The notes beneath the pieces were generated by a model, which saw nothing but the letters and a program-made list of their open reading frames with translations, had not been told where the DNA came from and did no database searches. A stretch of DNA of 40,715 bases from Singulisphaera sp. GP187. GTDB taxonomy: Bacteria > Planctomycetota > Planctomycetia > Gemmatales > Gemmataceae. This document shows, in pieces, positions 1 through 40,715 of the stretch. The translations under genes were made by a program, and so were the position numbers. Location: positions 1 to 40,715 of the forward strand of contig CAMDQN010000059.1 of the NCBI GenBank assembly GCA_945905925.1, given 5' to 3'. Positions within the stretch are counted from its first letter, which is position 1, and each line of letters starts with the position of its first letter.

Positions 1-23
1 AATGAGGGGATAAGTTGGTCCAT

Positions 24-105
24 GGCACAGGCCTCCTGCCGGACGGGTTGTGGTGACGTTGTGGTAAACTTCACCGTAGCCCAACCGAACCAGGTGGCCT
101 GTGTT
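24..105. repeat. Imperfect inverted repeat, 'CACAGGCC' family
   Basis: Bases 24-40 contain GGCACAGGCCTCCTG and bases 91-105 contain the near reverse complement (about 12 of 15 positions agree), enclosing about 50 nt with further weak pairing (GGTTG with CAACC). The same words form the perfect hairpin at 28600-28652, so this looks like a degenerate member of that family. It lies just downstream of the PAS gene stop codon. An open frame reads through it on the minus strand from 93, but it appears to be only the hairpin being read as codons. Confidence 0.5.
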
Positions 106-115
106 CATCTGATCA

Positions 116-149
116 CTTCAACACCCTCCGTAAGTCCGAAACACAAGTC
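116..149 (-). repeat. 34-bp motif shared with 21254-21287
   Basis: These 34 bases match 21254-21287 at 27 positions without gaps, including an uninterrupted run AAGTCCGAAAC. Here the motif supplies the last codons and the stop of the PAS gene; at 21 kb it begins within the sucB stop codon. Presumably it is the end of a dispersed mobile element; the identity of that element is not recognised. Confidence 0.4.
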
Positions 150-930
150 GGAGGTTGGCTTCGAGTTCGCGCCGTGCGTCCTCCGCGGCGCGGCGTTCAG
201 TCACGTCCAGGCCGACCGCCTGGATTTCGGTGAGCACGCCAGCTGCGTCGTAGAACGCGCGGTTCACGAACTCAATCCACCGCACCCGCCCGGTCACGTC
301 GCACACGCGGTTCTCGATTCGCACCACTGGGTTGGCGACTGACATCGTCGCAAGTTCGGCATCGACGTGCGCGACGTCGTCCGGGTGGACGAACGGTTGC
401 CAGCGGTGCCCGATCAGGTCGGACGCGGGCTTCCCGAATATGCGGCAATACACTTCGTTGACGAACGTGAAGGTGCCGTCGGCGCGGAACCGGCACATGA
501 CCTCCGCCTGATCTTCGAGTACTTGACGGAAGCGCGTTTCGTTCTTGCACAGAGCGGCTTCGGCGTGCGTCAGTTCGGTCACGTCGGTGGCGAGTCCGAT
601 CACGCCGGACACGGCACCGGTCGCGTCCCGATGGGGAACGAGCGTCACGCGGTAGAGGACCAGTCCGGTCGGGCCAGGGTACTCCGCGGGGTATTCGGTC
701 GGTAGCCCCGTGGCGACAACCTGTGCGATCTTGTGCGACACCTCTTCGCAGAGGTGGGGCGGGATCCCAATCTCCGCCGGTGTATGGCCGAGAGCGGATT
801 CACGCGGGTGCATCGCCGCGGTTTCCGCGGCCGTGTTCAGGAACGTGTACCGCTCGTGTAGGTCGAAACAGAACACGGGCGACGGGATCGCGTCGAGGAC
901 GGCGAACGCGTGGGGAGTGGAGTTGTGCAT
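118..930 (-). CDS. Tandem PAS/PAC sensor protein, probably truncated
   Basis: 270 residues. Two PAS folds can be seen: residues about 5-115 (FAVLDAIPSPVFCFDLHERY, ending VIGLATDVTELTHAEAAL) and about 128-255 (FRQVLEDQAEVMCRFRADG, HPDDVAHVDAEL, ending AVGLDVTERRAAEDA). Each ends with the D-V/I-T-E coiled linker that normally leads into another PAS, a histidine kinase or GGDEF domain. Here the linker ELEANL is followed by only nine residues, RLVFRTYGG, and a Cys before the stop. No signal peptide or membrane segment is seen, so it is presumably cytoplasmic. The last codons coincide with a 34-bp motif also found at 21.25 kb, so the output domain was probably lost at a mobile-element boundary. 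A stand-alone PAS protein cannot be excluded. Ligand unknown. Confidence 0.8.
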   Translation of the reverse strand: MHNSTPHAFAVLDAIPSPVFCFDLHERYTFLNTAAETAAMHPRESALGHTPAEIGIPPHLCEEVSHKIAQVVATGLPTEYPAEYPGPTGLVLYRVTLVPHRDATGAVSGVIGLATDVTELTHAEAALCKNETRFRQVLEDQAEVMCRFRADGTFTFVNEVYCRIFGKPASDLIGHRWQPFVHPDDVAHVDAELATMSVANPVVRIENRVCDVTGRVRWIEFVNRAFYDAAGVLTEIQAVGLDVTERRAAEDARRELEANLRLVFRTYGGC

Positions 931-1095
931 GAATGGACTCGGGTACGGGGCGTCGTATCACCGATTCGCGATTCTAGCCTCACCGGGCAGATCGAAAAAC
1001 AAAATTTGGACGAAAGCAACGCCGGTGCCGCGTTCGTCGAGGAGAGTCCGAGCCGGCGGGAGTCTTGGTGCCGTGACGGGAACGCGCCGCTGCAT

Positions 1096-2574
1096 CTACC
1101 GGTCGGTCTTTTCGGTCTTGCGGTTCGCGGCCGCCATCTCCTCGTTCATTCGCTTGCGCAGCGCGGCATCGACGAGGTTCCCGTGGTTCCGTTTGGGGAA
1201 CATCTCCACCACCGCATCGCTCGCAAGGTCCGCGAGCGACTTCTTGAGCAACCGCGCCGGGCCGTCGAGGTAGAACGTGTCTTCGTCGCCCATGTAGACG
1301 TGAATCTTGCCCGTGAGCTTCGGGCCGAGTGTCTTCCAGTTGCGCTCAAGCACCAACCGGATGTCGTAGTTCTCCCACGCCTTCGCGACCTTCAAATCAA
1401 TCGCGCCGGTCTTGCGATCCCAGAGGCGTTGCGGTTTGCCGTCGGCGCCGCGCAGGCTGAAGACCGCCTCGAAGGAGCCAAGCTGTCCACCGCGGTTCAT
1501 GTACCCTTCCATGTCCGAGAACGGTTTGAAGAACAGCACCGGTTTGCCGTTCATGCGCGCGAGTGGGCGCGGCTTCTCGTTCGCATCGGCGAAGGCGTTC
1601 GCGCCGTTCGCGTAGATGTCGATCAGTTGGAAGTCGCGGAAATCGACCGGGTCCGGTGCGGTGGACCAGCACCCCGCGAAGGTGTCGGGGTACGTCACTT
1701 GCAACCACAAACTGCTCCACCCGCCGGACGAGTGGCCGGTAGCGAACCGCACGCCCGATCCGCGATACGTCTTCTCCAGGTGCGGGATCAGTTCTTCGAC
1801 AAGTGATTTACCAACCGGTCCGTTGTTTGCGGAGTCCGCGAAGACGTGGTGTCCGAGCCGGCAGTTCGCATCGAGGACGACCCAAATCATCTCGGTGCCG
1901 TTCACGTCCCACGCTTTGCGCGCGGCCGAGTTGAATGCGGCGAAGTGGTTCCCGCCGAACCCGGTGATTTCGTACACGACCGGGTACTTGCGATTCGGCT
2001 CCTTCGCGAACGACGGCGGCAATACCACACCGGCGCGCACGTGCGTTGGCTTCTTGTGGAACGTGGTGAGCAGTTTGCTCTCGATATCCACGAGTTTGAC
2101 GATTTCGGTGTCCTTAAAATCGCGCGCCCGGGCCACCTGATCGAGTTTCAGTTCCACTGTGCCGGAGCTTTGAGGGTCGAGTTCGAGTTGCACGGTCTTC
2201 GAGTGAGTGTTGCCGGGGCTGGAAAGGAAGTCGATGCCGCCGAGGTCGCGGTCCATGATTGCGCAGACGTAATACTTCCCGGGCTTGAGGTCCGCGAGAG
2301 GTGCGGGGTAGGCAACGGTTTTCGCGTCGAACACGAGGGGGTCGCCGGGCTTCCAGTCCTTCACATCCTTCGCGAGTCCCGGTTCGGGCTTGAACCAGTT
2401 CAGTCCGACCGGTGGTGACGCGTTGTTCGCGCGAAAGGTCACGTACACTCGCCCGGTGAACGGCGTGTCGCACGCGGTCTTGTCGAACGTGAGTTTGAAC
2501 TCCAGCGGCTTCGGCTCGGCCGCGAATGAAGGGTTGGCGAGGCAGACGAAGGCGAGCGCGAGGAAGTGGCGCAT
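1096..2574 (-). CDS. Exported alpha/beta-hydrolase (putative esterase)
   Basis: 492 residues from the ATG at 2574. An in-frame ATG exists at 2601, but the 2574 start gives a clean signal peptide (MRHFLALAFVCLANPSFA, cleavage after FAA) and has GAGG at a suitable distance, while the longer start falls in a hairpin repeat. An N-terminal beta-rich region (about 20-150) precedes an esterase-D-like alpha/beta-hydrolase fold. The nucleophile elbow GHSSGG lies near residue 281; candidate acid and base are the Asp in MGDEDTF (about 430) and the His in KRNHGN (about 462). The oxyanion region may be EITGFGGNH. Likely periplasmic or surface carboxylesterase, substrate unknown. It lies downstream of, and on the same strand as, the DUF1549/DUF1553 gene, separated by a hairpin. 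Confidence 0.85.
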   Translation of the reverse strand: MRHFLALAFVCLANPSFAAEPKPLEFKLTFDKTACDTPFTGRVYVTFRANNASPPVGLNWFKPEPGLAKDVKDWKPGDPLVFDAKTVAYPAPLADLKPGKYYVCAIMDRDLGGIDFLSSPGNTHSKTVQLELDPQSSGTVELKLDQVARARDFKDTEIVKLVDIESKLLTTFHKKPTHVRAGVVLPPSFAKEPNRKYPVVYEITGFGGNHFAAFNSAARKAWDVNGTEMIWVVLDANCRLGHHVFADSANNGPVGKSLVEELIPHLEKTYRGSGVRFATGHSSGGWSSLWLQVTYPDTFAGCWSTAPDPVDFRDFQLIDIYANGANAFADANEKPRPLARMNGKPVLFFKPFSDMEGYMNRGGQLGSFEAVFSLRGADGKPQRLWDRKTGAIDLKVAKAWENYDIRLVLERNWKTLGPKLTGKIHVYMGDEDTFYLDGPARLLKKSLADLASDAVVEMFPKRNHGNLVDAALRKRMNEEMAAANRKTEKTDR

Positions 2575-2590
2575 GGGAACCTCGAAATAA

Positions 2591-2650
2591 GTTAGCCGCA
2601 AGCCGAAGGCGAGCGCGAACCTTCGCGCTTGCCTTCGGCTTGCGGCTAAC
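2591..2650. repeat. Near-perfect 29-bp hairpin between tandem genes
   Basis: Arms 2591-2619 and 2622-2650 pair at 28 of 29 positions with a loop of two bases; the arm begins GTTAGCCGCAAGCCGAAGGC. It lies 17 bases after the stop codon of the DUF1549 gene, so it could terminate transcription on the minus strand, but it has no T-run. It also explains why the upstream ATG at 2601 should not be used as the esterase start. Confidence 0.85.
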
Positions 2651-2667
2651 AGAACCCAACTCGTCTG

Positions 2668-5208
2668 TTAGTGCCGGAACAGGAACTCGCGCGTGTTGAT
2701 CAGCGCCCACACCAGGTCTTCCCACGCCTTGCGCTTGTCCTCGCGCTTACTCACGTGGTCCAGCGCGATCTGCTTCTCGTCCGCGAACGGCGCGCGACCC
2801 AGCGCCGCGTAGTACAACTCGGTCAGAATGTCGTCGTCCTTCATCTTCGCGGCGAGCAGTTTGCCGAGCCGGTTGTTGGCACCGCGAACCTTCTCGTTCA
2901 CGGTTGGGCCGTTGATGAGTTGGAGCGCTTGCGCGAGGTTGCCGTCGCTCTCGCGTTCGCACTCACACGCCAACTCGCGGGCCGGTTGGCCGAACGCTTT
3001 CAGGAACGGGTGGTTCACTTCGCCGTCGGGAAGCTGAATCGCGCGCGTGCCGGCGGGCAGACCGGCGAACTTCTCCGGCATCGCGGTGAAGTCGCAGATC
3101 GCGTCCAGCAGTTGCTCGGCGGTCAGCAACTTCGTGACCGCGTGCGAGAAGTACTTGCTGTCGTCGCGGTTCGAGTCGTTCGGTTGCGCCGACAGTTGGT
3201 ATGTCCGCGACTTCATGATGGTTTTCACGAGGTGCTTCATGTCGAACTTGTTCTTCGCGAAGTCCTTCGCCATCGCGTCGAGCAGTTCGTCGTTGCACGA
3301 CGGGTTGGAGTCGCGGAAGTCGTCAACGGGGTCCACGATGCCTTTACCCATCAAGTGGAACCAGACGCGGTTCGCGACCGACTTGCCGAAGAACGCGTTG
3401 TCGGCCGAAGTGAGCCACACGGCCAACACCGCGCGGCGGTCCTCGCCCGGCTTCACGTCAGCGTCGCCCGTGCCGATGTAACGCGGCTTCATTTGCTTCT
3501 GCGTGCGCGGTTGCGTGACTTCGCCGTCGCGCGCCGTGAAGATGACTTCCGCTGTCGCGCCTGCGGCGCCCGCCGGCTTGGTGCCGATGACCGGTTCGGG
3601 CTTGGTCTTCACGCGGGCGAACCACGCGGCCATGCCGTAGTAGTCGTCCTGGCTCCACCGCTCGAACGGATGGTTGTGGCACTTCGCGCACTGCATGCGT
3701 ACGCCAAGGAACAACTGCGCGGTCGTCTCGGCGAGCGCGGTCGGGTCTTTGGCGATGCGGTAGTAGTTCGCGGGCGGGTTCGCGTAGGAGTTACCGTTCG
3801 CGGTAATGATCTCCTGCACGATCTTGTCCATCGGGGTGTTCTTCAGGAAGTGATTGCGGAGCCACGCCTGCATCCCGTAACTGCCCTTCACTTGCAGCGT
3901 CTTACGGGAACTGCGAAGCACGTCGGCCCACTTGAGCGCCCAGAAGTCCGCGAACTCCGGCGTGTCAACGAGCGTGTCGATGAGTTTCTCACGCTTCTTC
4001 GCGTCCTTGTCGTTCAGGAACGCTTTCGCTTCGTCGGTGGTCGGCATGCGCCCGGTGCAGTCGAGGTATGCACGCCGAACGAACTCGTAGTCTTCAGCCA
4101 CCGCGGACGGCGCGATGCTCATTTGTTTAAGTTTTGCGAACGTGTGCGTATCGACGTAGTTCGTTTCGGGCGGGTTCGGCCACACGAACCCGTCGCGCGG
4201 TTCGAGGTACGTGATGCGGACCGCGACCAACTCTTCGAGGTATCGCGCCAGGATCGCGACTTCGCCGGACCGCTTGAACTCGACCAGACCGGTCGGGGTC
4301 ACGTCCGCGATGGACGGGTCACTGCTGCTGAACACCGTGAGCCGCGTGGTGTCGCGCGTCGTGGTTTCGCCGAACGTGGCGACCACCGCGAGTTGCTGCC
4401 ACTTGCTCGGCGCCTTCAAGAGGCGCGAGGGCGGCGTCACTTCGATCTTCTTGAGCGGCGGGAGCGTTGCGGCGTCGTCCTTCAGTCCTTCGGCGAGCCA
4501 CGCGAGCGTCACTTCGCCGGGAACGCTGGTCGCGCCGAACCGTTGACCGCCTTCGTGCGGCACGCGGCCGACGCCCTTGAGGAACATCAGGCTCGCTTCC
4601 GGGTCGTGCTTGTCGGTGCGCCGACCAAACTGTTCGCGCGTGAGTTGAAGGAAGTCCGCGGGCGGGTCGAAGCCGCGGAGCGAGAGCTTGAACCCGTTCT
4701 TGCCGCTGGGCGTACCGTGGCACGCGCCGGCGTTACACCCGCCGACGTTCATGGCGGCGATCACGTCGCGCCGGAAACTGACCGGGGCCGGTGCGTCCAT
4801 CCCCGCGACCGTGACGGAAACGCGAACTTCCTTCCCGTTCGCGTTGATGATGACGGTCGCGGAGCCGTTCTTCTTGGGGCGGAGGAATGCGCCCTCTTGC
4901 ACTTCGACGATCCCGGCCGGCTCCGCCTTCACTTCGACCACGCTCGTCAGATCGCGTGTGGTGCTGTCCGCGTACTTGCCGCTCACGACGAGCTGTCTCG
5001 CGTCGCGCACGCCGTTGAGCGTGACGGTGGGCGGGAACGCTTCGACGCTGGCGGGCTGGCCGATAACGGCCTTGCGCTCGGCGGCGTCCACCGGCGCGGC
5101 CGCGCGGGCCGCATTCGGCGCCGCGAGCGCGGCGATCGCGATCGCGAAACCAAAGACGCGCGCGCAAACAGCGGGGTTGAAGCGTGTTCGTGTGACAGCG
5201 GATTGCAT
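2668..5208 (-). CDS. DUF1549/DUF1553 planctomycete cytochrome-type protein with Ig-like domains
   Basis: 846 residues with a signal peptide (FGFAIAIAALAAPNAARA) and GGAG before the ATG. Domain order: bacterial Ig-like (BIG_2) about 45-130; a cysteine motif CNAGACHG near 157; a second Ig-like stretch about 240-330; DUF1549 about 350-560 (FVRRAYLDCTGRMPTTDEA, with a CAKCH motif near 506 followed by NHPFERWSQDDYYGMAAWF); DUF1553 about 590-840 (NAFFGKSVANRVWFHLMGKG). The CxxCH motif suggests haem c attachment, and this architecture is typical of and abundant in Planctomycetes; it is secreted or outer-surface, and the biochemical role is not established. It is usually paired with a DUF1501 gene, which is absent here. 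Confidence 0.93.
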   Translation of the reverse strand: MQSAVTRTRFNPAVCARVFGFAIAIAALAAPNAARAAAPVDAAERKAVIGQPASVEAFPPTVTLNGVRDARQLVVSGKYADSTTRDLTSVVEVKAEPAGIVEVQEGAFLRPKKNGSATVIINANGKEVRVSVTVAGMDAPAPVSFRRDVIAAMNVGGCNAGACHGTPSGKNGFKLSLRGFDPPADFLQLTREQFGRRTDKHDPEASLMFLKGVGRVPHEGGQRFGATSVPGEVTLAWLAEGLKDDAATLPPLKKIEVTPPSRLLKAPSKWQQLAVVATFGETTTRDTTRLTVFSSSDPSIADVTPTGLVEFKRSGEVAILARYLEELVAVRITYLEPRDGFVWPNPPETNYVDTHTFAKLKQMSIAPSAVAEDYEFVRRAYLDCTGRMPTTDEAKAFLNDKDAKKREKLIDTLVDTPEFADFWALKWADVLRSSRKTLQVKGSYGMQAWLRNHFLKNTPMDKIVQEIITANGNSYANPPANYYRIAKDPTALAETTAQLFLGVRMQCAKCHNHPFERWSQDDYYGMAAWFARVKTKPEPVIGTKPAGAAGATAEVIFTARDGEVTQPRTQKQMKPRYIGTGDADVKPGEDRRAVLAVWLTSADNAFFGKSVANRVWFHLMGKGIVDPVDDFRDSNPSCNDELLDAMAKDFAKNKFDMKHLVKTIMKSRTYQLSAQPNDSNRDDSKYFSHAVTKLLTAEQLLDAICDFTAMPEKFAGLPAGTRAIQLPDGEVNHPFLKAFGQPARELACECERESDGNLAQALQLINGPTVNEKVRGANNRLGKLLAAKMKDDDILTELYYAALGRAPFADEKQIALDHVSKREDKRKAWEDLVWALINTREFLFRH

Positions 5209-5728
5209 GGAGTGCTCCTCGCGAAGGAATGCGAGCCGGACCGTCGGCGCCCGGTAGGTGGGGTGAAATTGAAGACAGACCGCGTGAGGTTGGAGTAAAC
5301 AGCATTAGCATAAACCGCCCGCAACCGCCGTGCGAGAGGAAAACGCGCAAGAAAAGAGAAGGGGCTTGTGAAGAGAAGGGGAGAAAGGGTGAAGGGGAGA
5401 AGGGGTTGTGAAACCGAAGTCGTGGCTCTGTCTTATCTCCCCTTTCTCCCCTTCACCCTTTCTCCCCTTACTCTTCAAGCAGCGTTACCACCCAGTTACG
5501 CCAAAATCTGAAGCTCGCTCGTCTTCACTGTGTGGGCTTAAAGTAGATTCGGACGGTCACGCGAATTCGCGCCGAACAGCCGGCGCGGCCCGAAATCGTC
5601 TCCTACAGGTTGAATGCTGTCCCGTGGTCCGAACTGCCGAACACGAGCCGGCGGGCACGGAGTTGCCGGCCGACAACCCGACAGGAACCCGTCGCCCGAG
5701 CCGCGCTCGCCGACGCGGTGCGTCGTCT
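5209..5728. other. Divergent intergenic region
   Basis: 520 bases separate the divergent DUF1549 and kinase genes, so both promoters should lie here. The only clear structure is the long purine/pyrimidine hairpin at 5364-5480. An open frame extends upstream of the kinase ATG to 5408, but it runs through one hairpin arm and shows no family resemblance, so it is treated as non-coding. No convincing sigma-70 promoter was picked out by eye. Confidence 0.6.
5364..5480. repeat. Long purine/pyrimidine inverted repeat between divergent genes
   Basis: Left arm 5364-5405 (purine-rich, built of AAGGGGAGAAAGGGTGAAGG) pairs with right arm 5436-5480, about 40 bp with a few mismatches and small bulges, around a 30-base loop. 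Because the flanking genes are transcribed away from it on both sides, it cannot be an ordinary terminator for either. Confidence 0.85.
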
Positions 5729-7096
5729 ATGCCCACCCATACACTCGCCGATCGCGACACGTTCCTGGAAGCGGTGCGTGCGGCCGGGCTTCTCACTCCG
5801 AACCAGGAACTCAAGGCTGCGGCCATCACGCCACCGGGGTCCGCGACCGACGCGGCGTGCGTCCTCGTTGCCGCTGGGCTGCTCACGCGGTTCCAGACCG
5901 ATCGGTTGCTCACCGGCCGCACCGATGGGTTCCAACTCGGCCAGTACGTCATTCTCGATCAGGTTGGCCGCGGGTCGATGAGCCACGTTTATCAGGCGAA
6001 GCACCGCACCATGAACCGGGCGGTCGCGATCAAGGTGCTGTCCGCCGAACTCACGCGAACGGCCGAGGCGCGGCAGACGTTCCAGCGCGAGGTGCGCACC
6101 GCCGGCAAGCTCTCCCACCCGAACATCGTCACCGCTTACGACGCGAACGAACTCCACGACCGGTTCTACCTCGTGCTGGAGTTCGTGGACGGGCCGAGCC
6201 TCGACACGCTCGTGAAGCAACGCGGGCCACTGCCCGTTGATGAAGCGTGCGAGTTCGTGAGGCAGATCGCGCACGGCTTGATGAACGCGCACGAACAAGG
6301 AATGGTTCACCGCGACCTGAAGCCCGGTAACGTGCTGGTCGCGCGCCCGACGCCATCCGCGCCCCTCGCGGTGAAGATCGCGGACTTCGGCATTCCGCGA
6401 CTCGTGCCGGGCGCGCCCGACTATCTCGCCCCGGAACAGTTGCACAATCCGCAGGCGGCTGACCACCGCACCGACCTGTATTCGCTCGGCTGTGTCTTCT
6501 ACTTCCTCTTGACGGGTCAGTCCCCGTTCGCGAGTCCGACGGCGGAAGAGACGACGCGCCGGCTCCTGTGGGAAGAATCGCCGCGAGTCGAGCGGTTGCG
6601 ACCGGACGTGCCGGCGGAAGTGGCCGCGATCGTGCACCGGTTGCTCGTGAAGCACCCGGTGGCACGGTTTGCGTCGGCGTCGGAGGTGCTCGCCGGCCTC
6701 GACGCGGCGTGCGTGCCGGTGTCAATGCCGGTGGACCGCGTGAGCTTCGATCTGCCGCCGAACGCGGGATACGCACACGACACCGGCTACCTGACCGGGC
6801 GGCACAAGTACCCGAACGGGCCGAGAGCGCACGAACCCTTGCCCAACTCAGGCGCGTTTGCCGTGGTGCCGGTCGTGCTGGCACAGTCGCCGTGGGTGCA
6901 ACTCACCGACGAAGTCGTGGGCGACACGATGCCGCAGGAACCGGACAACACCCCGGCCCCGCCGCCACACGAGAGCCCCAAGCCGAACCGTCGCCGCGAA
7001 TCAGTGCCGCTTTGGATGACCGCCCGTCTGCTCGTCGGCGTCGTGCTGCTCTCCATGATGGGCATCAGCGTGATCGTCAGAGCGATGGTGAAGTGA
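5729..7096 (+). CDS. Serine/threonine protein kinase, tail-anchored, short activation segment
   Basis: 455 residues from ATG 5729 (the open frame begins earlier, but the preceding part looks non-coding). An N-terminal helical region (1-65) precedes a Hanks-type kinase domain: glycine loop GRGSMSHVY (about 78), VAIK lysine (about 100), HRDLKPGN catalytic loop (about 194), DFG (about 221), APEQ (about 234), DLYSLGCVFYFLLTG helix F. A proline-rich juxtamembrane region leads to a C-terminal transmembrane helix (LLVGVVLLSMMGISVIV), leaving the kinase in the cytoplasm. Odd: only 12 residues separate DFG from APE, against roughly 20 or more usually, and the P+1 threonine of the usual GTPDY is alanine (GAPDY), so the regulatory threonines are missing. 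Confidence 0.9.
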   Translation: MPTHTLADRDTFLEAVRAAGLLTPNQELKAAAITPPGSATDAACVLVAAGLLTRFQTDRLLTGRTDGFQLGQYVILDQVGRGSMSHVYQAKHRTMNRAVAIKVLSAELTRTAEARQTFQREVRTAGKLSHPNIVTAYDANELHDRFYLVLEFVDGPSLDTLVKQRGPLPVDEACEFVRQIAHGLMNAHEQGMVHRDLKPGNVLVARPTPSAPLAVKIADFGIPRLVPGAPDYLAPEQLHNPQAADHRTDLYSLGCVFYFLLTGQSPFASPTAEETTRRLLWEESPRVERLRPDVPAEVAAIVHRLLVKHPVARFASASEVLAGLDAACVPVSMPVDRVSFDLPPNAGYAHDTGYLTGRHKYPNGPRAHEPLPNSGAFAVVPVVLAQSPWVQLTDEVVGDTMPQEPDNTPAPPPHESPKPNRRRESVPLWMTARLLVGVVLLSMMGISVIVRAMVK

Positions 7097-7215
7097 CGAG
7101 GTAGGTGCCGCTTGCCGAACGGCACGCGATAACCTGTCGCGGCGCAACGCGGACATTCGTGACGCGATCCGAGTTGGGCCGCCGTGCCGCTCGGCGAGCG
7201 GCACCCACCCAAACG

Positions 7216-8703
7216 CTACGTGGGTTCTTCGACGGGTTTGGTCGCGTCCAGCAGCATCCCGCACACGGCGGCGGCGGCGAACACGAACCCACAACACAGG
7301 AACGCCGCGTTCCACCCGGCCGCCTGACGGATCTCCGTGAGGATGATCGGCGACAGGGCGGCGCCCAGGTTCCCCCACATGTTCCCCCAGCCCAGCGCGG
7401 CGCCCACGTTCTTCCCGCCCACGTCCTGAGCGAACGACCAGATCGACGGGTTGTGCATGTCCACCAGGAACGCCATCGCGCCGAGCGCGACGACCACCGC
7501 CCACGCGGTCGGCAACTGCGGGATCAGCAGGAACGCGACCGCGCACCCGCTGAGCGTGGCGCAGATCGGAACGGACCGGCCGAGCTTCGGGCCGAGCCGG
7601 GCGCGGAGCGCGTCGGTAAACACCCCGCCGAAGATCATGCCCAGGCACCCGATCGTCAGTGCCACCGTTTGCATCTGCCCGACTTCCTTCAGCGGCGTGC
7701 CGAACGTCTCCTTCAGGAACGTGGGGAGGAGCGTGACGACGAACACCCAGCCGATGTTCACGCCGAACTGCACCCCGCCGAAGAGCCACATGTTCCGCGT
7801 GCGGGCCAGCACCCCGATCCGCGCGAGCAGCGAAAGTTCGCGCGGCGCCGCGCTCTGGCCCTCGCTCCGTGCTTCACGGGGAGAGGGTGTCGGCGCTTCG
7901 CCGACGGGTGAGGGGCTTGGGCGTTCGCCCGGCGGGTGATCGCGGACGAACAGCCAGAAGATCCCCGCGACCGCGAGCCCGCACAGCCCGTACACGACGA
8001 ACACGCCGCGCCAGTTGGTCGGCTTCTCGCCGGTCTCGAGCGCGACCGCGTTCGGCGTGACGACCCATTCGACCAGCGCCACGCCCACCAGTGCCGTCGC
8101 GAGCGCCGCGGTGAGCAGCGGGGCGACCGCGCCGCCGACGCGCCCGCCGAACGCGACGACGGAGCTGAACCGCCCGCGCTCGGTGGGTTTGGCCCAGCGC
8201 TTGACGAGTCCGGCGGCGGCGGGGTACGCCCCGGCTTCGGTGATGCCGAGCAGTAAGCGGATGCCGAGCAGCGCGACGAACCCGCCGACGAACCCGGTGA
8301 ACATGGTGACGGCCGACCACGCCGCGATGGACAGCGCGAGTACGCGTCTGGCCCCGTAGCGGTCCGCGAGGTTGCCCATGGGTATCTGGAACAGCGCGTA
8401 GGTGAGGAAGAACGCGCCGAGCGCGTAGGACATGCGCTTGTCGGCCCACTTCTTTCTCTTGGCGGCGGCGAGGTCTTCGGGTGTGAGTTCGGCGTCGGCG
8501 GGCGGGTTGTCGCCCCATTTCTTTTTCTTGGCGGCGTCGGTTTCGTCCTGGGAGAGCGTGTCCGCGGCGGTGGGTTCGGGCGCGAGCGGGAGGAGGAGTT
8601 CGCGCTTCATCGGCTCGGCGAGCGTGGAGAAGCAGACGCGGTCGATGTACATCCAGAGGGCCGCGATCGCGGTGACGGCGACGATGAGGTAGCGCTGTGG
8701 CAT
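7216..8703 (-). CDS. MFS transporter, anion:cation symporter-like, with two unusual loops
   Basis: 495 residues, about 12 transmembrane helices. TM1 (YLIVAVTAIAALWMYIDRVC) with the YIDR signature, TM2 with YALFQIPMGNLADRYGARR (family motif A) and GITEAGAYPAAAGLVKRW fit the ACS family that carries hexuronates, glucarate and other organic anions; the substrate is unknown. Two features are odd. The loop between TM1 and TM2 carries about 45 extra residues with a duplicated AAKKKKWGD / AAKRKKWADK motif. The central cytoplasmic loop (about residues 255-286) is encoded by a REP-like cluster of small hairpins. Transcribed convergently with the kinase upstream. Confidence 0.9.
   Translation of the reverse strand: MPQRYLIVAVTAIAALWMYIDRVCFSTLAEPMKRELLLPLAPEPTAADTLSQDETDAAKKKKWGDNPPADAELTPEDLAAAKRKKWADKRMSYALGAFFLTYALFQIPMGNLADRYGARRVLALSIAAWSAVTMFTGFVGGFVALLGIRLLLGITEAGAYPAAAGLVKRWAKPTERGRFSSVVAFGGRVGGAVAPLLTAALATALVGVALVEWVVTPNAVALETGEKPTNWRGVFVVYGLCGLAVAGIFWLFVRDHPPGERPSPSPVGEAPTPSPREARSEGQSAAPRELSLLARIGVLARTRNMWLFGGVQFGVNIGWVFVVTLLPTFLKETFGTPLKEVGQMQTVALTIGCLGMIFGGVFTDALRARLGPKLGRSVPICATLSGCAVAFLLIPQLPTAWAVVVALGAMAFLVDMHNPSIWSFAQDVGGKNVGAALGWGNMWGNLGAALSPIILTEIRQAAGWNAAFLCCGFVFAAAAVCGMLLDATKPVEEPT
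7846..7940 (-). repeat. REP-like hairpin cluster inside the MFS gene
   Basis: Read on the minus strand, this coding stretch is a chain of short hairpins: GGGCG-AA-CGCCC, GTCGGCG-AAG-CGCCGAC, and CCCTC-tcc-CCGTG-AAG-CACGG-agc-GAGGG. It encodes the low-complexity loop SPSPVGEAPTPSPREARSEG between the two six-helix halves of the transporter. The arrangement resembles a mobile palindromic element tolerated in frame within a flexible loop. Confidence 0.6.
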
Positions 8704-8886
8704 GTGGCAGGTGGGTACGCGGCGGGTCGTGTCGGGGCGAGAAGACGGAGTGTAGCAAGCGAAGAGGGGAGATGCACGCGGGAAACGCGATCAGTGACGG
8801 TGTGCGGGACCGACGGAGAGAACCACCACGGTCATTGCGATGTCATCAATGCGGTATCAAACGCCAGGACGTCGTCACGATGTACG

Positions 8887-9027
8887 TTATTCCCAGCCCA
8901 ACCGCTTGCGGACTTCCTCGAACGTGAAACCGGGTTCGGCCATCCGGCGGTCGAGTTCCTCGCGCGTGATGCCCGGGTGACGCAGTTGGCGCTCTTTGAA
9001 CGAAACGCCGGGATTTGTAGGGTTTGG
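8887..9027 (-). pseudogene. C-terminal gene remnant (no start codon)
   Basis: An open frame of 46 codons ends at a TAA and reads FKERQLRHPGITREELD then RRMAEPGFTFEEVRKRLGWE. The composition and heptad-like charged pattern look like a genuine protein C terminus, but the frame opens after an in-frame TGA and offers no ATG, GTG or TTG before the conserved-looking part. Family not recognised. A short real gene with a CTG start is the alternative. Confidence 0.3.
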
Positions 9028-9076
9028 TCAAAGGACGCCAACTGGCGCTCTCTGGCGCTGTTTGGCACCCTTTGAC
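9027..9076. repeat. Small hairpin
   Basis: GTCAAAGGACGCCAA (9027-9041) pairs with 9062-9076 at 13 of 15 positions; the 20-base loop holds two copies of CTGGCGCT. It lies upstream of the aminotransferase gene. Confidence 0.6.
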
Positions 9077-9204
9077 GAATCGCTCGCTTTCACGGTGTCC
9101 TTCGCTCGTCTGCTCCCGCGCACGCGATTCCACCGCCGACAGCGCACCCCGGCAGCGATACACTAACCGCAGAACTCCTCTCTCCCTCTCGATGGAGCGC
9201 AGTC

Positions 9205-10071
9205 ATGGCCGGGCCCGCACTGCCGATGGACGATCGCGACGGCGTTATCTGGTACAACGGGCAACTGCTCCCGTGGCGCGAAGCCAAATGCCACGTCCTC
9301 GTTCACAGCCTCCACTACGGCAACTCCGTCTTCGAGGGCGAACGCATCTACAACGGCAAGGTGTTTAAGCTCACCGAACACTCGCAGCGGCTCGTAAAGT
9401 CCGCGCGCATGCTCGCCTACGACCTGCCCTACTCCGTCGCGGAACTCGACGCGGCCACCGAACTCGTCGTCAGCGAGAACAAGCTTGATAGCGGATACGT
9501 CCGGCCGCTCGCGTGGCGCGGGGCCGAAGTCATCGGCGTGTCGGCGATCGGCACGAAGGTTCACGTGATGATCGCGGCGTTCCCGTGGGGCGCGTACTAC
9601 GGGCAGAAAGCGATCAAGCTCATCACGAGCCGGTGGAAACGGCCCAGCCCCGAAAGCTCGCCCGCTGGGAGCAAGGCCGCCGGGCTGTACATCATCTGCA
9701 CGCTCGCGAAAGACGAAGCCCTCGCCGCCGGCGTGCAGGACGCGCTCATGCACGACTACAAGGGCCGGCTCTCCGAAGCGACCGGCGCGAACCTGTTCCT
9801 CCTTATTAATGGGGAACTGCACACGCCCACGACCGAGACTATCCTGAACGGCATCACGCGCCAAACGGTGATGGAACTCGCACGCAAGCGTGGCATCAAG
9901 GTTGTGGAACGCGAAATCTGGCCGAACGAACTCGCGCAGGCAAGTGAAGTGTTCCTCACCGGCACTGCGGTCGAGGTGCAACCGGTGTCAAGCATCGACA
10001 AGCAAGAGTTCGAGGTTGGACCGGTCACGCAGCAGATGATCGCGGACTACAGCGCACTGGTAAGGAGCTAA
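9205..10071 (+). CDS. ilvE: Branched-chain amino acid aminotransferase (class IV)
   Basis: 288 residues, the usual family length. PLP-dependent transaminase that interconverts Leu, Ile and Val with their 2-oxo acids, using glutamate/2-oxoglutarate, in the cytoplasm. Visible motifs: HSLHYGNSVFEGER near the N terminus, the PLP lysine in GSKAAGLY (about 157), the class IV signature GRLSEATGANLFLL, and TGTAVEVQPVSSID near the C terminus. GGAG lies 7 bases before the ATG. The next gene starts 2 bases after the stop, so the two are co-transcribed. D-amino-acid or aminodeoxychorismate lyase members share the fold, but the N-terminal motif and length favour IlvE. Confidence 0.92.
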   Translation: MAGPALPMDDRDGVIWYNGQLLPWREAKCHVLVHSLHYGNSVFEGERIYNGKVFKLTEHSQRLVKSARMLAYDLPYSVAELDAATELVVSENKLDSGYVRPLAWRGAEVIGVSAIGTKVHVMIAAFPWGAYYGQKAIKLITSRWKRPSPESSPAGSKAAGLYIICTLAKDEALAAGVQDALMHDYKGRLSEATGANLFLLINGELHTPTTETILNGITRQTVMELARKRGIKVVEREIWPNELAQASEVFLTGTAVEVQPVSSIDKQEFEVGPVTQQMIADYSALVRS

Positions 10072-10073
10072 CG

Positions 10074-10886
10074 ATGCTATCCGCCGTGACCATCTCGCTC
10101 GTGCCGGAAGCTCGCGGCGGGCCGTTCGTGTACTGGGACGATCTCGCCGCGGGCTGTTGCGAAGCCGCCGCCCGCGGGTTCGACGCGGTCGAAGTGTTCC
10201 CGCCCAGCGCGGACGCGGTCAACCCCGACGAGCTGCGCACGCTGCTCGATGACAATGGGTTGTCACTCGCGGCCGTCGGCACGGGCGCCGGGTGGGTGAA
10301 GCACAAACTCTCGCTTACCAGCCCTGACGCCGTGACCCGCGACAGGGCCATCGCGTTCGTGCGCTCGATCATGGACCTCGCCGCGAAGTTCGACGCACCC
10401 GCGATAATCGGTTCCATGCAAGGGAAGTGGGGCGAGGGAGTCACGAAGCCGGAAGCACTGCGTTATCTCGGGCACGCGCTGTTCAAACTCGATACGCACG
10501 CGACCGATCTCGGCACAACGCTGCTCTACGAACCGCTGAATCGCTACGAGACGAACCTCATCAACACGCTCGGCGACGCGGTCACGCTGCTGACCGGCAT
10601 CGGCGTCGCGAATGTAAAGATCCTCGCCGACCTGTACCACATGAACATTGAGGAAACGAACCTCGCGGACGCGATTCGCAGCGCGGGTCCGCACATCGGT
10701 CACGTCCACTTCGCGGACTCGAACCGCCGCGCCGCGGGTCTTGGGCACACGGATTTCCTGCCGATCGTCGCGGCGCTGGTCGAAGTTGGTTACGCGGGCT
10801 ACCTGTCGGCGGAGATCCTGCCGCTACCGGATTCGGACACCGCTGCCCGGCAGACGATGGCCATGTTCCGCCGCATCGTAGGGTGA
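10074..10886 (+). CDS. Sugar phosphate isomerase/epimerase-like TIM barrel (hydroxypyruvate isomerase type)
   Basis: 270 residues of the AP-endonuclease-2 (xylose isomerase-like) TIM-barrel family. Candidate divalent-metal ligands are Glu in YEPLNRYE (about 152), Asp in LADLYHMNIEE (about 186), His in GHVHFADSNR (about 209-211) and Glu in SAEILPLP (about 246), the usual Glu-Asp-His-Glu set. Cytoplasmic, no signal. It starts 2 bases after ilvE. Family members include hydroxypyruvate isomerase, tagatose/psicose 3-epimerase and inosose-pathway enzymes; the sequence seen here does not decide between them. Confidence 0.85.
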   Translation: MLSAVTISLVPEARGGPFVYWDDLAAGCCEAAARGFDAVEVFPPSADAVNPDELRTLLDDNGLSLAAVGTGAGWVKHKLSLTSPDAVTRDRAIAFVRSIMDLAAKFDAPAIIGSMQGKWGEGVTKPEALRYLGHALFKLDTHATDLGTTLLYEPLNRYETNLINTLGDAVTLLTGIGVANVKILADLYHMNIEETNLADAIRSAGPHIGHVHFADSNRRAAGLGHTDFLPIVAALVEVGYAGYLSAEILPLPDSDTAARQTMAMFRRIVG

Positions 10887-10894
10887 GTTCTTTT

Positions 10895-10959
10895 CTGAAC
10901 GAGCCACGACCGCAAGGGAGTGGAGCTTTTTCGCTCCCTTGCGGTCGCGGCTCGTTCAG
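10895..10959. repeat. 26-bp hairpin downstream of the isomerase gene
   Basis: Arms 10895-10920 and 10934-10959 pair at 25 of 26 positions (arm starts CTGAACGAGCCACGACCGCA); the 13-base loop contains TTTTT. It begins 9 bases after the stop codon and could act as a terminator on the plus strand, though no T-run follows the right arm. Confidence 0.85.
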
Positions 10960-11062
10960 AATGCCTCGCGCCACACCTACCCCACTTCCCACTTCCCCCC
11001 ACGCACTGCGACGCCTGCGCATCTTCACGCGCGCCGGCGCCCCAAAACTTGAGCCAAAACGC

Positions 11063-11091
11063 TTGACTGCTCCCGGAAGCGGAGATATAGC
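11063..11091 (+). promoter_or_regulatory. Sigma-70-type promoter of the secretin gene
   Basis: TTGACT at 11063-11068, a 17-base spacer, then TATAGC at 11086-11091. The spacing is ideal and the hexamers match 5/6 and 4/6. It would give a leader of about 170 bases before the GTG start at 11271. It is the best canonical promoter seen in the window. Confidence 0.6.
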
Positions 11092-11270
11092 CGACCCGCT
11101 TTCTCACACATTCTCTACGCGGGGCAAGACGCCCCAGGAGACGAGAGCCAAGAGCCGCTGGGGCGGTTTCTGGCGCTCGCGCCGGCAGCCGCGTGACGGG
11201 TCGTACCGTCGCGCGGCGGGGTATTCATGCCGGCCGACTCGTCACCAGCGCAGGGCAAAGGAGGCCATTG

Positions 11271-14200
11271 GTGTTCCAGGCAAAGAAGTGGAACTGGAAG
11301 CGGGTGGCGGCCAACCTGCTGCTGGTGCCGGTGCTGACCGGGGGGACGGTCGCCATCGTTCACGCCCAGTTCGGTAAGGACAAGGACAAAGGCCCGATGC
11401 CGACCTCGGCACCGCGGTCCGGCGGCAATTTCAGCGGCGGAACCGCGGCCGGCGACCCGAAACAAATCATCAAGGACGGCCGCAAGGCGCTCGCGGAAGG
11501 CCGGTTCGCCGACGCCCGCGATCTCGCCCAGTCCGCCGACGCGCACAACCCTGGCGGCAAGTGGGGGCTGTTCGATGACACGCCCAGTTCGCTCCGCAAG
11601 GACATCGAGGCCGCACAGACGAAGGCCCAGAAGGTCCAGGCCGAACAGTTGATGAAGCAGGCAAAGGAGACGGCCACGAAGCCTGCCGTCAACGACGCCG
11701 AGCGCGCCTACAACCTGGACACCGCGATCCAGATGGCCCGCAAGGCGGACCAACTGCACGGGCCGTACTCCACCTGGGACATGGGCGACCGGCCTGACAA
11801 GTTGGTCAAGGATCTCCAGGCCACACGGTCGAAGTTCAAGGTTGCACCGACCGCGCCTGCGAACCCGAATGGGAACGCGGTCGCCAACAAGCCGCCGAAC
11901 AAGCCGCTCGTCGGTACTGTCACACCGGCCAACCCCGGCACCGGCACTGTTGCACAGACCGGCGCGACGGACGCGAAGAAGCAGACCGCGAAGAAGCTCG
12001 TGGCCGAAGGCCGGGCGCTCGCGGACCAGGGCAACTTCGTCGCGGCGAAGACCAAGTTCGTGGAAGCCGACAAGATCAACGCCTCATGGTCGAAGGGCGA
12101 TTACACGCCCGGCTTCGCGCTACAGGATCTGAACACGCGCGGCACGGCCGCAATCGACAAGCTCATCCGCGACTCGCAGACGTTCACCACGCAACAGGAC
12201 TTCGTGCGGGCGAACGCGGCCCTCACCAACGCGACCGGCATCGCCGCCACGCTCGGACTGTTCCCGAAGCCGGTGGTCGAAGCGAAGCAGGCGCTGTTCG
12301 TCGCGTCCAACGGCAAGTTCGGCACCGCGCCGCCCAGCGGGATCGCCTCGACCGGCGGGCCGGAATACCTCGTCCCGGCCGGCAACGTCGGCGACATCAA
12401 ACCGGTCGTTCCGCCCGGCACGCAGACCGTCTACGGCGGTCCCAAGCCTGTCGTCCCGATGGGCGGCACCGTGACCGGCCGGCAACTGCTCGACCAGGCC
12501 GCGTATGAGTTCGGAGCGGGCCAGTTCGACACAGCCGCCCGGCTCGCGCGCCAGGCGCACAACCTCGGTGGCGTACAGGACGAAGCCCGCGCGCTGCTCA
12601 ACAGTATCGACTCCGAGCGGTTGGCGCAGAAGCAGCGAGTCGCGATCGCCACGATGGAGAACGCGAAGACATCCTTCAAGAACAAGGACTACCAGCAGAC
12701 TTTCAACGTGCTCGTGCTCGTTGACGGCAACCTGCTCACGGCCGACCTCAAGGCCACACGCGACCAGATGTTGACCGCGTGCAAGATCGAACTCGACAAG
12801 ACGGGCAGCGGCGTCGCGGTCGCGGGCGGCCTCCAGCCGCCGGACATGGGACTGCCGATGGGCGTGCCGGTCGATCCGATGATCGGCATCACTGGCTCCA
12901 ACCCGCCGGGCGTGGCTCGCGTCAACCCGGACAGCCCGACCTCGCAAGCGGACGCACTCAAGAAGGTGCAGTTCCAGAAGCTCCGCAGCGACGGCTTGAA
13001 GATTCAAGCCGACGCGCAGGCGGCGTTCGGGCGCGGCGAGACCGATCTCGCCATGCAACTGCTCATCGACTACTCGAACCGGGTCCGCGCGTCGGGCCTC
13101 GACACGTCGAGCATCGCGATTCTTCTGCGCCCGGTGGACGGCCGACTCGATACCTTCCGCTTGATGAAGGGCCAGATCGACGCGACCGCCCGCCTGAACA
13201 AAGAGAAGCGGGACGCGAAGGAACTCATCGTCGGTCGCGGGATCGCCGAGGAGGAGCGCAAGAAGGAAGTGGCACTCCTCGTCCGCCGGTACAACGAGTT
13301 GCTCAAGCAGGGCAAGTATGACCTGGCCGAGCGGGTCGCACTCCAGGCCAAGCAACTCGACGCCGACGACCCCGCCGTGGGCGCGCTGTACGAGGCCGCC
13401 AAACTGGGCCGCCGCGTCAAGGAAGCAGAAAAGGACAAGGCCGACAAGGAGAAGTTCTTCCTCGGGGCGCTGAACGACAACGACCGGCTCGGGCCGCTCG
13501 TCACCACCGACGACCCGGTCGCGATCAAGCTGCTGGCGATGCAGCGGGCGAACCTTCGCGGGTCCGGCGACAACAGCTACCTGCGGAGCCGCACGCCTGC
13601 GACTTACGAGATCGAACTGCGGCTCGACAAGCCGATCTCCATCGACTTCCGCGACACGCCGCTGCGGGAAGCGATCAAGAACATTCAGACGCTCACCGAC
13701 GTGCCCTTGTTCCTCGACGAGGTTTCGCTGCGGTCCGAGGGGATCAGCGAAGTCCTGCCGATGACCTTCGAGGTGGGCAAGGCGACCGCCGCGCGGAACG
13801 TGCTGGCGATCATCCTCGAACCGATCGGCCTGAGCCACGTGATCGAGAACGACGTGGTGAAGATCACCACGACGAAGAAGGCGAAGGGCCGGCTTTATAC
13901 GAAGGTGTTCTCGGTCGCGGACCTCGTGACCCCGGTGCCGAACTTCGCGCTGCCCGAGTACGCGAACTTCGACAAGATGCTGAACAAGACCCCGCTCAAC
14001 AGCGGGAACCTGATCATGTCGGGGCTGACCCCGGGCGTGGGTGGCTCCGGGCCGCGCGACCCGGCCAACGGGCTGGGCGGCGGCGCCCCGGCCAGCCTCT
14101 CGACCGGGCACCTCGCCACGCAGCCCGGCATCAAGGGCGGGAGCCTGACGAGCAACCCGCTGTCCGGGTCGGCCAACGTGGTCGATGGCAACACCAAGCA

Positions 14201-15371
14201 CGAGCAGCTCATCAAGCTGATCACCAGCATGGTGCGCCCGTACTCGTGGGACGGCCACGGGGGTAACGGGAAGGTCGAGTTCTTCGACATCGGTAGCGCG
14301 CTGGTGGTGAACCAGACGGCCGACGTCATCACGGAAGTGCAAGACCTTCTCGAAGCACTCCGCCGGTTGCAAGACTTGGCGATCGCGGTCGAGATCCGCA
14401 TCGTGTCGCTGTCCGAGTCGTTCTTCGAGCGGATGGGCGTGGACTTCTCGGTGAACATCAAGACGAACACCACGAAGTTCGAGCCGTCGCTGACCAGCGG
14501 CACGTTCCGCCCGTCCCCGTTCGTTAACGACATCGGCGCCACCGGCACGACGATCGGGCTAACGCCGGCCGGGTCGTTCACGCCGGACCTGGACGTGCCG
14601 ATCAAGGCGACCAGTTTCCAGCGCGGTATTCCGGGATTCGGCGGGTTCCCGAACACGCCGGGTGACAACGGCGGCGTCTCGTTGGGCCTCGCGTTCCTCA
14701 ACGACATCCAGGTGTTCACGTTCCTGGAAATGGCACAAGGCGACCGGCGCCAAAACGTAATGCAGGCTCCGAAGCTCACGCTGTTCAACGGTCAGACCGC
14801 GTCTCTCTCGGTCGCCGATCAACAGTTCTTCGTCGCCAGCGTGCAGGTGATCGCGGTGAACGGACAGTTGGTGTTCGTCCCGCAGAACACTCCGTTCCCC
14901 GGCGGCGGTCTCAACGTGAACATCACTGTTCAGGCCGTGGTGTCCGCCGACCGCCGATTCGTGCGGTTAAACCTGCCGGTCAACCTGACCACGAACTCGT
15001 CCGCGAACGTGCCGCTGTTCCCGATCACGACGTTCATCACGCCGGTGTTCGAAGGCGGTAGCCAGGGCCAGCCGATCCCGTTCACGCAGTTCCTCCAACA
15101 GCCGACGTTCACGAACGTGAACATCCAGACCACGGTCGTGTGTCCAGACGGCGGTACGGTGCTGATGGGTGGGTTGAAGCAGCTCTCCGAAGGGCGCAAC
15201 GAGTTCGGCCCTCCGTTCCTGTCGAAGATCCCGTATCTGAACCGGTTGTTCAAGAACGTGGGCGTCGGGCGTGAAAGCACGCACGTGATGATCATGGTAA
15301 CGCCGCGCATCATCATCAACTCGGAGGAAGAGATCTTCCAGACCGAGGGTCGGCTGCCGCCGGGCGGTTGA
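11271..15371 (+). CDS. Giant secretin (GspD/PilQ superfamily) with TPR-like N-terminal modules
   Basis: 1366 residues from GTG 11271, chosen because AAAGGAGG lies at 11257-11264 and the start gives a signal peptide (VAANLLLVPVLTGGTVAIVHA). The first 750 residues hold repeated helical modules of the type ...LAEGRFADARDLAQSA..., ...LADQGNFVAAKTKFVEAD... and ...FGAGQFDTAARLARQA..., like TPRs. A secretin N-domain follows at about 780-870 (ISIDFRDTPLREAIKNIQTL). The C-terminal secretin beta-domain spans about 1040-1350, with GGLKQLSEGRNEFGPPFLSK and the near-terminal VMIMVTPRIII. It should form an outer-membrane channel of type II or type IV pilus secretion. No other secretion genes are nearby, so the partner machine is unknown. 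Confidence 0.9.
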   Translation: MFQAKKWNWKRVAANLLLVPVLTGGTVAIVHAQFGKDKDKGPMPTSAPRSGGNFSGGTAAGDPKQIIKDGRKALAEGRFADARDLAQSADAHNPGGKWGLFDDTPSSLRKDIEAAQTKAQKVQAEQLMKQAKETATKPAVNDAERAYNLDTAIQMARKADQLHGPYSTWDMGDRPDKLVKDLQATRSKFKVAPTAPANPNGNAVANKPPNKPLVGTVTPANPGTGTVAQTGATDAKKQTAKKLVAEGRALADQGNFVAAKTKFVEADKINASWSKGDYTPGFALQDLNTRGTAAIDKLIRDSQTFTTQQDFVRANAALTNATGIAATLGLFPKPVVEAKQALFVASNGKFGTAPPSGIASTGGPEYLVPAGNVGDIKPVVPPGTQTVYGGPKPVVPMGGTVTGRQLLDQAAYEFGAGQFDTAARLARQAHNLGGVQDEARALLNSIDSERLAQKQRVAIATMENAKTSFKNKDYQQTFNVLVLVDGNLLTADLKATRDQMLTACKIELDKTGSGVAVAGGLQPPDMGLPMGVPVDPMIGITGSNPPGVARVNPDSPTSQADALKKVQFQKLRSDGLKIQADAQAAFGRGETDLAMQLLIDYSNRVRASGLDTSSIAILLRPVDGRLDTFRLMKGQIDATARLNKEKRDAKELIVGRGIAEEERKKEVALLVRRYNELLKQGKYDLAERVALQAKQLDADDPAVGALYEAAKLGRRVKEAEKDKADKEKFFLGALNDNDRLGPLVTTDDPVAIKLLAMQRANLRGSGDNSYLRSRTPATYEIELRLDKPISIDFRDTPLREAIKNIQTLTDVPLFLDEVSLRSEGISEVLPMTFEVGKATAARNVLAIILEPIGLSHVIENDVVKITTTKKAKGRLYTKVFSVADLVTPVPNFALPEYANFDKMLNKTPLNSGNLIMSGLTPGVGGSGPRDPANGLGGGAPASLSTGHLATQPGIKGGSLTSNPLSGSANVVDGNTKHEQLIKLITSMVRPYSWDGHGGNGKVEFFDIGSALVVNQTADVITEVQDLLEALRRLQDLAIAVEIRIVSLSESFFERMGVDFSVNIKTNTTKFEPSLTSGTFRPSPFVNDIGATGTTIGLTPAGSFTPDLDVPIKATSFQRGIPGFGGFPNTPGDNGGVSLGLAFLNDIQVFTFLEMAQGDRRQNVMQAPKLTLFNGQTASLSVADQQFFVASVQVIAVNGQLVFVPQNTPFPGGGLNVNITVQAVVSADRRFVRLNLPVNLTTNSSANVPLFPITTFITPVFEGGSQGQPIPFTQFLQQPTFTNVNIQTTVVCPDGGTVLMGGLKQLSEGRNEFGPPFLSKIPYLNRLFKNVGVGRESTHVMIMVTPRIIINSEEEIFQTEGRLPPGG

Positions 15372-15405
15372 TGCTTGACGCGACGACGTGAAAACCTCCG
15401 GCCGA

Positions 15406-15496
15406 AGCGGAAGGTAAAAGGTAAAAAGTAAAAGGGAAGACAGAGCGGGTTGCTCCTTCTGTCTTCCCTTTTACTTTTTACTTTTTACCTTCCGCT
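15406..15496. repeat. 39-bp hairpin, 'GGTAAAAAGTAAAAG' family
   Basis: Arms 15406-15444 and 15458-15496 pair at 38 of 39 positions around a 13-base loop; the stem is built from TAAAAGG/TAAAAAG units followed by GGAAGACAGA. It lies between the secretin and VWA genes. A degenerate relative is at 37082-37158. Confidence 0.9.
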
Positions 15497-15587
15497 CCGG
15501 TCGGCGGCGGTTTCCCCCTCTGGACTGCGGCGCGCATGCACGCCATCATGAATCCCAAGCAACCGCTTCACGCCAGGTGATGTGTTC

Positions 15588-17876
15588 ATGCCAGCCCCCG
15601 CGTTCCTCTCTCGCCTCCCCAAGCCAGTATTGTTCGGCCTGTACGGGGCCGTCGGCGGGTTGCTCGGCGCTCTGCTCTTCGGTGAACTCATCATGTTGGC
15701 GCTCGGGCCGAAAGCCTCCGCGGCGCCACCACTACCGCCACCCGAACCCAGGCTCGCTGTCGGCGCATCGGACAAACTTCAAATCTACCAGGGCGGTACT
15801 AACAAGTTGCTCGTGCAGATCGCGCGAGATGGGTTCGACGACGACGTGACCGTTCGTGTCGAAGGTCTGCCGCCCGGAGTCACACCGGCGGCGCGCGAAC
15901 TCGTCATCCCCGCGACCAAGACCGCGGGCGATGTCGAACTGCGTGCCACGTTCGCGACCGCCGTGGGCACGGAGCACAAACTGAAGGTGCTCGCCACCGC
16001 GAAGCCCGGCGGGAAGACCGTTTCCGCCGAGCCGATTGAGTCCCGCCTCACGCCGCTGGCCTCACCGATGCCGCTGGCTGACATCGTGTTCGTCCTCGAC
16101 ATTACCGGCAGCATGCAGCACCAGATCGACGGGTTGAAGAACGGTATCGGCACGTTTGCGAACGACCTGCAACGCGCGAAGGTGGACGCGCGCTTCGGCT
16201 GCCTCACGTTCCGCGACCTGGACGAAGGCGAACCGAGCGAGGCGCTGATGTTCGGTGGTTTGCAGTTCACGGCCGACGCAAACGCGTTCAGCCGCGAAGT
16301 GGCCCGACTCCGCGCCGGCGGCGGCGGCGAGAGCCTGCCGGAGAGCAGTCTGGAAGCGATTGTCGATGCCACCAAATACGACTTCCGCAAGGGCGCGGCG
16401 CGAACCCTCATTCTGATCACCGACGCGGCGCCCAAAATCCGGCGGGAAGGAGCCACGCTGAAATCGACGGCCGATGCGCTCACCGACAAGCAGATCGATC
16501 TGCTTCACCTCGTCATCCACAACGAACGTCCCGACTGCGGGCGGGCGGAATACCGCGAAGTCCAGCGCGGTGCGATCGGCATTCCGGGCGATAAGGTGAC
16601 CGATCGCGGCAAGGAGTTCAGTCTGAGCCAGACCGCGCGAGACTCCGCGACGTTCACCAACGTGCTGCTGCCAGAGATGACACGAGCGATCGTCGCGGCA
16701 GCGGAGGCGAAGCCGGCGCCGCGCCCAGAGTTGGCTAAGCAAGAAGTGGTGCAACCGAAACTGAACACCGTGAAAGCGGTGCAGTCGGACCAGACCTACG
16801 ACGCGAGCGCGACCGGGCAGCTCGTCCTCGCGGTCGGCGTGTGGACCGGCGCCATCGCGGCGCTCGTGTGTCTCTTCCTCGTGGGCGGGCAGCACCACTA
16901 TCTGCGAGGCACGCTGCCGTCGGTCGGCGGAACGCTCGCGGGTCTGGGCGGCGGTCTGGTCGTGGGCTTGATCGGCGGCGCGGCCGGGCAGGGGTTGTTC
17001 CTGCTCGCGCCCGACAACGCCACACTCGCGATGATCTTCCGCGTACTCGGCTGGACGATTCTCGGCGCGCTCGCGGGTGCGGGACTATCCTTGTTCGTGC
17101 CCAACTTGAAGCTCGTGCTCGGTCTGGCCGGTGGCGCGGTGGGCGGCACTGCGGGTGCGATTGGGTACATCGTGGTGGAGTCGGTCGCGGGCGCGGTGCC
17201 AGGCCGGCTCGCGGGCGGGTTGGCGTTGGGACTGTGCATCGGGTTGATGGTCGCGGTGGTGGAAGCCGCGTTCCGGCGCGCGTGGCTCGAAGTGCGGTTC
17301 AGCGAGCGCGAAGTGATTACGGTGAACCTCGGCGCGGAACCGGTGAAGGTTGGCGGCGACGCGAAGGCTTGCACTGTCTGGGCGCGGGGCGCGGCCGATG
17401 TCGCGCTGCGGTACTTCATCCGCGACGGCAAGGTGATTTGCACCGACGTGCCGGCGCGCGAAGAATTCGCGGTGGCCGACGGCGACACCCGGGCCGCGGG
17501 GAAGGTAACGGTCGTGGTGCGAACCGGGAGCGGCACCGCGCCAGTGGCACCGGCGCGCCCCGCACCGCCTCCGGTTCCGAAAGCGAAGCCCGCGCCGGCA
17601 CCGAAGCCGCTGGACATCGACGAAGACGATGCGCAGCCGCTACCGATATCGCCCCGGCCCGCTTCGCCTCCACCGGCGCCCGTGCCGACGCGCCCGCCCG
17701 TGCCTGTTCCCGGGGTGCGGCCACCGGCACCGGTCGCGCCGAAGCAGACCGCACCGCCTGCGGCCCCCGCGCCGAAGCCCGCGACCCGCGACCCGGACGC
17801 GTGCCCGTCGTGCGGGCGCAAGACCCCGGGCCGACCCGGTTCGCGTTACTGCATGGTCTGTGACCAGACGTACTAG
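15588..17876 (+). CDS. Membrane-anchored VWA-domain protein with C-terminal zinc ribbon
   Basis: 762 residues from ATG 15588 (GTG 15582 is also possible). Order: N-terminal transmembrane helix (LFGLYGAVGGLLGALLFGEL); a beta-rich domain about 50-155; a von Willebrand A domain from about 163 with a MIDAS motif DITGSMQ and a second acidic loop LITDAAPK; a glycine-rich block of several transmembrane helices about 409-562; a beta-rich domain about 565-655 (VNLGAEPVKVGGD) that may be FHA-like; a Pro/Ala-rich linker; and a terminal Cys4 ribbon (CPSC, CMVC). The VWA domain suggests metal-dependent protein binding. It follows the secretin on the same strand, but a functional link is only inferred. Confidence 0.85.
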   Translation: MPAPAFLSRLPKPVLFGLYGAVGGLLGALLFGELIMLALGPKASAAPPLPPPEPRLAVGASDKLQIYQGGTNKLLVQIARDGFDDDVTVRVEGLPPGVTPAARELVIPATKTAGDVELRATFATAVGTEHKLKVLATAKPGGKTVSAEPIESRLTPLASPMPLADIVFVLDITGSMQHQIDGLKNGIGTFANDLQRAKVDARFGCLTFRDLDEGEPSEALMFGGLQFTADANAFSREVARLRAGGGGESLPESSLEAIVDATKYDFRKGAARTLILITDAAPKIRREGATLKSTADALTDKQIDLLHLVIHNERPDCGRAEYREVQRGAIGIPGDKVTDRGKEFSLSQTARDSATFTNVLLPEMTRAIVAAAEAKPAPRPELAKQEVVQPKLNTVKAVQSDQTYDASATGQLVLAVGVWTGAIAALVCLFLVGGQHHYLRGTLPSVGGTLAGLGGGLVVGLIGGAAGQGLFLLAPDNATLAMIFRVLGWTILGALAGAGLSLFVPNLKLVLGLAGGAVGGTAGAIGYIVVESVAGAVPGRLAGGLALGLCIGLMVAVVEAAFRRAWLEVRFSEREVITVNLGAEPVKVGGDAKACTVWARGAADVALRYFIRDGKVICTDVPAREEFAVADGDTRAAGKVTVVVRTGSGTAPVAPARPAPPPVPKAKPAPAPKPLDIDEDDAQPLPISPRPASPPPAPVPTRPPVPVPGVRPPAPVAPKQTAPPAAPAPKPATRDPDACPSCGRKTPGRPGSRYCMVCDQTY

Positions 17877-17942
17877 AGAATGAAAATGCCGCGACCGCCG
17901 GTCTGGAACGACTTGCCGTCACGCGACTGAACCGCGAGAGCG

Positions 17943-18548
17943 GTGGTGCTGTCCGTGGTTCGGTTTCGTTTCGCGGCGCGAGGGCCGGTTGTGGCGCATT
18001 CACCCCCATCGACGAACGGACTGCCGCGGACGACGTGGTCGCGGCTCACCGAACCGCAACTGCTCGCGCAGTGCGAAGTCGATACGTACCGCGCCAGCGG
18101 TCCCGGCGGGCAAAAGCGCAACAAAACCAGTTCCGCCGTCCGGCTGCGGCACCTTCCCACGGGGTTAATTGTCATCGCCGAAGAGAGCCGGTCGCAGCAC
18201 GACAATAAGGCGAAGGCGCTCAAACGCCTGTGGCACGCGCTGTTTCTTGGACTCCGCGACCCGCTCTCGCCCGCCATCACACCGGACGCGGTCGCCGCAC
18301 TGCTCGATTACACTGACGCGCGCGGTCGTGACGGGCGCCTCCACATGAGCGCCAAAGACCCGCGATTCTGGCCCGCGGTGGGTGTCGTTCTGGACGTGCT
18401 GGTGCTCGTCGAGGCGCGTGTCGCGGACGCCGCGGCGCTGCTCGGCGTGTCCACCGGGAACCTCATCGACTTCCTCGGGACCGAGCCGAAGGTGTGGCAG
18501 GAGGCCAACCAACTTCGCACCGCCGCCGGACACAAAACACTTCGGTGA
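17943..18548 (+). CDS. Release-factor-like GGQ protein
   Basis: 201 residues from GTG 17943; GTG 17991 (GAGGG upstream) is a plausible alternative giving 185. The catalytic motif of class I release factors is intact: [20 protein letters not shown], followed by [20 protein letters not shown]. The glutamine of GGQ coordinates peptidyl-tRNA hydrolysis on the ribosome. The codon-recognition domain of RF1/RF2 is missing, as in ribosome-rescue proteins (ArfB/YaeJ, RF-H-like). Residues about 95-201 form an unusual C-terminal extension in place of the short basic tail of ArfB; its family is not recognised. Rescue function is inferred from the motif only. Confidence 0.85.
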
Positions 18549-18655
18549 TCGTTCGCCCGGAATCGGGTGCCGTTCGGTCCGGTCCGGTGTATCGTGTGGT
18601 AGGTCGGGCACCGGCGCGAGCCGCCCGATCCCGATACACCCACTTCTGGTGCGTG

Positions 18656-19156
18656 ATGCCGCCGCCGGGCTTCTCCTGGGTCGATCAGCCGCGCCTCGCG
18701 GCGCTCGCGCACCCGCGGTCCGCGGAAGACCTCCGCTGGCTGCGCCGCAACGGAATCGACGTGCTCGTTTCACTCACCGAAGATCCGCTCCCGCGGAACT
18801 GGGTGAACGATGCGGGCGTCCTCGCGGTGTCCGTCCCAGTGCCGGACATGGAAGCCCCGTCCGACCGACAACTCGACCACATCCTCGCGACCATCCGCCG
18901 GGCGAACGATTCGGGCATGGGCGTTGCCATTCACTGCGCCGCGGGCCTGGGTCGCACCGGGACGGTACTCGCCGCGTACCTCGTCGCGGGCGGGCTGCCG
19001 GCGCGCGCGGCGCTGATTAAAGTGCGCAACCTCCGCCCCGGCTCCGTGGAGACGCTCGACCAGGAGCGCGCCATCGAGCAGTACGCCCGCAAGTTCGCGC
19101 TCCCGACCGACGAGCCGACCGCTGATCCCGACGACCGCGCCGACGAACCAGTGTGA
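18656..19156 (+). CDS. Dual-specificity/protein tyrosine phosphatase-like protein
   Basis: 166 residues from ATG 18656. The frame is open from 18494, but the upstream part overlaps the previous gene and has no family character; a GTG at 18653 is equally possible. The CX5R phosphatase loop is present as HCAAGLGRTGT, with the general acid probably the Asp in VPDMEAPS. A helix LRWLRRNGIDVLVSLTE and the VPDMEAPS loop fit the cyclin-dependent-kinase-inhibitor-3/dual-specificity group. Cytoplasmic; the substrate could be phosphoprotein, phosphoinositide or nucleotide. The C terminus is acidic and probably disordered (ADPDDRADEPV). Confidence 0.85.
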   Translation: MPPPGFSWVDQPRLAALAHPRSAEDLRWLRRNGIDVLVSLTEDPLPRNWVNDAGVLAVSVPVPDMEAPSDRQLDHILATIRRANDSGMGVAIHCAAGLGRTGTVLAAYLVAGGLPARAALIKVRNLRPGSVETLDQERAIEQYARKFALPTDEPTADPDDRADEPV

Positions 19157-19249
19157 AGAACCTTTCACACGACCGCGATTGCACCGGCCGTGCGCGCGAA
19201 TACAACTCCCGCATCCGCTCTTCCCTCACACTTCGGACTTCCTCCACAC

Positions 19250-21043
19250 ATGCGCCCAACCCTCGCGCTGAGTTCGCTCGCCACGCTGTTCGCTGTCGTG
19301 ATCGGCGTCGGGCTGTTCACCGCGCCCCGGCCCGCGGTACCGGCCCCGCCCGCCGAGCGCAGGGTCAAACTCGCCGTCCTCGTCGTCTTCGACCAGATGC
19401 GGGGCGATTACCTTGAGCGCTGGCGCCCGCTTTTTGGCCCGGACGGGTTCGCCAGGCTCCAGCGAGACGGCGCGTGGTTCACTCACTGCCACTACCCCTA
19501 TGGCGTCACCACCACCGGGCCTGGGCACGCGTCGATGCTCACCGGCGCGTGCGGCGACGCACACGGCATCGTGAGTAACGACTGGATCGAAGACGGGCGC
19601 GGCGCGTACTGTGCCGGCGACGAGCGATACAAACTTGTGCCGCCGGCACCGACGTTCCCGCCCGAACCCGGCGAGAAGCCGCCGGCCAAGCCGACCCCGA
19701 AACCGGTGGGCACGCCGGAGCGTCTCAAGAGCGAGACGGTCGCGGACATCTTGAAGGAAGTTCACGGCGCGAACTCGAAGGTGTTCGGGCTGTCGCTCAA
19801 GGACCGTTCCGCGATCCTCCCAACCGGGAAGCGTCCCGACGGCGCCTACTGGTTCTACGGCACCTTCGGAACCTCGACGTACTACACCGAGAAGGTGAAC
19901 GATACCGGACGCATTCACCCGTGGGTCGAGCAGTTCAACGCGTCGAAGTTCGCGAACCAGTGGTCCAACAAGGACTGGACGTATTTGCGCCCGGACCTGG
20001 ACTACACCCGGTGGAGCGGGCAGTCGGACAACACGCGTGGCGAGGGGACCGGCGCCGGGGTGTCGGCCGGACCGCTGAAGGGGTGGAACCAGAAGATCGC
20101 GTTTCCGCACCCGATGAACCCGACGCCCGGCACGCCGGGGAGGACCTACTACGAAGCGCTCGCCAACTCGCCGTTCGGCAACGACCTCCTTTTGGAATTT
20201 ACGAAGACCTGCGTGACCGCCGAAAACCTCGGCGTCGATGACGTGCCGGACTTGCTCGTCGTCAGCTTCTCCTCGAACGATCTGATCGGACACACGTGGG
20301 GGCCGGACTCGCACGAGGTGTTGGACGTAACGCTGCGATCGGATGCGCTGATGGCCGAGTTGCTCAACTTCCTCGATACGAACGTCGGGAAGGATCGTTA
20401 CCTGCTTGGCATCACCGCGGACCACGGCGTCTGCCCGCTACCGGAGGTCACGTTCGGGCCGAACCCGCCCCGTGGCCGTGTCAGCACGACCAAGTTGCAG
20501 GAGGAACTCGACAAGCACCTCACGGACAAGTTCCCAACGCCGAAACCGGCGGGAGCGAAGTTCGCGCGGTGGACGAACATCTCGTTCCCATGGGTTCATC
20601 TGAAATCGGAATTGGTAACCGCGAGTGGCCGGCCGCGAGCAGAGATTGCGACGGCGGCGGCAGAGTTCCTGGCGAAATACAAGGACGACACGGGAAATAC
20701 GTTGGTGATGCGGACCTTCACGCAGGCAGAACTGTCGGGCACGTTCCCGGAGGCAGACGTAATCGCGAACCGGATGAAGCGGTCGTTCTACCCGTCGCGG
20801 TGCGGCGACGTGGCCGTTGTGCTCCAACCGTACTCGCTCCCCGGCGGGGGTACGGGCACAACGCACGGCGCGCCGTTCAACTACGACACGCATGTACCGC
20901 TGGTGGTGTACGGTCCCGGGATTAGCGGCGGCATGCGCACCGAACCGACCACCCCGCAGGCGATGGCGAGCATCTTCGCGAAGTGGCTCAACGTCCGCCG
21001 CCCGAAGGACGCGGCGTTCCCGGTCCCGAAATCATTGGAGTGA
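19250..21043 (+). CDS. Exported alkaline phosphatase superfamily protein (PafA-like)
   Basis: 597 residues from ATG 19250, where a signal peptide begins (MRPTLALSSLATLFAVVIGV). Alkaline-phosphatase/nucleotide-pyrophosphatase fold with the two-zinc site: Asp in VVFDQMRGDY, nucleophile Thr in the TTTGPGHASMLTG loop, Asp/His in SSNDLIGHTWGPDSHE, Asp-His in ITADHGVCPLPE and His in YDTHVPLVVYGPG. The threonine nucleophile fits PafA and phosphodiesterase members rather than PhoA (serine). Periplasmic or surface phosphomonoesterase or diesterase, releasing phosphate; no Pho-box was identified. A repeat remnant follows directly downstream. Confidence 0.9.
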   Translation: MRPTLALSSLATLFAVVIGVGLFTAPRPAVPAPPAERRVKLAVLVVFDQMRGDYLERWRPLFGPDGFARLQRDGAWFTHCHYPYGVTTTGPGHASMLTGACGDAHGIVSNDWIEDGRGAYCAGDERYKLVPPAPTFPPEPGEKPPAKPTPKPVGTPERLKSETVADILKEVHGANSKVFGLSLKDRSAILPTGKRPDGAYWFYGTFGTSTYYTEKVNDTGRIHPWVEQFNASKFANQWSNKDWTYLRPDLDYTRWSGQSDNTRGEGTGAGVSAGPLKGWNQKIAFPHPMNPTPGTPGRTYYEALANSPFGNDLLLEFTKTCVTAENLGVDDVPDLLVVSFSSNDLIGHTWGPDSHEVLDVTLRSDALMAELLNFLDTNVGKDRYLLGITADHGVCPLPEVTFGPNPPRGRVSTTKLQEELDKHLTDKFPTPKPAGAKFARWTNISFPWVHLKSELVTASGRPRAEIATAAAEFLAKYKDDTGNTLVMRTFTQAELSGTFPEADVIANRMKRSFYPSRCGDVAVVLQPYSLPGGGTGTTHGAPFNYDTHVPLVVYGPGISGGMRTEPTTPQAMASIFAKWLNVRRPKDAAFPVPKSLE

Positions 21044-21061
21044 TGAATACCGAATAATGAG

Positions 21062-21228
21062 GAGACTTCTCGCTGGACGCGACAGGTGCTAAGGCTGTGC
21101 GGTGATTGATCTTTCCAACAACTCCGGCCTGAGTCCTTTCTTGGGGGTTACCACACCAACACAAAAAAGGACCCAGGCAGGGATGCCGCTCGTGTTCGTA
21201 TTGTCCGTCGCAGTCGTGCCCCCAAGAC
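21062..21228 (+). mobile_element. Partial copy of the 316-bp TIR element (uninterrupted)
   Basis: 167 bases match the element at 31.9-33.4 kb with only two differences, in the opposite orientation. It begins with the terminal repeat GAGACTTCTCGCTGGACGCG and contains the site GTGCTAAGG at which the other copy is split by an IS630-type insertion, so it shows the pre-insertion sequence. Similarity ends at 21228 and the opposite terminal repeat is absent, so the copy is partial. The core can fold: 21133-21139 with 21166-21172, and 21140-21147 with 21219-21226. The short open frame on it is not considered coding. Confidence 0.85.
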
Positions 21229-21253
21229 TTATTCCGACACGGGTAGCCCGCCG

Positions 21254-21287
21254 CTTCTACACCTCCCAAAAGTCCGAAACTCTAGTC
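21254..21287 (-). repeat. 34-bp motif shared with 116-149
   Basis: 27 of 34 bases match the motif that ends the truncated PAS gene. Here it begins inside the sucB stop codon and lies next to the TIR-element fragment, which supports the view that it is also mobile-element debris. Confidence 0.4.
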
Positions 21288-22518
21288 AGATTTCAAACAA
21301 GATACGCTCCGGGTTCTCCACGCATTCTTTGATACGCACGAGAAAGTGCACGGCTTCGCGGCCATCAATCAACCGGTGATCGTAACTGAGCGCCAGATAC
21401 ATCATCGGCCGAATCACGATCTGGTCGTTCACGACAACGGGGCGCTTCTGGATGGTGTGCATCCCGAGAATCGCACACTGCGGCGGGTTCAGAATCGGCG
21501 TGCTGAGCATCGACCCGAACACGCCGCCGTTGGTGATCGTGAACGTGCCGCCTTCGAGGTCGGGCACGGTCACCTTGCCGTCGCGTGCCTTCTTCGCGAC
21601 CGCGGCGATGGCCTTCTCGATGTCCGCGAAACCCATCTGGTCCGCACCGCGGATGACCGGCACCATCAAGCCCTTCTCGGTGCTGACCGCGACGCCGATG
21701 TCGTAGAAGTGCTGGTGGATAACATCAGTGCCGTCGATTTTGGCGTTCACCAGCGGGAACGTTTTCAATGCGTCAACGGCGGCCTTCACGAACACCGACA
21801 TGAAGCCGATCTTCGCGCCGTGCTTCTTTTCAAATTTCTCATTGTACTTCGCGCGCAGATCCTGAATCGCGGTCATGTCCGCTTCGTTGAACGTGGTCAG
21901 CGTCGCGGTGGTGTTCTGGCTTTCGAGCAATCGGGAGGCGATCGTCTTGCGGATCTTCGACATCGGTTCGCGGGTCGTTCGCGTTTCTGGCGAGCGGGGG
22001 GCGTCAGCCCCCCGAGGCTTCGGCGCGCCGTTGGTCACTGGCGCAGTCTCGTTGGATTTCGGCGTGGACTCGGGGGGCTGACGCCCCCCGCTCGCCAAAA
22101 CCGCGTCTTCCTTCAGGATGCGCCCGCCGGTGCCGGTGCCTTTCACGTCCGCGGCGCTCACGCCGGCTTCCGCGAGCACGCGCTTCGCGGCCGGCGACGG
22201 AATCGCTTCCAGATGTGGCAAACTCGTAATTGGCGCCGCAACAGGGGGCTGACGCCCCCCGCTCGCCTGGGGTGCGGTCGCCTCGGTGTCGATCTGCGCG
22301 ACGACGGCCCCGATAGCGACCGTTGCACCCTCTTTCACGAGGTGTTTGACAACCCCCGCGACCGGCGCGACGACCTCTTGCGAAGCCTTGTCGGTGCCCA
22401 TCTCGAAGAGCGGCGCGTCGGCCTTCACGAATGTGCCATCCGCCACGAACCAGCGGTTCAGCGTGGCCTCGGTGATCGACTCACCGGCCTTCGGCACCGT
22501 CACCTGTTCGATTGCCAT
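21286..22518 (-). CDS. sucB: 2-oxoglutarate dehydrogenase E2 (dihydrolipoyl succinyltransferase) with repeat-derived linkers
   Basis: 410 residues. Transfers succinyl from E1-bound intermediate to CoA through lipoyl-lysine in the TCA cycle. Domains: lipoyl domain 1-80 with the lipoylated lysine K44 (MGTDKAS); peripheral-subunit-binding domain about 102-141 ([20 protein letters not shown]); catalytic domain about 185-410 with DHRLIDG. The EMGTDKAS sequence and the sucA neighbour support succinyl specificity. Odd: the first linker (about 85-92) and the second (142-177) are encoded by copies of a palindromic repeat, giving ASGGRQPP twice and [11 protein letters not shown] once, all in frame. It follows sucA on the same strand. 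Confidence 0.95.
21989..22096. repeat. 108-bp in-frame palindromic element inside sucB
   Basis: Arms 21989-22016 and 22069-22096 are perfect 28-bp reverse complements (arm starts GGCGAGCGGGGGGCGTCAGC) around a 52-base spacer. The full length, 108 bases, is exactly 36 codons and lies in the linker between the E1/E3-binding and catalytic domains. Both arm orientations are free of stop codons in the frame used. The same arm occurs at 22244-22267 and, with two substitutions, at 25692-25777. Confidence 0.92.
22244..22267 (-). repeat. Solo arm of the same palindromic family inside sucB
   Basis: 24 bases identical to the arm at 22069-22096, read in the same codon phase to give ASGGRQPP. It lies in the linker between the lipoyl and subunit-binding domains. 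No partner arm is seen nearby. Confidence 0.85.
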
Positions 22519-22535
22519 GCTGACCCCTTAAAGAC

Positions 22536-22659
22536 AACCTCTCCCCCCAACCCCCTCCCCTAATGAAGGGAGGGGGAGCAGAACCAAACACAGAAGACGA
22601 TGGTTCGTCTTCTCTTTCTCCCCCTCCCTTCTTAGGGGAGGGGATTGGGGGGAGAGGTT
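22536..22659. repeat. Long hairpin between sucA and sucB
   Basis: Outer arms AACCTCTCCCCCCAA... (from 22536) and ...TTGGGGGGAGAGGTT (to 22659) pair over about 45 bp with one mismatch and a one-base bulge. An inner segment AGAAGACGA/TCGTCTTCT also pairs. It fills almost the whole gap between the sucA stop (22665) and sucB start (22518), so it sits inside a presumed operon. It leaves the sucB ribosome-binding region only about 17 bases. Confidence 0.9.
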
Positions 22660-22664
22660 CTTCG

Positions 22665-25571
22665 CTACGCTTTCGCTGTATCCGTTTTCGCACCGTGCGC
22701 GCCGTTGGCGCCGTCGGTCGCGTTCCAACCGATCCACCCTGGGCCAATCGGACCCGACGGCGTTGACGCGAACGCACCCTCCACCAAGAACTTCTGCTCC
22801 TTCTCGTGGACGTGGTGCGAACCGGTCGCGGGGCTGGCGCCGGCGTCGCGGCCGACATACTCGAAAGGAAAGTTCATCGCCCGAAGCCGCGGTTCCACGA
22901 ACGTCCACCCACCCATGTTCTGCGGCTCTTCCTGCACCCACACGAACTCCCGGGCACGCCTATAGCGCCCTAGCGCGGCGGAAAGCTGCGACTCCGGCCA
23001 CGGGTACAGTTGTTCGAGCCGCAAAATCGCGACCGCTTGCGTACCGAGTTCGTCGCGCTTCTTCGCGAGGTCGTAATACACCTTGCCCGAACACACCAGC
23101 ACACGCGTTACCTGATCAGGGTTCGCCCGATCATCCAGCACTTCGCGGAAGTTGGTGTTGCCCGCGAACTCAGCCACCGGCGACACCGCGGCCGGAAGCC
23201 GGAGCAGGCTCTTCGGCGTCATCACCACGAGCGGCTTACGGAACTTCCGCCGCACTTGCCGGCGCAGTAGGTGGAAGTATTGCGACGGCGTGGTCGGGTA
23301 CGCGACCTGGATGTTATCCTCGGCGCACATCTGGAGGAATCGCTCCAGGCGCGCCGAAGAGTGTTCCGCGCCTTGGCCTTCATAGGCGTGCGGCAGCAGC
23401 AATACCAAACCACTGGACCGATTCCACTTCGATTCGCACGACGTGAGGAACTGGTCGATGATGACCTGCGCGCCGTTCGCGAAGTCGCCGAACTGCGCTT
23501 CCCACATCACGAGCGTGCCGGGCGCGTCGAGCGAGTAGCCGAACTCGAAGCCCATCACGGCCGCTTCGGAGAGCGAGCTGTCGTACACGTCGAACGCGGC
23601 CTGCTTCGGGTCGAGCGTGCTGAGCGGGTAGTGTTCTGCGCCGGTTTCGTAATCGACAACAACCGCGTGCCGTTGCGTGAAGGTTCCGCGCCGGCTGTCC
23701 TGGCCGCTGAGGCGTACCGGGGTGCCTTCGAGAACCAGTGAGCCGAACGCAATCGCTTCGCCGGTGCCCCAGTCCACGCTGCCGCGCTTCTTGATGTTCT
23801 CGCCGCGGCCCACGAGTGTCTTGAGCAGGTTCGGGTGAACGGTGAAGCCGTCCGGGAACGTGCCGAGCGCCGCCGCGATGCGGTCGAGGGTCGCGTCGGA
23901 AACGCCGGTTGCGATCACATCGTGCGCGTAGCGGTTCGTGAAGCCTTTCCAGTGGCCGGAGAAGCCTTCCATGCCGCGCTTCTTTGTTTCGCCTTTCTTC
24001 ACCATCTCCTTGATTTGCTTGTGCGCCGCCTCTAGTTCGTTGCGGTACGCGGCGGCGATGGTGTCGGCGTCGCGCAGTGCTTCAACGAGCTTCGCGTCGA
24101 ACTCGCCGACGATGTCTGCGACCACCGCGGCGGTCACGCTCGGGTCGCCGCCGCCGCCGGCGAGCCGGTCCGCGTATACCGCCGACAGCGGTTTTTTCTT
24201 GGCGATTACCTTCGCTTGAAGCGGTTGCGTGTAGCCCGGGTTGTCGGCCTCGTTGTGGCCCCACCGACGGTAGCACACCATGTCGATGACGACGTCCTTC
24301 TTGAACTCCTGGCGGAACTCCAGCGCCATCTCGGCTACTGCGACGCACGCCTCCGGGTCTTCCACGTTCACGTGGAAGATGGGCGCCTGCACGAACTTCG
24401 CGATGTCGGTGCAGTACTGCGTGCTGCGCGAGTCGCGCGGGTTCGTGGTGAAGCCGATCTGGTTGTTCACGACGATGTGAATGGTCCCGCCGGTGCGGTA
24501 GCCCGCGAGGTTCATCAGGTTGAACGTCTCCATGATGACGCCCTGACCCGCGAACGCGGCGTCGCCGTGGATGAGCACAGGCACGCCCGTGATGCGCGCA
24601 TTGTCGGCGTGCTGGCGCTGCTTCGCGCGGACGCGGCCTTCGACCACCGGCCCCACGATTTCGAGGTGGCTGGGGTTGGGCGCGACGGACAGGTGAACGG
24701 TTCCGCCGTCGGCGGTGCGTACGTCCGCGGAGAACCCGAGGTGATACTTCACGTCGCCGTCGCCGTCGTGCGTCGAGAGCGGCAGGTAGTTGTCCTCGAA
24801 CTCGTTGAAGATTTCCGAAAACGGCTTGTGGAGCGTGTTCGCGAGCACGTTCAGCCGGCCGCGGTGGGCCATGCCGATGATGATTTCCCTCACCCCTAGC
24901 GATGGGCCTTTCTCCGTAATCGCGTCGAGAATCGGGATGAGCGTTTCGCCGCCTTCGAGCGAGAACCGCTTCTGGCCGACGTACTTCGTGTGGAGGAACT
25001 TCTCGAACAATTCGGCTTCGTGCAGCGTGAAGAGGATGCGGTACTTCTGCCGCAGTTTGAGCATCGGCCGGTTGCAGGTTGGTTCGATGCGCGACGCGAT
25101 CCACTTGCGCACGTCGAGTGAGTCGATGTGCATGTACTCGACGCCGGTGGTGCCGCAGTAGGTTGTACGCAGCGTGTGAATGAGGTCGCGCAGAACGACA
25201 GTCCCGTTCAGGCCGAAGTACATGCTACCGTCAACGGTGCGGTCGAGGTCGCTGTCCGCGAGGCCGAAGTTTTCGAGCCTGAGGAGTGGGCTTGGTGGCA
25301 GCGGGTCGGTCGCGAGCGGGTCGGTGGCGGCCTGGAGGTGTCCGGCTTGCCGATACCAGTTGAGGAGTCGCACGACGCCGGTCTGAATGCGCACATCAGA
25401 TGAGACGCTTCCGATGCCGCTTGCGGCTTCGCCTGGCCCGCCGGAACCGGGGAGTTTCCCGGCGAACTGCATCCCGGCGAAGAAGCCCTGCCAGGTCGGT
25501 TCGACAGAGCCTGGGTCTTCTTGCCACCGACGGAACTGTTCTTCGAGGTAGTCGCCGTTCTCGCTGAACAT
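22665..25571 (-). CDS. sucA: 2-oxoglutarate dehydrogenase E1 component
   Basis: 968 residues from ATG 25571, chosen for the GGAG upstream and because MFSENGDYLEEQFRRWQED matches the usual N terminus; the frame is open 20 codons further. The thiamine-diphosphate-dependent decarboxylase oxidises 2-oxoglutarate and passes succinyl to E2 lipoyl groups. Visible: the short E2-binding N-terminal helix, GMAHRGRLNVLAN, the ThDP/Mg region GDAAFAGQGVIMET, NNQIGFTTNPRDSRST, GHNEADNPGYTQP and the C-terminal region VWVQEEPQNMGGW. Length fits the family (about 930-1000). Forms a transcription unit with sucB downstream, interrupted by a long hairpin. Confidence 0.97.
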   Translation of the reverse strand: MFSENGDYLEEQFRRWQEDPGSVEPTWQGFFAGMQFAGKLPGSGGPGEAASGIGSVSSDVRIQTGVVRLLNWYRQAGHLQAATDPLATDPLPPSPLLRLENFGLADSDLDRTVDGSMYFGLNGTVVLRDLIHTLRTTYCGTTGVEYMHIDSLDVRKWIASRIEPTCNRPMLKLRQKYRILFTLHEAELFEKFLHTKYVGQKRFSLEGGETLIPILDAITEKGPSLGVREIIIGMAHRGRLNVLANTLHKPFSEIFNEFEDNYLPLSTHDGDGDVKYHLGFSADVRTADGGTVHLSVAPNPSHLEIVGPVVEGRVRAKQRQHADNARITGVPVLIHGDAAFAGQGVIMETFNLMNLAGYRTGGTIHIVVNNQIGFTTNPRDSRSTQYCTDIAKFVQAPIFHVNVEDPEACVAVAEMALEFRQEFKKDVVIDMVCYRRWGHNEADNPGYTQPLQAKVIAKKKPLSAVYADRLAGGGGDPSVTAAVVADIVGEFDAKLVEALRDADTIAAAYRNELEAAHKQIKEMVKKGETKKRGMEGFSGHWKGFTNRYAHDVIATGVSDATLDRIAAALGTFPDGFTVHPNLLKTLVGRGENIKKRGSVDWGTGEAIAFGSLVLEGTPVRLSGQDSRRGTFTQRHAVVVDYETGAEHYPLSTLDPKQAAFDVYDSSLSEAAVMGFEFGYSLDAPGTLVMWEAQFGDFANGAQVIIDQFLTSCESKWNRSSGLVLLLPHAYEGQGAEHSSARLERFLQMCAEDNIQVAYPTTPSQYFHLLRRQVRRKFRKPLVVMTPKSLLRLPAAVSPVAEFAGNTNFREVLDDRANPDQVTRVLVCSGKVYYDLAKKRDELGTQAVAILRLEQLYPWPESQLSAALGRYRRAREFVWVQEEPQNMGGWTFVEPRLRAMNFPFEYVGRDAGASPATGSHHVHEKEQKFLVEGAFASTPSGPIGPGWIGWNATDGANGAHGAKTDTAKA

Positions 25572-25651
25572 CACAAACTCCGGGTGGCGCACGGGTGCTG
25601 TCACAGATAGCACCCCGCGCGCGCGGGGCAAGACATGCGGCCTGTCAGGGG

Positions 25652-25657
25652 ATTATA
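25652..25657 (-). promoter_or_regulatory. Perfect -10 box (TATAAT) upstream of sucA
   Basis: The minus strand reads TATAAT at 25657-25652, about 80 bases upstream of the sucA start. No good -35 hexamer is seen at 16-18 bases, so this is an extended or factor-dependent promoter at best. The palindrome at 25692-25777 lies directly upstream. Confidence 0.4.
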
Positions 25658-25691
25658 CGCCCACCGCGTTGGCGAACTTCCCATGTTTGAA

Positions 25692-25777
25692 GGCGAGCGG
25701 GGGGCGTAAGCCCTCCGAGTGAATCACAACTCATTGGAGTTGCAACGCACTCGGAGGGCTTACGCCCCCCGCTCGCC
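25692..25777. repeat. 30-bp perfect palindrome, same family as in sucB
   Basis: Arms 25692-25721 and 25748-25777 are perfect reverse complements over 30 bp (start GGCGAGCGGGGGGCGTAAGC). The loop contains a nested CAACTC-ATTG-GAGTTG hairpin. The arm differs from the sucB copies at two positions over their shared 28 bases. It lies between the lipoprotein stop and the sucA promoter region. Confidence 0.95.
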
Positions 25778-25786
25778 GAGAGTTCG

Positions 25787-26830
25787 TTACGGCAATGGGC
25801 GCGGCACTGTGATACCGGTCATCACGCCGCCGGCGTTCCGTTGTGCGCGGCGCGCCGCGTCGAGGGTTGACTGGATCTCGAAGCCGTTGGCATCGACCGG
25901 AACGCCGGAGGTTGGCGTGTTGATGTCGGAGATGTAGGGCTGTGGGCGCGACGGTTGCAGCGGTGCCGCGCCGAGCGGAACCGGAGTCGGCTTGAGCGCG
26001 GGCACATCCGAGGGGCTAAGGGGGCGCAAATCGGGGTTTGAAATCGGGACCGCCTTGCCGTCCGTCGGCTTCGTCGGCTCGGTTCCCTCAATAATGATCC
26101 GCCCGGCGCGATCGCTCGGCGGAGGCAGAGTCGCGAGCACTCGCATTCGCTTCAACACTTCGTCCCCGAACGCGGCCACGGCCCTCGTCTTCGCAAGTGT
26201 GATCGCGTCCTTCTCTTCGATCACGAACGTCGGGCGCATGATCTTCCCCAAACCTTCGGCTTGCATCGCGGTGTAGAGGTAGCCGTTGTCCACATCAAGA
26301 AGGACACCTTCCATCGCGAACAGCGAGTCTTTGTGACTACCGGGAACGACGAAGCCACCCACGAGCGTCAGGTTGAACACCGACGCGAAGTTCTTGTAAC
26401 TCGCTGTCTGGGTCGCGGCGTGAATCACGAGCAGCACATCGGCTCCGCACTTGGCCGCCGCGACTCGCAGCTCCTTCAGGTCGCCCTTATCACTCTTCGC
26501 CGTGAGTATCTGCGGGAGCGTGAACACGTCGGCCGCGATGCCTTCCTTCTTGAGCGTGTTGGCCCACACTTCCATCGCGGCCTTGTCTTCCTGCGTCCAG
26601 CGCCAGTCGCCGCTTTCGGGTTGGAGGTAGACCGCGATCCGACACGGGAACCGCAGTTGCGGTTTCAGGTCGCGCGCCGCCGTGATGGTCGAATCCGGCA
26701 TCTGAATGGAGCCGTCCTTCAACCGCTCGTGGAGCACGTTCCGATCGAAGCGCGCGGCACCACCCACGATGGGGGTACACCCGCAGAGCAACACGAGCAA
26801 GAGCACCGGCGATGTCTTCCACGCGCGCAA
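25787..26830 (-). CDS. Predicted lipoprotein of unknown function
   Basis: 347 residues with a lipoprotein signal peptide (SPVLLLVLLCGCTP, lipobox LCGC), so it should be lipid-anchored. The body (about 55-230) is a mixed alpha/beta domain: FPCRIAVYLQPESGDWRW, then KCGADVLLVIHAATQ, then GVLLDVDNGYLYTAMQAEG. The last 100 residues are proline-rich and probably disordered. The pattern 'hydrophobic strand, LLDV-(D/R)-(N/T)-G-Y-(L/V)-Y' recalls the rhombotarget-type lipoproteins, but this is from memory of the family pattern and is uncertain. No known partner gene is adjacent. Confidence 0.75.
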   Translation of the reverse strand: MRAWKTSPVLLLVLLCGCTPIVGGAARFDRNVLHERLKDGSIQMPDSTITAARDLKPQLRFPCRIAVYLQPESGDWRWTQEDKAAMEVWANTLKKEGIAADVFTLPQILTAKSDKGDLKELRVAAAKCGADVLLVIHAATQTASYKNFASVFNLTLVGGFVVPGSHKDSLFAMEGVLLDVDNGYLYTAMQAEGLGKIMRPTFVIEEKDAITLAKTRAVAAFGDEVLKRMRVLATLPPPSDRAGRIIIEGTEPTKPTDGKAVPISNPDLRPLSPSDVPALKPTPVPLGAAPLQPSRPQPYISDINTPTSGVPVDANGFEIQSTLDAARRAQRNAGGVMTGITVPRPLP

Positions 26831-26929
26831 GGCGACCTCCGCGGATCGTGCAGGGTTCGGGTAATTTGTGTTCGGTGTCGAGGTGTGCCCGGCGGATAGC
26901 GGAGATGAAGTGTTGGGGTCAAGAGGAAG

Positions 26930-27057
26930 TGCGAGTGCGAGTGTGAGGAAAGGCAGAAAACCAAAGCGGTGGAAGCGTGAAAAGACAGAAGACCAGGAAC
27001 CCGGTGGCTCTGGTCTTCTGTCTTTTCACGCTTCTATTCTTCCACTCACACTCGCAC
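26930..27057. repeat. Compound hairpin, 'AGACAGAAGACCAG' family
   Basis: The inner arms 26972-26996 and 27010-27034 pair perfectly over 25 bp (start GAAGCGTGAAAAGACAGAAG) with a 13-base loop. The outer arms 26936-26947 and 27045-27056 add a 12-bp stem of GCGAGTGTGAG type, with unequal unpaired segments between. It fills the gap between the WD40 gene stop (27063) and the lipoprotein gene. It shares the word AGAAGACCAG with the hairpin at 31831-31896. Confidence 0.9.
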
Positions 27058-27062
27058 CCACA

Positions 27063-28550
27063 CTACTTCTTCGGCTCTTCCTTCTTCGGTTCCGCGTCGG
27101 GCGGCAGCCCGGCCTTCAGCAGCGTGCCGCTCGTGCCGTTGTACACGCGAACCACGCCATCCTCGCACCCGCTCGCGACCACCGCGCCGTCCGTGCTCGC
27201 GCTGACCGCGTACACGAAGTCGACCGCACCGGTGAAGCTCCGCACGTTGCCGCCGCTGTCCGCGTTCCACATGCGGACGCTCGCATCACCACTGCCGGTC
27301 ACGAACTGCGCCGTCTTGCCGACGAAGATCAGCGACGTGACCTGCTTCTGGTGGCCCTGCATGTCGCGGAGCTTCTCGCCCTTCTCGTAGTCCCACACCT
27401 TCACGAAGTTGTCGGCGCCGCAACTCGCGATCTTCTTGCCGTCCGGCGTCCAGCCAACCCCCATCACGTGGTGCGTGTGGCCCTCGAACGACTTGATGAA
27501 CTTCGCCGGCTTGGTCGCGTCGGCCGGCAACTCGAACACCTTCACGAACTTGTCCGCGCCGCAGGTCGCGAGCAACTTGCCGTCCGGGCTGAATGCGGCC
27601 CCGAACACCGTGTCGCTGTGACCGGCCACGATCGTCGTGAAGAGCTTGCCCGTGTCCGCGTCGAAGACCTTGATCTCGCCGTCTTCGGTCGGAGAGCCGC
27701 CGCCGGTTGCGAACTTCTTGCCGTCCATCGAGAACGCGATCGCGCACACCTTGTCCGCGAAGCCCGCGATCCGTTGTTTCGGTTCGCCTTTCGCGACATC
27801 CCAGATCGTTACTTCCTGGAAACTGCCGGTGACGAGCGTCTTCCCATCCGGGCTGAACGCCATCGCTTCGACAAGGGAAATGTGCGCGGCCTTCGCGGTC
27901 TTGCCATCTGGCGTCTTCAGTTGCGGGTCGAAGAACGACTTCGAGTACGACCACTCTTGCGTGTCCTTCCCACCCTTCTTCTCGGCCGGGATCGTCTTCA
28001 CCTCGAAGATGTGGAGCTGATTCCCGCGACTCGCGGCGACGGTCTTGCCGTCCGGGGCGACCGCGACCGCGCGCACCGGCTTCACCAGCGCCGGCGGCAG
28101 GTTCGGAATGACCCGGTCCTTGATCCGCGTCGTGGTCGGAGCCTTCGCGCCTTCGTCGATCCACAGTTTGATGAGCGTGACTTCTTTCGAGTCCAGCGGC
28201 TCGTCGGACTTCGGCGGCATCATCGGAAACTTCTGGCGCGAGCAGAACAGGAACAGGTTGCTCTCGGCCGATTTGCCGGGCACGACCGCGACACCGCGCT
28301 TGCCGCCCTTGAGCACCTTCGCGTGCGTGCTCATGTCGTACTTGCCTTTCTGCTCGGTGCCGGAGTGACACACGAAGCACTTCTTCTCGAAGATCGTCTC
28401 GATGTCCTTGCCGTATTCGACCGGCTCTTTCCGCTTCAGGTCGATGACCGGGATCGGCGGGTAAAGCTCTTTGTCTTTGTCGTCCTTCTTCTCTTGCGCG
28501 TAGCTTGAAACTACGAGCAGTGCCAGTGCGAGCGCAACGAATCGGCGCAT
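27063..28550 (-). CDS. WD40 repeat protein with N-terminal planctomycete cytochrome C-like domain
   Basis: 495 residues with a signal peptide (FVALALALLVVSSYAQ). The N-terminal region (about 40-130) carries a haem-c-type motif KKCFVCHSGTEQKGKYDMST and a later FPMMPPKSDEPL that may supply the methionine ligand, matching the PSCyt1 (planctomycete cytochrome C) domain. Seven WD40 blades follow (about 160-475), for example MAFSPDGKTLVTGSFQEVTI and VGWTPDGKKIASCGADNFVK. The tail is Lys/Glu-rich. It is an exported propeller of unknown ligand. The upstream PPC-type gene on the same strand is a frequent neighbour in planctomycetes. Confidence 0.93.
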   Translation of the reverse strand: MRRFVALALALLVVSSYAQEKKDDKDKELYPPIPVIDLKRKEPVEYGKDIETIFEKKCFVCHSGTEQKGKYDMSTHAKVLKGGKRGVAVVPGKSAESNLFLFCSRQKFPMMPPKSDEPLDSKEVTLIKLWIDEGAKAPTTTRIKDRVIPNLPPALVKPVRAVAVAPDGKTVAASRGNQLHIFEVKTIPAEKKGGKDTQEWSYSKSFFDPQLKTPDGKTAKAAHISLVEAMAFSPDGKTLVTGSFQEVTIWDVAKGEPKQRIAGFADKVCAIAFSMDGKKFATGGGSPTEDGEIKVFDADTGKLFTTIVAGHSDTVFGAAFSPDGKLLATCGADKFVKVFELPADATKPAKFIKSFEGHTHHVMGVGWTPDGKKIASCGADNFVKVWDYEKGEKLRDMQGHQKQVTSLIFVGKTAQFVTGSGDASVRMWNADSGGNVRSFTGAVDFVYAVSASTDGAVVASGCEDGVVRVYNGTSGTLLKAGLPPDAEPKKEEPKK

Positions 28551-28599
28551 GGGTGATGTCTCCAGATACGTATTCGAGGAGGAAAGGATATTTGGTTTT

Positions 28600-28652
28600 G
28601 TGGCACAGGCCTCTGGCCTGTGTTGCTTTCACAGGCCAGAGGCCTGTGCCAC
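28600..28652. repeat. 23-bp perfect hairpin, 'CACAGGCC' family
   Basis: Arms 28600-28622 and 28630-28652 are perfect reverse complements (start GTGGCACAGGCCTCTGGCCT) with a 7-base loop; each arm is itself partly palindromic (AGGCC-TCT-GGCCT). It begins 6 bases from the stop of the PPC gene and could serve as a terminator on the minus strand. Confidence 0.95.
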
Positions 28653-28658
28653 GATCAG

Positions 28659-31292
28659 TCACTTCGCCAGGGTAAAGCTCACCTTGTTCTCGTAGGTCAC
28701 GGTGTACTTCCCCGCGTACACCGCTGTCACCACCACAGTTCCCGCGAGCGCGCCGGGTTTGGCGTCACTCGCGGTCTTCAGCACCAACTTCGCTTCATCC
28801 TTGCCCGCGGCGATGACCACATCGGCGGCGGTCACGCCGATCGCGTCCTTCGCGGGGATGAACGTCACCTTGTATTCACCAGCGAAATCGTACATCCGTT
28901 CAACCTTGATCGCCAGGTCGGTGCTGGTGCCGAGCTTGAGTGTGTTGTTCGGAAGCGGACCGGTCGTAAACTTGCCGAGGGCGCTGGGCACAACAAGCAC
29001 CGCGATGGGCGTGCTGAACGATTCCGCCGGGATGTTTGGTTTCGTCTTCGCCATCGGGTCTTTCGCAAACGGCACCTGCGCCGTGCCGCGCAGCACGATC
29101 GTATACGTGCCGGGAACCGCGGCGGCCTTCGCGTCGAGGTTCACGAGTACTTCCGGCTTGTCCTTCGTTGGCTGACCCGCGACCGTCGCGGTGATCGGCG
29201 AGTTCTGTTGATTCTGAATCATCGGTTCGACCGCGAGCGTGACGCCCGGCTTCTCCGGCACGGTCCATTCGACCTTCACGGGAATACTTGCTTTGTCGCC
29301 CTGTTTCATCACGATCACGGGGCCGGTTACCTTCTCTTCCTTGCCGGTCGCGGGCTTCAATAGTGCGTTCGCGAGGTCGGCCTTGATGCTGAAAATGGCT
29401 TTCTCGGGCCGCACCGCGATCACGACCGATTGATCCAACTTCGCAATCACCGGAACCTGTTGGTCCGGTTGTGTGTTGCCCCACGTGACCGACGCCGGAC
29501 GTGCGTTCCGCACGAGCGATTTGCCCGCGGTGTCCGTGCCGGTGAGCTTCACCGTGAACGCGGTTGTCGCGGTCGCGGCGGTCGGCGCCACATCGAGAAC
29601 CAACAGCCCCCAGCGAACGCTCGGCCCGATGGTAAGCGGCTTCGCGGTCACGCCGGCCGGGAGTCCTTCGGCGACAACCGCGATCGCGCCTGAGTAACCA
29701 TCCTGCCGGTGCGCGAACACGTAGTACGCCTGCGAGCTGCCCTGCCACGCGGCCGAACCGGTCTGGTAGAAACGGCTGTACGGCATCACCACCGCGCGGA
29801 AGTCCGGCACCGGTTGACCGATGCGGAGCCGGTACGCGGCCTTCGGGCCGTTCAAGTAGCTCGACTCGCGACAGCCAACCGCGACGAGATACTTGCCGTC
29901 TTCAGGCGCGGTGAACTGGTACGAACCGGGGTCGCTGGTTCGCGTGTAGAAGCCGAACGGGTGGAGCGAATCGGCGTCGTCGTCCTGTTCGCCGGACAGA
30001 TCTTTCTTCGGGTCTTTGCCGTCGCGCACGGAGAAGTAGAAGTCGCCGCTCGCGGCGATGCGCTCGGCCGCGAGGTCGATGGTGAACTTGTCGCCCTTCT
30101 TCGCATTGAACGCCACCCAATCCTTCTCGCCTTTCTTCGCCAGGAAGCCCGCGACCTCGCCCGGTGTGGCAACCACTTCCGCGGCTTCCGGCGTGCCGGC
30201 GGGCTTGGTCTTCACCGTGAGTTTGTCGCGTGCGAAGTAGATCGTGACCGGGTTCGAGACTCCGCCCGGACCCTTCAGCGAGTACGCGAAGCCGTCTAGA
30301 AGTGCGCAGTTCGGTTCAACGTGCGCGAGGCTCGTGAGCAACGTGTTCGCGTTTGCGCCGCTCGGCGGAGTGACCGTGACCGTGAGCTTTTCGAGCGGGC
30401 GTCCGTCCGCGGTGTAGCCCTCGGAAGGCTGACCGCCCGGGAGATTGCGCCCGTACAGCGTGACCTGTGCCGCTTTGCCCGGCTCAATGACCGGCGGGAA
30501 CACGGCATCGATCCACGGCGCCGCGCTCACACTCAAACGGTAGAAGTAATCCGGGCCGCCCACGGTGTAAGTGAACTGGAACAGCCTGACGAAGTATTCG
30601 CCGTCGGCGGGAAGCACCACGTCCGTCATCGCGTCGTTGTCGCGGTAATTGCGGTTGATCGCGAGTTTGCGCCCGCTCACGTCGAAGACCTCGATCATCG
30701 GCGACGCTTTGCTGCCCAGGGAAGACGCTTGACACGAGATGACGACGCGCTGCCCCTTCTTCCCTGTGAACACGGTGTAGTCCACGTCGGTGGGTGCAGA
30801 GATCACTCCGTTCACCACGGTGCCAATTTCGATCTTTTGCGCCTCGGGGATGTCGTTGTTCGATTCCTTCTCGTTCGCCTCGATTGCGTCGCCGATCACG
30901 AACGCGCGCGGGTTGCTTACGCCCCACTTGCCTACGAAACGCAGGTCGTACACGCCGGGGAGTACGTCGGCCGCGGCGGTGACCTTGAACTTGTGCGGCC
31001 CGGCCGGGTTGACCTTCGGCGGCGGGATCATCTTCTTCGGGTCTTTGGGGTCCGGGGTCGGCTCCGTGGGCAACTTGATGTATTCGCCCTTCAGTCCGGG
31101 GTGCGCGAAGAGGAGTTTCTCCGGGTCTTCCACGTCGAACCCGGTGACGGTGACTTCGACGTTCGTGCCGGCTTTCGTGCCGAGGGGGAACGCGTTCTGA
31201 ATGCGCGGCGATGGCAGACCGGGTGGCGGTTGCTGGGCCGCAGCGGTGCCGTACACGGCGAAAACCACGAGGCCGAACACAAGCCGGCGCAT
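28659..31292 (-). CDS. Large exported protein with PPC (pre-peptidase C-terminal) domains
   Basis: 877 residues from ATG 31292, where a signal peptide starts (MRRLVFGLVVFAVYGTAAAQ); the frame extends 32 codons further without family character. Beta-rich throughout: an IPT-like N-terminal domain (PLGTKAGTNVEVTVTGFDVE), a PPC domain about 165-300 (ANEKESNNDIPEAQKIEIGT, DVDYTVFTGKKGQRVVISCQ), a second PPC-like domain about 395-510 (KGEKDWVAFNAKKGDKFTID), then several Ig-like segments. No protease catalytic residues are recognised, so it looks like a binding or structural surface protein. Planctomycete genomes commonly pair such genes with WD40/cytochrome proteins, as here. Confidence 0.88.
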   Translation of the reverse strand: MRRLVFGLVVFAVYGTAAAQQPPPGLPSPRIQNAFPLGTKAGTNVEVTVTGFDVEDPEKLLFAHPGLKGEYIKLPTEPTPDPKDPKKMIPPPKVNPAGPHKFKVTAAADVLPGVYDLRFVGKWGVSNPRAFVIGDAIEANEKESNNDIPEAQKIEIGTVVNGVISAPTDVDYTVFTGKKGQRVVISCQASSLGSKASPMIEVFDVSGRKLAINRNYRDNDAMTDVVLPADGEYFVRLFQFTYTVGGPDYFYRLSVSAAPWIDAVFPPVIEPGKAAQVTLYGRNLPGGQPSEGYTADGRPLEKLTVTVTPPSGANANTLLTSLAHVEPNCALLDGFAYSLKGPGGVSNPVTIYFARDKLTVKTKPAGTPEAAEVVATPGEVAGFLAKKGEKDWVAFNAKKGDKFTIDLAAERIAASGDFYFSVRDGKDPKKDLSGEQDDDADSLHPFGFYTRTSDPGSYQFTAPEDGKYLVAVGCRESSYLNGPKAAYRLRIGQPVPDFRAVVMPYSRFYQTGSAAWQGSSQAYYVFAHRQDGYSGAIAVVAEGLPAGVTAKPLTIGPSVRWGLLVLDVAPTAATATTAFTVKLTGTDTAGKSLVRNARPASVTWGNTQPDQQVPVIAKLDQSVVIAVRPEKAIFSIKADLANALLKPATGKEEKVTGPVIVMKQGDKASIPVKVEWTVPEKPGVTLAVEPMIQNQQNSPITATVAGQPTKDKPEVLVNLDAKAAAVPGTYTIVLRGTAQVPFAKDPMAKTKPNIPAESFSTPIAVLVVPSALGKFTTGPLPNNTLKLGTSTDLAIKVERMYDFAGEYKVTFIPAKDAIGVTAADVVIAAGKDEAKLVLKTASDAKPGALAGTVVVTAVYAGKYTVTYENKVSFTLAK

Positions 31293-31520
31293 GGGAGAAA
31301 TCTCCGAGGTGAGTCGTTCGGCGAGTAGAGGTAAAGAGCGTTCTGGCGGGGTGAGGATAATCGTAAGCCGTCGGCCCGTGCGGGTCAAGCGAATCGCTCC
31401 GATGATGGCGCGCGATTACGAGTTTCCGGTTGCAGCGTTCGCGACGGCTGCTATAGTCCCGCCCGTTCCCGAACGGACACGGTTCGCGATGGATCGCGCC
31501 ACGGACGTTCGCTCTCGCGG

Positions 31521-31826
31521 ATGAAACGAATGTTGCGGCGAATGCTGATGGGGTTGGTCGGTGCGGTGGCGGTGTGCGGCGCGGTCACGGCCAAGCCGCC
31601 GGGGCTGCAACCCGCCCCGCAGGTAGAAGGGCGCGAACTCGACCCGGTCACGCGGGACCACTACTTACCCGAACCGCCGGTGCTGGGCGGCGAAGGTTCC
31701 ACGCCGGCGCGCGACCCGTCCGGGGCCGACCGCGACGCGTTCTGGGCGATCCTGATTGGATCGCACGAAGCGATCACCGACGAGTTCACGATGCCGCTGG
31801 GTACTGTCTCGCTCGCGGGAATGTAA
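31521..31826 (+). CDS. Small exported hypothetical protein
   Basis: 101 residues with an N-terminal signal peptide (MLMGLVGAVAVCGAVTA). The mature part is proline-rich (PPGLQPAPQVEGRELDP) and ends DAFWAILIGSHEAITDEF. No domain is recognised. The clean signal peptide and GC codon usage support a real gene. A hairpin begins 5 bases after the stop. It is divergent from the PPC gene, with 228 bases between. Confidence 0.65.
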   Translation: MKRMLRRMLMGLVGAVAVCGAVTAKPPGLQPAPQVEGRELDPVTRDHYLPEPPVLGGEGSTPARDPSGADRDAFWAILIGSHEAITDEFTMPLGTVSLAGM

Positions 31827-31830
31827 ATTC

Positions 31831-31896
31831 GTGATGAGTGAAAGGCAGAAGACCAGAGGCACTCTCGCTTCTGGTCTTCTGCCTTTCACTCATTAC
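31831..31896. repeat. 27-bp hairpin abutting the TIR element
   Basis: Arms 31831-31857 and 31870-31896 pair at 26 of 27 positions (start GTGATGAGTGAAAGGCAGAA). It begins 5 bases after the small exported protein's stop. Its last base is the first base of the left terminal repeat of the mobile element, so the element inserted right at the foot of the hairpin. Confidence 0.88.
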
Positions 31897-32182
31897 GAGA
31901 CTTCTCGCTGGACGCGACTGTTTCAGGGGGGCCGGTTTTTTGGTTAACGGCCCTCTCGGCTTGCGATTCGGTGTGGTGGTGGTGTCTTGGTTTGCCATGC
32001 GTTGATTCCGCCGACCGCGTTTGCCGCACTGAGACACGGGTAGGTCTTGGGGGCACGACTGCGACGGACAATACGAACATGAGCGGCATCCCTGCCTGGG
32101 TCCTTTTTTGCGTTGGTGTGGTAACCCCCAAGAAAGGACTCAGGCCGGAGTTGTTGGAAAGATCAATCACCGCACAGCCTTA

Positions 32183-33347
32183 GTGCAGTTTCAGACGGAT
32201 AGTTGCGTAAGGGGTTCCAAGTGTTCGCAGCCGTAGTAGTCGCACACGCGAGTTCGGACCTCGTTGGCCGAGAGCAGTTGCTCCGGTTCGACGACGGCCT
32301 TCTTGCCGTGGGCCCACTTCGGCTCGATCGGGTTGAGCCACGGGCTCTTCACCGGCAGGAAGCACGCCACGATCCGAACACCACCCTCCGCACGGGCCTT
32401 GCGGTTGTGGCCCTTGATCCACGCCCGCACCCGCTTGCTGACGTGCCATGCCGCGTTATCCCACACCAACAGCAATGCCTTTTTCCCTTCCGCCTGCAAC
32501 TGCTCGCACACCCACGCCAGGTAGTCCTCGGTCACCTGACTGATCGGGCGGCCCGACACGAACCGGACCATCATCTGACCCGTATCCCCGCGCAACAGCC
32601 CGTAACACGACAGCGCCTTGGGGTCCGCGTCGCCCTTCGGCACCGACCGCTCGACCAGGCGCAACGGGTCGCTCTCGGCGGTCCAGGCACGCATCGCCGG
32701 CAACGCCAGTCGGCTCCACCAGCACTCGTCCTGGTAACCCAACACCCACTCCGGGTGAGCCGCCGCCAAGCGGATCAGCCGGTCCCGCGCTTTTTTTTTC
32801 GCGCGTACGCGGGATCGGGGCTGGTGATCCACTGCTTGGCCCGCTTCCACCCGTGGCCCAGGCGCTTGACCGCCTGCCGAACGGCTTCGTGGGACAGTCG
32901 CCGGGGCGTCAGCCGTTGCTCGAAGACCACATCCGCCAGGAGGTCCAACGTCCAGGTGCTCCGGGCCTTGCCGAAGCGGCGTGGGGACTGGTGGAGGATG
33001 CCTTTGAGGGGATCGGTCTTGGCCTCGTCGAGGATCGGTTGCGCGTCCTTGGGACCGCGTTTCTTTTCGTTCAGGCAGCGGACGCCTTCCGTCTCAAAGG
33101 CGTGGAGGGTGTTGCGGACGGTTCCGACGGCGCACCCGACCTGCGAAGCGATCCGCGCCGGTCGCTGGCCCTCGGCGCTGGCCAGGAGGATCTGGGCGCG
33201 TCGGAGGGTGAACGCCTCGCGACTGCGGAGTCCGGCCCCGAGCGCCAGGCGCTCGGCGTCGGTCAGTTCTCGAACGAACAGAGGTGGTTTCATGACCCAT
33301 TATTCGGGCCTATCGCCCTTCGGACAAGTAACCGAATGAGACTCCAT
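32183..33347 (-). mobile_element. IS630-family insertion sequence, 1165 bp
   Basis: Flanked by the dinucleotide TA at 32181-32182 and 33348-33349, the IS630/Tc1-mariner target duplication. Terminal repeats 32183-32202 and 33328-33347 agree at 13 of 20 positions (GTGCAGTTTCAGACGGATAG against ATGGAGTCTCATTCGGTTAC). The boundaries are confirmed by the uninterrupted copy of the target at 21062-21228. The transposase stop lies inside one terminal repeat. Confidence 0.93.
32191..33293 (-). CDS. IS630-type transposase, two frames joined by -1 frameshift
   Basis: The upstream frame (33293-32775, 172 residues) carries the helix-turn-helix domains (RIASQVGCAVGTVRNTLHAF). The downstream frame (32850-32191) carries the DDE domain: YQDECWW, LLVWDNAAWH and SPWLNPIEPKW supply the two Asp and the Glu. 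The frames overlap at a run of nine A on the coding strand (32799-32791), where the first frame reads CGA AAA AAA AAG; A AAA AAG is the classic -1 slippery heptamer. The fused product would be about 367 residues, normal for the family. Both frames are otherwise intact, so the element may be active. Confidence 0.92.
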
Positions 33348-33405
33348 TAGCACCTGTCGCGTCCAGCGAGAAGTCTCGATAACCTTTTCCTCTTCAGAGG
33401 TTCAC

Positions 33406-34821
33406 ATGGCGCACAACTACGACCTTGTTGTGATCGGCGGCGGGCCGGGCGGATACACGGCGGCGATCCGCGCGGCGCAGCTCGGCCTCAAGGTCGCGTG
33501 CGTCGAGAAGCGCGCGAATAAGGCGCTCGGCGGTGTGTGCCTCAACGTCGGGTGCATTCCGAGTAAGGCGCTGCTCGATTCGTCCGAGGCATACGAACAC
33601 ACGCGGCACAAGCTGTCCCGCCACGGCATCAAAGTCGGCAGCGTGGAACTCGACTTACCAACGATGCTCGCACGCAAGGACAAGGTGGTGAGCGAACTCA
33701 CCGGTGGCGTCGGGTATCTGTTCAAGAAGTATGGCGTCACACCGGTGTTCGGCGCGGCGAAGTTGGCGAAGGGCAATGCGGTCGAGGTGACCGCCTCGGA
33801 CGGCGAGAAGAGCGTGTTGGAGGCCAAGAACGTGCTGCTCGCGACCGGCAGCGAGAGCACCGAACTGCCGTTCATGAAGTTCGACGGCAAGCACATCGTC
33901 AGTTCCACCGAAGCGTTGAACTTCAATCCGGTGCCGAAGCATCTCATCGTCGTAGGCGGCGGTTATATCGGGCTTGAATTGGGTTCTGTATGGAAGCGGC
34001 TCGGGTCGAAAGTGACCGTGTTAGAATTCCTCCCGCGTATTCTCGCGATATGTGACGGAGAGATTGCTCGCGAAGTTCACAAGTTGCTCGTGAAGCAGGG
34101 ATTCGAGATTAACGTTGATACGAAGGTGACTGGCGCGACCGTGAAGGGCGACACGGTTACGGTCACGGCTCAGAGCAAGGACGGCAAAGAACTGAGCGTG
34201 CAAGGCGATCGCGTGTTGGTCGCGGTGGGCCGGCGACCGTACACGAGTGGGCTTGGCCTGGATGAGGCGGGCGTGAAGACCGACGCGAAGAGCGGTCGCG
34301 TTGATGTAAACGAACACTTCCAAACATCGGTGCCGGGCGTGTACGCGATCGGTGATCTCATCACGGGGCCGATGCTCGCGCACAAGGCGAGCGAGGAAGG
34401 CGTGGTGTTCGTGGAGACACTCACCGGCATGAAGCCGCACGTGAACTACGACGCGATTCCGTCTGTCATCTACATCTGGCCGGAGGTCGCGAGCGTCGGC
34501 TTGACCGAGGAGCAGTTAAAAGAGAACGGCGTCGAGTATCGGGTGGGGAAGTTCAAGTTCGCTGCGACCGGCAGAGCGAAAGCGATGGACGAGCAAGACG
34601 GGTTCGTGAAGGTGCTCGCGGACGTGAAGACGGATCGCGTGTTAGGCGTTCACATCTTGGGTCCGCGCGCGTCGGACCTGATCGCGGAGTGTGTAACCAT
34701 TATGGAGTACAAGGGCAGCGCTGAGGACATCGCCCGCTGCACGCACGCCCACCCGACGCTGAGCGAAGCGGTCGGCGAAGCCGCGCGAATGGCGTGGAGC
34801 GGCAAACCGCTGAACTCGTGA
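33406..34821 (+). CDS. lpdA: Dihydrolipoyl dehydrogenase (E3)
   Basis: 471 residues. FAD-dependent disulfide oxidoreductase that reoxidises dihydrolipoyl groups of 2-oxo-acid dehydrogenases using NAD+. Visible: FAD-binding GGGPGGYTAAIRAAQLG near the N terminus; redox disulfide GGVCLNVGCIPSKALL (Cys about 45 and 50); NAD-binding VVGGGYIGLELGSV; FAD contact VYAIGDLI; and catalytic HAHPTLSEAVGEAA near the C terminus. AGAGG lies before the ATG. It would serve the SucA/SucB complex encoded at 21-25 kb. A transposon end lies only 27 bases upstream, so its original promoter region has been displaced. Confidence 0.96.
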   Translation: MAHNYDLVVIGGGPGGYTAAIRAAQLGLKVACVEKRANKALGGVCLNVGCIPSKALLDSSEAYEHTRHKLSRHGIKVGSVELDLPTMLARKDKVVSELTGGVGYLFKKYGVTPVFGAAKLAKGNAVEVTASDGEKSVLEAKNVLLATGSESTELPFMKFDGKHIVSSTEALNFNPVPKHLIVVGGGYIGLELGSVWKRLGSKVTVLEFLPRILAICDGEIAREVHKLLVKQGFEINVDTKVTGATVKGDTVTVTAQSKDGKELSVQGDRVLVAVGRRPYTSGLGLDEAGVKTDAKSGRVDVNEHFQTSVPGVYAIGDLITGPMLAHKASEEGVVFVETLTGMKPHVNYDAIPSVIYIWPEVASVGLTEEQLKENGVEYRVGKFKFAATGRAKAMDEQDGFVKVLADVKTDRVLGVHILGPRASDLIAECVTIMEYKGSAEDIARCTHAHPTLSEAVGEAARMAWSGKPLNS

Positions 34822-34831
34822 GGGTGTGGCC

Positions 34832-35455
34832 ATGTGGAAGCCCGAGGAGTGGTTGACCGCGGACAACCCGCTCCGCTTGTTCGACCTCGTTGTTACGCCG
34901 ATTTCGGAGCGACGGCTCCGCCTTCTGATCGGCGGAGTGACACGTCTTCTCGCGGACGAACTCCCCGCGAAGTACCGCGTTGACGCGTTTGTCGCTGTCG
35001 AAACGCTCGCTCACGGCGAGAAGCGAAACCCCGCAATCACCCGGCTCCGAGCTGAACTTAAACGGGGTGCCAAATTGCCTCCGCGTATTCGTCTCCTTCT
35101 CACGTACGTCGCCAGTGGCTTGAACGACAACTTGCGCCTGGCCGCTCGCACCCGGCTCATCGAAGTCCTCAGTCAACCGCCGTTGTGCGACCGAAAACGG
35201 GTCGAGACGGTCGTGCGAGACATCTTCGGTAATCCGTTTCGGCCAATCGCCTTCGATTCCATTTGGCGCACGTCGGATGTCGTCGCGTTGGCGCAGGGCA
35301 TCTATGACGAGCGAGCGTTCGACCGGATGCCGATTCTCGCGGACGCACTTCAGGACGCGGGGTGCGATAACGACGACGTGCTGAACCACTCCCGTGCCGA
35401 TACGGTTCACGCTCGCGGGTGCTGGGTCGTGGACGCGGTGCTGGGGAAGGCGTGA
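34832..35455 (+). CDS. Hypothetical protein, Gemmata-type C-terminal motif
   Basis: 207 residues from ATG 34832; GAGGG overlapping the lpdA stop lies at the right distance (GTG 34826 is too close). The two genes are therefore probably translationally coupled. The N-terminal half is helical (WLTADNPLRLFDLV, RRLRLLIGGVTRLLADELP). The C-terminal part, AFDSIWRTSDVVALAQGIYD then RMPILADALQDAGCD and ARGCWVVDAVLGKA, is a pattern that recurs in many Gemmata paralogues of unknown function (from memory). No catalytic motif is seen; the N terminus is not the TIGR02996 leader often linked to this tail. Confidence 0.8.
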   Translation: MWKPEEWLTADNPLRLFDLVVTPISERRLRLLIGGVTRLLADELPAKYRVDAFVAVETLAHGEKRNPAITRLRAELKRGAKLPPRIRLLLTYVASGLNDNLRLAARTRLIEVLSQPPLCDRKRVETVVRDIFGNPFRPIAFDSIWRTSDVVALAQGIYDERAFDRMPILADALQDAGCDNDDVLNHSRADTVHARGCWVVDAVLGKA

Positions 35456-35469
35456 CTGTCTTGAGGGCC

Positions 35470-35536
35470 GAAGGTCCGGCCTTCCTTAGCCCAGGCCACC
35501 GGCCTGGGTTCGTGGGCTGAGGAAGACCGGTCCTTC
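35470..35536. repeat. Imperfect hairpin, 'AAGGNCCGGNCTTCC' type
   Basis: GAAGGTCCGGCCTTCCTTAG (from 35470) pairs imperfectly with 35514-35536, and an inner CCAGGCC-ACC-GGCCTGG stem (35491-35507) is perfect. It fills the gap between two co-oriented genes and lies 24 bases before the Nudix start. Confidence 0.75.
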
Positions 35537-35559
35537 AGACCTACAGAGTAAGGCTTCCC

Positions 35560-36084
35560 ATGCGCCCGCCCGAACTCTTTCGCTTCTGCCCGCGATGCGC
35601 TGCGCCGCGTGCGCCCGAAAACGTCGGGCAGTCGCCGCTGCGGTGCGGCCCGTGTGGGTTCACGTTCTACTTCAACCCCACGGTCGCGGCTGCCGCGTTC
35701 GTCTCTCGACCCGACGGGCGCGTGCTGTTCATCCGCCGCGCGCACGACCCGGCCGCGGGCAAACTCGGCATCCCCGGCGGGTTCATCGACATCGGAGAAA
35801 CTGCCGAAGACGGACTCCGCCGCGAGATCCGCGAAGAAGTCGGCCTTGAGGTCGAGAACATTCGCTTCGTCATGTCGGCCCCCAACGCGTACCTTTATCG
35901 CGACGTCACGTATCCGGTCGTCGATTTGGTGTTCACGGCCGTCGCGATTAGCCCGGACGCGGCCGGCGCGCTCGACGGCGTCACCAGTATCGAGTGGCGG
36001 TTCCTGCGCGACGTGGCCGACGACGAACTCGCGTTTCCTTCCATGCGAGTGTCTCTGGCCACCATTCGTGCCGGAATTGCCTAG
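35560..36084 (+). CDS. Nudix hydrolase with N-terminal zinc ribbon
   Basis: 174 residues. A Cys4 ribbon (FCPRCAAP ... CGPCGFT, residues about 9-33) precedes the Nudix fold. The Nudix box is complete: GGFIDIGETAEDGLRREIRE followed by EVGLE, matching GX5EX7REUXEEXGU. This arrangement resembles NudC-type NADH pyrophosphatases but lacks their large N-terminal domain and the SQPWPFPxS specificity motif, so the substrate (a nucleoside diphosphate derivative) is not assigned. Cytoplasmic, Mg2+-dependent. Confidence 0.9.
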   Translation: MRPPELFRFCPRCAAPRAPENVGQSPLRCGPCGFTFYFNPTVAAAAFVSRPDGRVLFIRRAHDPAAGKLGIPGGFIDIGETAEDGLRREIREEVGLEVENIRFVMSAPNAYLYRDVTYPVVDLVFTAVAISPDAAGALDGVTSIEWRFLRDVADDELAFPSMRVSLATIRAGIA

Positions 36085-36181
36085 CGTCTGGCGTCTGCCG
36101 CCGCAGTTGGGTAGGATAATTCTGCGCTGCCATTTTCATAGTGTTCCGTGCGTCCAAGCCGCCTCGCCGCGGGAGTGCTGA

Positions 36182-37066
<885 letters not shown>

Positions 37067-37081
37067 CGCCCACCGACGCGG

Positions 37082-37158
37082 GATGTAAAGGTAACAGGTA
37101 AAAGCGGAAGGCAGCGACCAAGTGTCGGCCGCGTCTCGGCTTTTTACCTTTTACATTC
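37082..37158. repeat. Degenerate hairpin, 'GGTAAAAAG' family
   Basis: GATGTAAAGGTAACAGGTAA (from 37083) pairs with GCTTTTTACCTTTTACATTC at 37139-37158 apart from a small insertion in the left arm. Words match the perfect hairpin at 15406-15496. It follows the zinc-ribbon gene by about 15 bases. Confidence 0.7.
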
Positions 37159-37239
37159 GGCTGCGGTTGCCTACCCACTTCTTTCCGCGGGCCGCTAAAC
37201 TGAACGCATCCGCGCCCGATACCCACGAACAAAGCCATC

Positions 37240-37857
37240 ATGCCCGATGCGATCCGAATCGTCGCTCTCGTCAGTGGTGGCGGTACCACACTCCAAAACC
37301 TCATCGACCGCATCACGGCCGGGACGCTGTCGGCACAGTTCGCGGGCGTCGTCGCGAGCCGCGCGGACGCATTCGGCATCACGCGAGCCGATCGCGCGGG
37401 GATTCCCGTAAGCGTGGTGAACGCCGCACCGCGCCGCGCGACCTTCGCCAACGAAGTGTGGAACGCGGTGCGGACCTACAAACCCGATCTCGTGTGCTTC
37501 GCGGGGTGGCTCCACCTGCTGCCGATTCCGGCCGACTTCCGGCACGAGGTGCTGAACATTCACCCGTCGCTGTTGCCCGCGTTCGGCGGGAAGGGCATGT
37601 ACGGGCACCACGTTCACGAAGCGGTGCTTGCTTACGGCGCGAAGATATCAGGTTGCACGGTCCACTACGCCGACGACACCTACGACACCGGCCCGATTCT
37701 GGTTCAGCGGTGCGTGCCGGTGAAGGACGGCGACACCCCGGACACGCTCGCGGCTCGCATCTTCCAGGCCGAGTGCGAAGCGTACCCGGAAGCGATCCGG
37801 TTGATCGCCGAAGGAAAGGTGACGGTTCAGGGAAGGCGGGTTGTGATTTCAGGTTGA
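37240..37857 (+). CDS. purN: Phosphoribosylglycinamide formyltransferase
   Basis: 205 residues. Third step of de novo purine synthesis: transfers formyl from 10-formyl-THF to GAR. Visible: N-terminal phosphate-binding VSGGGTTLQNLIDRI, LVCFAGWLHLLP, catalytic Asn-His in VLNIHPSLLPAF (about 105-107), catalytic Asp in VHYADDTYDTGPIL (about 145-150), and VKDGDTPDTLAARI. Length is typical. It converges on purD, the preceding pathway step, with a 9-base overlap of the two 3' ends. Confidence 0.95.
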   Translation: MPDAIRIVALVSGGGTTLQNLIDRITAGTLSAQFAGVVASRADAFGITRADRAGIPVSVVNAAPRRATFANEVWNAVRTYKPDLVCFAGWLHLLPIPADFRHEVLNIHPSLLPAFGGKGMYGHHVHEAVLAYGAKISGCTVHYADDTYDTGPILVQRCVPVKDGDTPDTLAARIFQAECEAYPEAIRLIAEGKVTVQGRRVVISG

Positions 37858-39222
37858 GGGCTTGTCGCTCGCTTCGCTGGTCCCGGGGCGGCGGAACTTC
37901 GCGGGCAGCTTCGGCGCCTCGACCGGTGCGGCGGTCGGCTTCACTTTCAGCGCCTTGTCCGCGATGTCGGTGCGGTAGTGCATGCCGGCGAAGTTGATGA
38001 GTTTCACCGCTTCGTAAGCGCGGGCCTTCGCGTCTGCAAGCGTGTCACCCAAAGCCGTCACACCCAACACGCGCCCGCCGTCGGTCACAAGGCGGTCGCG
38101 CTCGTCGATCTTCGTGCCCGCGTGGAACACCTTCACGCCCGGCACCCGGTTCGCGTCCGCGATGCCTGTGATGGGCTTGCCGTTGTCGTACTTCCCGGGG
38201 TAGCCGCCCGAACACAGCACCACACACACCGCCGGGCGCGTGTCCCACTCGATGTTCTCGAACTCCTGAAGTCGCTCGTCCGCGACCGCTTCGAGCAGGT
38301 CGAGCAAGTCGGTTTTCAGGCGCATGATGAGCACCTGCGTTTCGGGGTCACCGAACCGGCAGTTGAACTCCAGCACGCGCGTGCCCTGGTTGGTCAGGAG
38401 GAACCCGCCGAACAGCACGCCCTGGAACGGGTATCGCGCGCGCTTCATCGCGTGGATGGTGGGAAAGAAGACGGTGCGTTCCCATTCCTTCATGAGTTCC
38501 GGCGTCGCGATCGGGGCCGGGCAGTACGCACCCATGCCGCCGGTGTTCGGCCCAGTATCGCCGTCGCCGACCGCCTTGTGATCCTGACACGCCGGCAGTG
38601 GAAGGAACGTGCGCCCGCTTACGAGCGCGAGAACGGAAACCTCCTCGCCGTCGAGTCGCTTTTCCACCACGACCCGGCGCCCGGCAGTGGCCCCGAACTC
38701 GTCGTCGGTCATGATCCGGCGCACGGCCGCGACCGCTTCCGCACTCGTCTTGCACACCACGACACCCTTGCCGGCCGCAAGGCCATCGGCCTTCACAACG
38801 ACGGGGTAGTCGCGGGTGTCGATGTAGTCGCGCGCCGGTTGCGGGTGGTCGAACACGCGGAACTCCGCGGTGGGCACGTCTGCACGCTGCATCAGTTCCT
38901 TCGCGAACACCTTGCTCGACTCGATCCGCGCCGCGTCCTTTGAAGGCCCGAACACTTTCAAGCCCTTCCCGCGAAGGAAGTCCGCGAGACCGGCCGCGAG
39001 CGGGTCTTCCGGCCCGATCACGACCAGCCCGATCTTCTCCTTCAGACAGAACCGCTGGAGTTTGTCCGTCTCGGTGTGCTCGATGGCCACGTTCGTGATG
39101 CCGTCGCGCGCGGTCCCGGCATTGCCGGGCGCGCAGAACACCGTGCCCGCGCGCGGGGATTGCTTCAACCGCCACGCCAGCGCGTGTTCCCGACCGCCCT
39201 TGCCAATCACCAAGACGTGCAT
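37849..39222 (-). CDS. purD: Phosphoribosylamine-glycine ligase
   Basis: 457 residues. ATP-dependent ligation of glycine to phosphoribosylamine, the second step of purine synthesis. Visible: N-terminal VIGKGGREHALAWRLKQSP and APGNAGTA; ATP-grasp elements VVKADGLAAGKGVVVC and EVSVLALVSGRTFLPLPACQ; DHKAVGDGDTGPNTGGMGAY; and VLEFNCRFGDPETQVL. The last 30 or so residues (KPTAAPVEAPKLPAKFRRPG and beyond) form a proline-rich tail beyond the usual end near residue 425. The tail end overlaps the purN 3' end. Confidence 0.96.
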   Translation of the reverse strand: MHVLVIGKGGREHALAWRLKQSPRAGTVFCAPGNAGTARDGITNVAIEHTETDKLQRFCLKEKIGLVVIGPEDPLAAGLADFLRGKGLKVFGPSKDAARIESSKVFAKELMQRADVPTAEFRVFDHPQPARDYIDTRDYPVVVKADGLAAGKGVVVCKTSAEAVAAVRRIMTDDEFGATAGRRVVVEKRLDGEEVSVLALVSGRTFLPLPACQDHKAVGDGDTGPNTGGMGAYCPAPIATPELMKEWERTVFFPTIHAMKRARYPFQGVLFGGFLLTNQGTRVLEFNCRFGDPETQVLIMRLKTDLLDLLEAVADERLQEFENIEWDTRPAVCVVLCSGGYPGKYDNGKPITGIADANRVPGVKVFHAGTKIDERDRLVTDGGRVLGVTALGDTLADAKARAYEAVKLINFAGMHYRTDIADKALKVKPTAAPVEAPKLPAKFRRPGTSEASDKPST

Positions 39223-39372
39223 CGTGTTTTGTGTTTCGGAGTTGGTGTTTCGCCTCGTTGGGTCATTTTAGTGCGCTTTCAAGTAAAAGGTTAGCATCGA
39301 ACCCGAAGGGGTCGGACCTCTTTAGTCGGCAGTGATGCACATTTCCTCTCGACTTAATAAATAATTTCGCGT

Positions 39373-39394
39373 AGGCTAATAACGTAGTTAGCCT
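39373..39394 (+). promoter_or_regulatory. Palindromic operator candidate before the metal-transport operon
   Basis: AGGCTAA at 39373-39379 and TTAGCCT at 39388-39394 are perfect inverted 7-mers, 8 bases apart, in an AT-rich patch that is unusual in this window. A weak promoter, TCGACT (39349-39354), 17-base spacer and TAGGCT (39372-39377), would place the palindrome over the -10 box. The half-site resembles DtxR/MntR-type operators (TTAGGTTAGCCTAA-like), which fits metal-dependent repression; this assignment is inference. Confidence 0.5.
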
Positions 39395-39420
39395 GGACTA
39401 CTTGAATGGGAGGGAATCCG

Positions 39421-40380
39421 GTGCGTGCGTTGCGAGTAGCTCTGGTCGCGGTGGTGTGCGGTCTTGTGTGTGCGCTCGTGGTCGGTCTGCCGGGGTGTTC
39501 GAGCGGTCCGCCCGCGTTCGACAAGCCGCCAGTGCGCGTGGTCTGCACCACGACCATGGTCGCGGACATGGTGAAGGGCATCGGCGGTGATCGCGTGACC
39601 GTGGACACCCTGATGGGGCCGGGGATCGACCCACACCGGTATCAGCCCATCGCCGGCGACCGCCAGAAGATCGAAGGCGCGCACCTCGTGTTTTTCAACG
39701 GTCTGCACCTCGAAGGCAAGATGACGGACACGTTCGAGAAGAGTCGCGGGCGCATCCGCGGCTACGCGGTCACGGACGGGATCGACAAGGCTCAACTTCG
39801 CCACGCCGAAGTAGACGGCGGCGAACACGACCCACACGTCTGGTTCGACGTGATGCTGTGGAGCAAGTGCGTGGGCACGGTGAAGGACGCACTCACCGCG
39901 CTCGACCCAGCCGGCAAGGACGTTTACCAGAAGAACGCCGACGCGTACCTGAAGGAACTCGAAGCGCTGGACAAGGAAATCCGCGTCGAACTCGCACGCG
40001 TGTCACCTCAAGAAAATCGCGTGCTGGTCACGTCGCACGACGCGTTCGGGTACTTCGGGCGCGCCTACGGCTTCGACGTGAAAGGCTTGCAGGGCGTGAG
40101 CACCGCGAGCGAGTCGGGCACGAGGGACGTGAAGGAACTGGTGGACTTCCTCGGCAAGAACAAGATCCCCGCGGTGTTCACGGAAACATCGGTGCCGGAA
40201 GCGGGCTTGAAGACCGTGCTGGACGCGTGCAAGCGCGACCACGGGCACACGGTGCAACTCGTGGGGGGTAAAGACGCGCTCTATTCCGACGCGCTGGGCG
40301 CGCCCGGCACGTCGGGCGAAACCTACGCGGGCATGATTAGGCACAACGTGAAGGTGATCGTGACCGCGCTGAGCAAGTGA
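39421..40380 (+). CDS. Metal-binding lipoprotein of a Zn/Mn ABC transporter (TroA/ZnuA family)
   Basis: 319 residues from GTG 39421, preferred over ATG 39406 because GGGAGGG (39408-39414) then lies at the right distance and the product starts with a clean lipoprotein signal (VAVVCGLVCALVVGLPGCSS, lipobox LPGC). Family cluster A-I substrate-binding protein. Metal ligands by pattern: H72 (GIDPHRYQP), H139 (EHDPHVWFD), H206 (VTSHDAFGYFGRAYGF) and D290 (YSDALG), the His3Asp set of TroA; LQGVSTASESGTRDVKELVD is also TroA-like. The metal could be Zn or Mn. It delivers metal to the permease; the ATPase gene follows, 54 bases downstream. Confidence 0.92.
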   Translation: MRALRVALVAVVCGLVCALVVGLPGCSSGPPAFDKPPVRVVCTTTMVADMVKGIGGDRVTVDTLMGPGIDPHRYQPIAGDRQKIEGAHLVFFNGLHLEGKMTDTFEKSRGRIRGYAVTDGIDKAQLRHAEVDGGEHDPHVWFDVMLWSKCVGTVKDALTALDPAGKDVYQKNADAYLKELEALDKEIRVELARVSPQENRVLVTSHDAFGYFGRAYGFDVKGLQGVSTASESGTRDVKELVDFLGKNKIPAVFTETSVPEAGLKTVLDACKRDHGHTVQLVGGKDALYSDALGAPGTSGETYAGMIRHNVKVIVTALSK

Positions 40381-40532
40381 TGGCGGAGTGGGCAGTGGGC
40401 AGTGGGCAGTGGACAGGAAAGAAGAGGCAGGAACATGACCGAGTCTGCGATCATCAACACGATGCGCGTGGTGAGCGGGAATCCGACTTCCGCCACTGCC
40501 CACTGCCCACTGCCCACTGCCCACTCCGCCAT
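40380..40532. repeat. Hairpin of 7-bp repeats enclosing the start of the ATPase gene
   Basis: The left arm 40381-40412 contains three GGGCAGT units and starts right after the upstream stop codon. The right arm 40493-40531 is its reverse complement with one extra 7-bp unit (four in all). The outermost pair even includes the A of the upstream TGA. The 80-base spacer holds the AGAGG/AGGA ribosome-binding site, the ATG at 40435 and the first 19 codons, so the right arm is translated (TAHCPLPTAHSA). Confidence 0.92.
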
Positions 40533-40715
40533 AGCGGTTCACGACCTCACGGTCGCGTACCGCGAAAAGCCGGTGCTGTGGGACATCGACCTCGCGGTGC
40601 CGTCCGGCGTGCTGATGGCCGTGGTCGGGCCGAACGGCGCCGGAAAGACCACGCTTGTGAAGGCGATGCTCGGCCTCGTGAAGCCCGTGTCCGGTGAGGT
40701 ACTCGTTCACGGCAA
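40435..40715 (+). CDS. Metal ABC transporter ATP-binding protein (partial, runs off window)
   Basis: 94 codons are present before the window ends. After a repeat-derived N-terminal extension, the ABC domain begins AIAVHDLTVAYREKPVLWDI and has an intact Walker A, VVGPNGAGKTTLVKAMLGL. It powers the importer served by the upstream lipoprotein. Start ATG 40435 has AGAGG 7 bases upstream; later in-frame starts (ATG 40462) also lie before the repeat, and the next, GTG 40573, would remove the first beta-strand. Reading frame across the repeat therefore depends on its 7-bp copy number. Confidence 0.9.
   Translation, partial: MTESAIINTMRVVSGNPTSATAHCPLPTAHSAIAVHDLTVAYREKPVLWDIDLAVPSGVLMAVVGPNGAGKTTLVKAMLGLVKPVSGEVLVHG

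Follow-up and report, generated by a model that had tools for sequence, protein, structure and literature searches.

How does a palindrome come to be translated, in frame, within the gene for a core enzyme of the TCA cycle? The question is posed by sucB in a planctomycete genome, where the window (the whole stretch of DNA analysed, 40,715 nt) carries the gene on the reverse strand at 22518..21286 (21286..22518). Its reading frame, uninterrupted from start to stop, encodes a dihydrolipoamide succinyltransferase (E2) of 410 aa, in which Pfam places a lipoyl domain at residues 4-76, an E3-binding domain at 108-138 and a catalytic domain at 180-407; the source is Gemmataceae-like, its nearest named SucB matches being at 82% in a Gemmataceae MAG and at 81% in Gemmata sp. 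IIL30. The original prediction described a "perfect 108-bp palindromic element", a single insertion of 36 codons into the flexible linker preceding the catalytic domain. The 28-bp arms are indeed exact reverse complements (21989-22016 and 22069-22096), and the 108 nt of 21989-22096 are translated within SucB from the ASGGRQPPE arm to the other, but a 52-nt spacer (22017-22068), partially resembling orthologous linkers, parts the arms, and the unit is the 28-nt arm. The 24-nt core of the arm recurs a third time in the gene, at 22244-22267. SucB contains three translated REPs, and the 108-nt stretch is a REP doublet, comprising two of the three. Each is foot-first on the strand given: copy 1, in linker 1 (22240..22267, reverse strand, tail TGTT), encodes ASGGRQPPV at residues 85-93; copy 2, the first doublet arm in linker 2 (22069..22096, reverse strand, tail CGAG), encodes ASGGRQPPE at residues 142-150; and copy 3, the second doublet arm in linker 2 (21989..22016, forward strand, tail CGAG), encodes the ten residues 169-178. 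The arms do lie in the pre-catalytic linker, as proposed, but the REPs occupy both linkers, the third being in the other one. The AlphaFold model of SucB has a mean pLDDT of 78, falling below 50 at residues 84-103, 146-176 and 332-341; the first two of these stretches cover copies 1 and 3, whereas copy 2 has only its last residues inside 146-176.

The 28-nt unit begins with the foot GGCGAG, followed by CGGGGGGC, the loop GTMA, GCCCCC and a 4-nt tail, and is predicted to fold into an 8-bp stem, to which the first tail bases contribute, with a loop of 4 nt and the foot left unpaired. The suggestion that the palindrome had been copied was borne out when the genome was searched with the arm DNA, as the exact 24-nt core occurs 15 times, and a 22-nt core with up to three mismatches finds 194 sites, compared with 0 for a reversed control. 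The element was matched in 19 of the 41 genomes searched, counting the source genome. Published REPs are hairpins of 20-40 nt that carry an unpaired tag on one side and commonly occur as inverted dimers, whose spacers mostly measure 20-100 nt (PMC3733652); the unit length of 28 nt and the 194 sites are within the range of a 20-40 nt hairpin present in tens to hundreds of copies. The composition of the family was described from 140 copies in 98 loci and the window, picked from the matches listed rather than from all 194 sites, and leaving out at least three listed places (C48:26744, C11:29871 and C218:23). The foot is kept at 97-99% per position in these copies, although only its outer GG lies outside the search core, with 98-99% at those two positions. 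The tails are TGTT (43), TGAT (40), CGAG (17), CGCT (11, mainly in fused copies) and various others. A lone unit folds at -8.6 kcal/mol with its foot unpaired, which is unremarkable, as 11 of 200 shuffled sequences were equally low.

The arrangement of the copies is more distinctive. Among 29 neighbouring pairs less than 300 bp apart, the feet point outward in 27, of which 22 are spaced by 39-90 bp and five are fused into a double-foot palindrome. Most inverted pairs are separated by 57-62 bp, with the sucB pair at 82. The 4-nt tails are identical within 15 of the 22 doublets, against an expectation of 4.0 when the arms are re-paired, although the spacers beyond the tail are dissimilar between doublets. 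The sucB doublet folds, as a single strand, at -55.7 kcal/mol, compared with -27.0 (sd 2.7) for 200 shuffles, none of which was as low; a second doublet of this family, also in the REPIN arrangement, lies between genes directly upstream of sucA (25692..25777) and folds at -51.1 against -16.1 (sd 2.5). The structure of the unit, the outward-facing pairs, the preferred spacing and the matched tails are together the marks of REPs and REPINs, and the identity of the repeat as a REP is well supported. The five fused palindromes (L133, L163, L168, L169 and L192), in which the core starts are 6 bp apart, could have originated through central deletion of a doublet.

REPs are not confined to the spaces between genes. 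Of the 140 copies, 61 lie wholly within predicted genes, 69 are intergenic and 10 straddle the end of a gene. The genes were called by our own codon-score caller, and part of the 61 lie near a predicted start and may precede the true one. As ~89% of the sequence read was called coding, genes are avoided by REPs, yet are far from closed to them. Forty-three copies lie more than 30 residues from the start of the protein and more than 10 from its end. The six frames are used very unevenly by intragenic copies (21/17/15/4/4/0): GADAPRSP is encoded 21 times, GGLRPPLA 17 times, ASGGR[KQ]PP 15 times and two others four times each, with no copies in the frame that has a stop in the commonest loop form. 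The loop base also depends on the frame. In the GADAPRSP frame it is TGAC in 16 copies and TTAC in two, compared with 10 and 44 in intergenic copies (p 1.4e-7). TGAC would create a stop in the GGLRPPLA frame, for which the counts are 0 and 15 (p 0.1); in the ASGGR[KQ]PP frame they are 9 and 6 (p 0.003), for which no protein-level reason is apparent to us. Given this uneven frame use and the loop-base bias between frames, we take it that selection sees the REP-encoded peptides. The palindrome had been supposed to be "selected to be open in both orientations", but openness of the six frames is not supported as a selected trait, with 5 and 4 of 6 frames open in the two loop versions, no more than in shuffled sequences (means 5.28 and 5.44).

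The positions of the copies within proteins are similarly non-random. Of the 50 predicted genes that carry REPs, 39 were compared with Pfam, and 34 of the proteins were used in a linker test, leaving out L121, L125 and L142 (no family) and L153 and L194 (weak or repeat hits only). In these 34 proteins 32 of 43 sites fall outside domains, against expectations of 14.8 for the main families and 13.7 when smaller families over the cut-off are included (0 of 20,000 simulations as high), where domain extents were entered by hand from the best printed stretch and second stretches of a family were not counted. Twelve sites are strictly between two domains, and that in UvrA is one residue beyond the matched P-loop stretch. 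Three different E2 genes are hosts: sucB, a two-lipoyl E2 at L160 and a short E2 at L132. Further hosts include DNA polymerase I, UvrA, a DNA ligase, PriA (with the REP close to the start), TrmD, a class I tRNA synthetase, a sigma-54 activator, a sigma-70-type factor, a thiolase and GlnE; Pfam domains underlie these names, the finer of which also depend on our own judgement. DNA repair genes have also been recorded as REP hosts elsewhere (PMC3733652).

Comparison with orthologues reveals what stood at these sites without the repeat. SucB was matched in 27 of the 41 genomes, including the source genome (G000), although two matches were of little use, one lacking the region (L045) and one changing frame (L042). 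Close REP copies (<=1 mismatch) number three in G000, three in G015 and one in G010, with the linker-1 copy of G015 in the opposite orientation to that of G000. The three copies in G013 are diverged, at 4-5 mismatches, and the stems of two are compensated; a single 5-mismatch stretch in G012 is not counted as a REP; and the linkers of G009 and G007 hold no REP, being Ala/Pro-rich with another sequence. Aligning SucB had been proposed as the check on whether the linker is ancestral. The linker is, but the REP residues are not, as G012, G009 and G007, which have no clear REP, carry different Ala/Pro-rich residues at the REP positions. Linker 1 is 36 aa in G000 and 34-42 in 14 relatives; linker 2 is 51, within a range of 33 to 55 over 14 relatives, and exceeds that of G012, G009, G007, G006 and G001 by only 4-7 residues. 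A single 108-bp insertion is thereby ruled out, by this small net gain, by the third copy in sucB and by the genome-wide 28-nt unit: the arms are two REPs. The spacer between them bears some likeness to orthologous linkers, its best 18-mer matching G016 at 17/18 and G006 at 16/18 against at most 15 in 220 shuffled linkers; in the other 12 orthologues the best match, at 11-14/18, was not above shuffled linkers. Segments of other REP-carrying genes, 24 in all and joined into one query, yielded further filled and empty sites in five relatives. Many G000 sites are common to G015 or G003, and few to G012 and G006; the REP is inverted between genomes at L141, and decayed copies occur in some relatives, for instance in G003 and G015 at L187.

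Intragenic REPs in conserved genes provide filled and empty sites that can be aligned across species. Relative to REP-free orthologues, the net gain of a single REP of 28 nt is 0 to +21 nt at well-aligned sites and +24 at most, with negative changes (as low as -91) where the loop of the relative holds a longer or different insert; a clean insertion of 28-30 nt was not observed at single-REP sites. For the thiolase REP, the difference from 16 relatives of the same genus is only -3 to +3 nt, whereas squalene-hopene cyclase is 78 nt longer with its doublet than REP-free orthologues are.

The empty sites were also searched for parts of the repeat. This test started from 78 orthologue sequences with at least seven REP mismatches, of which five were removed for another REP-like hairpin, and to which three sucB sites (five relatives each) and the thiolase (seven relatives) were added, totalling 95 sequences at 32 sites, with a doubtful G006 row for L160 left out. 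The foot octamer GGCGAGCG was matched at 7 or 8 of 8 positions, at offset 0, in 7 of the 32 sites, a count which depends on alignments of variable loops; the mean was 0.30 for 167 permuted octamers, none of which reached 7, and 0.28 (maximum 2) in 29 shifted windows. The foot did not score at offset 0 in the other 25 sites, and none of the three sucB sites scored. Allowing 8 nt of slack to either side gave 10 sites, against 3.35 expected and a permutation maximum of 9, and at the REP-free sites no other tile of the REP was above its own permutation maximum. An initial wide-window test of 28 sites had found a 7-of-8 match at 14, compared with a mean of 4.0 and a maximum of 11 in permutations; shifted windows gave as many as 9 and the opposite strand gave 6. 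In a smaller SucB alignment, G012 has AGCGAGCG exactly beneath the linker-1 foot; at L122, GGCGAGCG is present without a REP in two relatives, G003 and G015, the latter being the relative whose SucB matches best. On its simplest reading, this comparison of sequences suggests that the target supplies the foot and that less is gained than the full element. The target tetranucleotides of IS200/IS605 elements likewise belong to the target site, in line with the guide-sequence account of their targeting.

RAYT transposases are the candidate enzymes for moving such repeats. Three PF01797 matches were found in the source genome, two of them over the cut-off, with no REPs near the genes in any of the three loci, and the RAYT family that is flanked by REPs in relatives has no close member found in G000, where the best E-values were 2e-7 and 4e-6 at loci without REPs. 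Hence the cognate enzyme is missing, unassembled (the genome being 96.6% complete) or beyond the search. In relatives the association is tight. The transposase P0001 of G026 matches PF01797 at E 5e-7 and is flanked by REPs with GCGGGC stems, its reading frame ending within one; its family was matched in 26 of 41 genomes, and similar, non-identical hairpins surround RAYT genes in G026, G025, G018, G012, G003, G008 and G015. Their feet are CCGAG (in G025 and G026) or GGCGA[GA] (in the others), their loops are GTNA or GCAA, and compensated stems occur in these REPs too. A repeat of at least 15 nt is common to both flanks at 17 of 19 P0001-family loci, the two misses having 41 and 105 nt upstream; as generic Y1 transposase loci, the negative control, also have flanking repeats in 14 of 20 cases, this count shows an association and not specificity. 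No RAYT with the GGGGGC stem on both sides was found among the loci fetched, one such REP being upstream of the L090 gene. Separately, a RAYT gene in G008 (L092, C15) has several imperfect GGCGAG REPs on either side.

We consider it highly probable that RAYT-type insertion of REPs at a pre-existing foot, followed by filtering according to what the protein tolerates, accounts for the three copies in SucB. A class-3-like HUH transposase (a RAYT), which either works in trans or has since disappeared from the lineage, would insert the hairpin into single-stranded DNA beside a GGCGAG(CG) foot that is already there, and selection would then retain only in-frame copies in tolerant linkers and loops; the insertion step itself we infer. 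We see no need for the REP peptides of SucB to have a function, and regard them as tolerated decoration. Intragenic copies expose this filter at the level of the protein, in the frame that survives out of six and in the loop base. More tentatively, and with considerable doubt, the hairpin may be written onto an existing foot: a single-stranded GGCGAG(CG) in the target would be recognised, the 20-nt hairpin joined to it and host bases overwritten, with the second arm of a doublet inverted across host DNA, and E2 linkers may serve as recurrent landing pads across species and orientations, because their Ala-Ser-Gly-rich linkers supply both the foot codons (GCG AGC GG) and tolerance.

The same footprints might instead reflect copying or recombination of REP single strands through microhomology, overwriting host sequence without RAYT catalysis, a possible if not a likely course. 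The near-zero change in the thiolase, single-REP gains that stay below 28 nt, the microhomology to the foot at REP-free sites, doublet arms matched around unrelated spacers, and the failure to find a cognate RAYT in the source genome would all be expected of it. However, related REPs tightly flank RAYT genes in relatives, as a RAYT-driven system predicts; the squalene-hopene cyclase doublet is a clear insertion; and the length of the loops drifts between relatives as well. RAYT-type insertion must also be set against the reverse history, in which REPs are ancestral and deletion of the hairpin in relatives spared the foot. Such deletion would produce a foot without a hairpin, and decayed REPs do exist, as at L187, but this history is unlikely, as L122 would require two losses (in G015 and G003) rather than one gain, and nothing of the REP except its foot exceeds the permutation maximum at the empty sites.

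Nor do conserved copies make a strong case that selection maintains intragenic hairpins for what they do as RNA, DNA or peptide, such as translation pausing, gyrase binding or tuning of the linker, which we regard as improbable. E2 genes carry REPs three times, and in 16 site-by-genome comparisons where the REP is shared, identity at third codon positions is 89.4% within the element, as opposed to 63.4% in the flanks; however, shared sites were picked by their match to the consensus, which inflates the identity of the element, and hence the difference is not relied upon. The G015 row for the L196 gene, a false orthologue at the GlnE locus (L338), was excluded from this final comparison. Sites also vary among relatives and can hold the REP in the opposite orientation, as in linker 1 of sucB and at L141, and insertions in linkers and loops may be neutral, though effects are suspected in repair genes (PMC3733652). 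Finally, that an ancestral Ala/Pro-rich linker acquired codons forming a palindrome by convergence, as the composition and similar length of aligned E2 linkers might suggest, is refuted by the dispersed copies of the core, exact and near, by the 69 of 140 that take the same form between genes, and by REP-free orthologues differing in both residues and DNA, leaving it a vanishingly small chance.

The repeat can be set beside several described systems. It had been thought that no equivalent was described in Planctomycetes, but REPs in this phylum and intragenic REPs in the Verrucomicrobium O. terrae are published, most REPs being intergenic (PMC3733652), as are planctomycete class 3 TnpA_Y1 genes with flanking hairpins (PMC6006769). 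The GTAG and CGTC REPs of PMC3733652 share with the SucB type the size of the hairpin, a tag at one end, inverted dimers, copies within ORFs and repair-gene hosts, and CGTC family 1 shares the 4-nt loop and 8-bp stem. The CGTC super-family is given there as having the tag CGTC, TGTC or CCTC, AT pairs at the stem base and a CCA tail, whereas the tag here is CGAG, with a C-G stem base and tails mostly of TGTT, TGAT and CGAG; and GTAG REPs differ in being tagged with GTAG or a close variant, where the SucB type has GGCGAG, with CGAG at the foot of its stem. The REPs of PMC3733652 are also mostly intergenic, in contrast to the 61 of 140 copies in predicted genes here.

The class 3 TnpA_Y1, found mainly in Planctomycetes, Acidobacteria and Proteobacteria, have flanking hairpins with the foot CnGA and the motifs NHVH, W[TA] and YV[VI]xEQ (PMC6006769). 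The P0001 family resembles them as planctomycete HUH transposases with flanking hairpins and high genomic copy number. Across 19 aligned members the motifs are mostly [NT]H[VIF]H, WW[TAS] and Y....Q, such that the HUH and W motifs are close to the published motifs; the Y motif is variable, the nearest to that published being YVLYEQ in L086, with none exact. Only CCGAG among the feet CCGAG, GGCGAG and GGCGAA fits CnGA, and the passages of that account consulted here report no insertion of the class 3 type into protein genes. The GGCGAG repeat is a Gemmataceae REP family, probably of class-3-like type, and by its tag neither GTAG nor CGTC. The REPINs of Pseudomonas fluorescens are likewise inverted, at preferred distances and able to fold into one hairpin, but here the spacers are unrelated beyond the 4-nt tail, that of SucB partly resembles the host linker, and singlets outnumber doublets (PMC3116915 for the Pseudomonas REPINs).

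The Rickettsia RPEs, which had been named as the precedent, are a fair one, being palindromes translated in frame in conserved protein genes, and tolerated (PMC2229807 and PMC3733652). Compared by published tags and lengths, they differ in tag and are longer than the 28-nt unit, at 105-146 bp (PMC2229807), and RPE-4 and RPE-6 are CGTC REPs (PMC3733652). As in-frame intragenic REPs and RPEs are already known, the SucB case is a variant. Within the open-licence literature, the REP peptides were not found in papers, and no titles or abstract openings described a GGCGAG REP family; the dissemination of REPs has been called poorly understood (abstract of PMC8266576).

Other repeats occur at similar places in these genomes. 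At both REP positions of the L196 gene, which belongs to menaquinone biosynthesis, or beside them, G012 (L384) has two hairpins of another REP type, with the foot GCGAAC (GCGAACC-stem-GTAA/GCAA), and hence different repeat families take the same place in different species. Short repeats of the GCGGAGCGCGGAAC type are found in the same protein loops as G000 REPs at L339 and L382 (G012) and at L329 and L381 (G016). The sucB of G016 (L042 / L203) changes frame inside linker 1, separating the lipoyl part from the rest through either a frameshift or an assembly error. A second, unrelated palindrome, of the CCTCTCCCCCCAACCCCCTCCCC type, lies in the gap between sucA and sucB (window 22536-22659), with arms of ~40 nt that are 85% complementary, and repeats resembling it are translated in frame in loops of relatives, as PPAPSPKKGG...PPFLGEGVGG at L368 and in similar form at L370, L371 and L316.
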